Shown in pieces: positions 1-64,000 of a DNA stretch of 64,000 bases. The translations under genes were made by a program, and so were the position numbers. The stretch comes from Shinisaurus crocodilurus (lineage: Eukaryota > Chordata > Lepidosauria > Squamata > Shinisauridae), in assembly GCA_021292165.1 (NCBI GenBank), contig CM037877.1, forward strand, positions 107,011,858 to 107,075,857, in the 5' to 3' direction. The notes below the pieces were generated by a model that was not told the origin of the DNA, did not search any database, and saw only the letters and a program-made list of their open reading frames with translations. The stretch's first letter is position 1. Each line of letters begins with the position of its first letter.

Positions 1-200
1 GTGCGTGTGTCCTGCGTGCATGTGTTCATTATAATTATATAAGGGTGTGGAGTATTCGGAAAATCAGATAAATGTTCAGATAAATGAAAGCTTTTGAAAA
101 TAAATGTCCCAAACATACAACTTTGGTAAAGCAGAAATAGGTACCTGTGGAAGTAACCGGGATGGCTTACAGATTCCTAGCGATAGATGGCTAGCAGCTG

Positions 201-312
201 TGATAGTCTTCTCCAACCTGGTGCCCTCCAGATGTTTTGGAGTTCAACTCCCATCAGGCCCAGCCAGCATGGCAAATGGTTGTGAATGCTGGTTGGGGAA
301 GGCTGCAAATCT
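201..312. mobile_element. hAT-like palindromic MITE, partial
   Basis: The terminus ctccaacctggtgccctccag is followed by agatgttttggagttcaact, wording shared with at least eight other places in this window (for example 10305, 20303, 38440, 53452, 55978). Some of those copies have 8-bp target duplications, so this one is assigned to the same hAT-like family. It lacks a clear right terminus. DNA at 1-200 shows nothing recognisable. Confidence 0.5.
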
Positions 313-840
313 AGCAGTTCCTACTCATCTGTTTTAGCCATCTCACAGATCTGCCATACTACTTTAGCTGGACCGGTGACTTTTGTCTTGCCTTAGTAAA
401 AAACAAAAATAAGATTGCCGATGTTAATAGTGCTGTGCCGAATCCCGTCCCGGACTTTCGCAACTTCTTCGCTTCCCTGCAAAAAGAGGCACTTTTTCCC
501 CCTGCTTTCTTCACAGTGATAGTGAGAATTTTGGAGAAATGTCTTAGTGTGCGGTGCTTAATGGTTTACCTTACTGTAACGAGGTGGCTGCGGTGTGTGT
601 GTGCTCTTTCTTTTTTCAACTTAAGTACTTTTCTCCTGTGCTTTCTCTCCTCCCTGCCTGCTTCTGCTTTCTGAAAAGCCCCCTAGAGGACTTAGCCAGG
701 ACTTCCTCCCTTGGGGCTTTTCAGTACTGCTCCCTACTGAATGCCTGAAAGCCGAGTGAGGAGGAGGAGGAGGAGGAGGAGGAAGAGGTTGTGTCCTTTT
801 AATAACAGCAACAATGGTTCACTCAGCTTTCAGGCACTCG
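313..840. other. no gene recognised; GGA microsatellite
   Basis: Short overlapping open frames here have no recognisable motif and low-complexity translations. A (GGA)n tract lies at about 758-783. No repeat family was recognised. Confidence 0.4.
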
Positions 841-1175
841 TAGGGATGGGCGAATCTGTCAAACTTGATTGCATCGAGTTTCTCACTTTTACACCACCAA
901 GCTTGTTCTGTCCCTTTTCCATACAAGTTTATTTTCTCTTGCACAGACATTAGCACATCTTTTTTGTGTTCATTGTAGAAATGAACCCAGCTTTATTTGT
1001 GCATTTTTCAAATGTGTGCATGTTGTTGAATACATTTTTTACATTTCACACAACACATTGAGGCTGTACAGATTTCCAACTACAAATTGCATTCGAGTCT
1101 GTGATTTACAAATCGGGTAAATCTATTTTTTTAAAAACAACAACAACAATGGAGCTAATTTCTTACCCATCCCTA
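841..1175. mobile_element. candidate TA-flanked MITE with GGGATGGG terminal inverted repeats
   Basis: The left end reads tagggatggg and the right end cccatcccta, a perfect 10-bp inverted terminus including a possible TA target duplication, as in Tc1/mariner-type insertions. No transposase frame is present. Right ends of the form (c)atccc-ta recur at about 1672, 3255, 44697 and 63843, which suggests a family of non-autonomous elements. The superfamily is an inference. Confidence 0.4.
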
Positions 1176-1261
1176 GATAACATCTCAGCCAAGTCCCACC
1201 GGTTCTTGCCTACACATTCATGAAGAACAGGAGCAGGGAGCACCCAGACTTGACCATTTCA

Positions 1262-1672
1262 AATTTAAGGATGGGAGAACCAACAATTTTTGAGCTCACC
1301 TAAATTCTCCAAAAAATCACTTCGAAGCTACTTTCGGCTTGCTCCAGTTTTTGTTTTCAAACTGTTTTTTAGCTTGTTTGAACAAGAGAATGGTGCATTT
1401 TGAATGTGAAAAGTGAACATTTCTGTGTGTATTTTTGAAAGGTGCACTTTCCCCCATAAATAAAGTGAATTTGGGAATTTGTGAACATTTCTTGGGTAAA
1501 AAGAAATGCTTCTGCTCACATTTGCTTCTAGGGCTGTGAATAAATAAAGTGAATTTGGGAATTTGTGAACATTTCTTGGGTAAAAAGAAATGCTTCTGCT
1601 CACATTTGCTTCTAGGGCTGTGAATGGGTCACGTTCGCATAATTTGCAGATGAAATTCTCGTACATCCCTAC
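1262..1672. mobile_element. A/T-rich interspersed repeat, related to the GGGATG-terminated family
   Basis: The segment runs from aaggatgggag to acatccctac and carries A/T-rich text like that at 44285-44697 and 56299-56686. It contains the tandem duplication listed separately. There is no coding capacity beyond a low-complexity frame. Assignment to a DNA transposon family rests only on the terminal words. Confidence 0.3.
1456..1624. repeat. 84-bp direct tandem duplication (2 units)
   Basis: Two adjacent 84-bp units (starting about 1456 and 1540) appear identical over their whole length, from ataaataaagtgaatttggg to ttctagggctgtga. Because 84 is divisible by 3, the reverse frame shows a 28-residue block twice without a stop. 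Identity indicates a recent duplication. Confidence 0.95.
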
Positions 1673-1679
1673 GGTAGCT

Positions 1680-3022
1680 GTAGCATATCATGCTCTTCTC
1701 TCACTGGGGATTTATCTTGCTAGTCATCATCATTTTATGGGGTAGAAATATTGTGAAATGCTGCTGCATTGGCCTCACAAGTGTTTGTTTATAGATAGCT
1801 GCCACTGTGATTTATTCACCATCAAATTATAATTAGTAGCAACAGATTGTAAATTGTCTTTCTGCCTACCTGGTAATTATCTCCTGGGTTTCGTTAGGTG
1901 AGGCCTCCTAGCTTAAACTGAAATTGGGTGGTTCACAGCAGGTTCCCGTTTCCATGTTAATCTTCTTTTGTTCTCCAAGACATAAATAAAGGTGTGCATA
2001 GATAAGGAGAAAGCAACATTTCTTGCCAATAGGAATTGCTGAGGCCTTGATAATGAAGGTTGCCCTTGCCAAGTCCAAGAATAGGACAACTAATCAGCTC
2101 TAGAACTAATACCTTAAAAGGTATGCAACCCCTGTAAGGAATTAGTCACACAGTAGAGTTTACCATAGGCTGGCCAGCTCCTGAATTGACCCTGTAGCTC
2201 TGCCTTTAAGAGAAAACTCATCTCCAGCTTGAGGGAGTCCTTGGCATGGTGCCTTCCTGTGGTCCCCCTCCTACACCAGTGCCCCTCACAGCAGGCTTAC
2301 CCAGATGCAACAGTGTTCCTCCAACTAGTGCTGGGCAGCCATTTTAATTTTTCCTCAGTGCTCCCAAGGTAGCATTACTTTGAGTCATTGTGGACAATTA
2401 CAGTTATGGCTTCCCCACTGGGGTGACAATAGGGGAGTTCACACAACATCCCCACAAATTGTACACATGTAGAGCTCCAGCACACACAAGGGTGGGGGGA
2501 CCAGATCAGTCTAGCCTTCCTCCACATGTGCAAGACTTCTGTGCATGTAGAGTCCCCTCCAATGCATTCCGGATACACAAAGGGAAGAAGACAGGCCCAC
2601 CAGGTGCATCACTGGTTGGGGCAGAGCTAAGCCATGTGGCCCCACAACTAGGGATGCTAGAGAGCTCTGAAGCACATGCAAATGCAGCAGGCTGGCATCT
2701 TCCGAGTTGCACAGACATGCAGACACCTTTTTTTTTTTTTTTACTTTCCAGAATTGTACACAAATTTAGTCATACAAAAGTACCAAAGTTACTGGAAGAT
2801 ACACTAATATGTATGCCATTTAGTACACAAACAACATTTTATATATCTCTGCACTCTCTTCAGACTCCACTGTGTGTGCTCTGCTCACTGACTGTACCCT
2901 GAGCTAAGGATAATATGTGAGTTGTTACATGCAAGCAAAAGTTCCGTAAATTGGGCGGACTTTTTTTGTGGACTCTTCCAAAATGGGGGGGGGGAACCCG
3001 ATTCCATCAATGAGCAGATGAC
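1680..3022. other. no gene or repeat recognised
   Basis: The longest open frame (about 170 codons at 2390-2902, plus strand) encodes low-complexity text with a poly-F run from a T tract at about 2729 and resembles nothing known to me. I see no splice-bounded exon or RNA gene. Confidence 0.4.
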
Positions 3023-3028
3023 GGAATC

Positions 3029-3262
3029 AGTGGAGGCTGGTGGGCTCCAGTGTCAGTGAGGCTGTACATCCACTCTGGGTTTTAGTCTGAACTCTAAAGG
3101 AGCTATCCATGGTGTCTAACCCTATCCCTGGTTCAGCACCAGGGACAGTTCCTTGAAAGTTTGGGGTGAAATCCAGAGCGGATACACATTCCCTAACTGG
3201 ACAGAATGAAAGATGCCTGATAATCTGTGAAACACAGATGAAACAAAATCTGTGCATCCCTA
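3029..3262. mobile_element. MITE of the GTGGAGGCTGGTG family, followed by a GGGATG-type end
   Basis: The left part starts gtggaggctggtgggctcc and contains tccactctgggttttag and ctatccatggtgtctaac, matching the palindromic copy at 7156-7350. Its right half (about 3180-3254) ends in gcatccctac, like the TA-flanked family. It is either a degenerate copy or two adjacent elements. Confidence 0.45.
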
Positions 3263-3639
3263 CTCCATATCACCTTATTTTAATGTAAGAAGAGGGTCAT
3301 GTGAACCTCCCCACTATATCAAGGTATTGTGGGAAACGTACATGGTGGCTCCCCAGAGCTCAGTTCCAGGAAAATAAATTAAAGGGGACCCAAGATAGCC
3401 ATTGGCAGCAGATCCCACTGGGGCACTGGGAGCTTCCCAAGGCTGTAGCATCATGAAAAATGGACCTGCATAACTTGACAGACAGTGCATCCAGAACTCC
3501 ACAATGTATGGGAATCCATCAGGGGATCATAATTTAATCCTAAAACTTAGATTAAAATGTTAACCCATTGGTTACTGGCTATTTGGTTACTGCCTGAGGT
3601 AGGTGGATCTCCTTCTTCTCTCCCTGCTGCTTATGAGTG

Positions 3640-3960
3640 ATCCGTAGATATCCAGGGTCAGTACTGTTGTATGCCTTGCTTCCCCCAGCTATTGCCAATG
3701 AGGGTAGTGTAATAGGGCTTGAGCATGTCCACATGCACCCCCTTGGTTCTGTCCCCATCCAGACTGGCGTGTACCAAATGGTTTATGTCATTCAGTCTGC
3801 AGATGACCTTGACCAGTCCTTCCCACGTAAATGGCAGTTTATTGCCTCTCACGGGCTGCAGGACCAAAACCTCCTCCCCTTCTTGGAATGCACAATGACG
3901 GGCCCGCTTGTCATACCACCTCTTCTGTCACTTCTTTTCAACGTATGGCATGTTGAAACC
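3640..3960 (-). pseudogene. Ty3/Gypsy-type LTR retrotransposon, integrase C-terminal remnant
   Basis: Reading the minus strand from about 3930 gives WYDKRARHCAF, then EGEEVLVLQPV, NKLPFTWEGLVKV and finally VHVDMLKPYY. This succession (YD-x-RAR, a charged turn plus hydrophobic strand, W-x-G-x-x-x-V, then HV-x-x-LKPY) is the typical end of Gypsy-class integrases. It would join element cDNA into the host chromosome. The frame is open for about 90 codons and stops near 3658. The upstream catalytic core is not visible, so this is a fragment with no function expected. The endogenous retrovirus class is an alternative, but the LKPY ending favours Gypsy. Confidence 0.7.
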
Positions 3961-4400
3961 ACCACACAACCTTTTCATTTTACACCACCACACAACCTTT
4001 TCATTTTACCTCTGCCACCTCTTTATACTGTGACACACCCACCTCTGCCCCACCCTCGTGGAAGCCCTCAGTAGGGTGTTTGTCAGGCGTTTTAGCCACC
4101 TTACTCTTTCATTTTATGCAGCTCCTTTGCTCAGGCTATGGGCCCTCACACTCAGGTCCTGCACCCGGATCACTATGTCCCCCTCAGGTACCGTGCTTGC
4201 CTCCCACCCGGGATTCAGGGAAGACACTCAGGTGCTTTCCCTCAGGCTCCCCTTCCCAATCCCTCAGAGAGAGAGACACAACAGCAGTGGCCTGGAACAC
4301 TCCCCTCTCCTCACAAGCCTTTGGCCTCAGCTGCCTCAGGCTAGCTGGGGAAATGACCTGAACACAATTATTTCCCTCGCTGCCACCTTTCTCCTTATTT
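3960..4400. other. unclassified DNA beside the Gypsy remnant, with a 26-bp tandem duplication
   Basis: A 26-bp unit (ccaccacacaaccttttcat...) occurs twice at about 3960-4012. The rest is C/T-rich and may belong to the adjacent LTR element, but no motif confirms it. Confidence 0.3.
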
Positions 4401-4760
4401 ATTTTATTTTTATTTAGTTATTACATGTCTATACCGCCCAATAGCTGAAGCTCTCTGGGCAGTTCACAACAATTAAAACCCGCAAAATACAGCATAAAAT
4501 ACAGTACAAAAATTTAAAACTACTGTATAAAATAGGAGTAAAAGCTGAAATAAAATCTAGCAGCGGTACAGAGATTTAAAATGCAGTAAAAGATGTAAAC
4601 AACAGAGACTAAAAGACTGAAATTCCTGGGGAAATAATAAGAAGGTCTTCACCTGGCCCCCGGGGCAGAAAGAGCGCATCGCATCGTAGGTGCCAGGCAA
4701 GCCTCTCTGGGAAGTTTATTCCACAACCTTAGCCTCTCCTTCCTCCGCTGAGGATCTTCA
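4400..4760 (-). mobile_element. LINE 3' end, probably L2-like
   Basis: Read on the minus strand, it ends in ctgcccagagagcttcagct, then attgggcggtatag and a TAAATAA-rich tail. The same ending occurs at 13479 (-) and degenerately at 10618 (+) and 44027 (+). No open frame remains. The exact clade is uncertain. Confidence 0.5.
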
Positions 4761-4890
4761 CTCCGAGATGTGTGCATTCCTTCCCTTAATCACTCACTCC
4801 CACACTAAGGGTTAACAGTAAATCAAAACAAGTTTTATTTTTTACAGATGGATAAGTTAACATTCAGGTGCTTGCTTATCTTAAAAATAT

Positions 4891-5066
4891 ACAGGCCTGT
4901 GGCTCACGCTGGCTCAGCTTGTCTGAGTGTGGAAAGCTAAGCAGGGTCAGGCCTGGTTATGACTTGGATGGGAGACCCCTCCTCTAGTTTCCTGCATTGA
5001 GCGGGGGGTTGGACTCGATGGCCTTGTAGGCCCCTTCCAACTCTATGATCTATGAAATCTATGAAA
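4891..5066 (+). mobile_element. chimeric SINE: 5S rRNA head with CR1 LINE tail, copy 1
   Basis: The head (4891-4978) ends with ggaaagctaagcagggtc, then gcctggtta and cttggatgggagacc, which are the box A, intermediate element and box C region of vertebrate 5S rRNA genes, so RNA polymerase III could read it. The tail (4990-5066) has gggttggactcgatggcctt, ccccttccaactctatgat and short ctatgaaat repeats. That is the CR1 3' end seen in full CR1 copies at 31141 and 54048 of this window. The 3' half of 5S is missing. The SINE is presumably moved by CR1 machinery. It sits inside unclassified, possibly LTR-derived DNA. Confidence 0.85.
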
Positions 5067-5067
5067 A

Positions 5068-7150
5068 CCAGTTTCAATACTTCAACTTAAGGCTGAGGTT
5101 ACCTCCTCCACTGATTCTCAGGGCTTCTCTCTGGATGTCTCCCAGTTCCACCCTCAACCCACACTCACTGCTCCTGTGCTCCACATCCTGCCACAGCTCA
5201 CTGCCCCTTGCCAGCATCCCTAGAACTGTGATGGGCCCTGCACCCTCAGGCAGGGAGAGACAGAACTCCAGCTGTCCCTCACACGCAGTGTGTGTAAATA
5301 CTCTAGGAAATCAAGCTTCACTTCTTCCCTGATTCTGAATAAGGCCAACTTGCCTTTTGCCTCTAACAATATGGAATCCAAGCAAATCCCTTTGCTAAGA
5401 TCTCTAATACTCACATTTCACAATTATAAAGTCAAAACGCCACCACAGGCATCCCGGGAGATTGGGTTTACCAACCGATTTCTATGTTGCCATTTTACCA
5501 TTCTAATAATGTAATTTCTGAGCAAACCACAAAGAGCACACAGGAAGTCTCCACATCAGTTCTCCCTTCCCCCAACCAAATTGGGATCACCAAACTAAAC
5601 TGGCTGATGTGTTTTTCATATGATTAATCTCTCCCACACAATTTCCACATATATTACCAGAGCAGCATGTGACACACCATTCTCACAGGAACGTTACATT
5701 ATAGATCAGATTGCTGCACATAGCAGACCTCTTAAATCTAGGTTTTGCAGAAGGGGAGCCCATAATTTGACTGATGCCTCCCATTTGCAACTGTAAGACT
5801 TCCTATCAGATATCTGGGGTGGCAAAAGCAGACCACACTACTGCTAAGTCTAGGTTTCCCTCTGAATGCCAAATGCTCATCAATTTACTTTGGAAGAAGT
5901 GTATTGACCAATTTCTCTGTTACCATTTTACCATTCTGATATCGTATCTGATAATACACATACTTGGGAGAGGACTGCTTTGTGTGCAAAGTACTATACA
6001 AATTTGACTGAATGGCTTTTCACAACATTTTTGCAAATGCAGAATTAAATGCCACCTAGTGACTTTCTGTGCAGGATCTAAACTCAGTTAAACCCTGATT
6101 GAAATGCAATCTGATGCAAAATCAGCTCATTGAGCTCTCTACAGAACCATACCCACGTCTTTCTAGACAGTCAGGGCAATAAACAGAAACTGAAACCAAG
6201 AATTGCTTATACAGTAACGACATCTGCAAAAACCTTTTTTTTAAAAAGCCACAACACGCTTCAAAAGTTTTAAATTACATATTTTGGTTGCCTGGCAACT
6301 GGTCTCAAAAGTTTCCTTTCATGTTTTATTTCCCTGTGCTTCCCATGTTTATAGTATAATTATTGCTGTGACATCATAATCCCACCATTCAGCATCTGTC
6401 AGGGCCCCCCAATGTAGAATAAACACTCTTTCTACAGCCTTTACTACTACAGGTTAGTTTACTAAATAGATCAATATTTGGTTTGTATAGTCAGAAGGAT
6501 TAGGAGATGGAAGTGACTTTTGAAAAGATTCCTTATCATGCCATGGTCTAGGAGCACCTGAGAATGTAAAGAAAAGCCATTTCAGAAATAATAAAAAGGC
6601 ACGTATAAAAGCTACTCAAGGCTCTTGCAAACAGGTTTACAAGGAAAAGCCTGCTTTAAAAGACAGGCATTTTATTCTGGAATTAGTAACATATTTAAAC
6701 ATTTATGGTTTTCACAAAAACCACCTTTTGTTTGAAGAGTATTCACCAAGGGCATTCCCCCCTTCCCCTCTTATTTTATCTGCCTAAATGGATTCATGCC
6801 TGCAGGGGGTGCCGGATTACCTGAGCCCGCACAATAAACTGACTCCTCTAATTATATGGCGAGTTTCCCATATAATCCCCATTTTGCCTTCTCTGATAAA
6901 TCCACCCCCACTCCTTTCAAGTGAACAGCTGCTTATGTTGTCAATGAAACCCTGAGTTTTTTTCTTCCTGTGGAAGTGGTTCAACCCACAACTGGTAATT
7001 TATTACTAAACATTCTACAAACATTGGGCATGTCCTCTCCTTGACACATGTTGCTGTGTGCATCTATATCCTTGTCAGGAGGGCAGCCATATCACATGCC
7101 TTTTGTAAGCATCTGGGGTGGGGTGGTTGCCACCTGCTCCATGGTTGTTC
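5068..7150. other. no gene recognised; largely unique sequence
   Basis: No coding or RNA gene signal was recognised. The stretch at about 6780-7000 has a more balanced, low-repeat composition and could be a conserved non-coding element, but only comparison could show that. Confidence 0.35.
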
Positions 7151-7155
7151 CCAGC

Positions 7156-7350
7156 GGAGGTTGGTGGCTCCAATGTCTGGGGGGCGGTGTATCCACTCTG
7201 GGTTGCAGCCTGAACTTTCAAGGAACCATCCATGGTGCTGAGCCTATTTTGGGGCTAGGGTTAGGCACCATGGGTAGCTCCTTTAAAGTTCAGACTAAAG
7301 CCCAGAGTGGATACATTGCCCCACTGATATTGGAGTCACCAGCCTCCACT
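7156..7350. mobile_element. palindromic MITE, GTGGAGGCTGGTG family, near complete
   Basis: The left arm (gcggaggttggtggctccaa ... gtatccactctgggtt ... aaggaaccatccatggtgc) is repeated inverted in the right arm (gcaccatgggtagctccttt ... cagagtggatac ... attggagtcaccagcctcc). The whole 195 bp can fold into a hairpin. There is no coding capacity. Related copies lie at 3029, 34246 and 52576; the last has an approximate 8-bp target duplication, which suggests a hAT origin. Confidence 0.75.
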
Positions 7351-7515
7351 TTGCTTCTGGGAACATATAAAAGCCTCTGCCCACATGACTGGGCTTTCTT
7401 GCATGTGTACACAACATACAAATGACAGGTCTCCCTTGCATGCAAAGAACCCCAAGCAGACATGCAAAAAAGGTTACCCATTCCCAACAATGGTGTCCAA
7501 CTAGGACTTCCTTAA

Positions 7516-7769
7516 GCCAATGTGGCGTAGTGGTGAGAGTGTTGGACTGGGACTTGGGAGATCCGGGTTCTAGTCCCTGCTCAGCCATGAAACTCACTGG
7601 ATGACTTTGGGCCAGTCACTGCCTCTCAGCCTAACCTACCTCACAGGGTTGTTGTGAGGTAGCATAAAATGGAGAGGAGGAGGAGGAGGATTATGTAAGC
7701 TGCCTTGAGTTCCTTGCATGAAAAAAGGTGGGGTATAAATGTAATAAATAAATAAATAAATAAATAAAA
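7516..7769 (+). mobile_element. tRNA-derived SINE of the Sauria type, copy 1
   Basis: The tRNA-like head carries a box A-like tagtggtgagagtgttgg and a box B-like gggttctagtccc. A central body follows (cagcctaacctacctcacag, ggttgttgtgaggtagc) and then a LINE-like end (ggtggggtataaatgtaat) with an AATA-repeat tail. This layout matches Sauria SINEs, known to be widespread in squamates and linked to Bov-B LINEs. Length about 254 bp, apparently full length. Confidence 0.9.
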
Positions 7770-7864
7770 GTATGCATCCATGATCATGGACCAAACAATG
7801 TATCCAGGAAAATTCCCTATAATGGAATATCCTGGAATATTAGATAATCCAGTATAGGGATAGT

Positions 7865-8039
7865 CATAGATTTCATAGATGATAGAGTTGGAAGGAGCCT
7901 ACAAGGCCATCGAGTCTAACCCCCTGCTCAATGCAGGAAACTAGAGGAGGGGTCTCCCATCCAAGTCATAACCAGGCCTGACCCTGCTTAGCTTCCCACA
8001 CTCAGACAAGCTGAGCCAGCGTGAACCACAGGCCTGTAT
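7865..8039 (-). mobile_element. chimeric 5S rRNA/CR1 SINE, copy 2
   Basis: Reverse-strand copy of the element at 4891-5066, with the same junction between the 5S-like head (ctaagcagggtcaggcc, cttggatgggagacc) and the CR1-like tail (gggttagactcgatggcctt). Plus-strand ends are catagatttcatagatg and aaccacaggcctgtat. The head stops at the same base as copy 1, so this is a real unit and not random truncation. Confidence 0.85.
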
Positions 8040-8041
8040 CA

Positions 8042-8152
8042 ACCAGGTGCCTTCCAGGTGTTCTGCACTACAACTCCCAGAAACTCTGACTATTGGCCAT
8101 GCTAGTCAGGGTTTATGGGAGCTGTAGTGCAAAACATTTGGAATGTGCAAGG
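8042..8152. mobile_element. hAT-like palindromic MITE
   Basis: Inverted arms: left caaccaggtgccttccagg and cactacaactcccagaaac; right ggagctgtagtgcaaaac and gtgcaaggttgatct. It abuts the 5S SINE directly. No clear 8-bp duplication was found. Confidence 0.55.
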
Positions 8153-8159
8153 TTGATCT

Positions 8160-9267
8160 GTCTCTGATCTAGGTTAAAATATTAACGTTGGGGAAGATAT
8201 ACTGGCTATGTAAGCTAACATAGCACATTATTTTCCAAAAGTTCTTGGCCTCTGCACTTTTAAAGTGAATCTTTTTTAGTAAGGCTTACATATGGCTTCT
8301 AAACTTTTACAAGCCTTAGACTGCATTTAGTAGCAATGATATTACATATACATTATGTGATATCAGCAGATATGAAAGGGAAATAAAGTGTTTAAGAGCA
8401 GTGTTTCGCACTGAAATGCCTACCATATCAGGTAGATGATAAAAGATAAAAGATAATAAAATCTTTTAAGATGATAAAAGCAGCATTTTGCATATAAACC
8501 ACAACTGACATTTTATTGCATCATACTTTAATAGTTGACAGTGTACTTAGAACACGTACTAAGTTATTATTCTGCAGTGTGGGAAGGGGAGGAAGGGAAG
8601 AAAAGAAAAGGGCTTTTTTTGAGGGCTTATCAGAAAGCACCTCACAACATTCTCAGCCCCATTCTCATGGTTGTGGAACTGGGGGGCAGGCTTTTTCCAC
8701 ATTCTTAGGTGGTCTGGAGAAATTCTGTAGAAAGTCTTTCAGGGGACATGCATTTTTAGCAAATAGTAGCAGCCAGAAGTTTCTCCTTTTTCTTTCTTTT
8801 TAACTGTTTTTCTTTCTTTCTTCTTTTTTAAACAGCTTTTGCTTTGCATTTTTTCCTTTAAAGAACTCCCATAATAGATATGCTAATGGGATGCTGCTGT
8901 TCCAGATGGTCTTCGGAAGGGACATTGAAAGCCTGAATTTTTTATCTCAGTTTCCTGAGGGCAGCCTAAGTTTGGGAATGAAATGGAAACTGCATATGCT
9001 CAGAAGCACCTTCCTCGATTACCACCAGGTCATATGTTCCAGAAAACAGCTTTGAGCAGCTTGCTGGTGTTCTGCCCTACAGCCCCAGTGGGTCTAGTAT
9101 ACACACACACACACACACATACACGCACACACATAGACACACACCCCTTCCCCACTTAGTTATTCTTTCTCTCACTCTCCCTCAGTAAATATTCGGGATT
9201 CCTCTTCTTTCCTTCCTTTACCCCCATTTCAAATTGCATCCACCCCCATTTCAAATTGCATCCACAT

Positions 9268-9299
<32 letters not shown>

Positions 9300-10296
9300 A
9301 ATAATGCACATCAACTAGGTCTTTTCTTTGAAAAAATCTTGAATTGAGTGTTCCTGAGCATGAGCAGAGTGCCCTTGCCTCACATCCAGACATAGGGTCC
9401 TACAAAGCTTTGAGCCCCAGAACCTCTTGCCCTGCATCAGATTCCTTGGCATACAATATCCCACCCAGAAAAGTAAAGCGAGAAAGTTCTACTCCCCTCT
9501 AAAAAGAATGTTGTAACCCACCCACCCCACTGTAGATAGGCCATATCCTCCTCTCACCCTGCAAACAGGCCCCTCCTCCCTCCAGGGCCCATATTGGATT
9601 CTGGATGCAATTGTGGGTTGACATTTCTGTCTGGATCAGAGGGGGGAGGGGGGAGAAGATGGCTTCCAGTCCAGCCCACAAAAAAAGGAAGGAGTGAAGG
9701 AATGTGGTGCCCTAATCCCAATAGTGCACAGACTACTGGCCCCTGAGCCGGTAAAACAAATGCAGACTCTCCATGTTCTTTCCCCTGCCCCTGATAAATA
9801 GGATTTATCTTCTGTATCAGGAGGAGTGATTTCTGGACAGGTTTCAGCCACAGATCTTTCATGTTTGAAATTAAGATCCCTGTGCCTTTAACAGCCGCTG
9901 CATAAATGCAAGAGGTGCAGCGATTTTCCAATAGAAAGTTGCGCACTGATGGGGGGACATCTCTGCCTGTTGAATTTCTGCCTGCTATGCAGCTGATTCA
10001 GTCACAGAGCCTATTTAAGGGAGGGGGGAGGAAAACATATCTGTTCCTTCTTAAAAGTCTCCAGAAATGACACATCCTTGAGGCATGCTGCTAATAATGA
10101 TAAATATGAACTTGTTACTTTTACCCCACCACTTATGTGTTCTTCCATAAGTCTTATGTCTGGTTTCTGCATTAATCTCTCTGTGTGTGAGAGAGAGAGG
10201 GGGGGAGGGAGAGGGAAGGGGAGACTAACAACAGAATAATTTCAAAATATATTTAGAGCTAAGCATTTCGGCTTCCACCCTCATAAGTAGCTGTGA
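8160..10296. other. no gene recognised; microsatellites and a 22-bp duplication
   Basis: There is an AC-rich microsatellite at 9100-9147, CT at about 9269-9300, GA-rich at about 10186-10225, and a 22-bp unit (cccccatttcaaattgcatc..) repeated twice at 9220-9264. A minus frame at 9554-9946 (130 codons) has no recognisable motif. Confidence 0.4.
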
Positions 10297-10304
10297 TGTT
10301 AAAT

Positions 10305-10807
10305 CAGTGTTCTCCAACCTTGGGTCCCCAGATGTTTTTGGCCTACAACTCCCAGCATTCAGACTCTCAGTAGCAGCCTAAGAACACAGTCTACAGCCCT
10401 ACCAGATCCCCACTGTTTTTTGTTTAGTTCCACAAACATTTAGGAACTTAGGAAGCAGCCTTATACCAAGCCAGTCCATCTAGCTCATTAGTGCCTACTT
10501 GACTGGCACCAGCTCTCCAGGGTTTCAACTGGAACCAGGCTCTTGAATCCTCCCGAAAATAGAGTTGTCCTCAGGGTCATTAAATAAAGCTTGAAAATGC
10601 TGCACTAGAAGTTATACTTGTAATCTGCCCAGAGAACATTAGTTATTGGGTGGATTAGAAATGAAATGAATAAATAAATATCTGGTCACTTTCTGTTGAT
10701 GACTGGTTTGGATTTCCACCACCACAAAACGCACCACCTCAGATCTCTGCAAGACCCTGGGAGTTGTAGGCCAAAAACATCTGGGGACGCGAGGTTGGAG
10801 AACACTG
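10305..10807. mobile_element. composite hAT-like element with exact 8-bp target duplication
   Basis: The left end is cagtgttctccaaccttggg and the right end gaggttggagaacactg, near-perfect inverted termini. Each is flanked by the same 8 bases, tgttaaat (10297-10304 and 10808-10815), the hallmark of hAT insertion. The interior has been invaded: about 10441-10550 is the 3' part of the tRNA SINE also seen at 27699, and about 10618-10680 is a LINE tail with an AATAAATA end. The termini were therefore split by later insertions. Confidence 0.85.
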
Positions 10808-11061
10808 TGTTAAATGCATACCAAGAGTGGCGGTTTGGAATGCTGGAAAATGAAAATCCCAAAGGAGAAAAAAACAGATGTATGACTGGTATAAAGTTCA
10901 TGAATTGTCCTCCAGATTAAGGCAGTATGAACCAAGAGTCTGTAGATCTGTAAATTTTTCATCTGTCCAGCATGTGTCAGTGTCCTTGTTTGTTCTATTG
11001 GAAGCAACTGTTAATCCGGGAGACTCTGCGCGTGAGTTGAAATGTCTTGCAACAGGCTGCT

Positions 11062-11271
11062 CTAGGTTTTTGTTGTTGTAAGAATCATAGATCTGTGGTT
11101 ACGGAATCTCGTTCTTAGGTCCGTTGTAGTTTTTTCTACATATTGCATACGGCATCCTTTTTTCTTTTCTTTTTTACATTCAATTAAATAAATCACATTA
11201 GTGGAAATGCATGTTACTGATTGTCTAATGCCATAAGATGTGTGTGTGTGTGTGTGTGTGTGTGTATGCAT
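11062..11271 (-). pseudogene. Penelope-like retroelement, GIY-YIG endonuclease remnant
   Basis: The minus-strand frame reads TNVIYLIECK, then MQYVEKTTTDLRTRF and RNHRS. This is the GIY-YIG nuclease fold as found at the C-terminus of Penelope-like elements: hydrophobic VIYLI strand, QYV-x-KT (usually YVGKT; here the glycine is glutamate), R-x-LRTRF and an HRS end. The enzyme would nick target DNA for element insertion. Only about 50 codons are recognisable, and the N-terminal part of the frame is just translated (TG)n microsatellite (11238-11266). It is a dead fragment, and the reverse transcriptase is not visible nearby. Confidence 0.65.
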
Positions 11272-11664
11272 GAAAATTCATGTTTAAATATATATTTGTG
11301 TATTTCTAAACAGATTTTCTCTCAAAATTCATATTTATTTATTTATAAAACATTTTGATTTTTGATTTATCTATTTTTTAGCTAAGAAGACCCTGTGTTG
11401 GAACATTCAGGAAATCAATTTAGAATTTTCAGGGGGGAAATGAACTAACACACACACACACACACACACACAAGAATTCTAAAAATTCTCATAACTGGTG
11501 ACTCATTTACAGCCTTTTGGCCATCCATCTCTACACAGCACAAAGTTGCAGAGACACCAACAGGGCTAAGCCTAAAGGTTTCTGTTGCTGGCAGCTGGAC
11601 TGCCCAATGTTTTACCTCTTCTACTATCCCCAAATGAGTGTGGAAGGCAGCCATTCACTTATCT

Positions 11665-12255
11665 TCTACTATATAAATATGAAAGTTTGTCTGTGTGTCT
11701 GTGGCTGTGTGTCCGTGTGTCCGTGTGTACAGGCGTTTGTGTGCATCGCATAGGCTCCTACACGGTTGGACGGATCCACCCAAAACTTGGCACGCATACT
11801 CCCCATCACCCAAGGACAAAGACTGGAGGGTTCACTAGAGTTGTATAAACGAGCCTCGCCGGGCAAAACAGAGGCCAAAATAGGCCCCGCTCACGCCCGG
11901 CAAGGCCTTACCTTTTTCTTTGGGGCGGCTCACCTCTCCATGGCGAGCCGCCCGCGCGGCTCGCTCTGGTCCCGTCGCGTCACTTCCGGAACCAGAAATG
12001 ATGTGACGGGACCCTGCGCAGGCGCTCTGGACCCCTGTGGTGCATTCTGCGCCTGCGCAGGGACCGGAGAAGGCGGATTGAGCGGCGCAGAGAACCTCTC
12101 CGCACTGCTCAGAAGATCGAGTCGGGGGGGCGCCCCGCGGAGAATCGAGGCGGGGGCGAGCCGAGCCCCCCTCAAGGTTTGGGTTCAATCTCCAATAAAA
12201 GCCCTCACTGCGCCTGTACGGCCCAATAGATGAGAGCCAATGGTGTCACTTAATA
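11665..12255 (+). mobile_element. Helitron-type non-autonomous element, 5' part, interrupted
   Basis: Starts tctactatataaatatgaaa and continues with gtgtgtccgtgtgt, ggctcctacacgg and cttggcacgcatactcccca, matching the 5' part of the complete copy at 38846-39850 and the copy at 33473. After a CpG-rich insertion (11835-12180) the Helitron text resumes as gcgcctgtacggcccaatag, atgagagccaatggtgtcact and fades by about 12255. The 3' hairpin and CTAG end are missing. Confidence 0.75.
11835..12180 (-). mobile_element. CpG-rich promoter-like retroposon, copy 1
   Basis: A GC-rich block of about 346 bp starting agttgtataaacgagcctcg on the plus strand lies within Helitron DNA. The target heptamer gggttca flanks it on both sides (11828-11834 and 12181-12187), and the sister Helitron copies show the uninterrupted site. 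The minus strand holds ETS-like (ccggaagt type), NRF1-like (gcgcaggcgc) words and a strong splice-donor match (aaaaggtaagg) near 11905-11917. Copies at 39925 and 61549 share one end and differ at the other, as expected from 5' truncation if the minus strand is sense. The open frames across it are most simply a by-product of GC richness. Confidence 0.7.
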
Positions 12256-12410
12256 TATATGCATAGTGATAACAGGTACAGTCATAATCCATAAAAGTTA
12301 ATAGTGACCACAGCAGACATCAATGGCAGCTACATGTAGCCACTGTGGCTGTATTTAAGAGGCCATGTTCTAAAGCATCCTCTTGATTTGGTGTTCTAAT
12401 CAGATTCGAA

Positions 12411-13400
12411 TTTTCAGTTCAATTCAATTTATTACAGTCATAAGACCAGCAAGTAAAATAAAACAATAATATTCAGAAGACCAACAAGACATACACAGTG
12501 AATACAATAATATATATATTTAAAATGATAATAATTAGTTAAAATAATTGATTAAAACTGGCATGTGTCCCACTCATAAAAATCAAAATTTTAACAAATT
12601 AGAACATTTTCAAACAGTCAACATCATCCCTCATCAACAAGCGATTGCAGCTGTGCAAAATCTAGCCACCTCAGAAGTTACCTGAAAATTCTGACCCGCC
12701 AATAGATAATCTATATAAAACTGGTCAGATCTCCCAGGTAATTGCTGCAAAATAGGGGTAATGAAAATGTGCCGAAATTCACAATAAAAGGAGCAGTACA
12801 GCAATACATGACCCACAGTCTCTACCATGCCAGGTTCACAGAGGGATAAACGCTCAGTGTATGGGGTACTGTTATATCTATCCTCCAAAAGTGCAGAGGG
12901 TAACACATTAAATTTAGCCAGCGTGAATGCTTTTCTGTATTTTGGACTGGTTAGAAAGGATAAATAGGATGCAGGTAAAAAAAACCAGCCCCCGATCTCT
13001 AAATTCTGGATATGGGGTAGCTGCTCTTTGATCTTGTAGCTCGGCTGCTCGATGTCCCTAATGTGCTGTCATATCACCTCTTTGGCTTTTATGTAGCCCA
13101 GGGACAAAATGGTATTCCGCGAAAAATCCCAAATCGCACAGTTTCTTGTCCACAGCCCTTTTCCATTTTGACTGAAATGCATCAGTTAAGGACAAGGGGG
13201 CTAAACCTTGGGGGGCAAATGTCATTTTTAGCCAGAAATTTAGCTTGTACATCCAGGCCCGGGATCCAATTAAGATTTGGCCTGTCTCTAAAAGTAAGAG
13301 CACATTAGGCACACTGCTCGGAAGACCGAGAATTTTCATCTTTTTGAAACCTAGTGGGTCAGAGGGTAATGCATGAGCAGCATAGAAGACCACAGACTCG
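12411..13400 (-). pseudogene. LINE ORF C-terminal remnant (clade uncertain)
   Basis: Two minus-strand frames (13393-13058 and 12906-12634) are broken parts of one ORF end. The first has LETGQILIGSRAWMYKLNFW and TDAFQSKWKRAV. The second has LCEPGMVETVGHVLLYCSFY, a cysteine/histidine knuckle typical of non-LTR retrotransposon C-termini. A 3' end in aataaattgaattgaa follows at about 12425. The reverse-transcriptase core is not in the window. I cannot assign R4/Dong versus another clade. Confidence 0.6.
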
Positions 13401-13478
13401 AGATTTTAATTTTAATTGAAATAAATCAATTGTTTTATTGATACACAATGACTGAAAATAATATCTTCATATGCAAAA

Positions 13479-13640
13479 TTTTATTTATTTATTTATTCTA
13501 TTTCTATACCGCCCAACAGCTGAAGCTCTCTGGGCAGTTTACAACAATCAATTAAAACAAAGTACAATAAAACACAATATAAAATATATACAATAAAAAT
13601 GTTATAAAAATTTAAAACCAATTTTAAATTTTAAACTTGA
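13479..13640 (-). mobile_element. LINE 3' end, probably L2-like
   Basis: Minus-strand reading ends ctgcccagagagcttcagct, gttgggcggtatagaa and then a TAAATAAATAA tail, the same ending as at 4400-4760. Confidence 0.55.
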
Positions 13641-14445
13641 AGACATTGGTATTACTAGTCACTAGTAAGACTACTAACATTCGTATTTAGAAAATAATAT
13701 CAATGGTCAGAGATGTCATAAGAAAGCAACAACAAGCCAATAAAATGATATAAATGATTTAAGAATGGCATAAGAATGGAATTGAAATGTCATTTAAAAA
13801 GTAATCAAAGCAATTTCCTTTCTTACAAAAGAAATGCAAGCCTGACAACTCTACAATTTCCCCAGTAAGCTGATAGGCAGCCTACAGGGAAGCAGATGTA
13901 TTCAGTAAATCTCACTGATTCAGTCTCCTTTCCAGATGAAGTTCACCTGTGAGATCTGGGAGCCCCAGATGACTTCTGAAGCTCACAGAGCTCCACGCAG
14001 GTGATTTCACGACGCTCCACATTTCGCATTAGAGTAGAAGCAGGGCTCAAAGGGCAGTGCCATCCCACTACATTTCAGATAGATCTAACACCACCCCACT
14101 ATTTTCCAGTGGATATAAAACTATCCTGGTATGCTACACAGAGCAGAGTGAGAATAGTATTCCAAAAACCCGTGTGACCCACAGAGCGTTTTTTGCAGTG
14201 GGGAGACGGAGAGAGAGAACTTAATCTTCCTCCAAGGCCTAAGTCTAGCAGAAGCTCTGCTGAGATTGGGGCTTCGGTTCTTGGGGAAAGAAGAAGCCAT
14301 CTTTGCAAGTGCTATTTTTGCCTCAAAAAAAAAATGAAGATTAGAGATATTCATTTACTCCTACTATATTTACCCCAAAATTTGAATGTACATATGTTGG
14401 CATCTCCTGATTGCTTTGATGTTAGCAGGTGTCAAAAATTTGATG

Positions 14446-14476
<31 letters not shown>

Positions 14477-17400
14477 CCATCTCAACAGTACCAAAAGTCC
14501 CCCACCACCACCAAATTAGAAGACTTATCCTGATTAAAACAGTCCTAAAGTTCATGCTGAATTTTACCTCATGATTAAGCTCTGAAGATGCACAAATGTA
14601 AAGGCATACAACATAGATGTCAGCATCTAGTAAATCCAGAGACAGATCCCAGAAGACCAAGGAAAGAATGTGCTTGGATAGAACTGACACATTTTGCAGC
14701 TGAAGAGCACTTTCCAGTAGAGAAACTCTTTCCCTGTCCTCCTTAGTAGCATAACAACTGGTCCCCTTTGGATATCTGTGTTTCAGTTTGAAGTATTACT
14801 CAGCCTCTCAAAAGCTGCCAAGGTTCATATTTTACATTACTGTAAATACCTAATATTTCAGAGCTGCCAAGATCCACCCAATCTCATTCAAAACCACAGA
14901 TTCCACGCGTTTTTCATGTGAAAATATCAATCAGCACAGGTGTGTTGGGAGAGTTCACGAACTTCATGGCATTGTGCTGATCTGCCTCTCACGTGTGTAA
15001 TAGAATAGCCAGCTCCCAAGACAGGTGGCATTTGGGGCGATCTTGTGTTTCCGCCATGGGCGATTCACACAGCTGTAATTCACAGAACAGATGGAAGGTT
15101 TCATTAAAAAAAAAAAAAAGTATTCACATTTGATACAACAGGATGAAGCAGCCACAGGGCAGGATAGCTCAGGGCAAAGTTCACATATGGCTCGTCTAAG
15201 CACACTGATTCAGGGCCAAACAAGACATGACATTATTTACATATTTAGTCCTTGTGTGACTGTTTTCTTCTTTGGTATGGGTGGATGAGGGCTTTAACCT
15301 GCCTCAGTCCCAATCCTGTTCCTGCCGCCCCTGCTATTTTATTTTTTTTTATTTAAAAAAACTGAAACATCCATGCAAGGGCCAAAGATATGAAACACAA
15401 ATGAAACTTAGATCAAGATTTCATTCAGTTCAACAACATGTCCCTGCCTTTCACAATTTAGAGCCAAATCCCTGAAGACTTCCGAAAGGTGCTCAGGTGT
15501 GGACATTGGCAAGTCTAGAATGGGAGGAAGTTGGAACCTGTACAATGGGTTCAGGGGCCATCAGCAATGCCTTGCTTTGTTCTTTGGCAGTCTGAACCTA
15601 ATGCTTAGATTGATATATGAGAGGGCCATCCTTAGGGGATCTCAGAGGCTATCAGGGGCTTATTCCTGCAATCAAGTGTTAGGAAATAAGAAACACACAA
15701 ACAAATGTGTTGACTTGGATCCTTGACTAATTCCACCCCACCCAGGTTGGCCATTGGATCCTCCTGGGCAGGAAGTGTAGGATCCTGCACCCCCCCTTGC
15801 CCATCCCACATCATTCAGGAGGGACCCCAACCCTCCAGAGAGATTTGCAACGGGGGTGAGGAAGATTTATCAGCTTGATTCTCAGCAACAATTACTACAT
15901 TATTTATGTTTCAGATTTACACCTTGCTAATTCACGAAAGAGCCCTCAAGGTGATTTACAATCAAAGAATCTCCCACCAGTTAAGTCAGGGGTGGTGTCA
16001 CGGGTAGGGATCATCGGGCACCTGCCAAGGGCCACACCTCAGCAGGGGCACACTCACCAGAGTCCCTTGGAGTTGCTTCACCTCTTCACTGTTACTGTTT
16101 GCTTGTTCACCTGTCTCTCACTCTGGGCCAGACAACTGTAATGGTGAGAAGGAGGTGCAGTAGATGCCACTGTCTGCTTGCTCACTGGCTCTCTGCCTGT
16201 CAAGCAAGCAAGCAGAATGATGAGAAAGAGGATGAGAAGCAATAGCGGCTGTGACCATGGCACTGAGAAGGTCGACTCACTGAGGAAGGGGGCCAGTTGA
16301 GGGTGTCTTGCCCAAGGGCCCTCCAAAACCTGGAGCTGGCATTGACTGGGGTGTTCACAGGTGAACCATTCATGTGTGGAGGTGCCCGTTTATGTAAGCA
16401 GTACTTCTCCAAGAGCCCAACAGTAGCTATGCAAAGATGTGGAAGCTACTTCATCTATGGACCAAGCCTGATCAAAGTGTGCCAAACCTGTGGCTGCTGG
16501 CCCTTCTGAAACATTGTACTAATCGCTATTAGCAGTCTTTGAACTGCCTTCACAATCCCTCCGGGTCTTCTGCTTGAGCATGCCTTGTGCACATTTTGAT
16601 TTAGGCAGAATTCAGTCGCTGCTGAGAAAGCTTTGCCCCCCAATGATGAGCAGCAGCTTCAAGCTTTATGAGAAGTATCGACAACTGGATGCATGAATTT
16701 CCAACACTTCTGGAAGAATAACAAAGCGGGGAGGGGCAGACTTCTGGTGCACACTCACAAGCGACCTCCACTTTGTTTGTTGCTGCTAACATAGGAGGCG
16801 ATGTAACAGTCTTTTTCAGAACATAACTATATCTTTACATTCCATTTTCAGAGTCTATTGTTATCCTGTACAAAGATGATGCCTCCCTAATTTGGGTGTC
16901 CTCATTACTGACGCCCTTTGGAGGACGTCATGACTTCATCCATTCAGTATTTCTCACCATGGCAACAGGACTTGTGACAATACCATGAAAAGGCTGTGTA
17001 CTTGTTTCCTCCGTAATAGAAAGACGTTTACAAGGCCTATTCTGCTGGACTGGAGACTCTTACTGTAAATCATTTCACAATTGTTGCCTTTGAATCTCTA
17101 CAGCAGGTCTGATTTTAATAAACTTTTCTAAAGAAACATTAATGCTGCCCTGAAAGTGCAACAATTAAGCACATTCTATATGTATGAATCATAACGAAAG
17201 AGGATTTTGATAACGTGGAATGCTTACATAAGTGCACTTTATGTTTCAGAGTGGAGGAAATTTGTTTTCTAGTTGAAAATTAGGTTGAGCGAATCTGAAG
17301 TGACAAATGATGGCATATTATGGAATTCACCTGACCATATTCTTGTGTTGTATAAAAATGTGCAGTTCTGTGAATGTCAACAGAGACATTTTTTGCTTTG

Positions 17401-17512
17401 TCAACAAAGGTTTTTTTTTCCTTTTTAAAGGAGAGCAGTCTGTTGAGGTTAACAAAATAAAAGTGTTGATGGCCCCTCACAAGGCAGGGGCAGAAAAATG
17501 TACAACTTTAAA
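13641..17512. other. no gene recognised; mostly unique sequence
   Basis: Only an AC microsatellite (14449-14477), an A-run at about 15104-15119, and short frames without motifs. The text at about 15895-15965 has a weak resemblance to a SINE or LINE tail, but I could not fix its family. No exon-like signal was found. Confidence 0.4.
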
Positions 17513-17747
17513 AATTTTATTTATTATATTTATACCCCGTCTTTTTTCCTGCAAGGAACCCAAGGCGGCTTACATAATCCTCCTCCTCCTCTCTATTTTA
17601 TCCTCACAACAACCCTGTGAGGTAGGTTAGGCTGAGAGTCAGTGACTGGCCCAAAGTCACCCAGTGAGTTTCATGGCCGAGCGGGGACTAGAACCTGGAT
17701 CTCCCGAGTCCCAGTCCAACATTCTCACCACTACGCCACACTGGCTC
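17513..17747 (-). mobile_element. tRNA-derived Sauria-type SINE, copy 2
   Basis: Reverse-strand copy of the element at 7516: the plus strand shows ataccccgtcttttttcctg, the central body aaccctgtgaggtaggttag, and then the tRNA-like head inverted (gaacctggatctcccgag, ccactacgccacactggct). Apparently full length. Confidence 0.9.
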
Positions 17748-18289
17748 TTTTTGAAGCAAAGGAGGGCTGACCAGGAAAGGTGGGAGGGGAAGTATCTTTC
17801 TTTAACCTTAAAAACAAACACCAGAAAATTTCCAAGCCACTTCAAGCAGCCAGGAGGAACTGCAACCTGTGTCCAGATGGGCAGCCATGTTTCTGCACAT
17901 CGTCATGTGGGAACAACACTACTAATCATTGTGTGTGTGTGGTGCTGGTAGGAGGCAGCTCTACACTTAGGGATGCCTGGATTTTGTGTAATCCATTCCC
18001 TGTGTGTTTCACAGGTTGTTGGGCATCATTTGTTCTGGTGTCCATTCACAGATCGAATTAAACAGGGGGGAAAAATGGGCCACAGAAAAGTATGCAAAAG
18101 TATCCGCTATGAGTTTTGCAGCAATTTATGTAATTTTGTAAATATGTACAAAATATTTCGTATATTTATCTGCTTCCACCGGCATGGTGTTGCATTACAC
18201 ATGCTTCAGTCAGTGTACAAACAATTAGCAGAGCCCACACAAAGAAGAGTGCTGTGTGGAGTGTAAAGAGAGATCACAGAAGTACTAAA

Positions 18290-18545
18290 CATCGGGGGGG
18301 GGGGGTTAGAAGGTGTACATATTTGTGTAATTTTTCAGAATGGCATATGTATTAACAGATTTTGCAGTAACGTTTGTACTTTCCAACAAATAAATTTTCA
18401 TAAATTTTGGGAAAGTAAAAAAAATGGTCCAAAAGTCCATGGAACTCTGTGTGATTCAAAGAGGCTGATTCACCGTGGAAACTGTGGGTCGAATTCAGAG
18501 AAATCCAAACTCATTTTATTCCATCTCAGATTTCTCTGACGTCCC
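18290..18545. mobile_element. A/T-rich GGGATG-family element, right part
   Basis: Ends with gatttctctgacgtcccta after attcagagaaatccaaactc, which resembles 53880-53953. It begins near a G10 run. The family assignment rests on shared words only. Confidence 0.3.
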
Positions 18546-18654
18546 TACCTACATTGTTTAGGATTTAAACAAATAAGAAATGTGCCTACCTGCTCTTGAC
18601 CATCTTTACAAAACATTGTTTCTGGGGCTTTGGGGAGAAAAAAAGCTAGTGGCA

Positions 18655-18870
18655 AGCAGTGAGTCCCCCCCCTTTATTTATTATTTTATTTATTTATTTA
18701 TTTATTTATAGCATTTTTACCCACTCTTCAGCCAGAAAAGGCTCCCAGAGTGGCTTACAAAGATTAATAGTAGACAGTCCCTGCCCTCAGGCTTACAGTC
18801 TAAAAGACATGACAGGAAAGGAAAAGGGATTGGGAGGGAGGAGAAAGAAAGCAAAACTCAGGCACCAGTT
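18655..18870 (-). mobile_element. LINE 3' end (L2-like), copy 1 of a pair
   Basis: Read on the minus strand it has agactgtaagcctgagggca, gggactgtct, taagccactctgggagcctt, a gtgggtaaaaatgctata end and a TAAATAAATAAATAA tail. A second copy lies at 38640-38815 (-). The wording 'gactgtaagc..gagggcagggact' recalls L2 3' ends. No coding sequence remains. Confidence 0.55.
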
Positions 18871-20300
18871 CTTAGTTACAAGGTTCCTATAAATCCCCCC
18901 CCCTTTTTTTTTCTGGCAGGGAAGGGCAAAGCAAGCTCACTGTCTGCAGCTGTTCCTTCTTTGGTCTCCCCCTTGCCATGATGTTAATCCTGGGAAGCAT
19001 GGGGGGTGCAGCCTCTCAGTGGTCCTTGGTTCTCTGACCGATGGATGAGGCCAGAGTCTGCTGCCCCAGGGAACCATTAGTAGGAGCTGTGTGTTCCTTC
19101 TGGCAGGGAGGGGTGAAGCGAGCTCCCTGCAGCTTCTCCCTCTTTGGCTGATGTATGGAGCCAGGCTGGTCTCCCCCTTGCCATGATGTTACTCCTGGGA
19201 GGCATGGGGTGCCTCCCAGTTGCCCTTGGTTCTCTTTAGCCTTCTTCCCTCCACTTCCCAAAATTTGCTTAACGGTTGGTGCCCCCTTCAGCTTCGACAG
19301 TACAGCAGTACCTGCACTGGCCTTAGCAAGGAAATACCTATAACCAGCTATGGGCATATTGACTCTCCTTCCCAAGTCGGCATTACACAAACTCGTTAAG
19401 CTATTAACCAATTGCTCAATGTCTGAAACAGGAGACAAGGAAAAACCAGAAAGGTGGGATCATCTAGGAAACATTCAAAATCTGAAAAAATGAACATTAA
19501 AAAACAAACTGTCTTAAACAAAAGGTTTTTTTTTTTTTAAGCATGCTAGCTTTGCCAGTTGAAGAAACCAGATGAGCACAGCACAGCACAGCACATGTTT
19601 CTTTAGTCAGTAATTCCAGATCCCATCTGCACTTATGCTCTTGATTGGTGAAAAGATATTAGATGAATTCTGGGTGCAGCCATCAGGAAAAGGAAGTAAC
19701 TCTCTAAGCCTGCACAGTGGTCTTTCACAATTGTTAGAGTTTACAAGCAGGGGATAAAACAAAATGGCCCCAATAAAACGTTGAAAAAAGACTCTAAACT
19801 TTCTAATGAAATCATATTGTGGCACTGTATCAAGTATATCTTACATATGCTTGGTGGCGTAGCTCTCTGTAAAGTGTTTAATGGCATCAGATTAAGATGC
19901 CTGCATCATGTAGTCATCCAAAGTGAATGCAAGAGTGATTGAAGAATGCTTCCAGGCCACCATCATTCTCTTGTACAGTACTCCAAAGATACAAACACTT
20001 TCAATTTGAAAGAGGAAGAAAGGAAAGAAAGAAAGCAGGAGTGTCTTTTAATTGTGAGTGGAGGATACTATCCTCCCAGGCCTCTCTTCCCCTATCATGT
20101 GGGATTATAATGATGCCTATAGCCCAGAAACATTGGTTCCACACAATGAGAGCTGCTACACACAAGACACAGCAGGAGAACCAGAGTTAGGCAGCAATGA
20201 CACCCATCTGAATGACACATTTGCTGCCACAGTTATTGCATGTTGCCTTCTTCACAGTTGCTGCCTCCCATGGTGGGCTGGATAAGCACAAACCCTCTGT
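18871..20300. other. no gene recognised; imperfect duplication of about 150 bp
   Basis: Segments 18910-19035 and 19093-19240 share tctcccccttgccatgatgt, then cctgggaNgcatggggNgc and ccttggttctct, so they derive from a local duplication. A minus frame of 140 codons (19016-19438) spans the area but has no recognisable motif. Confidence 0.4.
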
Positions 20301-20302
20301 CC

Positions 20303-20434
20303 CAGGGGTGGACAACTTGTGGCCTTCCAGATGTTATGGCCTACAAGACCCAGCATTCCTCACCATTGGCTATGCTAGGTAGGGCTGATGGGAGTTGTAG
20401 GCCAAAACATCTGGAGGGTCACAAGTTGCCCACC
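20303..20434. mobile_element. hAT-like palindromic MITE
   Basis: Left terminus caggggtggacaacttgtgg with ccagatgttatggcctac; right arm ggagttgtaggccaaaacat and cacaagttgcccacccc. It is an inverted repeat of about 130 bp with caggggtgg-type hAT ends. A clear 8-bp duplication is not preserved. Confidence 0.65.
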
Positions 20435-20879
20435 CCACTCTTCTATCCATGTGGTTCAGCTTCCCAGCATGTTTATTAACCATGCGAGCTATGCCCAGCC
20501 CCTTCAAAGGTCCAGCATTTGACTCACTAATAGGGCCTGCTCCAGATTTGATGTGTGGGGTTGGATGCTGGGCAAAGAGGCCCTTGCTAGGACCCTTTAG
20601 ACTTACCTGGCAGTGGTAGTAATAGTAGTACTCCAAGTAATACTCCCATTTAAATGGGAGCTGCAATTTAAATCTCCCACAATGCCCTGGAGTGCCCAAA
20701 TTTTAAAAAAAGAGGCTTGCAGACCCCAGCCTGCTGTGGAGGGACTAAGGCAGATGTCACTGCTGGTGAGCCCTAATGGGGCAATGGAGCACCAGCAACT
20801 ACACTAATATGCCAGTGCTGGTGCCGCCCCAAGTGGAAATCTCACACACCTGGATCAGCACACCAGTGCAATGGAAACT

Positions 20880-20919
20880 ATGCCAGCAGACACACACACT
20901 GATCACACACACACACTGA

Positions 20920-20955
<36 letters not shown>
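20880..20955. repeat. AC dinucleotide microsatellite
   Basis: Interrupted (AC)n with gatcac variants, followed by about 32 bases of pure AC. A second C-run/(AC)n tract lies at about 21108-21132. Confidence 0.95.
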
Positions 20956-20956
<1 letters not shown>

Positions 20957-21249
20957 ATCCATCAGTATAGCCAATTCTGGTTCCCTAATGAGTGTGCCTG
21001 TATGATATATGCATATCTAAAGTTGGGTTTGTCACTATGTTACTTTACATTTTTGATGTATACAATTTGGTTTTGATGTGGGATTTGCAATAATAACAGT
21101 GTATCTCCCCCCCCCCCACACACACACACACAGAAACTCACACACAGAGGATCAGTTCTTGTTTTAGAGGAGTGGAGTGGTTACTGCTCATTTCTGGCTA
21201 TATCCTACAACACTCAAATAATGTTAAATGGGCAAACATCTCCCTGGTG

Positions 21250-21570
21250 GATGATCTACACTGAGAAATAGGCAGGATAAGTGCATACTTATTCATTCTC
21301 CTAGACTCCTCAATGGTGTTTGATACTGTGGAGTATAGTATCCTTCTAGGCTGCCTTGCTGGGATAGGACTGGGAGGTACCATTTTTTGGTGGTCTGGTA
21401 ATTTCTAGTGAGTAAGTCTCAAAAGGTAGCCTTCTCTTTTATCCTATGGCTTTTGGCTTGTGAGATTTCACAGGACTCCATCCTGTTTCCCATGCTGTTT
21501 AAAAGCTACATAGAACCACTGGTGGGAATGGTCTGGGGAGTTGGGGTATTGTAACAACCCAAGGAGGAAG
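21250..21570 (+). pseudogene. L2-type LINE reverse-transcriptase remnant
   Basis: The translation contains FDTVEYSILLGCLAGIGLGG, which corresponds to the conserved 'FDTVDHxILLxRLxxxGLGG' block of L2-like reverse transcriptases, followed after stops by text like the 'GVPQGSVLSPMLF' block (ggactccatcctgtttccca). Stops and frameshifts make it a dead fragment. The catalytic xADD box is not seen. Confidence 0.65.
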
Positions 21571-21629
21571 TGCCTGAAGTCAATAATGGACTGGATGCAT
21601 GTAAAAAACAACAACAACACACACACACT

Positions 21630-21794
21630 TTCATAGATCATAGAGTTGGAAGGAGCCTACAAGGCTATTGAGTCTAACCCCCTGCTCAATGCAGGAAACT
21701 AGAGGAGGGGTCTCCCATCCAAGTAATAACCAGGCTTGACCCTGCTTAGCTTTCCACGCTCAGACAAGCTGAGCCAGCATAAGCCACAGGCCTA
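21630..21794 (-). mobile_element. chimeric 5S rRNA/CR1 SINE, copy 3
   Basis: Reverse-strand copy: plus-strand text tcatagatcatagagttgga, the CR1-like tail inverted, then tctcccatccaagtaataac and ctgcttagctttccac (5S promoter region inverted), ending gccacaggcct. It lies beside an ACAACA/AC tract. Head and tail junctions match the other three copies. Confidence 0.85.
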
Positions 21795-22166
21795 CTCACA
21801 CCCTGAAATAAGGAAGCATACCATGGTGTATCCTCAAAAGAAAAGAAGAAAAGATGTGAAGAAACATCTCCCTTTTCCCAGATCTCTAATCTCTGCCTCT
21901 TTGTTACTTCTTAATGTATATTATATAAGCAGATTGTGGTATAGAGCATTTACATACAGAGTATGTAAGGCTACGATTCACAACACAACTTAGGTGTAAT
22001 ACTTGGACCTGAGCCCATTGAGTCTCATTGACCACAACAAATAAACCGTTGCAGTTTTGTTGCACAGAGTTTTCATTATGCTTGCTGGGCATCCTTTGTA
22101 GCCATTCCCTGGAGTGAAAATGTCAGCCAAATTGTGGAGTGAAAAGCATGCTATTCAGCAAAAGTT

Positions 22167-22709
22167 TCACCATCTTTCATTTCCATTTGTGCCAGCTCGG
22201 GCCAAGTAGAGTCTAGCTTGCAATGTTTTCCACTTCCTAGACTGGTTTTCCAGGTTATTTGCTGAAACAACACACATTTTAAAGCATTTTAATATCCATG
22301 CCATCAGCCCCAATTGTCTGAAAGGGAGCTCTGATATTATGCAGGACACTGGAATGGAATACCCAGAGGAAAGCTGGAAAATATTGACATTCCTGCTATT
22401 TGTAAATGCATTTTCTTCTCCATCTACACACTTTTTCTGTTCACTTGCAGTCAGGGTTGGTCTCTTTTGAAAGGGTCCTCCAAAGAGAGACAAAAATGGC
22501 ATTTTCAATATTATTTCAACTGGCAAAGGCTGGGTTGGCATATTGTGTTTCTTACATTCCTTGTAAAGAACCAGAATAAAGGAATTGGTGCACCCAGTAA
22601 TGTCTTCTGTTTTTGTTTCAGTCTTAAATGCAATTAGGTAGCATTCTCCCCCCCCCCCGCCCCTGAGATGTTCCATAACCATTAACTTCAATGGTTTAGA
22701 GTAAATCAT
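22167..22709 (-). other. 180-codon open frame of unknown status
   Basis: A minus-strand frame without a recognisable domain. It crosses a homopolymer run (about 22648-22660) that encodes poly-glycine, and shows no splice sites or codon pattern that I can defend. Probably chance, but it is one of the longer unexplained frames in the window. Confidence 0.2.
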
Positions 22710-23780
22710 TTGAAAATGGTTGAATAACTCCTTTTAGAACTTACTGTACAGGATCTCTAAGCAGTTAATGCAGCTGGCACTTGCCTGCTGCCTACAATTC
22801 TAAAACATTGGCCTCGACCCATAAATGTACAAATAGGTAGCGAATGAATTTTGAATTGGAGCATTTGCTAGATGAAATGAATACGGTTCTGTGACTGGCA
22901 AACTTGAAAAGCACTATTCATTTGTAAAGACTAAATTTATTTTATGGAACTGTGGCTGGACTGATTAGAATGGATAACAGACTTGGGCCAGAACTTCTTT
23001 TGCCCAGTTTCAGGATTCATGCCCTGTCCATGGGGCAGCCATTTGCCTTTTAACTTTTAACATGCCACTGCCTGTGAGGGAGGCAGCAGCTTTCCTCTCC
23101 TCTCCCTCCCAGATATAGCATTACGCTGCAGTAGCCAGAGGAAAAGCTTTGGCTGCCACCATGTTTCAATGCTCCCAGCATGCCTCTGGAATAATTTCAG
23201 AGGCATGCTGGGAGTAGAGATACATAGCAAGTGAAGCTGTTTTTCTGGCATGATGCTTTAATTCCAAATATGGGAGCAGTGGGGGGAAGAGGAGAAGATA
23301 TCCCCCAGAAGCGTTCAAAAAGTCAAAGAAAGGGGGTGCTGGCAAGCCACCCCACCACAATGATAACTTGAGTGCATGCTCTCCACCCATTCCAGTTAAA
23401 CCAATTTGCCCACAGACACACACAAACACACACACTTCACCAAAAACACAACCAAACTTGCCACCGAAATCCACCACCTACAAATGGGTTGGCAAATTCA
23501 GACGAGGGTGTTTCACTGCAGGCCCAAATGCTCCATGGTCATATAATATAGTCAGCAGGAATTCAAAGCTGGGCTCCAATGGGCTACAGCTCAGGAGGAG
23601 GAATGTGCGTCTTGAATCAAGCCTGCCATGGTAGGAGTTAGGCAAAGTCTGGTGCCACTCCTGCTACCCACCATTCTAATTTCTTGTGCTGCACTGAGGG
23701 AGCCGGCCCAGAGCAACCCAGCCTAGGGTTTGCCTGCCTTCCCAATTTCTGCAGCAGCTAGTTAGATCAATTCCACTGTA
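22710..23780. other. no gene recognised
   Basis: A/T-rich unique DNA, a short inverted word near 23160-23215 (gctcccagcatgcctctgga versus cagaggcatgctgggag) and a CACA-rich tract at about 23413-23434. Confidence 0.4.
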
Positions 23781-23789
23781 GTTAAACAA

Positions 23790-24078
23790 CCACAAGATGT
23801 AGTGAAGGCCACCAACTTAGATGGCTTTAAAAGGGGATTAGAAAAATTTGTAGCGGATGAGGCTATCCATGGCTACTAGTCATGATGGCTATATATTATC
23901 TCCAGTATCAGAGGGAGTATGCCTCTATATACCAGTTGCTGGGGAATATGAATGGAACGGTGCCGTTGCACTCAGCCTCTTTGTGGGCTTACCATCTGCT
24001 TGGTCACTGTGGGAACACAATGCTGGACTAGAAAGGCCTTTGGTCTGATCCAGCAGGGCTCTTTCTTATGTTCTTCCT
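23790..24078 (+). mobile_element. CR1/L2-type LINE 3' end
   Basis: Begins with a coding tail readable as VVKATNLDGFKRGLEKF, the end of a non-LTR ORF2, then a 3' UTR with catggctactagtcatgatg, ggaatatgaatgg, ggactagaaaggcctttggt, ctgatccagcagggctctt and the tail tcttatgttctt. A shorter copy with the same tail is at 47688-47882. Confidence 0.7.
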
Positions 24079-24266
24079 TCAGGTTTCTGTTTTGTTTTTG
24101 TTTTTCTAAATTGATTCATATTTATAACAGCACTTAAACTGGGATACCTAGTAGAGCCTGGAATAAAAGCCATTGCATATGGTGTTGGCAGGTGTCACAG
24201 ACCAGCAGGAACAATCAGAGAGAGGACAGAGAATCTCAGCAGGTGCATATTAGAGACATTTATTAT

Positions 24267-24308
24267 GCCCGATGCATTTTGGAAAATCTATGTTCTTTCG
24301 TCAGGGGC
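24267..24308 (-). ncRNA. hammerhead-ribozyme-like motif (degenerate)
   Basis: On the minus strand: GCCC, then CTGACGA, a weak stem II region, CAAAATGCATC (GAAA box mutated) and GGGC. The GCCC/GGGC pair could form stem I around a CUGANGA core. The layout is the same as the better preserved motif at 30597-30642. No activity is claimed. Confidence 0.3.
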
Positions 24309-24329
24309 TGAAATTGAAATTAAAACCAT

Positions 24330-26250
24330 AAAACATTGTTAACATTTCTGTGCCTCCAATCTCACGGCAACACCCTGTTCTGCGAGTGGAAGGGAAAACA
24401 GACAAAACAGTGTGTCCACACTCCTTTTTGTCCTTCCCTTCCTGCAGCCTTTTCCACTCCACCAGGTGGAACACTCCCCCCCCCCCTCTGGCTGCCTCCA
24501 CCAAACCAACCCTAACACTCTCTGGTTCTCAGGTATCTAATTTAAGTTGTGTGTGTATGAGAGAGATAGAGAGATAATGTCCTACTCTTTTGAGCACAAC
24601 TTCCTGACCTCTACATTTTCTAACTAAACATTTGACCTCTAAACTATTAACCTTTTCACTGAAAGTGACTAATACAGGCATACACAGAAAGATATAACCC
24701 CATAATATCCAAACTAAATACAAAAATGGCAGACAGTTCTGTTCCTTCACTTCAGGGTTAAGAAGCTCCCCCAAAGTTTTGGTTTGGCAAATACTGAGTT
24801 ATGCAGCTTATTTTCCCCAATACAGTACTTGAGAACATCACTTGGCTTGCCCACCAGCCCTAAAACATAACCCACCCATCCCCAATGTTGAAGACATTTC
24901 TCTAGCTCTGTGTAAACAGCACTTGATGACAAAATCTTGGACCAAGAACAGTCTTGCTGTGTCCCCTCACCCTCCAACCTGCTTGGGCAACAACAGCACT
25001 GGGAGAAAGATGCAGGCAAAGTGACTCAGAACTCCTTTCATATCCTGGCACCATGGTGGGTCCTTGACCTTGCCTCTTGCGGGAGATGCTTCAGGAAGAA
25101 AAAAATGACAAGTAGCCACTCTGTCACAAGATACCACACTAGGCACTTATGAAAAGGTTACACAGCTGCAGTCCCCTTAACAGCGGTGAGACTTACTTCA
25201 GAGTAGCCTGATTCCAAAAAGTGAAGTGTTCTTTTTCTTCAAAACAATTGGCTTCATGTATATGCAGATTGATTTAATCAATTAATCAGCTGAAACTCAT
25301 ACAATTTAATCAACTTAAGTTTTAATTTGGTGACAGTCCCTTTCATCAATATTCCATATAACAACAGCTCAGCCAATGGGTGAAAGCGGCTTCTGCTCTG
25401 ATTGGAAATAATTCCTCTTTTGAAAGAGTGACAAAAATCTATAGAGGCCTGAAACATTGGCTTATGGGACATTGGTGAAGTATGAACTGGAGTAACCTCT
25501 GGACTGAGAGTGAGAGAATACACGAGAGAGAGATTGTGAAAGGAGGAATGTCTGAGTTGAAAATGGAGATTACATATAATTACAAAAGAAGGTGCTAGCC
25601 TAAAGGGATTAACACATGCCCAGCAGGGAATCAGAGTGCAGGCTATGTCAATATTCAGGGAAATGATGAGTTTATGGATTAAAGAAAAGCAGGCGGCAGC
25701 ATACGGGAAGAAATATTGCAAAGAATATGGTTTATATACATTTAGTCAGGAAGAAACGTCTAATTTGGGGGAAACACAATAGAACAATAGGGGGATTACT
25801 TTAGGACATGACAGGAGTTACTTGCTCATTAGAGAGGACCCCTCCCCTCTCCATAGGACAAACAGGGAGGAAAGGGCTATAAGAATTGAGGGTTTTGGAA
25901 TAGGAGGTAGCTCCACTTGGCATAAGGAAAGACTGTATTAATCCAGGAGAATATGCATTAGATAACTTTGTATGCTCATTTTGAAGAAGCAGCTTGTACA
26001 TTTTGAATGATTTTGAAAAATGCAACGGACATTTTCCCCTTTGTGCTCAACCATGTAAACAGATCACTGGAGCCCACAGGAATTAAGAGGAGCTGAGAAG
26101 AGAACAGGAAGAAGGATTAGTTTAAATGTGATGAGGCCATAAGCTGTAGCAAGGGACATACATCACTGTCAGGATCAGGGACCAATCTCATCTGAAGGTC
26201 TAAATTACTTTGAATTAGCCCTGTGCATCTCCCCCTGTCCTTCTGAGGTT
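24330..26250. other. no gene recognised
   Basis: Unique-looking DNA. The largest frame (25278-25721, minus, 147 codons) contains no motif I recognise. Confidence 0.4.
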
Positions 26251-26265
26251 GACTTTGCTTGTTTC

Positions 26266-27048
26266 CAGGGATGTTGAAGAGTCCTTGGTCTCGAGTCACG
26301 AGTCGAGTCACGAGTCTTTGGACCCGAGTCTCGAGTCCGAGTCCGAGTCCTTGGTCCAAAATGGTGACTCACGAGTCACGAGTCCTGAGTCACTCCCAAA
26401 ACTGACTCCACAAGTCCCTATTAAAATCAATGGGGTTTCCCCCCAACAAAATAAGGCTACTTCAGATGTGTGGCTTAAATAAATTCTAGGCACAAGTGTG
26501 CCTTTTTATTTCAAAACTCTGCAACTGATTTTGGCAAGAACAGACCAGGCAGACAAACCCAAAATAACCAGGCAGGCAGAGGAGGCCGGGAACCCCAAAG
26601 CAGGCAGGCAGAGGCCTTTGTCTTGGACAATTCAACTGCTGAACAGGTCAAGAAGAGACCAGGCAGGCAGAGGAGGCAGGGAACCCCAAACAGGCAGGCA
26701 GAGGCAGCCAAACCCAAAATGTCTGACCCTAACCCCAACCCCCCACAACAACACATCAATCAAAATAAATCTCAACACATCGTTGGGGCTGCGCTCCTGG
26801 TAGCTGTCCATAGTGGCCGAGCAGCGGCGCGCCTCGCTTCCATGCGCTCTTCACCGGTGATCGCGCTCCTTCTGGCACAGCCAGAAGACTCGTCAACAGC
26901 CCAGGGATGTTGACGAGTCCTTGGTCTCGAGTCCCGAGTCGAGTCTCGAGTCCCATTAAAAATATTGGGACTCGAGTCCGAGTCGAGTCAGAGGGGGGAC
27001 TCAGTCTGACTCACGAGTCGAGTCCTCGAGTCCGAGTCCCCATCCCTG
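26266..27048. mobile_element. non-autonomous hAT element with GAGTC subterminal arrays
   Basis: Terminal inverted octamer cagggatg ... catccctg, flanked by a perfect 8-bp target duplication cttgtttc (26258-26265 and 27049-27056). Both ends carry dense arrays of GAGTC/CGAGTC words (26280-26400 and 26905-27040), in the position of subterminal transposase-binding repeats. A second inner copy of the left end (cagggatgttgacgagtcct) lies at about 26903. The interior (26540-26710) has caggcaggcagaggaggc-type repeats and a GC-richer part (26790-26890). No transposase frame. Confidence 0.9.
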
Positions 27049-27059
27049 CTTGTTTCCTG

Positions 27060-27695
27060 GAAGTCCCATTACACCAAATTACCTAGTTCTTATATTGTTT
27101 GCTTTGGAATGCCTTGATTTGTATAGGATGAATTATCAACAGAATGATTAGTAAAGTTGTATTTTGTTGGAATAAGGTGCTGCTTACCTATAATAAGGCT
27201 TTATGACCTTTTCTACATGAGGCATTTATTGTGCGCTCATGATTCCTTGCTCATGGTAGTTTGCGGGTGCTTTACATGATGCTGTCATCTTCCAGGGACT
27301 CTCCCTTTCCTTACAACCATTTCCATGGCTTTTTTTTTTAGATCAAGGAAATTGTGGTATTATTTGGAAATAGTGGGATGAAACTCTCATGTATTTACGC
27401 AATTCTGCTATACCACAGCGCCACCTAGTGCTTGTGTAATGGAACATATGGAAAGGCAGAGAAAAGAAACACCCCCAGAAAAAACAAAAAAACAAACGTG
27501 TACAGGAGCCAATCGTAATCCTGCAAAGAATCCAGAAGCAGAAGCCTCAGTAAGGTGGCAGGTTAAAAGGCTCATGTAGGGGAGCTCTCTATATGGGGGA
27601 ATTCTAAAACCTGCATGCTCCTCCTACTGCTGTTTGATTAATTGTTTCAACATTTCATTAAATATCAGCTGTTGTCTTAGAGAGGTAGCAGCAAT
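27060..27695. other. no gene recognised
   Basis: Unique-looking sequence with a T9 run at about 27332. No coding or repeat signature was found. Confidence 0.4.
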
Positions 27696-27698
27696 TGT

Positions 27699-27893
27699 TG
27701 GGACATAGGAAGCTACCTGCCTTATCCTGAGTCAGACCATTATTCCATCTAGCCCAGAACTGTTTTCACTGACTGGCAGTGGCTGTCCAGGATTTCAGGC
27801 AGGAGTCTTTCCTGCCTACCTGGAGATGCTGGGGGTTGAACCTAAGACCTTCTGCATGCAAAACATGTGCTCTGCCACTGAGCCACGGCCCCT
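27699..27893 (-). mobile_element. tRNA-derived SINE (non-Sauria type)
   Basis: Minus-strand head has gtggctcagtggcagagcac (box A-like) and aggttcaacccccag (box B-like), followed by a body with ctccaggtagg, ggaaagactcctgcc and an end at ctaggaagc-type text (aggaagctacctgccttatc on the plus strand). A headless fragment of the same family lies at 10441-10550. Confidence 0.8.
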
Positions 27894-28394
27894 CCATTCT
27901 TGCATGAACCTGGCCCTTGGGAATACCATGCATATGAATTAGACCTACATGGAAACAATGCAAATACACACCTCCATCCTATTTCCATGATCACACACTC
28001 CTTTAAGCCTGCTTTGTCATGTGGATTGCCCTTGTTTGATTGGTGCAATGGTTGGTAAGGTTATGCCTTGTCCTAATTCATTAGCAGATTAATTGCTTTT
28101 GGGTCCCGGTGACAATAACGTGGCCGATTATTTACTTTTATTTCTCTCACCATCACCTGGCTGTTAGTTCACTCTCTTCACTAACCCAGTGGCTGAGATA
28201 TGGTAGGTCCAGGGTTTTAGTTTGCCCTGTTTTAAACTATCCCTGTTCCAACTCTGCCACAAGTCTTCACTTACTCCCAGACAAACCCGAGCGGACAATC
28301 TGTCTGTGGGAGATAAACTCTGTTAAAATACCATTGCTGGTTATTGTGGTGTTTACGCTGGGTAGATATCTTTCTCTTAGCAGCTATACCAAGT

Positions 28395-28808
28395 GATTAG
28401 GTGTGTGTGCTTCAGGAAGGAACCAGTTACCAGTCAGTTTCTTCAGTAACCCAACAAATGGTTCTTTATTTTCTTAAAGAAATGTTTCTTTAAGTAAAAC
28501 ATTTCTTTAAACAGGAACAACCTCTTTTCCATAAAGGCAATAGTTTATGTTGAATTCACTTTATGACTCTGATCTGACTGACTGACTAGAATCCTCCTAA
28601 CTCACTTCCCTCCAACTCACTTCTTCCTAACTCTCATCTCACATCTCTAACTAACTCTAACTCCCTAACACTCTAACTCCTCTCACACACACTGGCACAT
28701 ATATACAGAGCTCCCCCTCTCATCAGAACTTTCTACAGGCGAGCCCCGATAGGTTGCCTGGCACGATCTCTCTGCCTGGCAATGATAGATGTTAACCCTT
28801 TCATCACA
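28395..28808 (-). mobile_element. probable 3' LTR of an LTR retrotransposon
   Basis: The minus-strand LTR would begin tgtgatgaaagggttaac at 28808, with a TATA-like tgtatatatg near 28696-28702 and an aataaag signal near 28464-28470. Directly upstream on the minus strand is aaggggggac (28809-28818), a polypurine tract in the expected place next to a 3' LTR. The far end (about 28395) is not firmly fixed, and no internal coding region was recognised. Confidence 0.55.
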
Positions 28809-28961
28809 GTCCCCCCTTATGATGCAGGGAGAGTTTAGGCAACTGGCTTGTTCCCCATTTTTTGAAATAAGATGCATTTGCACTTGCACTTACAGTGATT
28901 GTTGTTCTTGTCATCATGTTTATTATTGTCATATTTCCCACTCACCAGGAGTGTTCAGGGG

Positions 28962-28988
28962 ACACACACACACACACACACACACACC
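28962..28988. repeat. AC microsatellite
   Basis: About 13 uninterrupted AC units. Confidence 0.95.
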
Positions 28989-28999
28989 AGTATTTCTTA

Positions 29000-30500
29000 C
29001 ATATAATAGTTAAAATGTTTCATTTTGGAAATGGAAAAAAAATGAATACTTTACAGTGACTGTATCCTATGATTGTAGTTATTTTCAGTTTTCTGGTGTT
29101 TTCACAAACATTTGACAATGAAACTTAATTTTGATGTGTATTTGCAAATTGTCTGAGCAGATGACAGATGGGAGCTGCTGAATTATACTAAGAGCATGGT
29201 TAGAGCAAGAGCCCAAGCAAACAGAGATGCCTAATGCATTGAGAATGTATGTGTATGGCCTCCTATAAGCTTTATGCTGAAGGAAAGCTGAGTAAATTAT
29301 AAAATAAAATGCATCCTGTTCCCGTTCCCTATGCTGAGCTCTTTGGCTATTCCTTACAGCTAAGAAAAACACAAAATGTACAGCAAGGGGGAGCAGTACC
29401 CCAAAGAGAATGAAAGAGAACAAACTTTTAGTGTACAAAACCTAGGCATGTCTCAGAAGTATGTAGTGTAGACTTCAGTAAGCAGAACAAAGAGCAAGCA
29501 CAGGCAGGCACTGCAAGGTAAAGTGTTTTCCATCAGCATCCCATATACTTTACAACGTCTTTTCAAATGTTCAAACTTTGCATTATGTTAGTGGGCTCAC
29601 ATAAAGATTAGAGGAAATAGTGGTTGTGAAGCAGCCAAAGTTAAATTCTTTTAAAACCTGGTAATTTAACTGAAGTTCATTTAAGCTCACACATTTACAG
29701 TAGCTTTCCCATCGAAATAGGATTTAATTACGCAATGCTTAGTCCTGGCTGGATCATACCCACTGTGGAAAAACTACTTTTATCACTTCTGTTGGGTAAC
29801 ACCAGCTACAATGTCAACTTCAAACATTGTCTCCCTTACTATGTAGGAAACACTTTCTCCCCTTCATCTAGCTACTATAGATCAGCATATCTTTTAACAT
29901 ATCACACAAATCAACCACCCAAGTACTCAGAATGTCAAATCTCAGTATATACTGGAGTTGTTACCTACCTAAAGTGAAATTGAAACTGAATTTGGGTTAA
30001 ACATTTGAGGAGATTTGAGGTCACCCAAAATAGTTTTTCTAAGACTAACAACATTTATTTTTGTATTGACTTATTAGTCACTGTCCAATCCAGGTATTCA
30101 AGGTGACTTACAACTCTAAAGAAGCCAATTAAAACAATTAGAAATAATAAATTCTCAGGGAGCATTTGTGTATTGCTGATAGGTATCATTAAAATTGTTG
30201 GATCCAGTAATGAAGTAAACAAGCCGATATTCTATTGGCCATATATACCTTTGAAGGATTCATTCCAGGAATACTAATACTATATACGAATTAGTTATAC
30301 ACCCCCCAAAAGTGTCACGTTCGGTGAAAAATAGCAACAGCTACTGTACCTATTATATGCATACTTTGAGATACATACTGTCAGAAGGCAAGCATCTTAT
30401 CCAATCAAGCTACTATATACTGGTTTATTTTCTCCCATTCACTATTAATCTCTTTGTTGTCATAACTGGAATAGCACTTTGAGTTTCTCTTTTCATAAGT
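29000..30500. other. no gene recognised
   Basis: A/T-rich DNA. A minus frame at 29085-29438 (117 codons) is hydrophobic at one end but resembles nothing known to me. A possible LINE tail (ctttaaggtgacttacaac-like) lies at about 30060-30115. Confidence 0.35.
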
Positions 30501-30520
30501 AAGGCCCACTACTAATGGCA

Positions 30521-30873
30521 AAAGAAACAGCAAATGGAGCCAAGGCAAAAGGGCTGAACCGGTAGATGAATAAAGGTATTTATTAAAGACTGTGTAAATT
30601 GCCAATGTGTTTCGAACCTAAGTTCTTCCTCAGGGCAATTCTCTTTTTCCAGGATCCATAGAAAGCACGCATATTCAAAGGGTGAATATCCGTGCTTTCT
30701 ATGGATCCTGGAAAAAGAGAATTGCCCGGACGAAGAACTTAGGTTCAAAACGCATTGGCAATTTACACAGTGAGTCTTTCATAAATACCTTTATTCATCT
30801 ACCGGTTCAGCCCTTTTGCTTTGGCTCCGTTTGCTGTTTCTACTCCTGGGCTTTTTTCCCTCCCTGACTACTA
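30521..30873. mobile_element. fold-back (inverted duplicate) element with 15-bp flanking duplication
   Basis: Arms of about 150 bp (30521-30672 and 30690-30842) are near-exact inverted copies around a short centre at about 30680. The words ggatccatagaaagcacg / cgtgctttctatggatcc mark the inner ends. The whole is flanked by ccactactaatggca on both sides (30506-30520 and 30874-30888), a 15-bp target duplication of the length typical of target-primed retroposition. Each arm holds a hammerhead-like core and a taaagg/ttattcatctaccggttc segment. Confidence 0.85.
30597..30642 (-). ncRNA. hammerhead-ribozyme-like motif, left arm
   Basis: Minus strand: AATTGCC, CTGAGGA, A, GAAC-TTAG-GTTC, GAAACACATT, GGCAATT. 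The outer AATTGCC/GGCAATT words pair (stem I), GAAC/GTTC pairs (stem II), and the CUGANGA and GAAA boxes of the hammerhead core are intact. Stem III would be minimal. Such minimal motifs are known from Penelope-like and other retroelements. The plus-strand copy at 30719-30765 has CGGACGA and AAAA in place of the core boxes. Confidence 0.45.
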
Positions 30874-31140
30874 CCACTACTAATGGCAGCATTATGAGCT
30901 GGGTGTTTGTGTCTGTGATTGTGAGATCATCAAAATGCTCAGTCAGAATGTAGCTTATCCCCAGCAGCTCAAGAGACATGGACCCTTAATGGAAAGGCAA
31001 GAGACATGAGGAGAAAAGGAGGCCAGAGACCGCCTCAGAGTGGAGTGAAAAAGAGATACTAGAGAAGAAGGAAACAAAATATTAGCCAACCTCGCTAGGT
31101 GAGATTTTTGCAGATTCTTTGGTGTTGCTTAGCTTTGTTT

Positions 31141-32100
31141 CATAGAATCATAGAATCATAGAAAAGTAGAGTTGGAAGGGGCCCACAAGGCCATCGAGTC
31201 CAACCCCCTGCTCAATGCAGGAATCCAGGTGAAAGCATCCCTGACAGATGACTGTCCAGCTGCACCTTGAATGCCTCCAGAGTGGGAGAGCCCACCACCT
31301 CGCTAGGTAGTTGATTCCATTGTCTTATTGCTCTGACAGTCAGGAAATTTTTCCTGATGTTTAGGTGGAATCTGGGTTCCTGTAACTTGAGCCCATTATT
31401 CCTGCAAACTGGGATGATCGAGAAGAGATCCTGGCCTTCCTCTGTGTGACATCCCTTCAAGTACTGGAAGAGTGCAATCAGATCTCCCCTCAGTCTCCTC
31501 TTCTGAAGGCTAAACATGCCCAGTTCTTTCAGTCTCTCCTCATAGGGCCTTGTTTCCAGTCCCTTTATCATCCTTGTTGCCCTCCTCTGAACCCTCTTCA
31601 GTTTGTCTACATCCTTCTTAAAGTGTGGTGCCCAGAACTGGACGCAGTACTCAAGATGAGGCCTAACCAGTGCCGAGTAAAGGGGAATTATAGCGATTTG
31701 GAAGCTATACTTCTCTTAATGCAGCCCAAAATAACATTTGCCTTCTTTGCAGCCACATCGCATTGCTGGCTCATATTCAGTTTGTGATCTACCACAATTC
31801 CAAGATCCTTCTCACTTGTAGTATTGTTGAGCCAAGTGTCCCCCATTCTGTAACTCTGCATTTGGTTTCCTCTCCCTAGGTGCAGCACTTGGCATTTATC
31901 CCTATTAAATTTCATTCTGTTGTTTCCAGGGCTTTTTTTCTGGTGGAACTCACCGGAACTGAGTTCCAGCACCTTTTCTTCTATTAATTGCATTACAATT
32001 GAATCGCCATCTACTCCTGAGGAAATGTAATCCAAGAGTTCCGGTACCCTTTTCTCCAGAAAAAAAGCACTGGTTGTTTCTATTGGTGGAGTCTTCATTT
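31141..32100 (-). pseudogene. CR1 LINE, ORF2 3' part and 3' end
   Basis: Minus-strand reading gives MKFNRDKCQVLHLG, then EKDLGIVVDHKLNMSQQCDV, later [20 protein letters not shown] and [14 protein letters not shown], the usual order of the CR1 reverse-transcriptase thumb and C-terminal region. The 3' UTR ends with tggactcgatggccttg and catagaatcatagaatc repeats at 31141, the CR1-type terminal repeat. Truncated at the 5' side, broken by frameshifts, and split by the hAT MITE at 31927-32072. The element would copy itself by target-primed reverse transcription; this copy is dead. Confidence 0.9.
31927..32072. mobile_element. hAT MITE inserted in CR1, perfect 8-bp target duplication
   Basis: Ends cagggctttttttctgg and ccagaaaaaaagcactg form inverted termini. 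gttgtttc occurs on both sides (31919-31926 and 32073-32080). Length 146 bp, no coding capacity. It is younger than the CR1 copy that it splits. Confidence 0.9.
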
Positions 32101-32640
32101 GGTGAACTTCATTGTCTGGCCAGTTCCCCCACCCCACACACATGCTCCTCCCCTCCCAGCTTGCTTCTCACCATCAATGTTTCCTCCAGTGGTGTTTAGG
32201 TGCTCAGGGGGTGCTTGAAGTCTGGAGGGAATCCAGAAGTCCGGCGAGTGTCTTGGCTGACGCGTGCTTTCGGTCTGGCTTGGCAGGCACGGCAGCAGCG
32301 CTCACTGAGCACGCCACGAGTCGGGTAGTGGGAGGATCGCCCACCACTATCTCACCCATGATCCCTAACTGATAGCAATGCAATATTGCAACTGGACTAC
32401 ATGCATTTTCATTATCCCTGCTCATGCATTACTTCACTTGTATGAATGGGGTGTCTGATGAAAGAAGCCAGGCATTTAGACCTGTCTCCAAAGCTGCAGT
32501 GCTCCTCCCAACCTCACTGTCACCGTATTCCCCATCATCTCTGAAGCAAGGGAGGGGGCTCCGACTCATGGAGGCTCCCATGCAAATTAGATCCCCGCTT
32601 TATTAGGGTTCTATATTTTTAAAATACTCTATAAAAAGTT
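32100..32640. other. no gene recognised
   Basis: Moderately GC-rich DNA with overlapping open frames of fewer than 90 codons and no motif. Confidence 0.35.
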
Positions 32641-32649
32641 TAAAAAGCA

Positions 32650-33112
32650 CTCCACTGGCTGCCAATCAGTTTCCGGGCGAAGTATAAAGTGTTGGTTATT
32701 ACCTTTAAAGCCCTACATGGTTTGGGTCCAGGCTACCTACGGGATCGCCTTCTCCCATACAATCCGCCCAGCACACTCAGGTCCTCTGGGAAGAATCTAC
32801 TTCAGTCAGCCAAAACTAGGCTGGCAAGTATTACCCAGAGGACCTTCTCTTCTGCTGCTCCCAGATTATGGAATGGCCTGCCGGAGGAGATTCATCAATT
32901 TACCAGTCTTTTTGAATTTAAATAAGCCATAAAGACTGATCTCTTCCGGCAGACGTATCCGGTGAAATTTTAGGATGCTTTTAAGATGTTTTAAAGATGT
33001 TTTAAGATGTTTTTAGGATGTTTTAAGATGTTTTAATAGTATGTGTTGTGTTGTTTAGTTTATGTATTTTATATTTTCTGCTGTTCCCCACCTCGATCTA
33101 GATGGAGAGGCA

Positions 33113-33155
<43 letters not shown>

Positions 33156-33175
33156 TTAATATTATTATTATATTG
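32650..33175 (+). pseudogene. L2-type LINE, ORF C-terminus and 3' end
   Basis: Plus-strand frame reads LHWLPISFRAKYKVL, then FKALHGLGPGYLRDRLLPY, RTFSSAAPRLWNGLPEEI, the classic C-terminal blocks of L2 ORF2 (LHWLPV, YKALHGLAP, FSVAAPxLWNxLP). A 3' UTR with repeated ttttaagatg words leads to a (TAA)n tail at 33112-33174, the expected microsatellite-like end. 5' truncated and non-functional. Confidence 0.9.
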
Positions 33176-33425
33176 CAAAAGGAGCTCCCTGAACACAGTG
33201 ATGGGGGGGTGTAACTTTGGGGCAGGGTGAAACACACAGCCTCACTGCCCTTTTCACCATGAGTTACTATTCCAGTAACACAGTGAACTGGGATGTTTCT
33301 GTGTTTTCACAATATACTGCATTTTGTGTATGCAGGGGCTTCTCCATTTCTTGTGTAATATGTGAAATACTGATACTTTTTGGTTTTCTTTTGAGATCAC
33401 CTCCCTTCTCCCAGTCCCCCCCCCA

Positions 33426-33457
<32 letters not shown>

Positions 33458-33472
33458 ATGTATATATATTTA

Positions 33473-34245
33473 TCTACTATATAAATGTGAAAGTTTGTCC
33501 ATCTGTCCGTTTGTACGTATGTACGTACGTGTGTCCGCATGGGGGGCTGAGTGCGTTGCATTGGCTCCTACGCGATACTGATCCACCCCAAACTTGGCAC
33601 GCATACTCTCCATCAGCCAAGGAAAAAGACTAGTGGGTTAAAATCTCTGAAAAACCCTAGCTGCGCCTGTACGGCCCAAAATAGATGAGAGCCAACGGCG
33701 TCACTTGGAATGCTCGCAGGGGCCATTCAGGAGTGGCTATGCAAATCGCTCCAAGGGCATTTAGAATGTTGGTATGCACTGCCACCACAGGGGCCCAATG
33801 AGAGGCGGATATGCAAATCTCTCCTATGTCCAAACAGAATCTTCACATGAACCACAGCTGGGGCCTACACCAGGGGGGGGGATTTCAAACAAACAGTGCC
33901 TATAGGAAAATGACAACCCGTGCAACGCCATCGTGTAGTCCCGGGGGGGGAGCAAGGATTTCATTGTGTGGTCCTGGGGGGTGGGCAGCAGGGAATTCAT
34001 TGTTGTGTGGTCCTGGGGGTGGGAGCAGGGATTTCATTGTGCAGTACCGGGGGGGGAGCAGGGATTTCATTGTGTAGTCCCAGGACAGCAGGGATGTCAT
34101 TGTGCAGACCTGGGGGAGCTGGCAGACCCGGGGGAGCTGGGAGTCCTGGGGGAGCTGGGAGTCCAAGGGATTCCAAACAACGGAGAGCAACCGTAAGGAA
34201 TTTCGAACAAATAGTGCCTATAGGAAAAAGATGACCCGTGCAACT
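33473..34245 (+). mobile_element. Helitron-type element, 3' truncated
   Basis: Starts tctactatataaatgtgaaa directly after an A (33472), as expected for insertion between A and T. It shares with 38846-39850 the blocks cttggcacgcatactctcca, gtacggcccaaaatag, gaggcggatatgcaaatctc and cctataggaaaatgac. An internal G-rich array (33935-34180) follows. The 3' end is lost at the MITE starting near 34246, so the hairpin and CTAG are absent. Confidence 0.85.
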
Positions 34246-34372
34246 CCATAGTGGTGAACTTACTTTGGGGATGGAGTTTAGCACCATGGATAACTCCTAT
34301 GAAGCTCCAAATTAGGCCTGCAAAACCTGTAATGGAAATGGAAATAGGGGTCACCAGCCTTCCCTGGTCATA
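34246..34372. mobile_element. MITE of the GTGGAGGCTGGTG family, partial
   Basis: Contains accatggataactcctatg and ataggggtcaccagccttcc; the first part matches the inverse of 52660-52710. It replaces the 3' end of the neighbouring Helitron. Confidence 0.5.
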
Positions 34373-35211
34373 GGTGAAATCCGAACCCAAGGGTTCCAGC
34401 CCCAGCAGTACACGCTGAGAGGGGCCATGTAATTACCACTGGTGCATGTTGAGCTTTGAGTGAATTGGCTGTTGGCACAGCATTGCAAGTGCCCAGTTGC
34501 AGTGGCCTGCTGGAAACCATACTGTGCAGCCCTCAGAACATGCCAGTAATTGTTACATGACTCCCCTTGATCCAAGCTGAGTATTTTCCAGTCGAAGCCA
34601 TGCTCTGGCAGGGTCATGTGACTGGGATCTTATCATATCACTTGCCAAGTGGTGCAAAGTTTCTCTGACTTGGTCCTTAAGATATAGGTGCAGCAAAGCA
34701 AATTACTGCTTTTGTTGTGGCAACTGAACTGAAGTCCATCTAAAAGATCAGGCTGCCTGGCAGTTATCTTTCTTTTCTTTTTTTTTAATCTGATGAACCT
34801 CAAAGCTATCCCACTAGTATATTATTTCTCCTTTCCTATTTTACCTGTAAAAAGATGCTCCAACATCAGGCATCTATCTATCTGTCTGTCTATCTATCTG
34901 AGCTGTGCACAAGTGGCATCTCAAAATTCTTCACCCTATCTGAGCACAGAGAAATGTGGGGATGGTTTCACCAAATTTTGTCAGGGGGAGGAGAAATTCA
35001 CCAACAGTTTCTCAGGGGTGGAGCAGGAGTAACACACAGCTTCCCTTTTCTTTTTTCCTTGTTTTTTTTTCTTTCCTGTTACTACAAGTTGCAGCAGTGG
35101 CAGGAGCAACTGTGTTAGCAGTCTGGCCACCATTTTGCATCCTGCACAATGGCCTAGCTGTGTACCTAGTGGCTTTCCAGGACATTGTGGTGGTCTCTGT
35201 GTGTATGTGTG

Positions 35212-35269
<58 letters not shown>

Positions 35270-35477
35270 ATATTTGTGGGGGACTACAACTTATCTGGAG
35301 ATGTCTCAGAGATAACAATTTCAATTCAGATCAGTTTTATTGCTAAATCCAGCAACATCATTAAAAAAAAGGTAACACATTTTCCATAACTAGCTGTTAT
35401 GTCCATTTTACTAAGAAATGCTTTAATGGTGTACGCATTTATATTGAGTGAGGCCTTCTTTTTTTCTTATTCATTAG
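34373..35477. other. 5' flank of the TOPORS-like exon; TC/AC microsatellite
   Basis: A (TC)n(AC)n tract lies at 35214-35270. No upstream exon could be recognised here, though at least one must exist if the acceptor at 35476 is used. Presumed intron. Confidence 0.4.
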
Positions 35478-35478
35478 A
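35456..35478 (+). promoter_or_regulatory. splice acceptor before the TOPORS-like coding exon
   Basis: A pyrimidine tract (ccttctttttttcttattc) ends in attag at 35473-35477, and the ATG follows three bases later at 35481. In TOPORS an intron likewise ends just before the internal MAS... start, so the position fits the family and argues against a processed retrocopy. Confidence 0.7.
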
Positions 35479-35480
35479 TT

Positions 35481-37241
35481 ATGGCATCATCAAATGAAGA
35501 GCTTAATTCTGACAACAGCTTTTCATCCCTGACTGGGACAGGAAATGAGAACATTGCCTTAGCAACTGATGGACCTTCAGACTCAAGGTGCCCTATCTGC
35601 TTGGAAAGAATACGGAATGTGGCCTTCTTAAACCCCTGCTTCCATAGATTCTGTTTTGCTTGTATCCTAGAGTGGTCAGACAGGAAAGCAGAGTGCCCAC
35701 TCTGTAAGCAGCGTTTTAACTCTTTCTTTCACACCATAACATCTGACACTGATTTTGAAGAGTACATTATTCCTTTTGAAAATGCATCATATGGCATGTG
35801 TGTGGAGAGGTCAGCAACTGCACAAAGACATGAGTCATTGCCAGATAATGGGATCTTGTATGATGGATCCTCAGGTCCCCAATCTCAAAGTCGGATGAGA
35901 ATGCTTGATGAGCTGATGAGACAGATGGGAATAAGGATGTCATCTCACCCAGGAGGAATATCCCTTGGGCAAATCCGAGAGCAGGTTACAATTAATTTCA
36001 GGAGGGCCCTTTATCCATCTGGAGTGCGTGTCAGGAATGTCCGAAGTGGAGGTTTTTATAGGGACATTTCAGCAGATTTTTTCCGCAGGAACCCTGTCCG
36101 CCTTAACAGGTTAGTTCCCTGGTTGAAACGTGAGCTGCGAGTGCTGTGTGGTGCACATACAGCCTTGATCAACAACATACAGCATATTGTTTTGAATAAC
36201 ATAACCATCTATGATCTGGACAGCCAAGCATTTGCTGATATTATGCAACCTCATTTACTCCACTACACCAATCACTTCTTGCATGAATTCATCAACTTTG
36301 CCCGCTCCCCTTTCAACATTAAAGCCTATGATTGGCGAGCCAGTTATGACATTCCCTATCCGATGCATGATGATGGGTTCCAGTCCGATTCATCATTTAC
36401 TACATCATCTTCAGAGGAGGAGGAGGACGACGAAGTGGAAACTGTAGACTCAGATGAGAATGAGGGGGCAGATGGAGAATCAGTGACAAGTAATGAGGAA
36501 GGAAGTTGGGATGATGAAATCCAAGAATTGACCAGTTCCAGTTCAGACCAGACTCTGGATGAGTTTTTTCTTCCGTTTGGATCTTCAGGTGGAGAACTTG
36601 TAAGAAGTGAAGACAACATGCATGTATTTTTTCAAGCTGATGCGCATTTAGGTACACACAACAGGCCCTGTCCATTGCATAAATGTGTCCATGATCAGAT
36701 AGAAGAGAGTACACCTATGCTTTGCAAGTCCATCCCCATTTGTATGGAGAGTGCAGGACACAATGTAGATGATGATGATGAAGAAGAAGAACTGGAAGAT
36801 GAACAGGAAGCTTTGAGAAGCCACAGCTTTGGTGGTGGCTCTCATAGTCATAATAATGCACGTTCAGCTATCTCTACTGTTGCTTGGCTTGATAGCAATA
36901 ACCAGATGTTTAATGCTCTGCAGGTTCCATCTCAAGAGCAAGAAACAAATAGCATGGGCCAGACACCATTGCAACAGCAGGACTTAGTTAGCACCAAGCT
37001 GATCCATCACAAGGGAGAGGAGATAATTGTTATTAAGGTGCTTCAGCCCCAAACAGAAGACATTTTGGTTATTGAGCACATAGAATTGAAAATAAATGAA
37101 AAGGATGATTCTGGTCAGCTGCCATGGCAAAGTGAAGAAATGGCTAACTCTGCAGAACTACACTCTCTCGCAGAAGTCACACCAAGTGGTTCTGCTACCA
37201 AGTGGGATGGTGGATGTTTCTCATGTATCAGAAGACTGTGA
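35481..37241 (+). CDS. TOPORS-like RING-type E3 ubiquitin ligase (long 3' exon)
   Basis: A 586-codon uninterrupted exon. Residues 37-75 form a canonical C3HC4 RING (C37, C40, C53, H55, C58, C61, C72, C75) which would bind an E2 enzyme and ligate ubiquitin. Residues about 171-295 (INFRRALYPSG, YRDISADFFRRNP, LVPWLKREL, INFARSPFN) match the TOPORS block after the RING. TOPORS itself is a nuclear ubiquitin/SUMO E3 of about 1,000 residues with a long arginine/serine-rich C-terminus. Here that part is absent; instead there are acidic runs (312-344, 428-442) and two SUMO-interaction-like strands (EEIIVIKV at 513-520, ILVIE at 528-532). The frame ends GGCFSCIRRL. The acceptor at 35476 and the start MASSNEEL, like the TOPORS internal start, support this ATG. 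Probably a paralogue rather than TOPORS proper; no stops or frameshifts. Confidence 0.9.
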   Translation: MASSNEELNSDNSFSSLTGTGNENIALATDGPSDSRCPICLERIRNVAFLNPCFHRFCFACILEWSDRKAECPLCKQRFNSFFHTITSDTDFEEYIIPFENASYGMCVERSATAQRHESLPDNGILYDGSSGPQSQSRMRMLDELMRQMGIRMSSHPGGISLGQIREQVTINFRRALYPSGVRVRNVRSGGFYRDISADFFRRNPVRLNRLVPWLKRELRVLCGAHTALINNIQHIVLNNITIYDLDSQAFADIMQPHLLHYTNHFLHEFINFARSPFNIKAYDWRASYDIPYPMHDDGFQSDSSFTTSSSEEEEDDEVETVDSDENEGADGESVTSNEEGSWDDEIQELTSSSSDQTLDEFFLPFGSSGGELVRSEDNMHVFFQADAHLGTHNRPCPLHKCVHDQIEESTPMLCKSIPICMESAGHNVDDDDEEEELEDEQEALRSHSFGGGSHSHNNARSAISTVAWLDSNNQMFNALQVPSQEQETNSMGQTPLQQQDLVSTKLIHHKGEEIIVIKVLQPQTEDILVIEHIELKINEKDDSGQLPWQSEEMANSAELHSLAEVTPSGSATKWDGGCFSCIRRL

Positions 37242-37330
37242 TTTGCACATCAGGAAAGTGCATCCAATAACCAACAGGGGAATTTGTTAAGTCGTTCTCT
37301 TATTGAGGTTATACATGTTATGCTCAATCC

Positions 37331-37336
37331 AATAAA
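37331..37336 (+). terminator. poly(A) signal of the TOPORS-like gene
   Basis: AATAAA lies 90 bases after the stop codon (37239-37241). A second candidate, attaaa, lies at about 37690-37695. Either could define the 3' UTR end; no poly(A) tract follows, which also argues against a retrocopy. Confidence 0.55.
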
Positions 37337-37341
37337 TTCAT

Positions 37342-38435
37342 ATCTATGAAAAATATTGTCTTTAATGTACGATAACAGAAATCTGGTGTTAGTCATAAGG
37401 AAAGCACTGATGGTCAAAAGGCCATCATATAACTTACTTAAACTGGTATAAGAAAAAAAATGTATGGGGGCAACAAAAAAAAATACTATATGGAAATTTG
37501 ACAGGATTCTCGAAAGTATATTTGCATGTTTTTACTACGTATGTTTAATTGGAAAATGATCCTACTCACACAATTTGAACCTTACCAGAGAATTATTTAG
37601 AGGGACAGCAGAGGACAGCTCTTTTGGGATGCTTTATGAACCCTGTATAAATACTTTTTTTTAATGAAATCTCTGTATATACTATTATCATTAAAGTAAG
37701 ACTATCACTTTCCCTCTTTTTTGTGTGGGTTCATCAGAAACACAAAACACAATCTACAGTGTACAATCTAGTACAATCTACGATAGACCAGAATTGCTGT
37801 GTTGCTCAGTGCTGGCTTTGGCTCCATCTGGATTCATGATTCTTTTATAGAACATCCTGTTCAAACAGACTCAAGATGGATCAGCTCTTTGATGAAAGGG
37901 TTGGAAGAACTAAAGGCGATAAATTGAAAAGTGGACACACAGAATACAGTTGGATGGAAACAATAAATGTGAACATGTCCAAATGTCCCATGTGCTTACA
38001 GAAGGTGAATGTTGATAGTGTTTCCACTTGGAGAGGATTTTGCGTCCCAGTGGCTAGTGCTGACAGTGTGAGGAGGCAGCAGAAGGGAACAAGCGTGGAA
38101 ATTGCATGACTGTCAGTGCTGGGCTGTGGCCACTTAAGCCACAACTGGAGTTCATTTTATCCAGAGAACTCCAGGAGCCATTTTTAGAAAGGTGCTATCC
38201 AAACCAATGGCTGGGGTTGAAAATGAGATATCTGTTTGATGGGAGGGAGGAGGCAAGCGGGCAAGGAAACAGGCTGGTATAAGCCAGATTGGGAATGCCT
38301 AAATGAGACTGGCATAACCGGGAAGAATTAAAGCTAAGTGAACAGCCCTCATGCATGAGGCCAATCAAAACTGAAGCTCATATCCCCACTGGAGGACGTG
38401 GTTAGGAGGGTTATTAAATCAACATACGTATCCTC
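37342..38435. other. 3' flank, no gene recognised
   Basis: A/T-rich DNA, possibly a longer 3' UTR up to about 37710. Open frames of fewer than 90 codons at 37876-38144 have no motif beyond a single CPMC word. Confidence 0.4.
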
Positions 38436-38439
38436 CACA

Positions 38440-38572
38440 TCAGCTTTTCCAACCTGGTGTCTGCAGATGTTTTGGACTACAACTTTGGGGATTCCTGACC
38501 ATTTTCCATGTTGGCTGGGACTGATGGGAGTTGGTCCACAACAATTGGAGGGCACCATTTTAGGGAAGAGTG
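38440..38572. mobile_element. hAT-like palindromic MITE, degenerate
   Basis: Left arm ttccaacctggtgtctgcag and tggactacaact; right arm tgggagttggtccac and ggagggcaccatttta. Same family as 20303 and 53452. Confidence 0.55.
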
Positions 38573-38639
38573 CTTTACATACCACATAAACGCTTGTTAA
38601 GTTAAAATACTGCTGATACCCTGCTGTAGCTTGAGTTAT

Positions 38640-38815
38640 TTATTCCATTTTTTTATTTATAGCATTTTTACCCCACTCTTCATCTAGAAAAGGCTCCCAG
38701 AGTGGCTTACAAAGATAATATTAGACAGTCCCTGCTCTCAGGCTTACAATCTAAAAGACATGACACAAAAGGAAAAGGGATTGGGAGGGAGGAAGAAGAA
38801 AGCAAAATCAAAATA
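38640..38815 (-). mobile_element. LINE 3' end (L2-like), copy 2 of a pair
   Basis: Shares ccactcttcatctagaaaag, gctcccagagtggcttacaa, gtccctgctctcaggcttac and ggaaaagggattgggagg with 18655-18870. Same orientation. Confidence 0.55.
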
Positions 38816-38845
38816 TACAACAGGCAGGGACTTTTATTATTATTA

Positions 38846-39850
38846 CTAGCTTTTTTTACCCGGCGTTGTCCGGGTCGTCATTTTCCTATAGACACTATTT
38901 TTTCGAAATTCCTTAAGGTAGCTGTCCGGTGTTTGGAATCCCTTGGAATTCTAGCTCCCCCGGGACTACCAGCTCCCCCAGGATTACACAATGAAATCCC
39001 AGCTCCCCTGGGACTGCCAGCTCCCCCAGGACTGCACAATGACATCCCAGCTCCCCTGGGACTACACAATGAAGAATTCCGTGTCTCTTCCCCCCCCCCC
39101 CGGTACTACACAATGAAATCTCTGCTTCCCTCCCCCCCCGGGACTATGCAACAATGTTTTCCCTGTCCCCCCCCGGACCACACAATGAAATCCCTGCTTC
39201 CCCCCCCAGGACTACGCAATCAAATCCCTGCTTTCTCTCCCCCCCCCCGGTACTACACAATGAAATTCCTCCCCCCCCGAACCACACAATGAATTCCCTG
39301 CTCCCCCCCCCCGGGACCACACAAAAATGAATTCCCTGCTGCCCCCCAGGACCACACAATGAAATTCCTGTGTCCCCCCCCCCCGGAACTACACAGTGGC
39401 GTTGCACGGGTTGTCATTTTCCTATAGGCACTGTTTGTTCAAAATTCCCCCCCCCCCCCGTGTAGGCCCCGGCTGCAGTTCATATGAACATTCTATTTGG
39501 ACGTAGGAGAGATCTGCATATCTGCCTCTCATTGGGCCCCTGTGGTGGCAGTGCATACCAACATTCTAAATGCCGTTGGAGCTATTTGCATAACCGCTCC
39601 TGACTGGCCCCTGCGTGCATTCCAAGTGACACCATTGGCTCTCATCTATTTTGGGCCGTACAGGCGTGGTGAGGGTTTTTCGGAGATTTTAAGCCACCAG
39701 TCTTTGTCCTTGGGTGATGGAGAGTATGCATGCCAAGTGTGGGGTGGATCCGTCCAACCGGGTAGGAGCCAATGCGACGCACACGAGCCGTACGTAGGAC
39801 GTACGTACGTACACACACACACGTACAAACATTCACATTTATATAGTAGA
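38846..39850 (-). mobile_element. complete non-autonomous Helitron
   Basis: On the minus strand it begins tctactatataaatgtgaat at 39850 and ends ...CTAG at 38846. Upstream of CTAG are ACCCGG-ACAACG-CCGGGT (a 6-bp hairpin with a 6-base loop) and an A-rich 8-base spacer, the textbook Helitron 3' end. The 5' T is preceded by A and the final G is followed by T, so it sits in an AT target without duplication. It has no Rep/helicase frame and is therefore moved in trans. The interior (38935-39400) is a G-rich minisatellite. Confidence 0.93.
38935..39400. repeat. C/G-rich minisatellite inside the Helitron
   Basis: Repeated units combine a C8-C10 run (plus strand) with ggactacacaatgaaatccc-type text, about 35-45 bp each. 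A related array is at 33935-34180 in the other Helitron copy, in opposite orientation. The G-runs on the minus strand could form quadruplexes. Confidence 0.85.
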
Positions 39851-39924
39851 TTAATAGGTCATTATTTACATATGAGATGAATGGATACCAATCAGACCTT
39901 TGAGCAAGGGTGGAGATTTAATAG

Positions 39925-40213
39925 GCTTGTAACCGCGAGCCTCGCATGGGCAAAATGGGCCAAAATCGGCCCCACTCATGCCCGCATGAGGCCTTACCTT
40001 TTCTCTGGGGCGGCTCACCTCTCCGCGGCAAGCCGCCCGCGTGGCCTACTCCAGTCCCATCGCGTTTCTTCCGGCACCGGAAGTGGCGTGACAGGACCGG
40101 AGAGGGTGGGTCGAGCAGTGTGGAGAACTGCTCCGCGCCGCTTAGAAGATCGAGGTGGGGGGGCGCCCCCACAGAGAGGCGAGGTGGGGGCGAGGCGCCC
40201 CCCCCCAGGTTCA
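39925..40213 (-). mobile_element. CpG-rich promoter-like retroposon, copy 2
   Basis: Plus-strand text gcgagcctcgcatgggcaaa, ttctctggggcggctcacct, cttccggcaccggaagtg and gaagatcgaggtgggggg aligns with the copies at 11835 and 61549. It lies 75 bp from the 5' end of the complete Helitron. No clear target duplication; it is the shortest copy at the variable end. Confidence 0.65.
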
Positions 40214-40340
40214 ATTTCATGTCTAGTGGAGAACCTCTTACAAGTACAACTGGAGAGCCGGATTCTATTTTGGAAAAGTTCTTGGGAGCCACATTCCAGT
40301 GGTGGGTGGGGCCCAAGGCAAAAGGGGTGGTGCAAAAATA
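40205..40340 (-). mobile_element. hAT-like fragment related to 51415-51740
   Basis: The inverse of ccagtggtgggtggggccca, aggcaaaaggggtgg and tctagtggagaacctctta matches the element at 51415-51740. Only one end is present. Confidence 0.45.
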
Positions 40341-40344
40341 CTTA

Positions 40345-40794
40345 ATTGTATTAATCAAGTCCAATTAATTAATGCAATTAATTAAGTAAATTAATTGTAC
40401 AATTAATACTTAATTGTAGCTTAAATATTGTAGCGTAAAGCTCTTAGTGCCAGTAACTAAGCCTTAGGAGAGGCATTTCAGCCTTTGAGAATGGGGGGAA
40501 ATTGTACAAAAGCTGAGAAACCATCAAACGATGGGTGGTTGGAGGAAAGGGGGCAGTGACAGAGCTGGAGTGGGACCCAGCGGCCTGTGGTTACCCACCC
40601 CTGCATAAGAGGGCCTGAATCATCTTGCTTACTATAGTCCTGAATTTGTTGATCTATTAAACACAAGTACCATGCTTGTCTATAGCATTGTTCTATTGTA
40701 AGAGAATCCTGGCTTTCCACTGGCATGCAATTTCTAGTCTTTCTGACAGCCAAAGAAAAGAAAAGAAAGAAAAGAAAAAGACAATAAGGATTTT
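40345..40794. other. no gene recognised
   Basis: Includes AATTAATT-rich DNA (40340-40430) and an AAAAG-type tract (about 40755-40780). A 91-codon minus frame lacks motifs. Confidence 0.4.
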
Positions 40795-42030
40795 GTCCAC
40801 AGTATCTTTAAGTTCCCAAAATTCTTAACAGCACCAATTTAGTTCTTCGTACAAAAGTACACGGTGGAATTTTATTAATTTCATCATAGGCTTGCTTCCA
40901 AAACCTCATCCCCATCACATATGAATATATGTTCCCATGCCTCCACAATGCCTCCAACATTTTGGAGAAACATTATTATAGGTATGATTAAGTTTTAGTG
41001 GGTGCATGATGCATGACCTTGACTGAATTCTTTCTGATACCAACTGAGACAGTTTTAAATTGTTGGGTTTTTTCCACAGATCTTGCCAACTTTGTACCTT
41101 AATTGCCTCTCCCAAATCTGCTTCCCAAATATCACTTTTAGCTCTTCCAAATTCTCAGTGGACCAATTTATTTAGCATTACAAAAGACTACCCTTTCAGA
41201 CTACCAAGAGCTTAGAATCACAAATTTCTCAGACTCAGTTAGTGAGCATATCACTTGACCCATTACTGTGCTGTTCGTTTGTTTAGTACATTTATACCCT
41301 GAGTTTCTTTCATCACGGAACTCAAGGTGGTATATCTGCGTTTCCTCAGAACGTGTCCTGGAGGAGAACTGCTACATTTGGAAAATCTGGATCCATTTAG
41401 GCCTGATTTTGTGAAGTTTTGCAAACTGTTCTTCAGAAGATAGAGGCATAGGTCCCTTAAAAAGATCATTCTATATTTCGGATTAGTGGGGACATAACTA
41501 TTAATTGACGTAGCCTTTTTTTTTTTTAGATTAGTAATGTAGCTTTGTGGAATGAATTACTGATCTTATGAAGCTTTTGCAAACAAGGTAATGCTCTCCA
41601 TGAAGCCCATTTCCTTGGACTGATCTCCAGAGATACTCCATCTTTTGTGAGTCATTTTTGTGCTAGAGATGAGCTGCTGAAATGCTTTGTAGTAACATTT
41701 TAGGTTGGTATACCTAAACCCCCTAACTTAGTATTTCTATATGAAATTGCATGAGATAATTGTGGTTCAAACCCTTTTGTGAACAAAAGAATCCAACATT
41801 GTCTGCCATTTCTTCTACATCTTAGTAGATAAAGATATATGAACAAGAAAGTTATGCTTCATTTTTAGAACTGTAACCCTTCCCAGCCAAACCAAGTTAA
41901 ACTTATCCCAAGAGTGTCAATCCTTGAATAGTTGTTTAATTGGGTCTCTAAAATTAGTGGCCCGCAACTGAGCGACTAGTTTGGAGATTTGCAGACCAAG
42001 GTATTTGAATGTTATTTTACAAAGAGAAAA
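40795..42030 (-). pseudogene. L1-like LINE, ORF2 C-terminal half remnant
   Basis: On the minus strand, from about 42020: FKYLGLQISK, then FNLVWLGRVTVLKM, further on NLKLSQLVSERIQS, SPKCWRHCGGMGTYIHMWWG and FWKQAYDEI. These match in order the L1 ORF2 region after the polymerase (YLGI, WLGRIAxIKM) and the C-terminal cysteine motif (CWRC..GTxxHMWW). Stops and frameshifts are frequent. A short SINE-like tail (gtttagtacatttataccct) is inserted at about 41270-41335. Confidence 0.85.
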
Positions 42031-42505
42031 TCCACAAAGAGATGAAAGCTCAGGTCCCCGCTTACCAAGATCACCCAAATATGTCATTGTGCAGGATGTG
42101 GGTGGAGGGTGGCATCATATCCTTCTCCAGGCATGGCTGGCCAGCTCAGGGGGTTGTGTGGCCACACTGCAAGTTGGGAGCAAGCCCAGGGGCCAATCAG
42201 CAGAGCTTGTTGGTTCTTGAGCATAGGGAGCAGACCTGGGAGGGACAGTACCCCCTCTGGTCCATGCCTAGGGCATAAATAGGAGGTCACTATATGGGTT
42301 TGGCAGCATTGTGAAGATGATCTCTATCATGCATTTTGAGGAATGTTAAAATACAAGAGGGCACACAACACCCCCCCAAAATAAAACGTTTATAGTCAAG
42401 AATATGAACATTTTCCTGAGACTTACTTTGCCCATATAGAGAGCACATGTCACCTGTTGTTGAATGTTTGAGTTTCTTCCAAAGTTTCAGTCATAAATGA
42501 ATATT
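42031..42505. other. no gene recognised
   Basis: Unique-looking DNA with a C8 run at about 42371. Confidence 0.35.
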
Positions 42506-42510
42506 TTGGG

Positions 42511-42645
42511 ATGCAATTCTATGCATGTTTAGACATAAAAACGTCCCACAACTCTCAGCATTCCCCAGCCAGCATGGCTAGCTGGGGAATGCTGGGATCT
42601 GTAGGACTATTTTCTTTATAAACATGCATAGGATTGCACCCTTAG
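42511..42645. mobile_element. palindromic MITE, ATGCAATCCTATGCATG family, copy 1
   Basis: Left end gatgcaattctatgcatgtt and right end aacatgcataggattgcacc are inverted. The core cattccccagccagcatggc / gctggggaatgctgg is also palindromic. A second copy lies at 55754-55905. Confidence 0.7.
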
Positions 42646-42649
42646 TTAT

Positions 42650-43533
42650 ATTTTTCCTGTTGATTTACCCTATACATCAGTATATCATTTCAGACATGAG
42701 ACCTCCTCAGATGCATCACCCCTCTTTTAAATTAATTGCACTCACATCAGGGCTTATGTATTTTACATGCTCTTACAATGACCTCCACATACAACACTAA
42801 AAAAGATCCTGTTTTATTTGGACTGCTGTTTTTTGCCTAAGCATCTTGCTGAGAATGAAATAAACCAGTCTCTCCTAAGTTCATCCAAGCTACTCATTAA
42901 CATCTTCACATTTACACTTAGCTTGGCTTCTTTTCTTTCTTTCTTTTTTTAATGGTGCTTTATACTTATGGATTTTATAGCAAATCAAGTATTCCAAACA
43001 TATACAGTGATTTAAATAATCTTGTATTTGACTTGGTTTATATCTTGGCAAAAGATTTTTATTTTTTTAAAAACACACACACAAAAAATGGTTCCAGCTG
43101 GATTTCTGTTTTATAATATTATTGCAAAATGGACATTTTCTTTCACATGGAAGATTATATTTGATAACTGATAGACCAAAAACATTTTGGGCATGGAAAA
43201 AAAAACATATCATAAAAAGACCGGATTTAAAATAAAAAATAAGTGGAACTCTTCCCCTCCCGCTTTATCTTAATCTGAATTATGGATTTCTTGATAATGC
43301 CACGGAGAGGATATTTAACATGCATCCTTTGCTTTTGTGGTACAGTTTGTGGGAACAGGTACTCCTAGGATTTTTATGAATTCAGAATATTTAGTAAGCA
43401 ATTTGGACCAACATAATGTTATGGATAATTATGATGAATTAATTTGATTATTGCAGGTGGCTGTTTACCTAAGCTAGGGTACAAATGTTTGTTTATATAT
43501 CTAAAGAGGACCTTGTTGATGGTTTCTAGTGTC

Positions 43534-43570
<37 letters not shown>

Positions 43571-43760
43571 TTAAAGAGCACCTTTGGCTTGTGTTTTAAC
43601 TTCTTTGTGTCATAATGCTTGGCATTTGGCACTCACTGCCGCTGTGGCACTAGCAGCTTATAACAACATTTAGTGAAAAATAAAGCATTCATTTATAGGT
43701 ACAACAAGAGGTGGCCCCTTGAAAACAGCCCAGCTTTTTTTTAATTCTCTATGGTACCGT
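42650..43760. other. no gene recognised; ATT microsatellite
   Basis: A/T-rich DNA. A (ATT)n tract lies at 43536-43571, perhaps a LINE tail. Confidence 0.4.
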
Positions 43761-43767
43761 ACAAGGT

Positions 43768-43870
43768 AGATTTCCAGATGTTTTGTACTTCAACTCCCAG
43801 AAGTCCCTGCCAGCGTGGACAATGGTCAGAATTCTGGTGGTTAAAGTCCAAAATGTTTCTCCAGGCTTTT
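43768..43870. mobile_element. hAT-like palindromic MITE, degenerate
   Basis: ttccagatgttttgtacttc and aactcccagaagtccctg are echoed inverted by tggttaaagtccaaaatgtt and tctccagg. Confidence 0.45.
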
Positions 43871-44096
43871 TAGTCCTTCAGGTCTGTTTGTTTGTTTGTT
43901 TTTGTGTTATAATGTGTTTTTATCTCTTTGCACTGCTGCTGGCTTTTACCTTGGTATTTATTTTGGTTTTATTCTGTTTTAAACGTATAGTTTTTATATT
44001 TCTGTGTTATTGCATTTCATGATGTTTGTTTTGTGAACTTCCCAGAGAGCTTCGGCTAATGGGTAGTATGCAAATGTAATAAATGAATGAATAAAA
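43870..44096 (+). mobile_element. LINE 3' end, L2-like
   Basis: A T-rich 3' UTR leading to gaacttcccagagagcttcg, gctaatgggtagtatgcaaa and an AATAAATGAATGAAT tail, as in the minus copies at 4400 and 13479. Confidence 0.55.
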
Positions 44097-44284
44097 CATA
44101 TGGAGGTTACTTTCTGCCCATCTAGTAAGGAGAGATATCCCATTCCAGCTGCATGAAAAATAATTGTACTATGCACAAATAACCATCAAGGAAAGCCAAA
44201 AGAACATATATATCATGGGTTGGGACCAAGTTTTTGCAAACACATGGTTTTAATTATAAATGATGAAAGACCCACCAGGGTTAC

Positions 44285-44697
44285 AAATAAAGATTGACAA
44301 AACTCAATTTTTGGTTTCTCATTTTTCAAGTTTTATGTTCATTTTCACTCCCTTTCTGCACCAGTTTGTGATTAAAAAAAAAAAAAAAGTCCACATGAAA
44401 ATTCATATGCGTTTCCCCACACATTTTGCTAAATATATACATTTATGTTTGCGGTTTTGCCTAATATGGACATTTTTGCAAGCAATTTCCCCTAATCTAC
44501 TCCATTTCTATATGTTATTTTTCATGAATAGAAACAGTTTTGCAAATATTTTTTGCTGGAGAACTGCAGTGCAAAATTCAGAGGCATGTAGATATCCAAG
44601 AATAATGGTGTTTCAGTCCGCATATTGTTTCAGGAAGTGTGAATTAGGTAGGCTCATATTAAAGTGTGAACCAAATGAATTTCTCCCCCATCCCTAC
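44285..44697. mobile_element. A/T-rich GGGATG-family element
   Basis: Contains repeated words of the form catttttgcaagcaatttcc and cctaatatggacatttttgc, and ends ccccatccctacc. Related to 56299-56686 (in the opposite sense) and 52430-52560. Non-coding. Confidence 0.45.
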
Positions 44698-44926
44698 CTG
44701 AGAATGTAACAAACCCATATAGATCTTAAATACAATAAATTTGGCCAATAGATATTGATTCTTAAGACTGCTATAGAGTGACACAGGGTCTATGCTCCCC
44801 TGGGTTATTGTGTTTGCTAGGCCCAAATCTCAAAATGGGATGTCCTATTTAAATTAGTTATCTATGCCCAAAGGTAGGAGAGCTTTTTCTCTGGCATGAT
44901 GAATTGTTCTACCCTCTAATCTAGAT

Positions 44927-44999
44927 CAGGGCTCTCCAACCTTGGGTCCCCAGATGTTTTTGGTCTTTTTGGTTTTGGACCCAAGGTTGGAGAGCCCTG
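44927..44999. mobile_element. 73-bp hAT micro-MITE with perfect 8-bp target duplication
   Basis: cagggctctccaaccttggg and ccaaggttggagagccctg are exact inverted ends. atctagat flanks both sides (44919-44926 and 45000-45007). It is little more than two termini. Confidence 0.93.
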
Positions 45000-45009
45000 A
45001 TCTAGATGA

Positions 45010-46005
45010 TAGTTATAATTAAATACCTGATAATAACAGATGTTGCCCCTGCAACAATGAAGAGATGGAGTCTGTCCTGCATGTCTTCTTCAGTTGTAGT
45101 TTTTATCAAGGGGCCACTAGAAACTTTGATTGACCCTGTTACACAATCTTTTCCTGGATGATCCTTAGAGTCCTTGCTGGTTATTTTACTTGAGGGTACT
45201 AACATTTCACATACAGAGCAAGTTGCTAAATTTATAAATGTAGCCATCCAGAACAGACCCTCTATGATGGTTTCATGATTCTGTTCTTAATTTTTAAGTA
45301 TTATATTTTTCCAATATGTATTTTATATTTCTATATTTGTTTATTCTGTATGTATGTGTTCGGTGACCATAAATAATCAACTACTACTACTAGAGCGTAA
45401 ATAATTTAAACTCATTGTTACATCTGGATGTGAGAAACCAGGTAAAAATTCCTACTTACTTATGAAATATACTGGGTGCCTTGGCAAGGCAAACTATAGA
45501 CCTATCATCAGCACCTCAAGAAATGTACCAGTTTTATAACAGTTGAGCAGACATGGCTTCCTTCAGGAAATCCTGGAGATTGTAGTTACATGAGGTTGCT
45601 CAAGATTCTCTTGAGAATTTGATTTGAGATTAGAGATGCTGACAAACTTCTCCAGAGCCACGTTTAGGGCCAAAACAGACATTACTTTAAAGCTGTGTCT
45701 AGCAGCTATATCCTTACTTCTTCTTCTTCTTACATTTTTATTCTAGAGTAGGTGCAGGGGCTTGGACGTGTTTCCAGATTGGGATCCTAGCACCAAGGTG
45801 TGGATGTGGCGGCTTTTAAGAACTGGATTGGGTCTGGTAATATCAGTTTTGGCCCTTAGCTACTGTGGAATACTGGGGAAGAATCTTAGGGGCATGTAGA
45901 AGCCCAGCTCACAAGTCCCCAAATAATTCTCCAGCTATGATTAAGAATTCCTGGCTTCCTTTTTCAATCGCCCAAACATCCTCCCTGTCAGGACTGCCAG
46001 TTCCT
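45010..46005. other. no gene recognised
   Basis: A TTC-rich tract lies at about 45718-45732. No motif-bearing frame. Confidence 0.4.
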
Positions 46006-46010
46006 AAAAT

Positions 46011-46186
46011 ACAGGCCTGTGGCTTATGCTGGCTCAGCTTGTCTGAGTGTGGAAAGCTAAGCAGGGTCAGGCCTAGTTATTACTTGGATGGGAGACCCCT
46101 CCTATAGTTTCCTGCATTGAGCAGGGGGTTGGACTCGATGGCCTTGTAGGCTCCTTCCAACTCTATGATCTATGAAATCTATGAAA
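46011..46186 (+). mobile_element. chimeric 5S rRNA/CR1 SINE, copy 4
   Basis: acaggcctgtggcttatgct, ggaaagctaagcagggtc, tacttggatgggagacc, then the CR1-type gggttggactcgatggcctt and ctatgatctatgaaatc tail. Same start and junction as copies 1-3. It retains 'ttattacttggatggg', closer to 5S (ttagtacttggatggg) than copy 1. Confidence 0.87.
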
Positions 46187-47395
46187 TATCTTTGCTCCTT
46201 CCCTTTCTCAACCTGACCAGAGGCAGTGGAAGCTAGCCCATTCCTATTACAGATTCCTAGTCTCAAAGACTTAGAATTATGGTCCCCATGGTTCCCTAGT
46301 TAAGCCAGTCTAAGTTTTTAGTATAAATACAGCATCTCTTTCTCAACTTATTATTATTTTTTTAAAGATAAAGATATATGCCACAAAATGTTTTGTACAT
46401 TAAAAAAGTGATAAGAATTAAAAAAAAAAAAAGACTCCATTGCTGATCTAGCAGAAATAAATCCTGCTTTGCAAATGTTTTAACATTCACCTCATTAGGT
46501 AGGCTTCTAAGAAAGATGGCCATTTACAAAAAAAGTTTCAGCATCTGAGCCAAAAGCAATATATTTTGCTACAGATAAAACTTTTCCTCCTTGTGTGAAT
46601 TGGATTCACTTCCCTCCTAATGTATTTTACCTAAAATCCTCCAGGATGTAATTGCATGTGTGTGTGTGTGTGTGTGTGTGTGTAGCATTCTTTCATAAAT
46701 AATACATTAAAATATTTGTACTAATTTATAGATTGTTGGACAAATATTGGTTCATTAGTCAAGAAACAAATCCCAGTGTATTAAGCCAATTGGCTCTTTT
46801 GGGTAGAAACCTACATCAAACAAAGATAATAAAAGCAGTCATACAGGAATCTGTAAATTGCCATACAATCTCATTCCTTCGTGTGGGGTGGGGAGAAACA
46901 CAGAAAGATATTCCATATATGTGTGTGAGTGTGTGTGTGTGTGTGTGTGTGTCTGTAATCTGTATAATGAAGGGCAAGAAGGAGACTTTTTAGAAAGCTT
47001 GCTACACATCTCACATCTCACGGTTGCCAGCCAGATGGGCGATTAATAAATGTAAATAAATAAATACAATAAATAAATGTATGCCTTTTGCATAACCCAA
47101 AAGAGTTATTTGGACTTTTAATAGATGTATAGGGCAATCCTGAGCATGTTTGTTGAGTTGTTCCAGGTAAGTGTAGTGGGATGTGGGCTCAAGCAACTGT
47201 TTCTAACATTATAGCATTATTATAATTTATAGAGCAGCTAAAATCATTAGGTGCTCAGAAAAATAAAAATAAAACAAGGCTCTGGCCACAGGGCTCAGTC
47301 ATGGGCCCAGTCCTTCAAACACACACACTGGCATTCTGACACAGGGCACCCCAATCAGTGAGACTCTTTTATTGTAACAAATCCCACGGTGAAAG
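46187..47395. other. no gene recognised; GT microsatellites
   Basis: GT tracts at 46657-46683 and 46919-46954 and an AAATAAAT tract near 47047-47075. Nothing else was identified. Confidence 0.4.
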
Positions 47396-47570
47396 CTTAA
47401 TGGTTACAGTCTTTTTTAAAATTATTTTTATTGAGTTTTAAATCACATGTTTTCAATATAATCAATGAGTATATAGAAAATATTATAACTTCTTCAACTA
47501 GCAAAACAGATACATTGCATAAGAAATCAAATTACACTTAACGAGAATCACAGGAAGTTCAACATATTAA

Positions 47571-47610
47571 AAACCTTATATTTATCGACGGACGTTCATC
47601 AGGGGTTTAA
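47571..47610 (-). ncRNA. hammerhead-like motif in the L1 3' UTR (weak)
   Basis: Minus strand: TTAAACCC, CTGATGA, ACGTCCGTC, GATAAATATAA, GGTTTTTAA. A stem I is possible between AAACC and GGTTT, and the CUGAUGA box is exact, but the GAAA box is interrupted (GATAAA) and stem II is poor. Could be chance. Confidence 0.2.
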
Positions 47611-47687
47611 GATTTAGTTGTAATTATCTAAATATATCTTTCCATATCTGTCCATGACATGCTGGTGGTTTTCTCTGGGAATCAGTT

Positions 47688-47882
47688 TGGATGGCTTTAA
47701 AAGGGGCAGTATGCCTGTGTACACCAGCTGCTGGGGAACATGGGTGGGAGGGTGCTGTTGCACTCATATCCTGCTTGTGGGATCCAGCGGGCAACTGGTT
47801 GGTCACTGTGTGAACAGAATGCTGGACTAGATGGACCTTTGGTTGATCCAGCATGGCTCTTCTTATGTTCTTATGTTCTTGT
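47688..47882 (+). mobile_element. CR1/L2-type LINE 3' end nested in L1
   Basis: ggctttaaaaggggcagtat, caccagctgctggggaacat, gctggactagatggaccttt and a tcttatgttcttatgttctt tail match 23790-24078. It interrupts the L1-like end on the opposite strand, so it is younger. Confidence 0.75.
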
Positions 47883-48164
47883 GCTAATAAAGTCAATAAA
47901 TTTATGCCAAATTGTATAGAAGGTATCAGATTCTTTTCATTGCCTTTGTGCCCTTATCTGTTTAGTTGATTTTTCAGCTAACACAATGTTCCAAAGATAA
48001 TTATACCACACAGCTATTGACAGATCAGTAGATTCCTTCCAATTATTTGCTATTAGTTGGCGAGACACCACCATCATAAAAGCCAGCATTTCTTTGTCTG
48101 GTAAATGTTCATTGCGGCCACTAAAGATAGATAACAGTGCCAACTTAGGATCCATGTGTACCGC

Positions 48165-51100
48165 CCCTCATATAGCTGGTGATGATTAGCTATAGGCTCC
48201 ATAAGTAATTATACAACGATCCAAAGCTAATAATTATAGCCGGGTCAGAGATCCAGACATCTGGTTTTCCTATTGTGATCTTTGTGGCTCAGGATACAGG
48301 GCAAGGGCTTGAATGATACCTGAGGTCAACCTTCCCAGGCAATCAAAGACAAGGGTTCTAGAAAAAGACCTGAACAAATCCACATATGCAGAGGTTTAGT
48401 CCAACCTCAAAATCTTCGTTGGAACCTCCATGTTACATGGGTCAAAGCCTATCAAATCCAAGAGTCAAAACAGGTTCAAGGGTTAGTCCAGAGTAATGCC
48501 ACACATGCAGAGACTTCAGCAACCAAAGTATCCACTTTGGGATCTTCATGCTACATGAGTCCAGGCTCAGAAAAGTCCAAGAGTCAGGATCAGTCCGAGC
48601 CATCTGGCAACTCTGGGCTAATGATAATGAAGAGACATAATCCATAGCAAACAAGAAAGTTCTATGAAAAGTATAGCAATACTTTTCATGGCAGGTTCTT
48701 AACCATACAAAATTCAAGAGACAAGAGTCCAAATTGGGTGGAGAGAGCATGTGAAGAGTGCCTCCAGAGGCTCAGATGCTAGTAAGTCCAGAGAGGATTT
48801 CAGACAGTGAAGACGAGAATGTTCCTAGCAAAGGTTCCCAGCCTTGGCATAGACTTAAAAGTGAAGGTGTGGCTGCGATAGCCCTCCTGCTGAACAACTA
48901 ACTGACCAGGGATTGTAGCCCATCAACGAGGTCCCTTGCCCAAACAGGGCATCTTCCTTCTGCACTTCAGGAGAGACACTTCAAGCAGATTAACAACTCC
49001 AAAAATCACCTGCTGCGTGCAGAATGCTACTCTAGATGTACTTTGTTGCAAGGCAATTCTTATGTTCTGATGATAATACAGAATGAAAATGGTATTTCTA
49101 ATTTTTCTGCAAAGGAAGCACATAATTCATGTTTAGCTTGTCATCCGCTATGTCCTCCATCCTATACCCTCCACAATAGCATTCACCCACAATGTTTATT
49201 CTCCATTTCAGGCTCGTATATTTTGTTTTCCTTTCATATTTCAATAAATCTGTTTCAATTACCAACATCCATTTGTCATAGCATTTCAAGGAATACGTGA
49301 CAGTTCACTGAATCGTTACAGGATGTCCACTTCTAAGGGGGAAAATATATAACTATGATTATCGCTTTCCTAGTATTATTATATTATAACAAAACTGGGA
49401 GGTGTAAATACCAGAGCTTGACAGACTGCCCCAAAAAACATACAATTAAACTTGAAACATCTATAGAACCTACAGCAAAATGCCACATCACAGAGGGTAA
49501 CGTAAGGACAAAGCTGATTAAGACAAGCTCATATTTGAGGTTACTTTGATCAGCAATCCCCGAGGGAATGACTCCAGGGTAACAAACAAATAAAAATCCT
49601 CAAAAAGACTAGGCCTGTCAATCAATTAAAGAATAAGTTGATCGTCTGCACTTCAACAAAACTTATTGTATTTAAATAATTTTGCATATTACCAAAACCT
49701 TAACAGTGGCCTGGATCCAGGGTTTTCCATCCATTGGTGGGAGCGTTCCTTCCATCTGCAGAAGGCTTCTAATCCAGTGGAGCATTTCCACTGATGGGAT
49801 GAGGGAGGAAGCCCCTGCAGTCCCCTGTTCCCCCCCCCAAAAAAAATCTGCTCCTAGGGACTGCAGAGGGAGGAGGAATTGATAAAGGTTACCTCCCCGC
49901 CTCCATTCTGCCAGCAGGAGCATTCAGAGCAAAATTCTGTTCAGGGGATGCTTCTACTAGCAGAAAAGAAACTGGCTCCTTCAGTATCTCAGTAACTTTC
50001 TGAGATACTGAAGGAAACTGAAATAATATATAACTTCTATGAACAAAAGGTACAATTAATATCATTGGGGGGAAAGGCCACCCTCGCCCCAAATTCCCTA
50101 TTGCAGTTAACAAGCCGGGGGGGGGGGGATAAGCATATGCTCTTAACTCAGCCTTGCTGGTTAAAATTGGCTCCTACTCATATCAACTAAGCCTTCATTA
50201 ATCAAGCTACCAATTAAGCACATTAAACTGATTAAAGCTTGCAGCCCTAAAACATAGCATTTTCTGACAGAACATGTGGAACTCCAGACAGCTGTCTTTG
50301 GTAGTTCTTTTCTTTAATTATTATTTAAAATACGTAAGATGATCATACAGAACCAAATTTTAAAAGGGGTGTGGGGGCAGGATCCAAGTCCATTTCATGT
50401 GTAAGCAGAACAGAATGCTTCTGCCTGTTAAAAAAATGAAGGGGGGAAATATCTTTCCACTGGCAGATACTCGTGCCTCATTGGGCGCTATTCCAGATTG
50501 CCAGGACTCATCAGGCTGCATTAGCAGGAATGGCTGCTAGTGCAACAGGAATCTAGCACTAGCTACAGCCCCCCTGGAAACCAGCCCAAACTCATGTTTC
50601 AAGAAAAGGACAGGTTATTCGAGCTCCCTTCTGCAAGCTACACTGACTTGTTTCATTCCAGAAACTCTAGTTTGGCTAGTTTCCGGCTGCTGCAGCAGGC
50701 ACTAGCTTCCTGTTGTGCTAAGCGTCATCCCCACTAGTGCAATGACACCACTGGAGAGTGCCCTATGCCCCCTGAAGCATGTGTCCCCTAGGAGGGTTGT
50801 GGGGGAGCATGCTTGAGCCAAGTGACCACATGCACCAGTTTGGACCATGGACCTTGAAACAGAGAAGCTGAAAAGAACAACCTCCATCACTACATGCGGC
50901 CTTCAAAAAAGAAACTGCTATATGCTTAGATCCTAAATAAATGGATTAGCATCATGATTTGTATGTATTATTCCAGAATGGTCCAATATTGTAAAAAAAA
51001 AAGGGAGGGGCTTTTCTTCGTCACAATTTCTTTTAAATTAACTAACTCTGTCTGCTAAAATTAACACTTCTACACAACTTTAACCGTTCATCCACTGATA

Positions 51101-51410
51101 TTTACTACATGCTCTTCCAATCTTTCATTAAAATGAATCTGAGTGCAAGAACCTTATTTTATAAGAGCTCTCTTTTCCTTAGAAATTAATTATTTCATTA
51201 TGCCCAGAAGAAGAAGAAGAAGAAGAGGAGGAGAACGACGACGATGACAAAATGGACATTCATATTCTGTTACTTCCAGTATTACCTTCTGACAATCCTT
51301 AAGAATGCCTGAGTTATTGTACATTCCCAAAATATACTGTCATGTCAGATGCTGCACTTCCCAGAATGGTGAAAGGTCCAGGGGTAGTCTACCAGGTTTG
51401 AAATCCAATC
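48165..51410. other. no gene recognised; one imperfect tandem repeat
   Basis: Two imperfect units of about 110 bp lie at 48376-48600 (shared words: catatgcagag/cacatgcagag, catgNtacatg, aaNtccaagagtca). GAA/GAG/ACG-rich DNA occurs at 51209-51250, and poly-G runs at about 50117-50127. No exon was recognised. Confidence 0.4.
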
Positions 51411-51414
51411 TTTA

Positions 51415-51740
51415 TTGACTAGGGGTGGAGAACCTCAGGTCTGGGGGCCAAATCCAGCCCGCCTGGGATTTCCCAAATGGCCATGCCCCCTTCCACAGAT
51501 CACACCCCTTCCCCCAACCACCAAATCTTTGGTGGTTTTGGGCTATTGTATGCTTCCCTCCCATTCTAGAAAGCTGAAGTGCCTCACCTGTATTTTTTGT
51601 AATTTTGGTCCCACCCCTTTTGCCTTTGGCTCTGCTGCCCCTCTGCCTTCGGTCCCACCCACCACTGAAATGTGTCCCCTCCCCCTGAGAGCTTCTCTGA
51701 AATTGAATTTGGAAAGAGGTTCACCGTCCACACCTGCTCT
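51415..51740 (+). mobile_element. hAT-like element, one end
   Basis: Starts taggggtggagaacctcagg and tctgggggccaaatccagcc, wording typical of hAT (Charlie-like) ends, then C/T-rich DNA with ccaccccttttgcctttggc. A part recurs inverted at 40205-40340. No transposase frame. Confidence 0.5.
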
Positions 51741-52570
51741 GATCTATCCTATGAGCCATAGCCAGGCAGAGCAGGAGGAGTGGCAGAGGCTTTTACAGAC
51801 TTCCATTCCTCTGTTTTGTTTTTTAGAGCCTCCGAGCCCCTCTGGCTCACTCACTCACCTGGGACAGGGGCGGGAGATGTAGAAGCTTCTGAATGTGGCA
51901 TGTTCATGTTCTCTCCACTCACTGGTACGCCTCCTTTTAGGCCTTCCCAACCTCTTCTGAGGATGTGGTTGCGTTCTTGGGAGAGAAGCCACCACATTGC
52001 TTTCTTTTGCAGTTGGGAGGATTTCTTTTCCTGAGGTCATAGGCTGTGTGGGAGGGAAAATCGGTTATATCCTATGGTCCCTGGGGAGCTCTCATAGGGA
52101 CTATAGGATTGCTCTGTTAGTTTCTTTTGAATAAGAAAGCACTGGGGTGTTTCTTACTTTATATACAACAGAGCTGGAGGAGGATAAACAGGCACTGCTA
52201 CAAGGCAGAGAAACATTGGTCTGCCATGGCCATCTGCCCCAAGTTTCAGCCAACTCTACCTGGAATTACTCAGCTCTCCTCTGCTCATTCCAACTGCAAA
52301 GTTTCTTTTTCTCACACACATTTTCCTGGGTGTTTTTTTGACTATCCAAAGAGTTCCATTGAGGAAAGGTTTCCCAAACTTTTGATAGCAGAGTCTAGGG
52401 ATCATTCTATTTCCAGTCCATAGACATTTTTGTGTTCATTTCCCCCTAAAATATGCATTTTTGTACATATTTCCCCTAAAATACAGACTTTGTATGAATT
52501 TTTTGAGCTGAGAACTGCATCACAAAAATCACAAAAGCACATGCAATCCAAAAAATCATTGCATTCTTGG
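51741..52570. other. no gene recognised
   Basis: Unique DNA; 52430-52560 contains catttttgtacatatttccc-type words of the A/T-rich GGGATG family, so it is probably a remnant of it. Confidence 0.35.
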
Positions 52571-52575
52571 CCATG

Positions 52576-52756
52576 CAGGGGAGGCTGGTGACTCCTATTT
52601 CGGTGGGGCTCCTAATCCATTACAGGTTTTATTTCGAGCTATATAAGAGCTATCCATGGTGTCAAACTCCATCCTCAAAATAGGTTCACCACTATGGTAC
52701 ACCATGGATAGCTGGGTTAGGAGCCCCACCAAAATAGGAGTCACCAACCTCCACTG
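52576..52756. mobile_element. MITE of the GTGGAGGCTGGTG family with near 8-bp duplication
   Basis: Ends caggggaggctggtgactcc and ggagtcaccaacctccactg are inverted; internal ctatccatggtgtcaaac and gtacaccatggatagct are also inverted. Flanks tggccatg and aagccatg agree at 6 of 8 bases, consistent with an aged hAT target duplication. Confidence 0.75.
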
Positions 52757-52759
52757 AAG

Positions 52760-53450
52760 CCATGTATTAGTGCAGAAAGTTTGTATTAGATCAGTTTGCT
52801 TTAAAAAGCAGACTGGACAACATTCTTGAACAACCCTAGCAGAGGCTTTTTTTTTTTTTTAACTGAATTAATACAGGAGGTATAGTTCATTCTTCCACAC
52901 AAAAATATTACTGTTACAGTGCAGAAGAGTTAGAAATAGTCACCCGTGGAGCCCCCCTTTTGTGTCTGCATGATAAGGGCATGCTTCCTGATTGTCTTTC
53001 AGTGCAATCACTCTCATACAGAGATGCAACAGGCAGTCTCCACTGATGGTGAGCCATCCTGCATCCCTGCATTGTGAGTGACTGAACACTCCAGTCATGT
53101 TGACAGCTCCAGTGGAGGCAGATTAGAAGGAGGCAAGTCCAGAGCAGCTAATCATGAGCATGCAACCTCTTCCCTGGGTGGGTACTTTGGGCCCACAGGG
53201 GCCATTCATTATTTCATTCCATTATTGTTCATGCCAAAATAAGAATTCTCATGAAGTACACTAGGGTGCCCAGCATGGAATTTGAGGATTACTGCAGTGC
53301 AGTATGGATCACTAACAGCATAGATTGTGTGCAGAGATCATGTATAAAACAAAGCCATACAAGTCCACAATTTTTTTAACAAATGGTGACAACAAATTAC
53401 AAAACTGCAAGGACTCAGTTCATCAACAGATCACAGAAGTATATATTAGG
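52760..53450. other. no gene recognised
   Basis: A T-run at about 52849-52860; otherwise unique-looking. Confidence 0.35.
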
Positions 53451-53451
53451 C

Positions 53452-53555
53452 CAGCCTCCCCCAACCTGGTGCTCTACAGGCGTGCTGGACTACCACAACC
53501 ATCATCCCCAGCCAACATGCCCAATGTTGGAGGGCACTAGGTTGGAGAAGGGTGT
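53452..53555. mobile_element. hAT-like palindromic MITE
   Basis: Ends cctcccccaacctggtgctc and gagggcactaggttggagaa are inverted around a centre at about 53505. Confidence 0.55.
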
Positions 53556-53699
53556 AATAGGCTACATGGCTCTGAAAGTCCAGATATGTTATTTTTAGAA
53601 TGGCTCTATAAGTAGCAGAGATATGTGGACTTTGTTAAATCTGTTTGGCCTGTGTTTTGCAAATTGTCAGATGGAATCATCCACTCATTGGTAGAACTG

Positions 53700-53955
53700 G
53701 ATTTTTTTTTAAAAAAAACAGAATTTCATTCTACTTGCACACTCACACAAATGCACTAATCTGCAGCAGTTAATGCGCATTAGCACTAATGTAAATTTGT
53801 GCAAATCTCCCTCCCAAAAAGTGAAAAGCTATCTACAGTCTGCGGAATCCACAGAACTTGGAATTGGAAAAAGCCAGTTCACTGCAGAATCTACAGGTCA
53901 GATTCATAGAAATCCAAACACATTTGAATCCATTGCAGATTTCTCCAACATTCCT
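53700..53955. mobile_element. A/T-rich GGGATG-family element, right part
   Basis: gattcatagaaatccaaaca, gcagatttctccaacattcc and a final ta match the end at 18430-18545. Low-complexity left part. Confidence 0.35.
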
Positions 53956-54047
53956 AGTAAGCAGGGTTTCATGGGATCGTCATCATGTATTTATTTTATG
54001 TATTAATCCAAGGCCAAAATCCATGCAAAATCTCAGTACTCAATATG

Positions 54048-55012
54048 TTGAAGGGCCCAGTGCTCTTCAACATTTTTATTAATAACTTGGATGAAGAGGT
54101 GCAGGGAATGCTTATCAAATTTGCAGATGACACAAAATTGGGTGGAATAGCTAATACTCTGGAAGACAGAAACAATTTCAAAGTGATCTCAATAGGCTGG
54201 AGCGCTGGGCTGAAAACAACAGAATGAAATTTAATAGGGATGAATGCCAAGTGCTGCACCTAAGAAAAAGAAACCAAATGCACAGTTACAGGTACTACTT
54301 GGCTCAACAATACTACAAGTGAGAAGGATCTTGGAATTGTTGTAGATCACAAGCTGAATATGAGCCAGCAATGTGATGTGGCTGCAAAAAAGGCAAATGC
54401 TACTTTGGGCTACATTAATAAAAGTACAGCTTCCAAATCGCATGAAGTACTAGTTCCCCTCTACTCAGCACTGGTTAGGCCTCATCTTGAGTACTGCATC
54501 CAGTTCTGGGCACCACACTTTAAGAAGGATGTAGACAAACTGGAGAGGGTTCAGAGGAGGGGCACAAAGATGATAAGGGGACTGGAAACAAAGACCTATG
54601 AGGAGAGATTGAAAGAACTGGGCATGTTTAGCCTTCAGAAGAGAAGACTGATGGGAGATATGATAGCACTCTTCAAGTACTTGAAAGGTTGTCACACAGA
54701 GGAGGGCCAGGATCTCTTCTCCACCTTCCCAGAGTGCAGGACACAGAATAATGGGCCCAAGTTACAGGAACCCAGATTCCGCCTGGACATCATCAGGAAA
54801 AATTTCCTGATGATGTTAGACTGTTAGAGCAATACGACAATTGAACAAATTACCTAGGGAGGTGGTGGGCTCTCCCACACTGGAGGCATTCAAAGTGCAG
54901 CTGGACAGCCATCTGTCAGAGATGCTTTGATTTGGATTCCTGCATTGGGCAGGGGGTTGGACTCATTGGCCTTATAGGCCCCTTCCAACTGTACTGTTCT
55001 ATGATTTTATTA
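54048..55012 (+). pseudogene. CR1 LINE, RT palm to 3' end
   Basis: The translation begins GPVLFNIFINNLDEEVQ and reaches KFADDTKLGG at 54117-54146, the catalytic FADD box of the reverse transcriptase. After a frameshift it continues with [52 protein letters not shown] and [18 protein letters not shown]. The 3' UTR ends gggttggactcattggcct, ccccttccaactgtact and gttctatgatttt. It is a close relative of the minus copy at 31141 and is 5' truncated. Confidence 0.92.
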
Positions 55013-55014
55013 TA

Positions 55015-55750
55015 TCCAAAGCCAAATGCCATAGAGAGATCTTGATATCAAACCACACGCTGCTATGCATCAATGGCCACTCAGCAATGTCCCAATACAA
55101 ATCCCTGGCAGACAGTCAAACAGCAACTCTGTGACTGCAGATTTAGGTAAATTGTTAAAGCCACCTTTAAAAGGACTGAGAACCTCTGTGCACAGTTTCT
55201 TCAAGGAAGAAAAAAAAAAAGCCAGCTAACATCCAATGTCATAAACTGTAATCCCTGCTCCATGCCTCTGTGAAGCAATGTGCAAGTTTCAGGGGTGGAA
55301 CCGGAATGCTGACTTGACAGCATTTCTGGCAAGCTCTTGGGGTTTTAGCACTTTTGCAAAGGCATCTGGTAAACAAACAAGAAACCCTCTACGGCTGCAA
55401 GATGTAAAGTATGAAGAGTGCAAAAAGAGACCGAATGCCACTTAGAGAGATGCCTCAGAGCATCATCCAAATATAACTCTCTGCAGTTAGTCTAATGTAA
55501 GCAACAGCATTAGAGAACATTTGCTTTCATAGTTGGAGACCCGCGCATAGAGTCATTGTAGCGTTATCACTCAGCTGTTTTGGATTATGATAAAAATGAC
55601 GTAGGGCCCTTTGCTGAGCCTGGATAGCAGGTGGGCCATGTTTATTATCCGTTCCTTACGAAGAGATCCTGTTTGGAATGAGAATGCAAATTTTAATCAA
55701 GCTTTCACCCAAAGAGACTTTAATAGCTTGATTTGAACCTCAGCCCTTTA
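55015..55750. other. no gene recognised
   Basis: Unique-looking DNA with an A11 run at about 55209. Confidence 0.4.
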
Positions 55751-55753
55751 GGA

Positions 55754-55905
55754 CACAACCCTATGCATATTCAGACAGAAAAATATCCTACAACTTCCAG
55801 ACAAAAAGTCCTACAATTCCCAGCTGTGCTATCCTGGCTAGGGAATGCTGGGAGTTGTAGGACTTTTTTTTCTGTATAAACATGCATAGGATTGTGTTCT
55901 TAAAG
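55754..55905. mobile_element. palindromic MITE, ACACAATCCTATGCATG family, copy 2
   Basis: Left acacaaccctatgcatattc and agacagaaaaatatcctac; right gtaggacttttttttctgta and aacatgcataggattgtgtt. Same family as 42511-42645. Confidence 0.75.
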
Positions 55906-55977
55906 CTTTAGCAACCTCCCTCATTTAAAAGGAGGGCTCCATCCTCATCAGTTTAGGTAGGGCTGCATTGCTTAATG

Positions 55978-56112
55978 CAAGGCTCTCCAACCTTGGGTCC
56001 GCAGATGTTGCTGGCCTACAGCTCCCAGCATACCCAGCCAGCATGGCTAATGGCAAGGGATTCTGGGAGCTGTAGTCCAGCAACATCTGTGACCCAAGGT
56101 TGGAGAGCCCTG
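55978..56112. mobile_element. hAT MITE with perfect 8-bp target duplication
   Basis: caaggctctccaaccttggg and ccaaggttggagagccctg are inverted ends; gcttaatg flanks both sides (55970-55977 and 56113-56120). 135 bp, fully palindromic; the longer relative of 44927-44999. Confidence 0.93.
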
Positions 56113-56298
56113 GCTTAATGGATGGATCAGTTAAAGCTGATGATTACCAACCTTAATTACCAAACTTATAAATCGTAAATCAATTAACAACCGTATCAAT
56201 GAAAAAGACTCCTCCACTTAACTATAATAGTGGGGGTGGACGGTTAAATGTTTTCATTTTCTTAGCTTTCCACAGCCACAATGTGGCATTTAAACTTG

Positions 56299-56686
56299 TA
56301 GGGATGAGAAATTAGTTCAGCAGCTCACATATTAATGCGAACTAACCTAAGTCCACCCTGTCAAACCACTACACAAACAGAAACTCAGTTACCCTTCAAA
56401 GTTCACATTTCTCCAAATTTTACAATTGAGCTCTCCCATCAAAAAATACATGAAAAAAATGTAAATGATATTCAAAAATATATTATAATAGGAAAACTGC
56501 TTGCAAAATAACACGTATATTAGGCAAATATGCATACAAAATGCGTGTATTAGGAAAAATATGCACAATAATGTCTCTGAATTTTCATGCAAACTAAAAA
56601 AAAATAAATCTCAAAGTTTGGGACCAACCAAATTTAAGACTGGAGAAATGCTCACAGTTCGAGTTGAACTGAATTTAAGATCCCTG
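56299..56686. mobile_element. A/T-rich GGGATG-family element, near complete
   Basis: Left end tagggatgagaaattag and right end aagatccctg, with internal repeats of gcaaatatgcatacaaaatg and gtgtattaggaaaaatatgc. The final TA is mutated to TG. No transposase. Confidence 0.5.
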
Positions 56687-57395
56687 ATTTAAAGTATATA
56701 TTTTTCTTCAGAAATACTTACAGAGATGTTCACTATAGTCCACAAAAGCTTATGCCACAATAAATTGTGCCTTTAAGGTGCCACAAGACACTGTTGCTTT
56801 TTCTTCAGTGATACCGTATTTATTCATATGCAAATATAACTGCATAAAAGACTAAGATTTATTTAAGTGCAGAGACAGCCCTAATTTGTAAGAGGCTCTT
56901 AAATCCCAATGGAGCAATTGTGTGTGGGGGGGGGGGGGTACACAGGAGTAGGCCTCAGCACACTGACTCAAAAGTAGACTTTATGCACTTTTACAGTGAA
57001 CTCTGATACATGTCTACTCATAAGCCACATTGAGTTCAGTGGACCTTACTCCCAGCTATGTAGGCACAGGACTGCAGCCTCGGGGTATTATCCAGCCATA
57101 TCTAAACATTTTCTCTCATTGATTTGGGAGAGTTACCTGTGGGTTTCTGCTCACTGCACGTGAAACCAATGGGACTTCAAAGTGCTTCATTTAGGCTGGG
57201 TTTTGGCCTAATCTATTCTTTTCCTGTTTCTAGCTTTGTTTCACATTTCCTCCCTTTTCCAGCCTTTTTTCCAGTGCCAATTCCATTATTTCACCCTGTT
57301 CATACTATATTTCCCCCTGTTCACCCTTCTATTCCTGGATGGTGTAAAACATTGATGGTAGCCATTCTGGTAGATAGTTATTAGATCTTGTCTAC
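56687..57395. other. no gene recognised
   Basis: Contains a G-run at about 56928-56938. No motif-bearing frame. Confidence 0.35.
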
Positions 57396-57399
57396 CATA

Positions 57400-57787
57400 A
57401 GATGCCCTGGTCTCTGGCCCACCAGTAAGAGCTGACAGGGTCTTTTCAGTGGTGGCCCTACACCTTTGGAATGCCCCCCCTCAAGAAGTATATACAGCCT
57501 TGTTGCTTCTGGGTTTTTTGGAGAATTTCTGAGGATGTTTTCATTCCAACCTGCATGGTTAATGTGCTGTGCTTTGAAACCTATTTAGCTGTGACTGGTT
57601 TTAATTAATGGTTCTGAAATTGTAATTTGTTGTTTATTATTTTCTTTCTGATGTTGATTATTCTGTTTATCATGTTATCTTATGTTTCAAATCCTTTTTT
57701 GTAAATGGCAATGTGCCTGGAGAGCTGGGTTAGAAACTATATTTATTATTGTTGTTGTTGTTGTCGTCGTCGTCGTCATCATCATCA

Positions 57788-57825
<38 letters not shown>

Positions 57826-57831
57826 CCATCA
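57400..57831 (+). pseudogene. L2-type LINE 3' end
   Basis: A degraded coding tail (tcagtggtggccctacacct, ttggaatgcccccc) corresponds to the L2 words FSVVAxxLWNAxP. A T-rich 3' UTR follows, then an evolving trinucleotide tail (GTT)n(GTC)n(ATC)n(ATT)n at 57748-57822. Confidence 0.7.
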
Positions 57832-57834
57832 TCA

Positions 57835-60800
57835 ACAAGAACAACACAACAGGGCTTATTCATATGATCTGATAAAAAATATTCCTAGGATTTTAGCTGA
57901 GGACTACAAATAATAAATTGAAACCAAGTATTGAATGTCAAATATTGATCACCATTCTGGGTTTTTTGCATTCAGAAACGGTGAGCCGGAGGGAGCTAAA
58001 GGAGAACGTTCACGAACAGACTCGTGTGAGCCGAACAAGGTGAGTTCGCACTTGCTGAACGGTTCTCCAAAAATTCTCACACAACCCTGTTCTGTCTATC
58101 AAACAAAAATAAAATAGCAATTGATATGGATACTGAATTTGCAATGGAGAAATTTGCAGAGGATTTAGGGAGGAAACCTTGTTTCAGTTCTCTCCTGAAA
58201 CAGCACAGTTCAGTCCAAGAATCTGATCTTTCTCCAGCTTCATTGTGATTCAATACTTGGCACAAAATGTGGGAAACAGTGCCAAACCAGTTTTGGGCCT
58301 TTGCAATTTCAGAGAGAAAATTATTATTTATTCAGATGAAAAGTTCTGTTGTTCCAAAACGCTATAATTTCATAAAAAACAATATCTGTACCTGGTGGAA
58401 ATAATTCAAGGCTGCACTATTCAACTTCAATAACTTAGCCCTATCAATCTTTTATATTTGATACTTGGCTAAAAATTCTTCCAACCATAATGTCATTAAG
58501 AATTACACCAGGAATGTGATTAGGTACATTGCTATCCTCCTTTGAGGAACAACATGACCTTTTTACTTCAGTAATAGGGCTTTAAATCAGAACAGCATGC
58601 TCAAAGTTAAAAGAAAACCTGGAGTTCATCCAGGGTTATCTTCCCAGTTGTCTCAGTGTTGCATCTTTTTCTTGGAATCCCAGTTCTCTGAAGTACATAT
58701 AATGAATACTTTCACACCATGAAAGATGGACTGGGAATGGCAAGGAATGGAGGCTCGCAAGGCCAATTCCTTCATGTTAATCCTGTAAACAAAACATGGG
58801 ACAAGATATCTGTACATCTGTAGGTATACAGGTACGGCTAATTTTCAATCACTTTAAAATAACATCAGCCAGCACTCTTCTGGTCTGCGCTCTTTCCTCC
58901 TATTTCCCTTACAAATTCAGATACTTTATAATATTAGGAGGATTCAGATGACCCACCCCATATGCTGAAAGAACTCATGAGGGGGTCCCAGGGCCACATG
59001 TTCAGAGCACACCAGAAACAGATGTGGATGTACAGAGCTCTTTCATGCAAGAAGAAACTCTGGATCAATCTTCCCTCTTCCCCCCCCCCCATGTGGAGGA
59101 GCTCTATGCACATACATTGGTTCCCACATAGAGCCCCTTCCAATATAGGGAAAATGCGGGTGAGGAGGGCTAGCCTGTGTGCCCCCATGACCCCCCTCGA
59201 GTATTCTTTAAACACATGCAGGAGATAGTCTGACACCTCCCACCCCCAAGTGAAACACAAAGGTGCTCAGAAAGGATTCTTTTTTCCATGAGAAGGGCAG
59301 GGCTCAAGGTTATTTTCTACCTGATGCTTTGAGCCTATTTTATGCTAAACAAAAATGTGATGTAGTATACTGAACAAGGACATGAGCCAAGTAGTCCCTG
59401 GTTCAAATGTTACATTACAAATAAACTCACTGGTTGGCCTTGAGCTATCCTTTTTCAGCCTCAGACCCCATCTGGAATTTCAGGATTGTTGAAATAATGC
59501 ACATGAAGTGCTAGTATACATGAAGTGCTTTGAACACATAGGAAAACGTCTATATACAAATAAAACTGAACAGTAACAACTAAATTCAAACTGAATAAAT
59601 AAATTCAAACTGAGGTGCCAGCATAAAAACACTTACATTATGTACACACTTCAAACTGAGATTACTACTCTGGTGTAAATAAATACCAAAAAATGGGCAC
59701 AACTCACACACTGCTCTCTAAACTAGGTAGTTAAACTCAAGGAGCTAGACAAGGGAATGCTTTAGCAGCATACCCAGTCCACCAGAAGAAATGAAAGTGT
59801 TCAAATAGACACAACTGCTCCCAGTTAGTGACTGATGTTCCAATGATGGGGCATAAGATCTAGATTAATGGTCCACAAATTATGTCAGGGCTCAGTGTCC
59901 AAAAAAGATTTATACAAAACAGCAAGAATATAGTAAAAGTGCCTCTGGACACACTCTGGCAGAGTGCCTTTCCCTGTCCACTCAATGAGTGGCACCCTAC
60001 TCCTCAGAGAGTATTAAGGAGAAGGGCTAACAGCACAGTTGGCATTGTTTCCCATAATCCTGAGTCTCCTGCAGATCACTTTCTGAAAGTTCCTTGGCAA
60101 GCCCCAGCATGCATCAGTTTTCAAATCTACAGATAAAAAGTCTAGGGGATCCAGTCCTTCCCTTTCTCTCAAAGGAATCCACTCCAGGTTTTTCTTTGTT
60201 CCCTGCAGCAGCTCCCCTTCCCACTTGTTTGTTTGTGATCTTAATCAGCCTTATTTCTTTCTGATGTGGAAAGATGAAGTATGATAGAGAAGCCAGTTGT
60301 AAGTGGGGCTGTGGAATGGAGACAGGCTCCAGACATAGAGATCCAGAGGGATTGGGGGAAGTAAAAGAGATTTGAAATGCCTTCTGCTTTCCAGTTAATC
60401 AATCAATTTACAAAGCAAATCTTCCTGTTGTTCTTTAAAAATCTAACTGCAATTGGAATGAAGTGACAAGAGCTTATTCCCTGGAAGATATTTGGAAGGA
60501 TATATTCTCAGGGTATAGGATGGAGGCTTCATCTGAGAAGGTTCTTTAACAGCTACTGCTGCTAAGTTCCAGAAGAATAATGCTGAAGGAGGGAAGCAAG
60601 AGACTGTCTCTGGGAGGCAAGCAGCTTTGCACATGGAGAGGGAGAGAAATTAAAACACTATACTCAGCAGCACCAAAAAGAGATTGAAAATGGTGGGCCT
60701 CCCCCTCCCCAATCAGATTTTCAGTATTTGCAGAAAGGAAACAGAGGGGGAAAAGAAGAAACCTTTGCAGACACTCTTGAGAAATATACTCCCCCCCCCC

Positions 60801-61185
60801 AAATTTACTCCAGGTTTCCCAGGCAGCCTAATCTGGCTGCTGTAATGCAGCCTCCCTCCCTGAGCATTCTTGCTCCCCAAGATGACCCCTAGCCTGCTGG
60901 TAAGTGGGATTATTGAAGACTGTGAACAATTCTGACAAATAGCAATTAGCAATTAATGGAGATGCTTGTTGCAATGCTGAAGGAAGGGACACATTATACA
61001 AGTTTCTGGATTATGTCCTGAACATAGAACTGAAATTAAGTTTCACGAAAGGTCAATGTTCAATAAATTCTCAGAATTTGAGGTCTAGAGTTTGACACAA
61101 AAATTTGGCCTCAAGAATCAAATCCCAGAACTGAAAATCTTGAAAACAACATTTGAAGTGTGCCTGCTTTGATTAGTTAAATCAG
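57835..61185. other. no gene recognised
   Basis: Over 3 kb of largely unique DNA. Frames of fewer than 110 codons are without motifs; C-runs lie at about 59083 and 60791. Confidence 0.4.
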
Positions 61186-61186
61186 G

Positions 61187-61265
61187 GGTGGGCAACTTGT
61201 GGCCCTCCAGATGTTTTGACTTAAAATTCCCATCATCCCTAGCCAGCGTAGCTAATGGCTGAAAT
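61187..61265. mobile_element. hAT-like MITE, left half
   Basis: caggggtgggcaacttgtgg, ccctccagatgttttgact, cccatcatccctagccag; the right arm is missing. Confidence 0.5.
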
Positions 61266-61507
61266 GTTCAACAGTGTGCGAATTTAGGAACATGGTTGCT
61301 GCTGATTACTGTCTGGAATTTCTCCATGTTAGACCACTGGTAACTCCTAAAGGTGTGCTTCTTCATTTTGAACCTGATAACCCTGGATTCCTGCATAAAG
61401 TCATTCTTAAGCAATTGTATACAGCTGCATAGTTAAGTATAGTACAGAACTGGAAGTCTACAAGGCAGCCAACTAAACAGCAGTGGGTTAATAAAATTTG
61501 AGAGACT

Positions 61508-62211
61508 ATGGGCTTCATCGCACAATTGAACAACCCACCATGGCTTATAGTTGTATAAACGAGCCTCGCCGGGCAAAACGGAGGCTGAAATTGGCCCCGC
61601 TCATGCCCTGGCGAGGCCTTACCTTTTTCTTCGGGGCGGCTCGCCTCTCCGCGGCAAGCCGCCCGCGCGGCCCGCTCCGGTCCTGTCGCATCACTTCCGG
61701 GACCGAAAATGAAGCGACAGGCGCATTCTGCGCCTGTGCAGGGTCCCGTCCCGTCATTTCAGGTCCCGGAAGTGACGCGACGGGACTGGAGAAGGCGGAT
61801 CGAGCAGCGCGGAGAACTTCTCCGCACCACTCAGAAGATCGGGTCGGGGGCGCGCCCCCACGGAGAATCGAGTCGCGGGCGCGGAGAGCCCCTGACTCAG
61901 GTTTGGATGCACCTCTACGCATGGCTTATTTAAGCCATGGTGAGCTGTGCACATGCCAGTGGCCAGTGGACATTTTGAATATTCAACCTGCAGCTTGTTG
62001 TGTCATCAGAACCCAGGGACTATGGTCTATGTGAGGGTTGTTTAACCTTTGTATAACCCATGGTCCCCGGATTCAGATGACATGACAAGCTATAGCCAGA
62101 GCTTAAATATTCAAAACCTGCTGCCCAGCATGCTCCAGAACACGCTGCAGCCCACCATGGCTTAAATAAGCCATGATGAGCTGCTTGGATCATGTGAACC
62201 AGGCCAATGAC
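61508..62211. mobile_element. DNA-transposon-like MITE interrupted by the CpG-rich element
   Basis: Left caacccaccatggcttat, right (after the insertion) ttaagccatggtgagctg, and at the far end gcccaccatggcttaaataa and atgtgaaccaggcc. Inverted wording and a sister element at 62394-62790 indicate a family. No coding capacity. Confidence 0.5.
61549..61919 (-). mobile_element. CpG-rich promoter-like retroposon, copy 3, with 10-bp target duplication
   Basis: A 371-bp GC-rich block flanked exactly by catggcttat (61539-61548 and 61920-61929). The host MITE has an uninterrupted equivalent at about 62157-62175, which confirms the insertion. The minus strand carries inverted acttccgg/ccggaagt words, NRF1-like gcgcctg words, and an aaaaaggtaagg splice-donor match at about 61617-61629. 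The longest of three copies; its extra bases are at the cgtagaggtgc end, consistent with full-length or less 5' truncation. Confidence 0.75.
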
Positions 62212-62393
62212 TATGTATAAACCAACTCATCAAGTGCAGCAAACAAGGAATCCTAATTTTAAGAAAGATATTATGCTGCCATAGGTTCCATTTATTTCTT
62301 GTACTGAAGCCCTTCAAATGTTTGATCAAATTCCAGCCAAGTACAGTTGCCTATATATATTTTTTCTGATTAAAACAGACACACTCACACACA

Positions 62394-62790
62394 CAGGGCC
62401 GGTTCACACATCACGGTAACCCACCTTGGCAATAAGCCATGATGAGCTGATTGTTGAGCAAACAACCCATGGTGCGCCCGACAGACGATCATGCTCACTG
62501 TGGGTTGTTCTCCCCCTCCATCCTTCCCCATTGGTCCTCCCAGAAGGTATCCCAGGGGACTTGGTTGCTGAAGCCACCTTGTCTCCTCTCCTCTCCCTGC
62601 CATGATCATGAGCCTTTTTTCACTTACCACGGCTTTTCTCCATTTACCCTTTATTTTCAGAGATTGTGAAAAGTGGAAAAAATTGAAAAAAACCAGCCAC
62701 CCTGCAGGAACTGATCTGGGTTCAGTTGACATGAAAACCCACCATGGCTAGTTACCCATGATGGGTTGTTGTGTCGTGCAAACCAGGTCA
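62394..62790. mobile_element. MITE, CAGGGCCGGTTCACAC family
   Basis: Left end agggccggttcacacatcac and right end ttgtgtcgtgcaaaccaggt are inverted; subterminal ataagccatgatgagctg and ccaccatggctagttacc are also inverted. Related to 61508-62211. Confidence 0.55.
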
Positions 62791-64000
62791 AAATAACACA
62801 CATGTCATGTGGATACATTCCTTATATATGTTGGATAACTTACTTTTTTTTCATTCTTTCATTAGATAGTGAGCTCCTACTTAGACTGTTTCACCGTAGA
62901 TGCCCTACAGCCATATATCAGTGACAGACTCTTCGGGGTTTTTTTTAAAGTGATTTTATTATATCTTCTTTTTGTTGTCTTTTTAAACTTTATTTCGAAA
63001 TAAAATGAAATTTGATAGAAAAAAGAAAATAATGTACTATGTTTCATTGCAATTAATCTATCAGATACTGCTGTTTATTGACTGGGACTGCATGCCAGTT
63101 GTCACAAGCCCTCTTCATGCATTAATCGTGTGAAGCAGGCAACATGTGTTGAAGATACAGCAGGGCTGCACCGCTGGCCCCACCTCCTGCATGTAGGCTC
63201 CCTAGCCGCAACCCTGACATCCACCCCTTGAGTATGGCCATCAGCAGTAGGGACCTCCATGTGTAGACCTCCGTGCTGCAAGTTGGAACCTCAGTTGCAC
63301 AGGGTTCCAGCTCACATATAAGTCTACACTCACGCAAGCTAGGGGTCGGTGAGAAGTAATTGTTTCAGATCAGTTTTGATAAGAATTTACCCAAATTTGC
63401 AAAGTTCTCTGTATTTGGGACAAAAGGAACTTGAGATTAAAAAACAAAAAACTGAATGTGGGGGGGGGGGGGGAAACAAACCTGACAGTTTCATCCAAAC
63501 AGGACCAGGACTTTGAGTGCTTTGCTCTATGAAGTCTGGGTTTGCGTCCCTCTGTATTCATGTTTGTCATGCTGAATTAGGGTTGCCACCCTTTTTTTCT
63601 CTGACAGGCTCCTTATCTTTAATAGCTACTTGGCAGGCAGGTACATCATGATCCTCTCCATGCTGGGAATAGCTGGACCTATTGCATTTGGCTAGTGCAG
63701 ATAGGTGAGCATTTAATTTCAGCTCTCTTTTTTTCCCATGAGAACTTACCAAATATTGCAAAGTTCTTCACATTAGGGAGAGAAAGAATTTGAGATTTTA
63801 AAAAAATCAAATGTGGGAGAAAGCGAAACTAACTAACCCATCCCTATAAATGCCCGTACTCAATGCATGGAATGGATGGGGTGGACAGAATAGGACCAGC
63901 CGTTCCTTCCAATTTGTGGAGCCCCTTTCATGTGATAAATACATGAAGGGGGCCATAGGCGCTGTCAAACACTGCAAAATCTTCAGGTGTCAAATGTAGA
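62791..64000. other. no gene recognised; remnants of the A/T-rich GGGATG family
   Basis: 63365-63480 (with a G14 run) and 63740-63847 share tttgcaaagttct, aacttgagatt/aatttgagatt and an end in cccatcccta. The rest is unique-looking. Confidence 0.35.

Follow-up and report, generated by a model that had tools for sequence, protein, structure and literature searches.

A CpG-rich block in a 64-kb stretch of the Shinisaurus crocodilurus genome (64,000 nucleotides in all, referred to below as the window) is very probably a non-autonomous DNA transposon (MITE) of about 372 bp, which belongs to the hAT superfamily, has an Ac-like choice of target and comes in several subfamilies. We would file it under hAT on the basis of its 8-bp target duplications and the form of its ends. 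The sequences themselves show where the element ends, that its target is duplicated over 8 bp with a preferred base pattern, that empty sites exist and that the element is made up of hairpins. The original prediction, made from the window alone, had proposed a retroposon that spreads ready-made CpG-island promoters.

Three CpG-rich copies in the window

The window holds three related sequences, with the minus strand taken as sense. The copies, the words of interest in copy 3, the target duplications and the paralogous empty sites are as follows.

11836..12180, minus strand: probable MITE, copy 1; 345 bp, one inverted repeat without its 13 terminal bases
39922..40225, minus strand: probable MITE, copy 2; 304 bp, older subfamily with ends TAGRCATG../TAGGCTTG..
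61546..61917, minus strand: probable MITE, copy 3 (the main element); 372 bp, both ends complete, TAGAGGTGCATCC.. and ..TACAACTATA
61618..61626, minus strand: splice-donor word AAGGTAAGG in copy 3
61693..61700, minus strand: ETS-type octamer CCGGAAGT in copy 3, within the central palindrome
11828..11835: duplicated target beside copy 1, GGGTTCAC
12181..12188: its counterpart on the other side of copy 1, GGGTTCAA, a 7/8 match
39910..39917: duplicated target beside copy 2, GTGGAGAT, then four additional bases
40226..40233: its counterpart on the other side of copy 2, GTGGAGAA, a 7/8 match
61538..61545: target duplication of copy 3, left, 8 bp, CCATGGCT
61918..61926: target duplication of copy 3, right, CGCATGGCT, with one base extra
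39628..39748: paralogous empty site of copy 1, 87%
33582..33702: second paralogous empty site of copy 1, 85%
62148..62183: paralogous empty site of copy 3, 32/36 bases, gapless

The three related copies of the original prediction are real and mobile. They are also GC-rich and CpG-rich, with a GC content of 66% versus 43% for the window and CpG observed/expected ratios of 0.96, 0.82 and 1.14 versus 0.24. In a 360-column alignment, copies 1 and 3 share 79% identity, and copy 2 aligns with copy 3 as two separate pieces (80% and 77%). No fourth copy emerged when the window was searched with a profile, whose remaining hits were palindromes of the same three. Each copy had been said to carry ETS-like and NRF1-like words; the ETS octamer does occur in all three, but the strict NRF1 10-mer is present in copy 1 only. 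The splice donor is indeed kept in copies 1 and 3, but it is not limited to these two, as AAGGTAAG is found in copy 2 as well (3/3 copies). Outside the copies, the window contains one ETS octamer, no strict NRF1 word and three matches to the donor word.

Copy 1 is bordered on both sides by gggttca and copy 3 by catggcttat, with an exact letter match, and the chance of a common word in 14-base flanks (20,000 random pairs) is 0.0056 for at least 7 bases and 0.00025 for at least 10. Seen from the window only, the apparent duplications of the three copies measure 7, 7 and 10 bp. The two words that had been taken as exact duplications are there to be seen, but their lengths of 7 and 10 bp do not stand: once the family ends are known, they can be read as 8-bp duplications altered by small later changes, and part of catggcttat would in this reading belong to the element and match the flank by coincidence. 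As uninterrupted paralogous sites exist for copies 1 and 3, these copies are insertions with a duplicated target. The motif at the empty site of copy 3 recurs nearby, which makes this site weaker than the two empty sites of copy 1.

The repeat that hosts copy 1 is itself present three times in the window (33467-33730, 39600-39856 and 11665-11832 plus 12187-12251), with 76-91% over the matched parts, and ends in CACATTTATATAGTAGAT. Directly to the right of copy 3, the stretch 61920-62175 can be aligned with its own reverse complement (68%, 278 columns) and has the motif CCATGGCTTAAATAAGCCATG at both ends; it is perhaps another palindromic element.

Elsewhere in the window, a 587-codon open frame (35478-37241, plus strand) encodes a RING finger (PF13920, E 1.1e-9), has the equine herpesvirus-1 RING domain as its best solved structure match (E 5.6e-15) and is presumably an intronless Topors-like gene. 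Two further open frames (31212-31715, minus strand, and 54264-54827, plus strand), neither with a Pfam match at E 0.001, resemble the 3' part of a CR1-type LINE, and a tRNA-like match at 27821-27892 (minus strand, 35.1 bits) probably represents the head region of a SINE of tRNA origin. At 33929-34164 and 38953-39395 lie two tandem arrays that are built of related units (CAGGGATTTCATTGTG.. and, in inverted form, CACAATGAAATCCCTG..) and contain G or C runs, and one genome copy of the MITE (L025) sits in the same kind of array.

Fixed ends and 8-bp duplications across the genome

We searched the window's own 2.19-Gb assembly with copy 3 as query, which gave 5055 first-look candidates, 40 of which were scored (copy 3 among them). 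All 40 start at query base 1-3, end at 362-371 and, as copies picked by score, are about 360-380 bp long; the other 39 are 88-92% identical to the query. In a first set of 39 score-picked copies with flanks, with ends placed where the family ends match best, the flanks agree exactly over a length of 8 in 21/39 and over a length of 3 in 3/39, with 0 or 1/39 for each of the lengths 4-7 and 9-12, and the mean flank identity is 0.74 at length 8 versus 0.23-0.39 at other lengths. One locus occurs twice among the 21 (L028 and L047).

A second set was picked by the exact 18-base 3' end alone, as a counter to selection by score. This end has 92 exact occurrences, and its reversed control none; 24 of the 92 were already in the first set, one is copy 1 and 60 of the other 67 were read. 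Of these 60, 31 show an exact 8-bp duplication and then TAG, and 36 a match of at least 7/8 with TAG, compared to a mean of 0.68 and a maximum of 3 with shuffled partners (200 shuffles). Two loci occur twice among the 31, and both sets together (99 copies) include three duplicated loci. No exact duplication was seen at the fixed ends of 18/39 copies in the first set and 29/60 in the second. By BLAST, 45/60 copies of the second set extend to consensus base 1, and the 31 that have an exact duplication range from 144 to 391 bp in length (318-391 bp in 26 of them), including three deletion derivatives of 144-145 bp, two of which are one duplicated locus, with ends and duplication intact.

The terminal inverted repeats (TIRs) of the family are imperfect and about 17 bp long (TAGAGGTGCAT../TAGAGTTGTAT..); on the three window copies alone, a test for them did not reach significance (lowest p among 12 comparisons, 0.07). 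The copies are short, non-coding and numerous, with near-identical lengths, as is characteristic of MITEs. Both ends are fixed in most genome copies, contrary to the earlier view of one constant and one variable end, and copy 1 is without 13 terminal bases. L141, which is 1/60 of the second set and an end fragment only, was considered together with L154 as an autonomous partner and rejected: only the last 18 bases are common, and it has the appearance of a truncated end fused to a different repeat.

With copy 1 as query, mainly sequences of the copy-3 type were found (77-82%). Among ten relatives of copy 2 (from 40 scored), two have an exact 8-bp duplication and eight a 7/8 match under a best-fit rule, a weak result in that several of the eight have fitted ends differing from the family ends. 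Three relatives (L162, L163 and L164) align with copy 2 as two pieces separated by additional hairpin-rich DNA, and therefore the central palindrome differs between subfamilies.

Probable hAT assignment and other origins considered

The TIRs of hAT elements take the form (C/T)A(A/G)NG, and the MITE ends TAG[A/C/T]G.. and TAGAG.. fit it. Duplications of 8 bp and TIRs of 5-27 bp are the features given for hAT elements in the account of PMC3517528, which also describes the Buster target as nnnTAnnn, and the target of the hAT element Hermes is described as nTnnnnAn (PMC10368747). In the 52 exact duplications, T stands at position 2 in 28 and A at position 7 in 31; at the Buster positions, T stands at position 4 in 11 and A at position 5 in 14. 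This preference for T2 and A7 would fit the Hermes target as a bias, not as a rule.

We infer that a hAT transposase is the mover and cut-and-paste the mechanism. Encoded elsewhere in the genome, the transposase would bind the imperfect TIRs, TAGNGRTGCATCCAAAC at one end and TAGAGTTGTATAAACGAG at the other, excise the MITE and integrate it where the target is cut with an 8-bp stagger, and the site would thereby be duplicated. hAT transposase domains are abundant in the assembly: all 150 scored hits, of 7321 first-look candidates, pass the cut-off, and several of the transposase frames exceed 850 codons. A hAT transposase locus with the MITE ends was found neither in 30 loci (~3.2 kb) and 16 downstream stretches (1.2 kb) nor by end patterns. 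Ten of the 30 loci contain a near match to the 17-base 5' end (2-4 mismatches); in seven of these ten it lies in one common context, which starts TGGAG and not TAG, is ~1 kb from the domain and probably belongs to the coding frame. Outside MITE context, the 17-base 5' end pattern occurs in two places, one a MITE copy and the other without a transposase-sized frame in 5.2 kb. The 15-base 3' end pattern occurs there in two places, one of which is L141, with five for reversed controls; this pattern demanded non-T at one place, which excludes MITE copies and about a quarter of other sequence.

The ends of other hAT families in the genome, taken from pairwise alignments in which minus-strand loci were not used, include CAGGGCCGGTGCAAGG, CAGTGGCGTAGCGTGGG and CAGGGATGTTGAAGAG. 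Most like this MITE among the other hAT ends is a family with TAGGGCTGTGCACG at L049 and TAGGGCTCTGCACG at L052, which shares its TAG-N-G-N-TG end form and has a hAT dimerisation domain nearby, yet the sequence of these ends differs, and each comes from a single pairwise alignment. The window also contains a second hAT-type non-autonomous element, 783 bp long (26266-27048), with an exact 8-bp duplication (CTTGTTTC) and ends CAGGGATGTTGAAGAG../CAGGGATGGGGACTCG.., which is full of GAGTC repeats and whose end matches L087 and L090-L092, which are hAT loci in this genome.

As described in PMC3517528, the hAT MITEs Mar and Vege of Drosophila willistoni are, like the family studied here, short and non-coding with short TIRs and 8-bp duplications. 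They are AT-rich and 610 and 884 bp long, whereas here 372 bp, mostly palindromes, contain 69% GC and 55 CpGs; the bias given there for Mar is that of Buster (nnnTAnnn), whereas this MITE has an Ac/Hermes-like one. Our literature search on CpG- or GC-rich reptile elements, hAT MITEs and promoter words, with most subscription papers and Repbase outside its scope, found no description of this family.

Superfamilies other than hAT that make 8-bp duplications exist, and the examined loci and end patterns gave no transposase with matching ends, so that a non-autonomous DNA transposon of such a superfamily, also duplicating about 8 bp, has to be weighed; we consider it quite unlikely, given that both the end form TAG-N-G and the target bias towards T2/A7 agree with hAT and that hAT transposases are plentiful in the same genome. 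A LINE-mobilised retroposon (for example, through Bov-B/RTE) that copied a CpG-island promoter and first exon had been favoured on the window alone, with its empty sites, its apparent duplications of 7, 7 and 10 bp, a copy 1 that is shorter at one end and, in the flank of the same copy, a run of T that lies some 10 bases upstream from a T|T junction, like the Tn-TA signature of Bov-B and Sauria SINEs. We dropped it on the 8-bp duplications of the genome copies and now regard it as very improbable: the duplication length peaks sharply at 8 bp and does not vary, both ends are fixed and form inverted repeats, and copy 3 is without the Tn-TA pattern. Instead of the 5' truncation and A-rich or simple-repeat tail of a SINE, we found the 45/60 copies that reach consensus base 1, and no tail. 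Duplications of fixed length with TIRs are also the outcome that had been set beforehand as refuting the retroposon of the original prediction.

SVA and other CpG-rich retroposons are, as here, CpG-rich mobile sequences that could bring regulatory words; those of the SVA type move through RNA and have A-tails and variable duplications, in contrast to the fixed 8-bp duplications and inverted ends of this MITE. Sauria SINEs and Bov-B are likewise abundant squamate mobile elements, but the 3' microsatellite-like tails and Tn-TA signature described for them in PMC13295347 are not the rule in this MITE. A small-RNA origin (tRNA, 7SL, 5S or other) was rejected, as no Rfam family matched the copies at the gathering score; a tRNA search also found none, and two microRNA matches in copy 3 were below threshold (E 0.58 and 0.7). 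The suggestion of derivation from a gene gained no support. Comparison of one long frame of copy 3 with proteins gave 132 candidates, none at E ≤ 0.001. Viral contigs and phages gave no match.

Palindromes, CpG decay and promoter words

The 372-bp consensus of the hAT-type MITE has 69% GC and 55 CpGs, and its predicted fold pairs 286/372 bases, about three quarters, with perfect inverted repeats whose arms measure 35, 15, 12, 12 and 11 bases. Folding exceeds that of dinucleotide shuffles in strength, with z values of -8.8, -4.0 and -10.6 for copies 1-3, with borders that differ by one to a few bases from the final ones, and of -18.7 to -8.6 in the first 20 of 39 genome copies. A change on both sides of a pair was seen in only 6/102 pairs of the three copies, and for this reason we consider the fold a property of the founder. 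The ETS- and NRF1-type words are located inside the palindromes. The founding sequence was probably a chain of near-perfect palindromes with ETS/NRF1-type words, which would be the source of the GC and CpG richness, and this richness would now be in the process of being lost with the loss of methylated CpG.

In 40 copies, picked by score and hence favouring well-preserved ones, transitions amount to 12.3% at consensus CpG versus 2.1% at other G/C sites, a roughly sixfold difference, whereas at an unmethylated promoter CpG would decay no faster in the germ line. Such a pattern is that of methylated DNA and argues against lasting CpG-island protection. The test on three copies had looked milder, with 39/55 consensus CpGs kept in the block and 12/18 in a neighbouring control repeat, which is no difference. 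Protection of the CpGs was rejected on both the three-copy and the 40-copy tests. The CpG-island look appears to come from many CpGs at founding and from the limited age of these copies; the 40 diverge from the consensus by 4.0-7.8%, copy 1 by 17% and copy 2 by 22%.

Compatible with a hAT MITE, although unlikely on the sequence evidence, would be a role of its copies as CpG-island promoters with a usable splice donor. The words are widespread across 42 copies, with the ETS octamer in 38, the NRF1 12-mer exact in 24 and with at most one mismatch in 37, GGTAAG in all 42 and AAGGTAAGG in 41, and conservation is comparatively high in the windows around the ETS word. Against such a role stand the CpG transitions, which are as in methylated DNA, and the conservation of the donor windows, which rank only 25-38 of 238. 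Constraint on the splice donor was rejected for this unexceptional rank and for the three occurrences of the donor word outside the copies in the window. That fresh insertions may act as short-lived two-way CpG-island promoters with a ready donor, in which tandem-palindrome ETS/NRF1 modules would seed starts until methylation erodes them, we hold to be decidedly improbable.

The family looks like a hAT-type MITE of an ordinary kind with an unusual composition. Identifying the block removes the false lead of a promoter-spreading retroposon and illustrates how three copies can mislead, as small changes beside 8-bp duplications mimicked duplications of variable length. The oddity that remains is a hAT-type MITE with such a density of GC and CpG, about three quarters self-paired, in a CpG-poor vertebrate stretch, and this would make the family well suited to asking whether fresh insertions dense in CpG can ever avoid being methylated.
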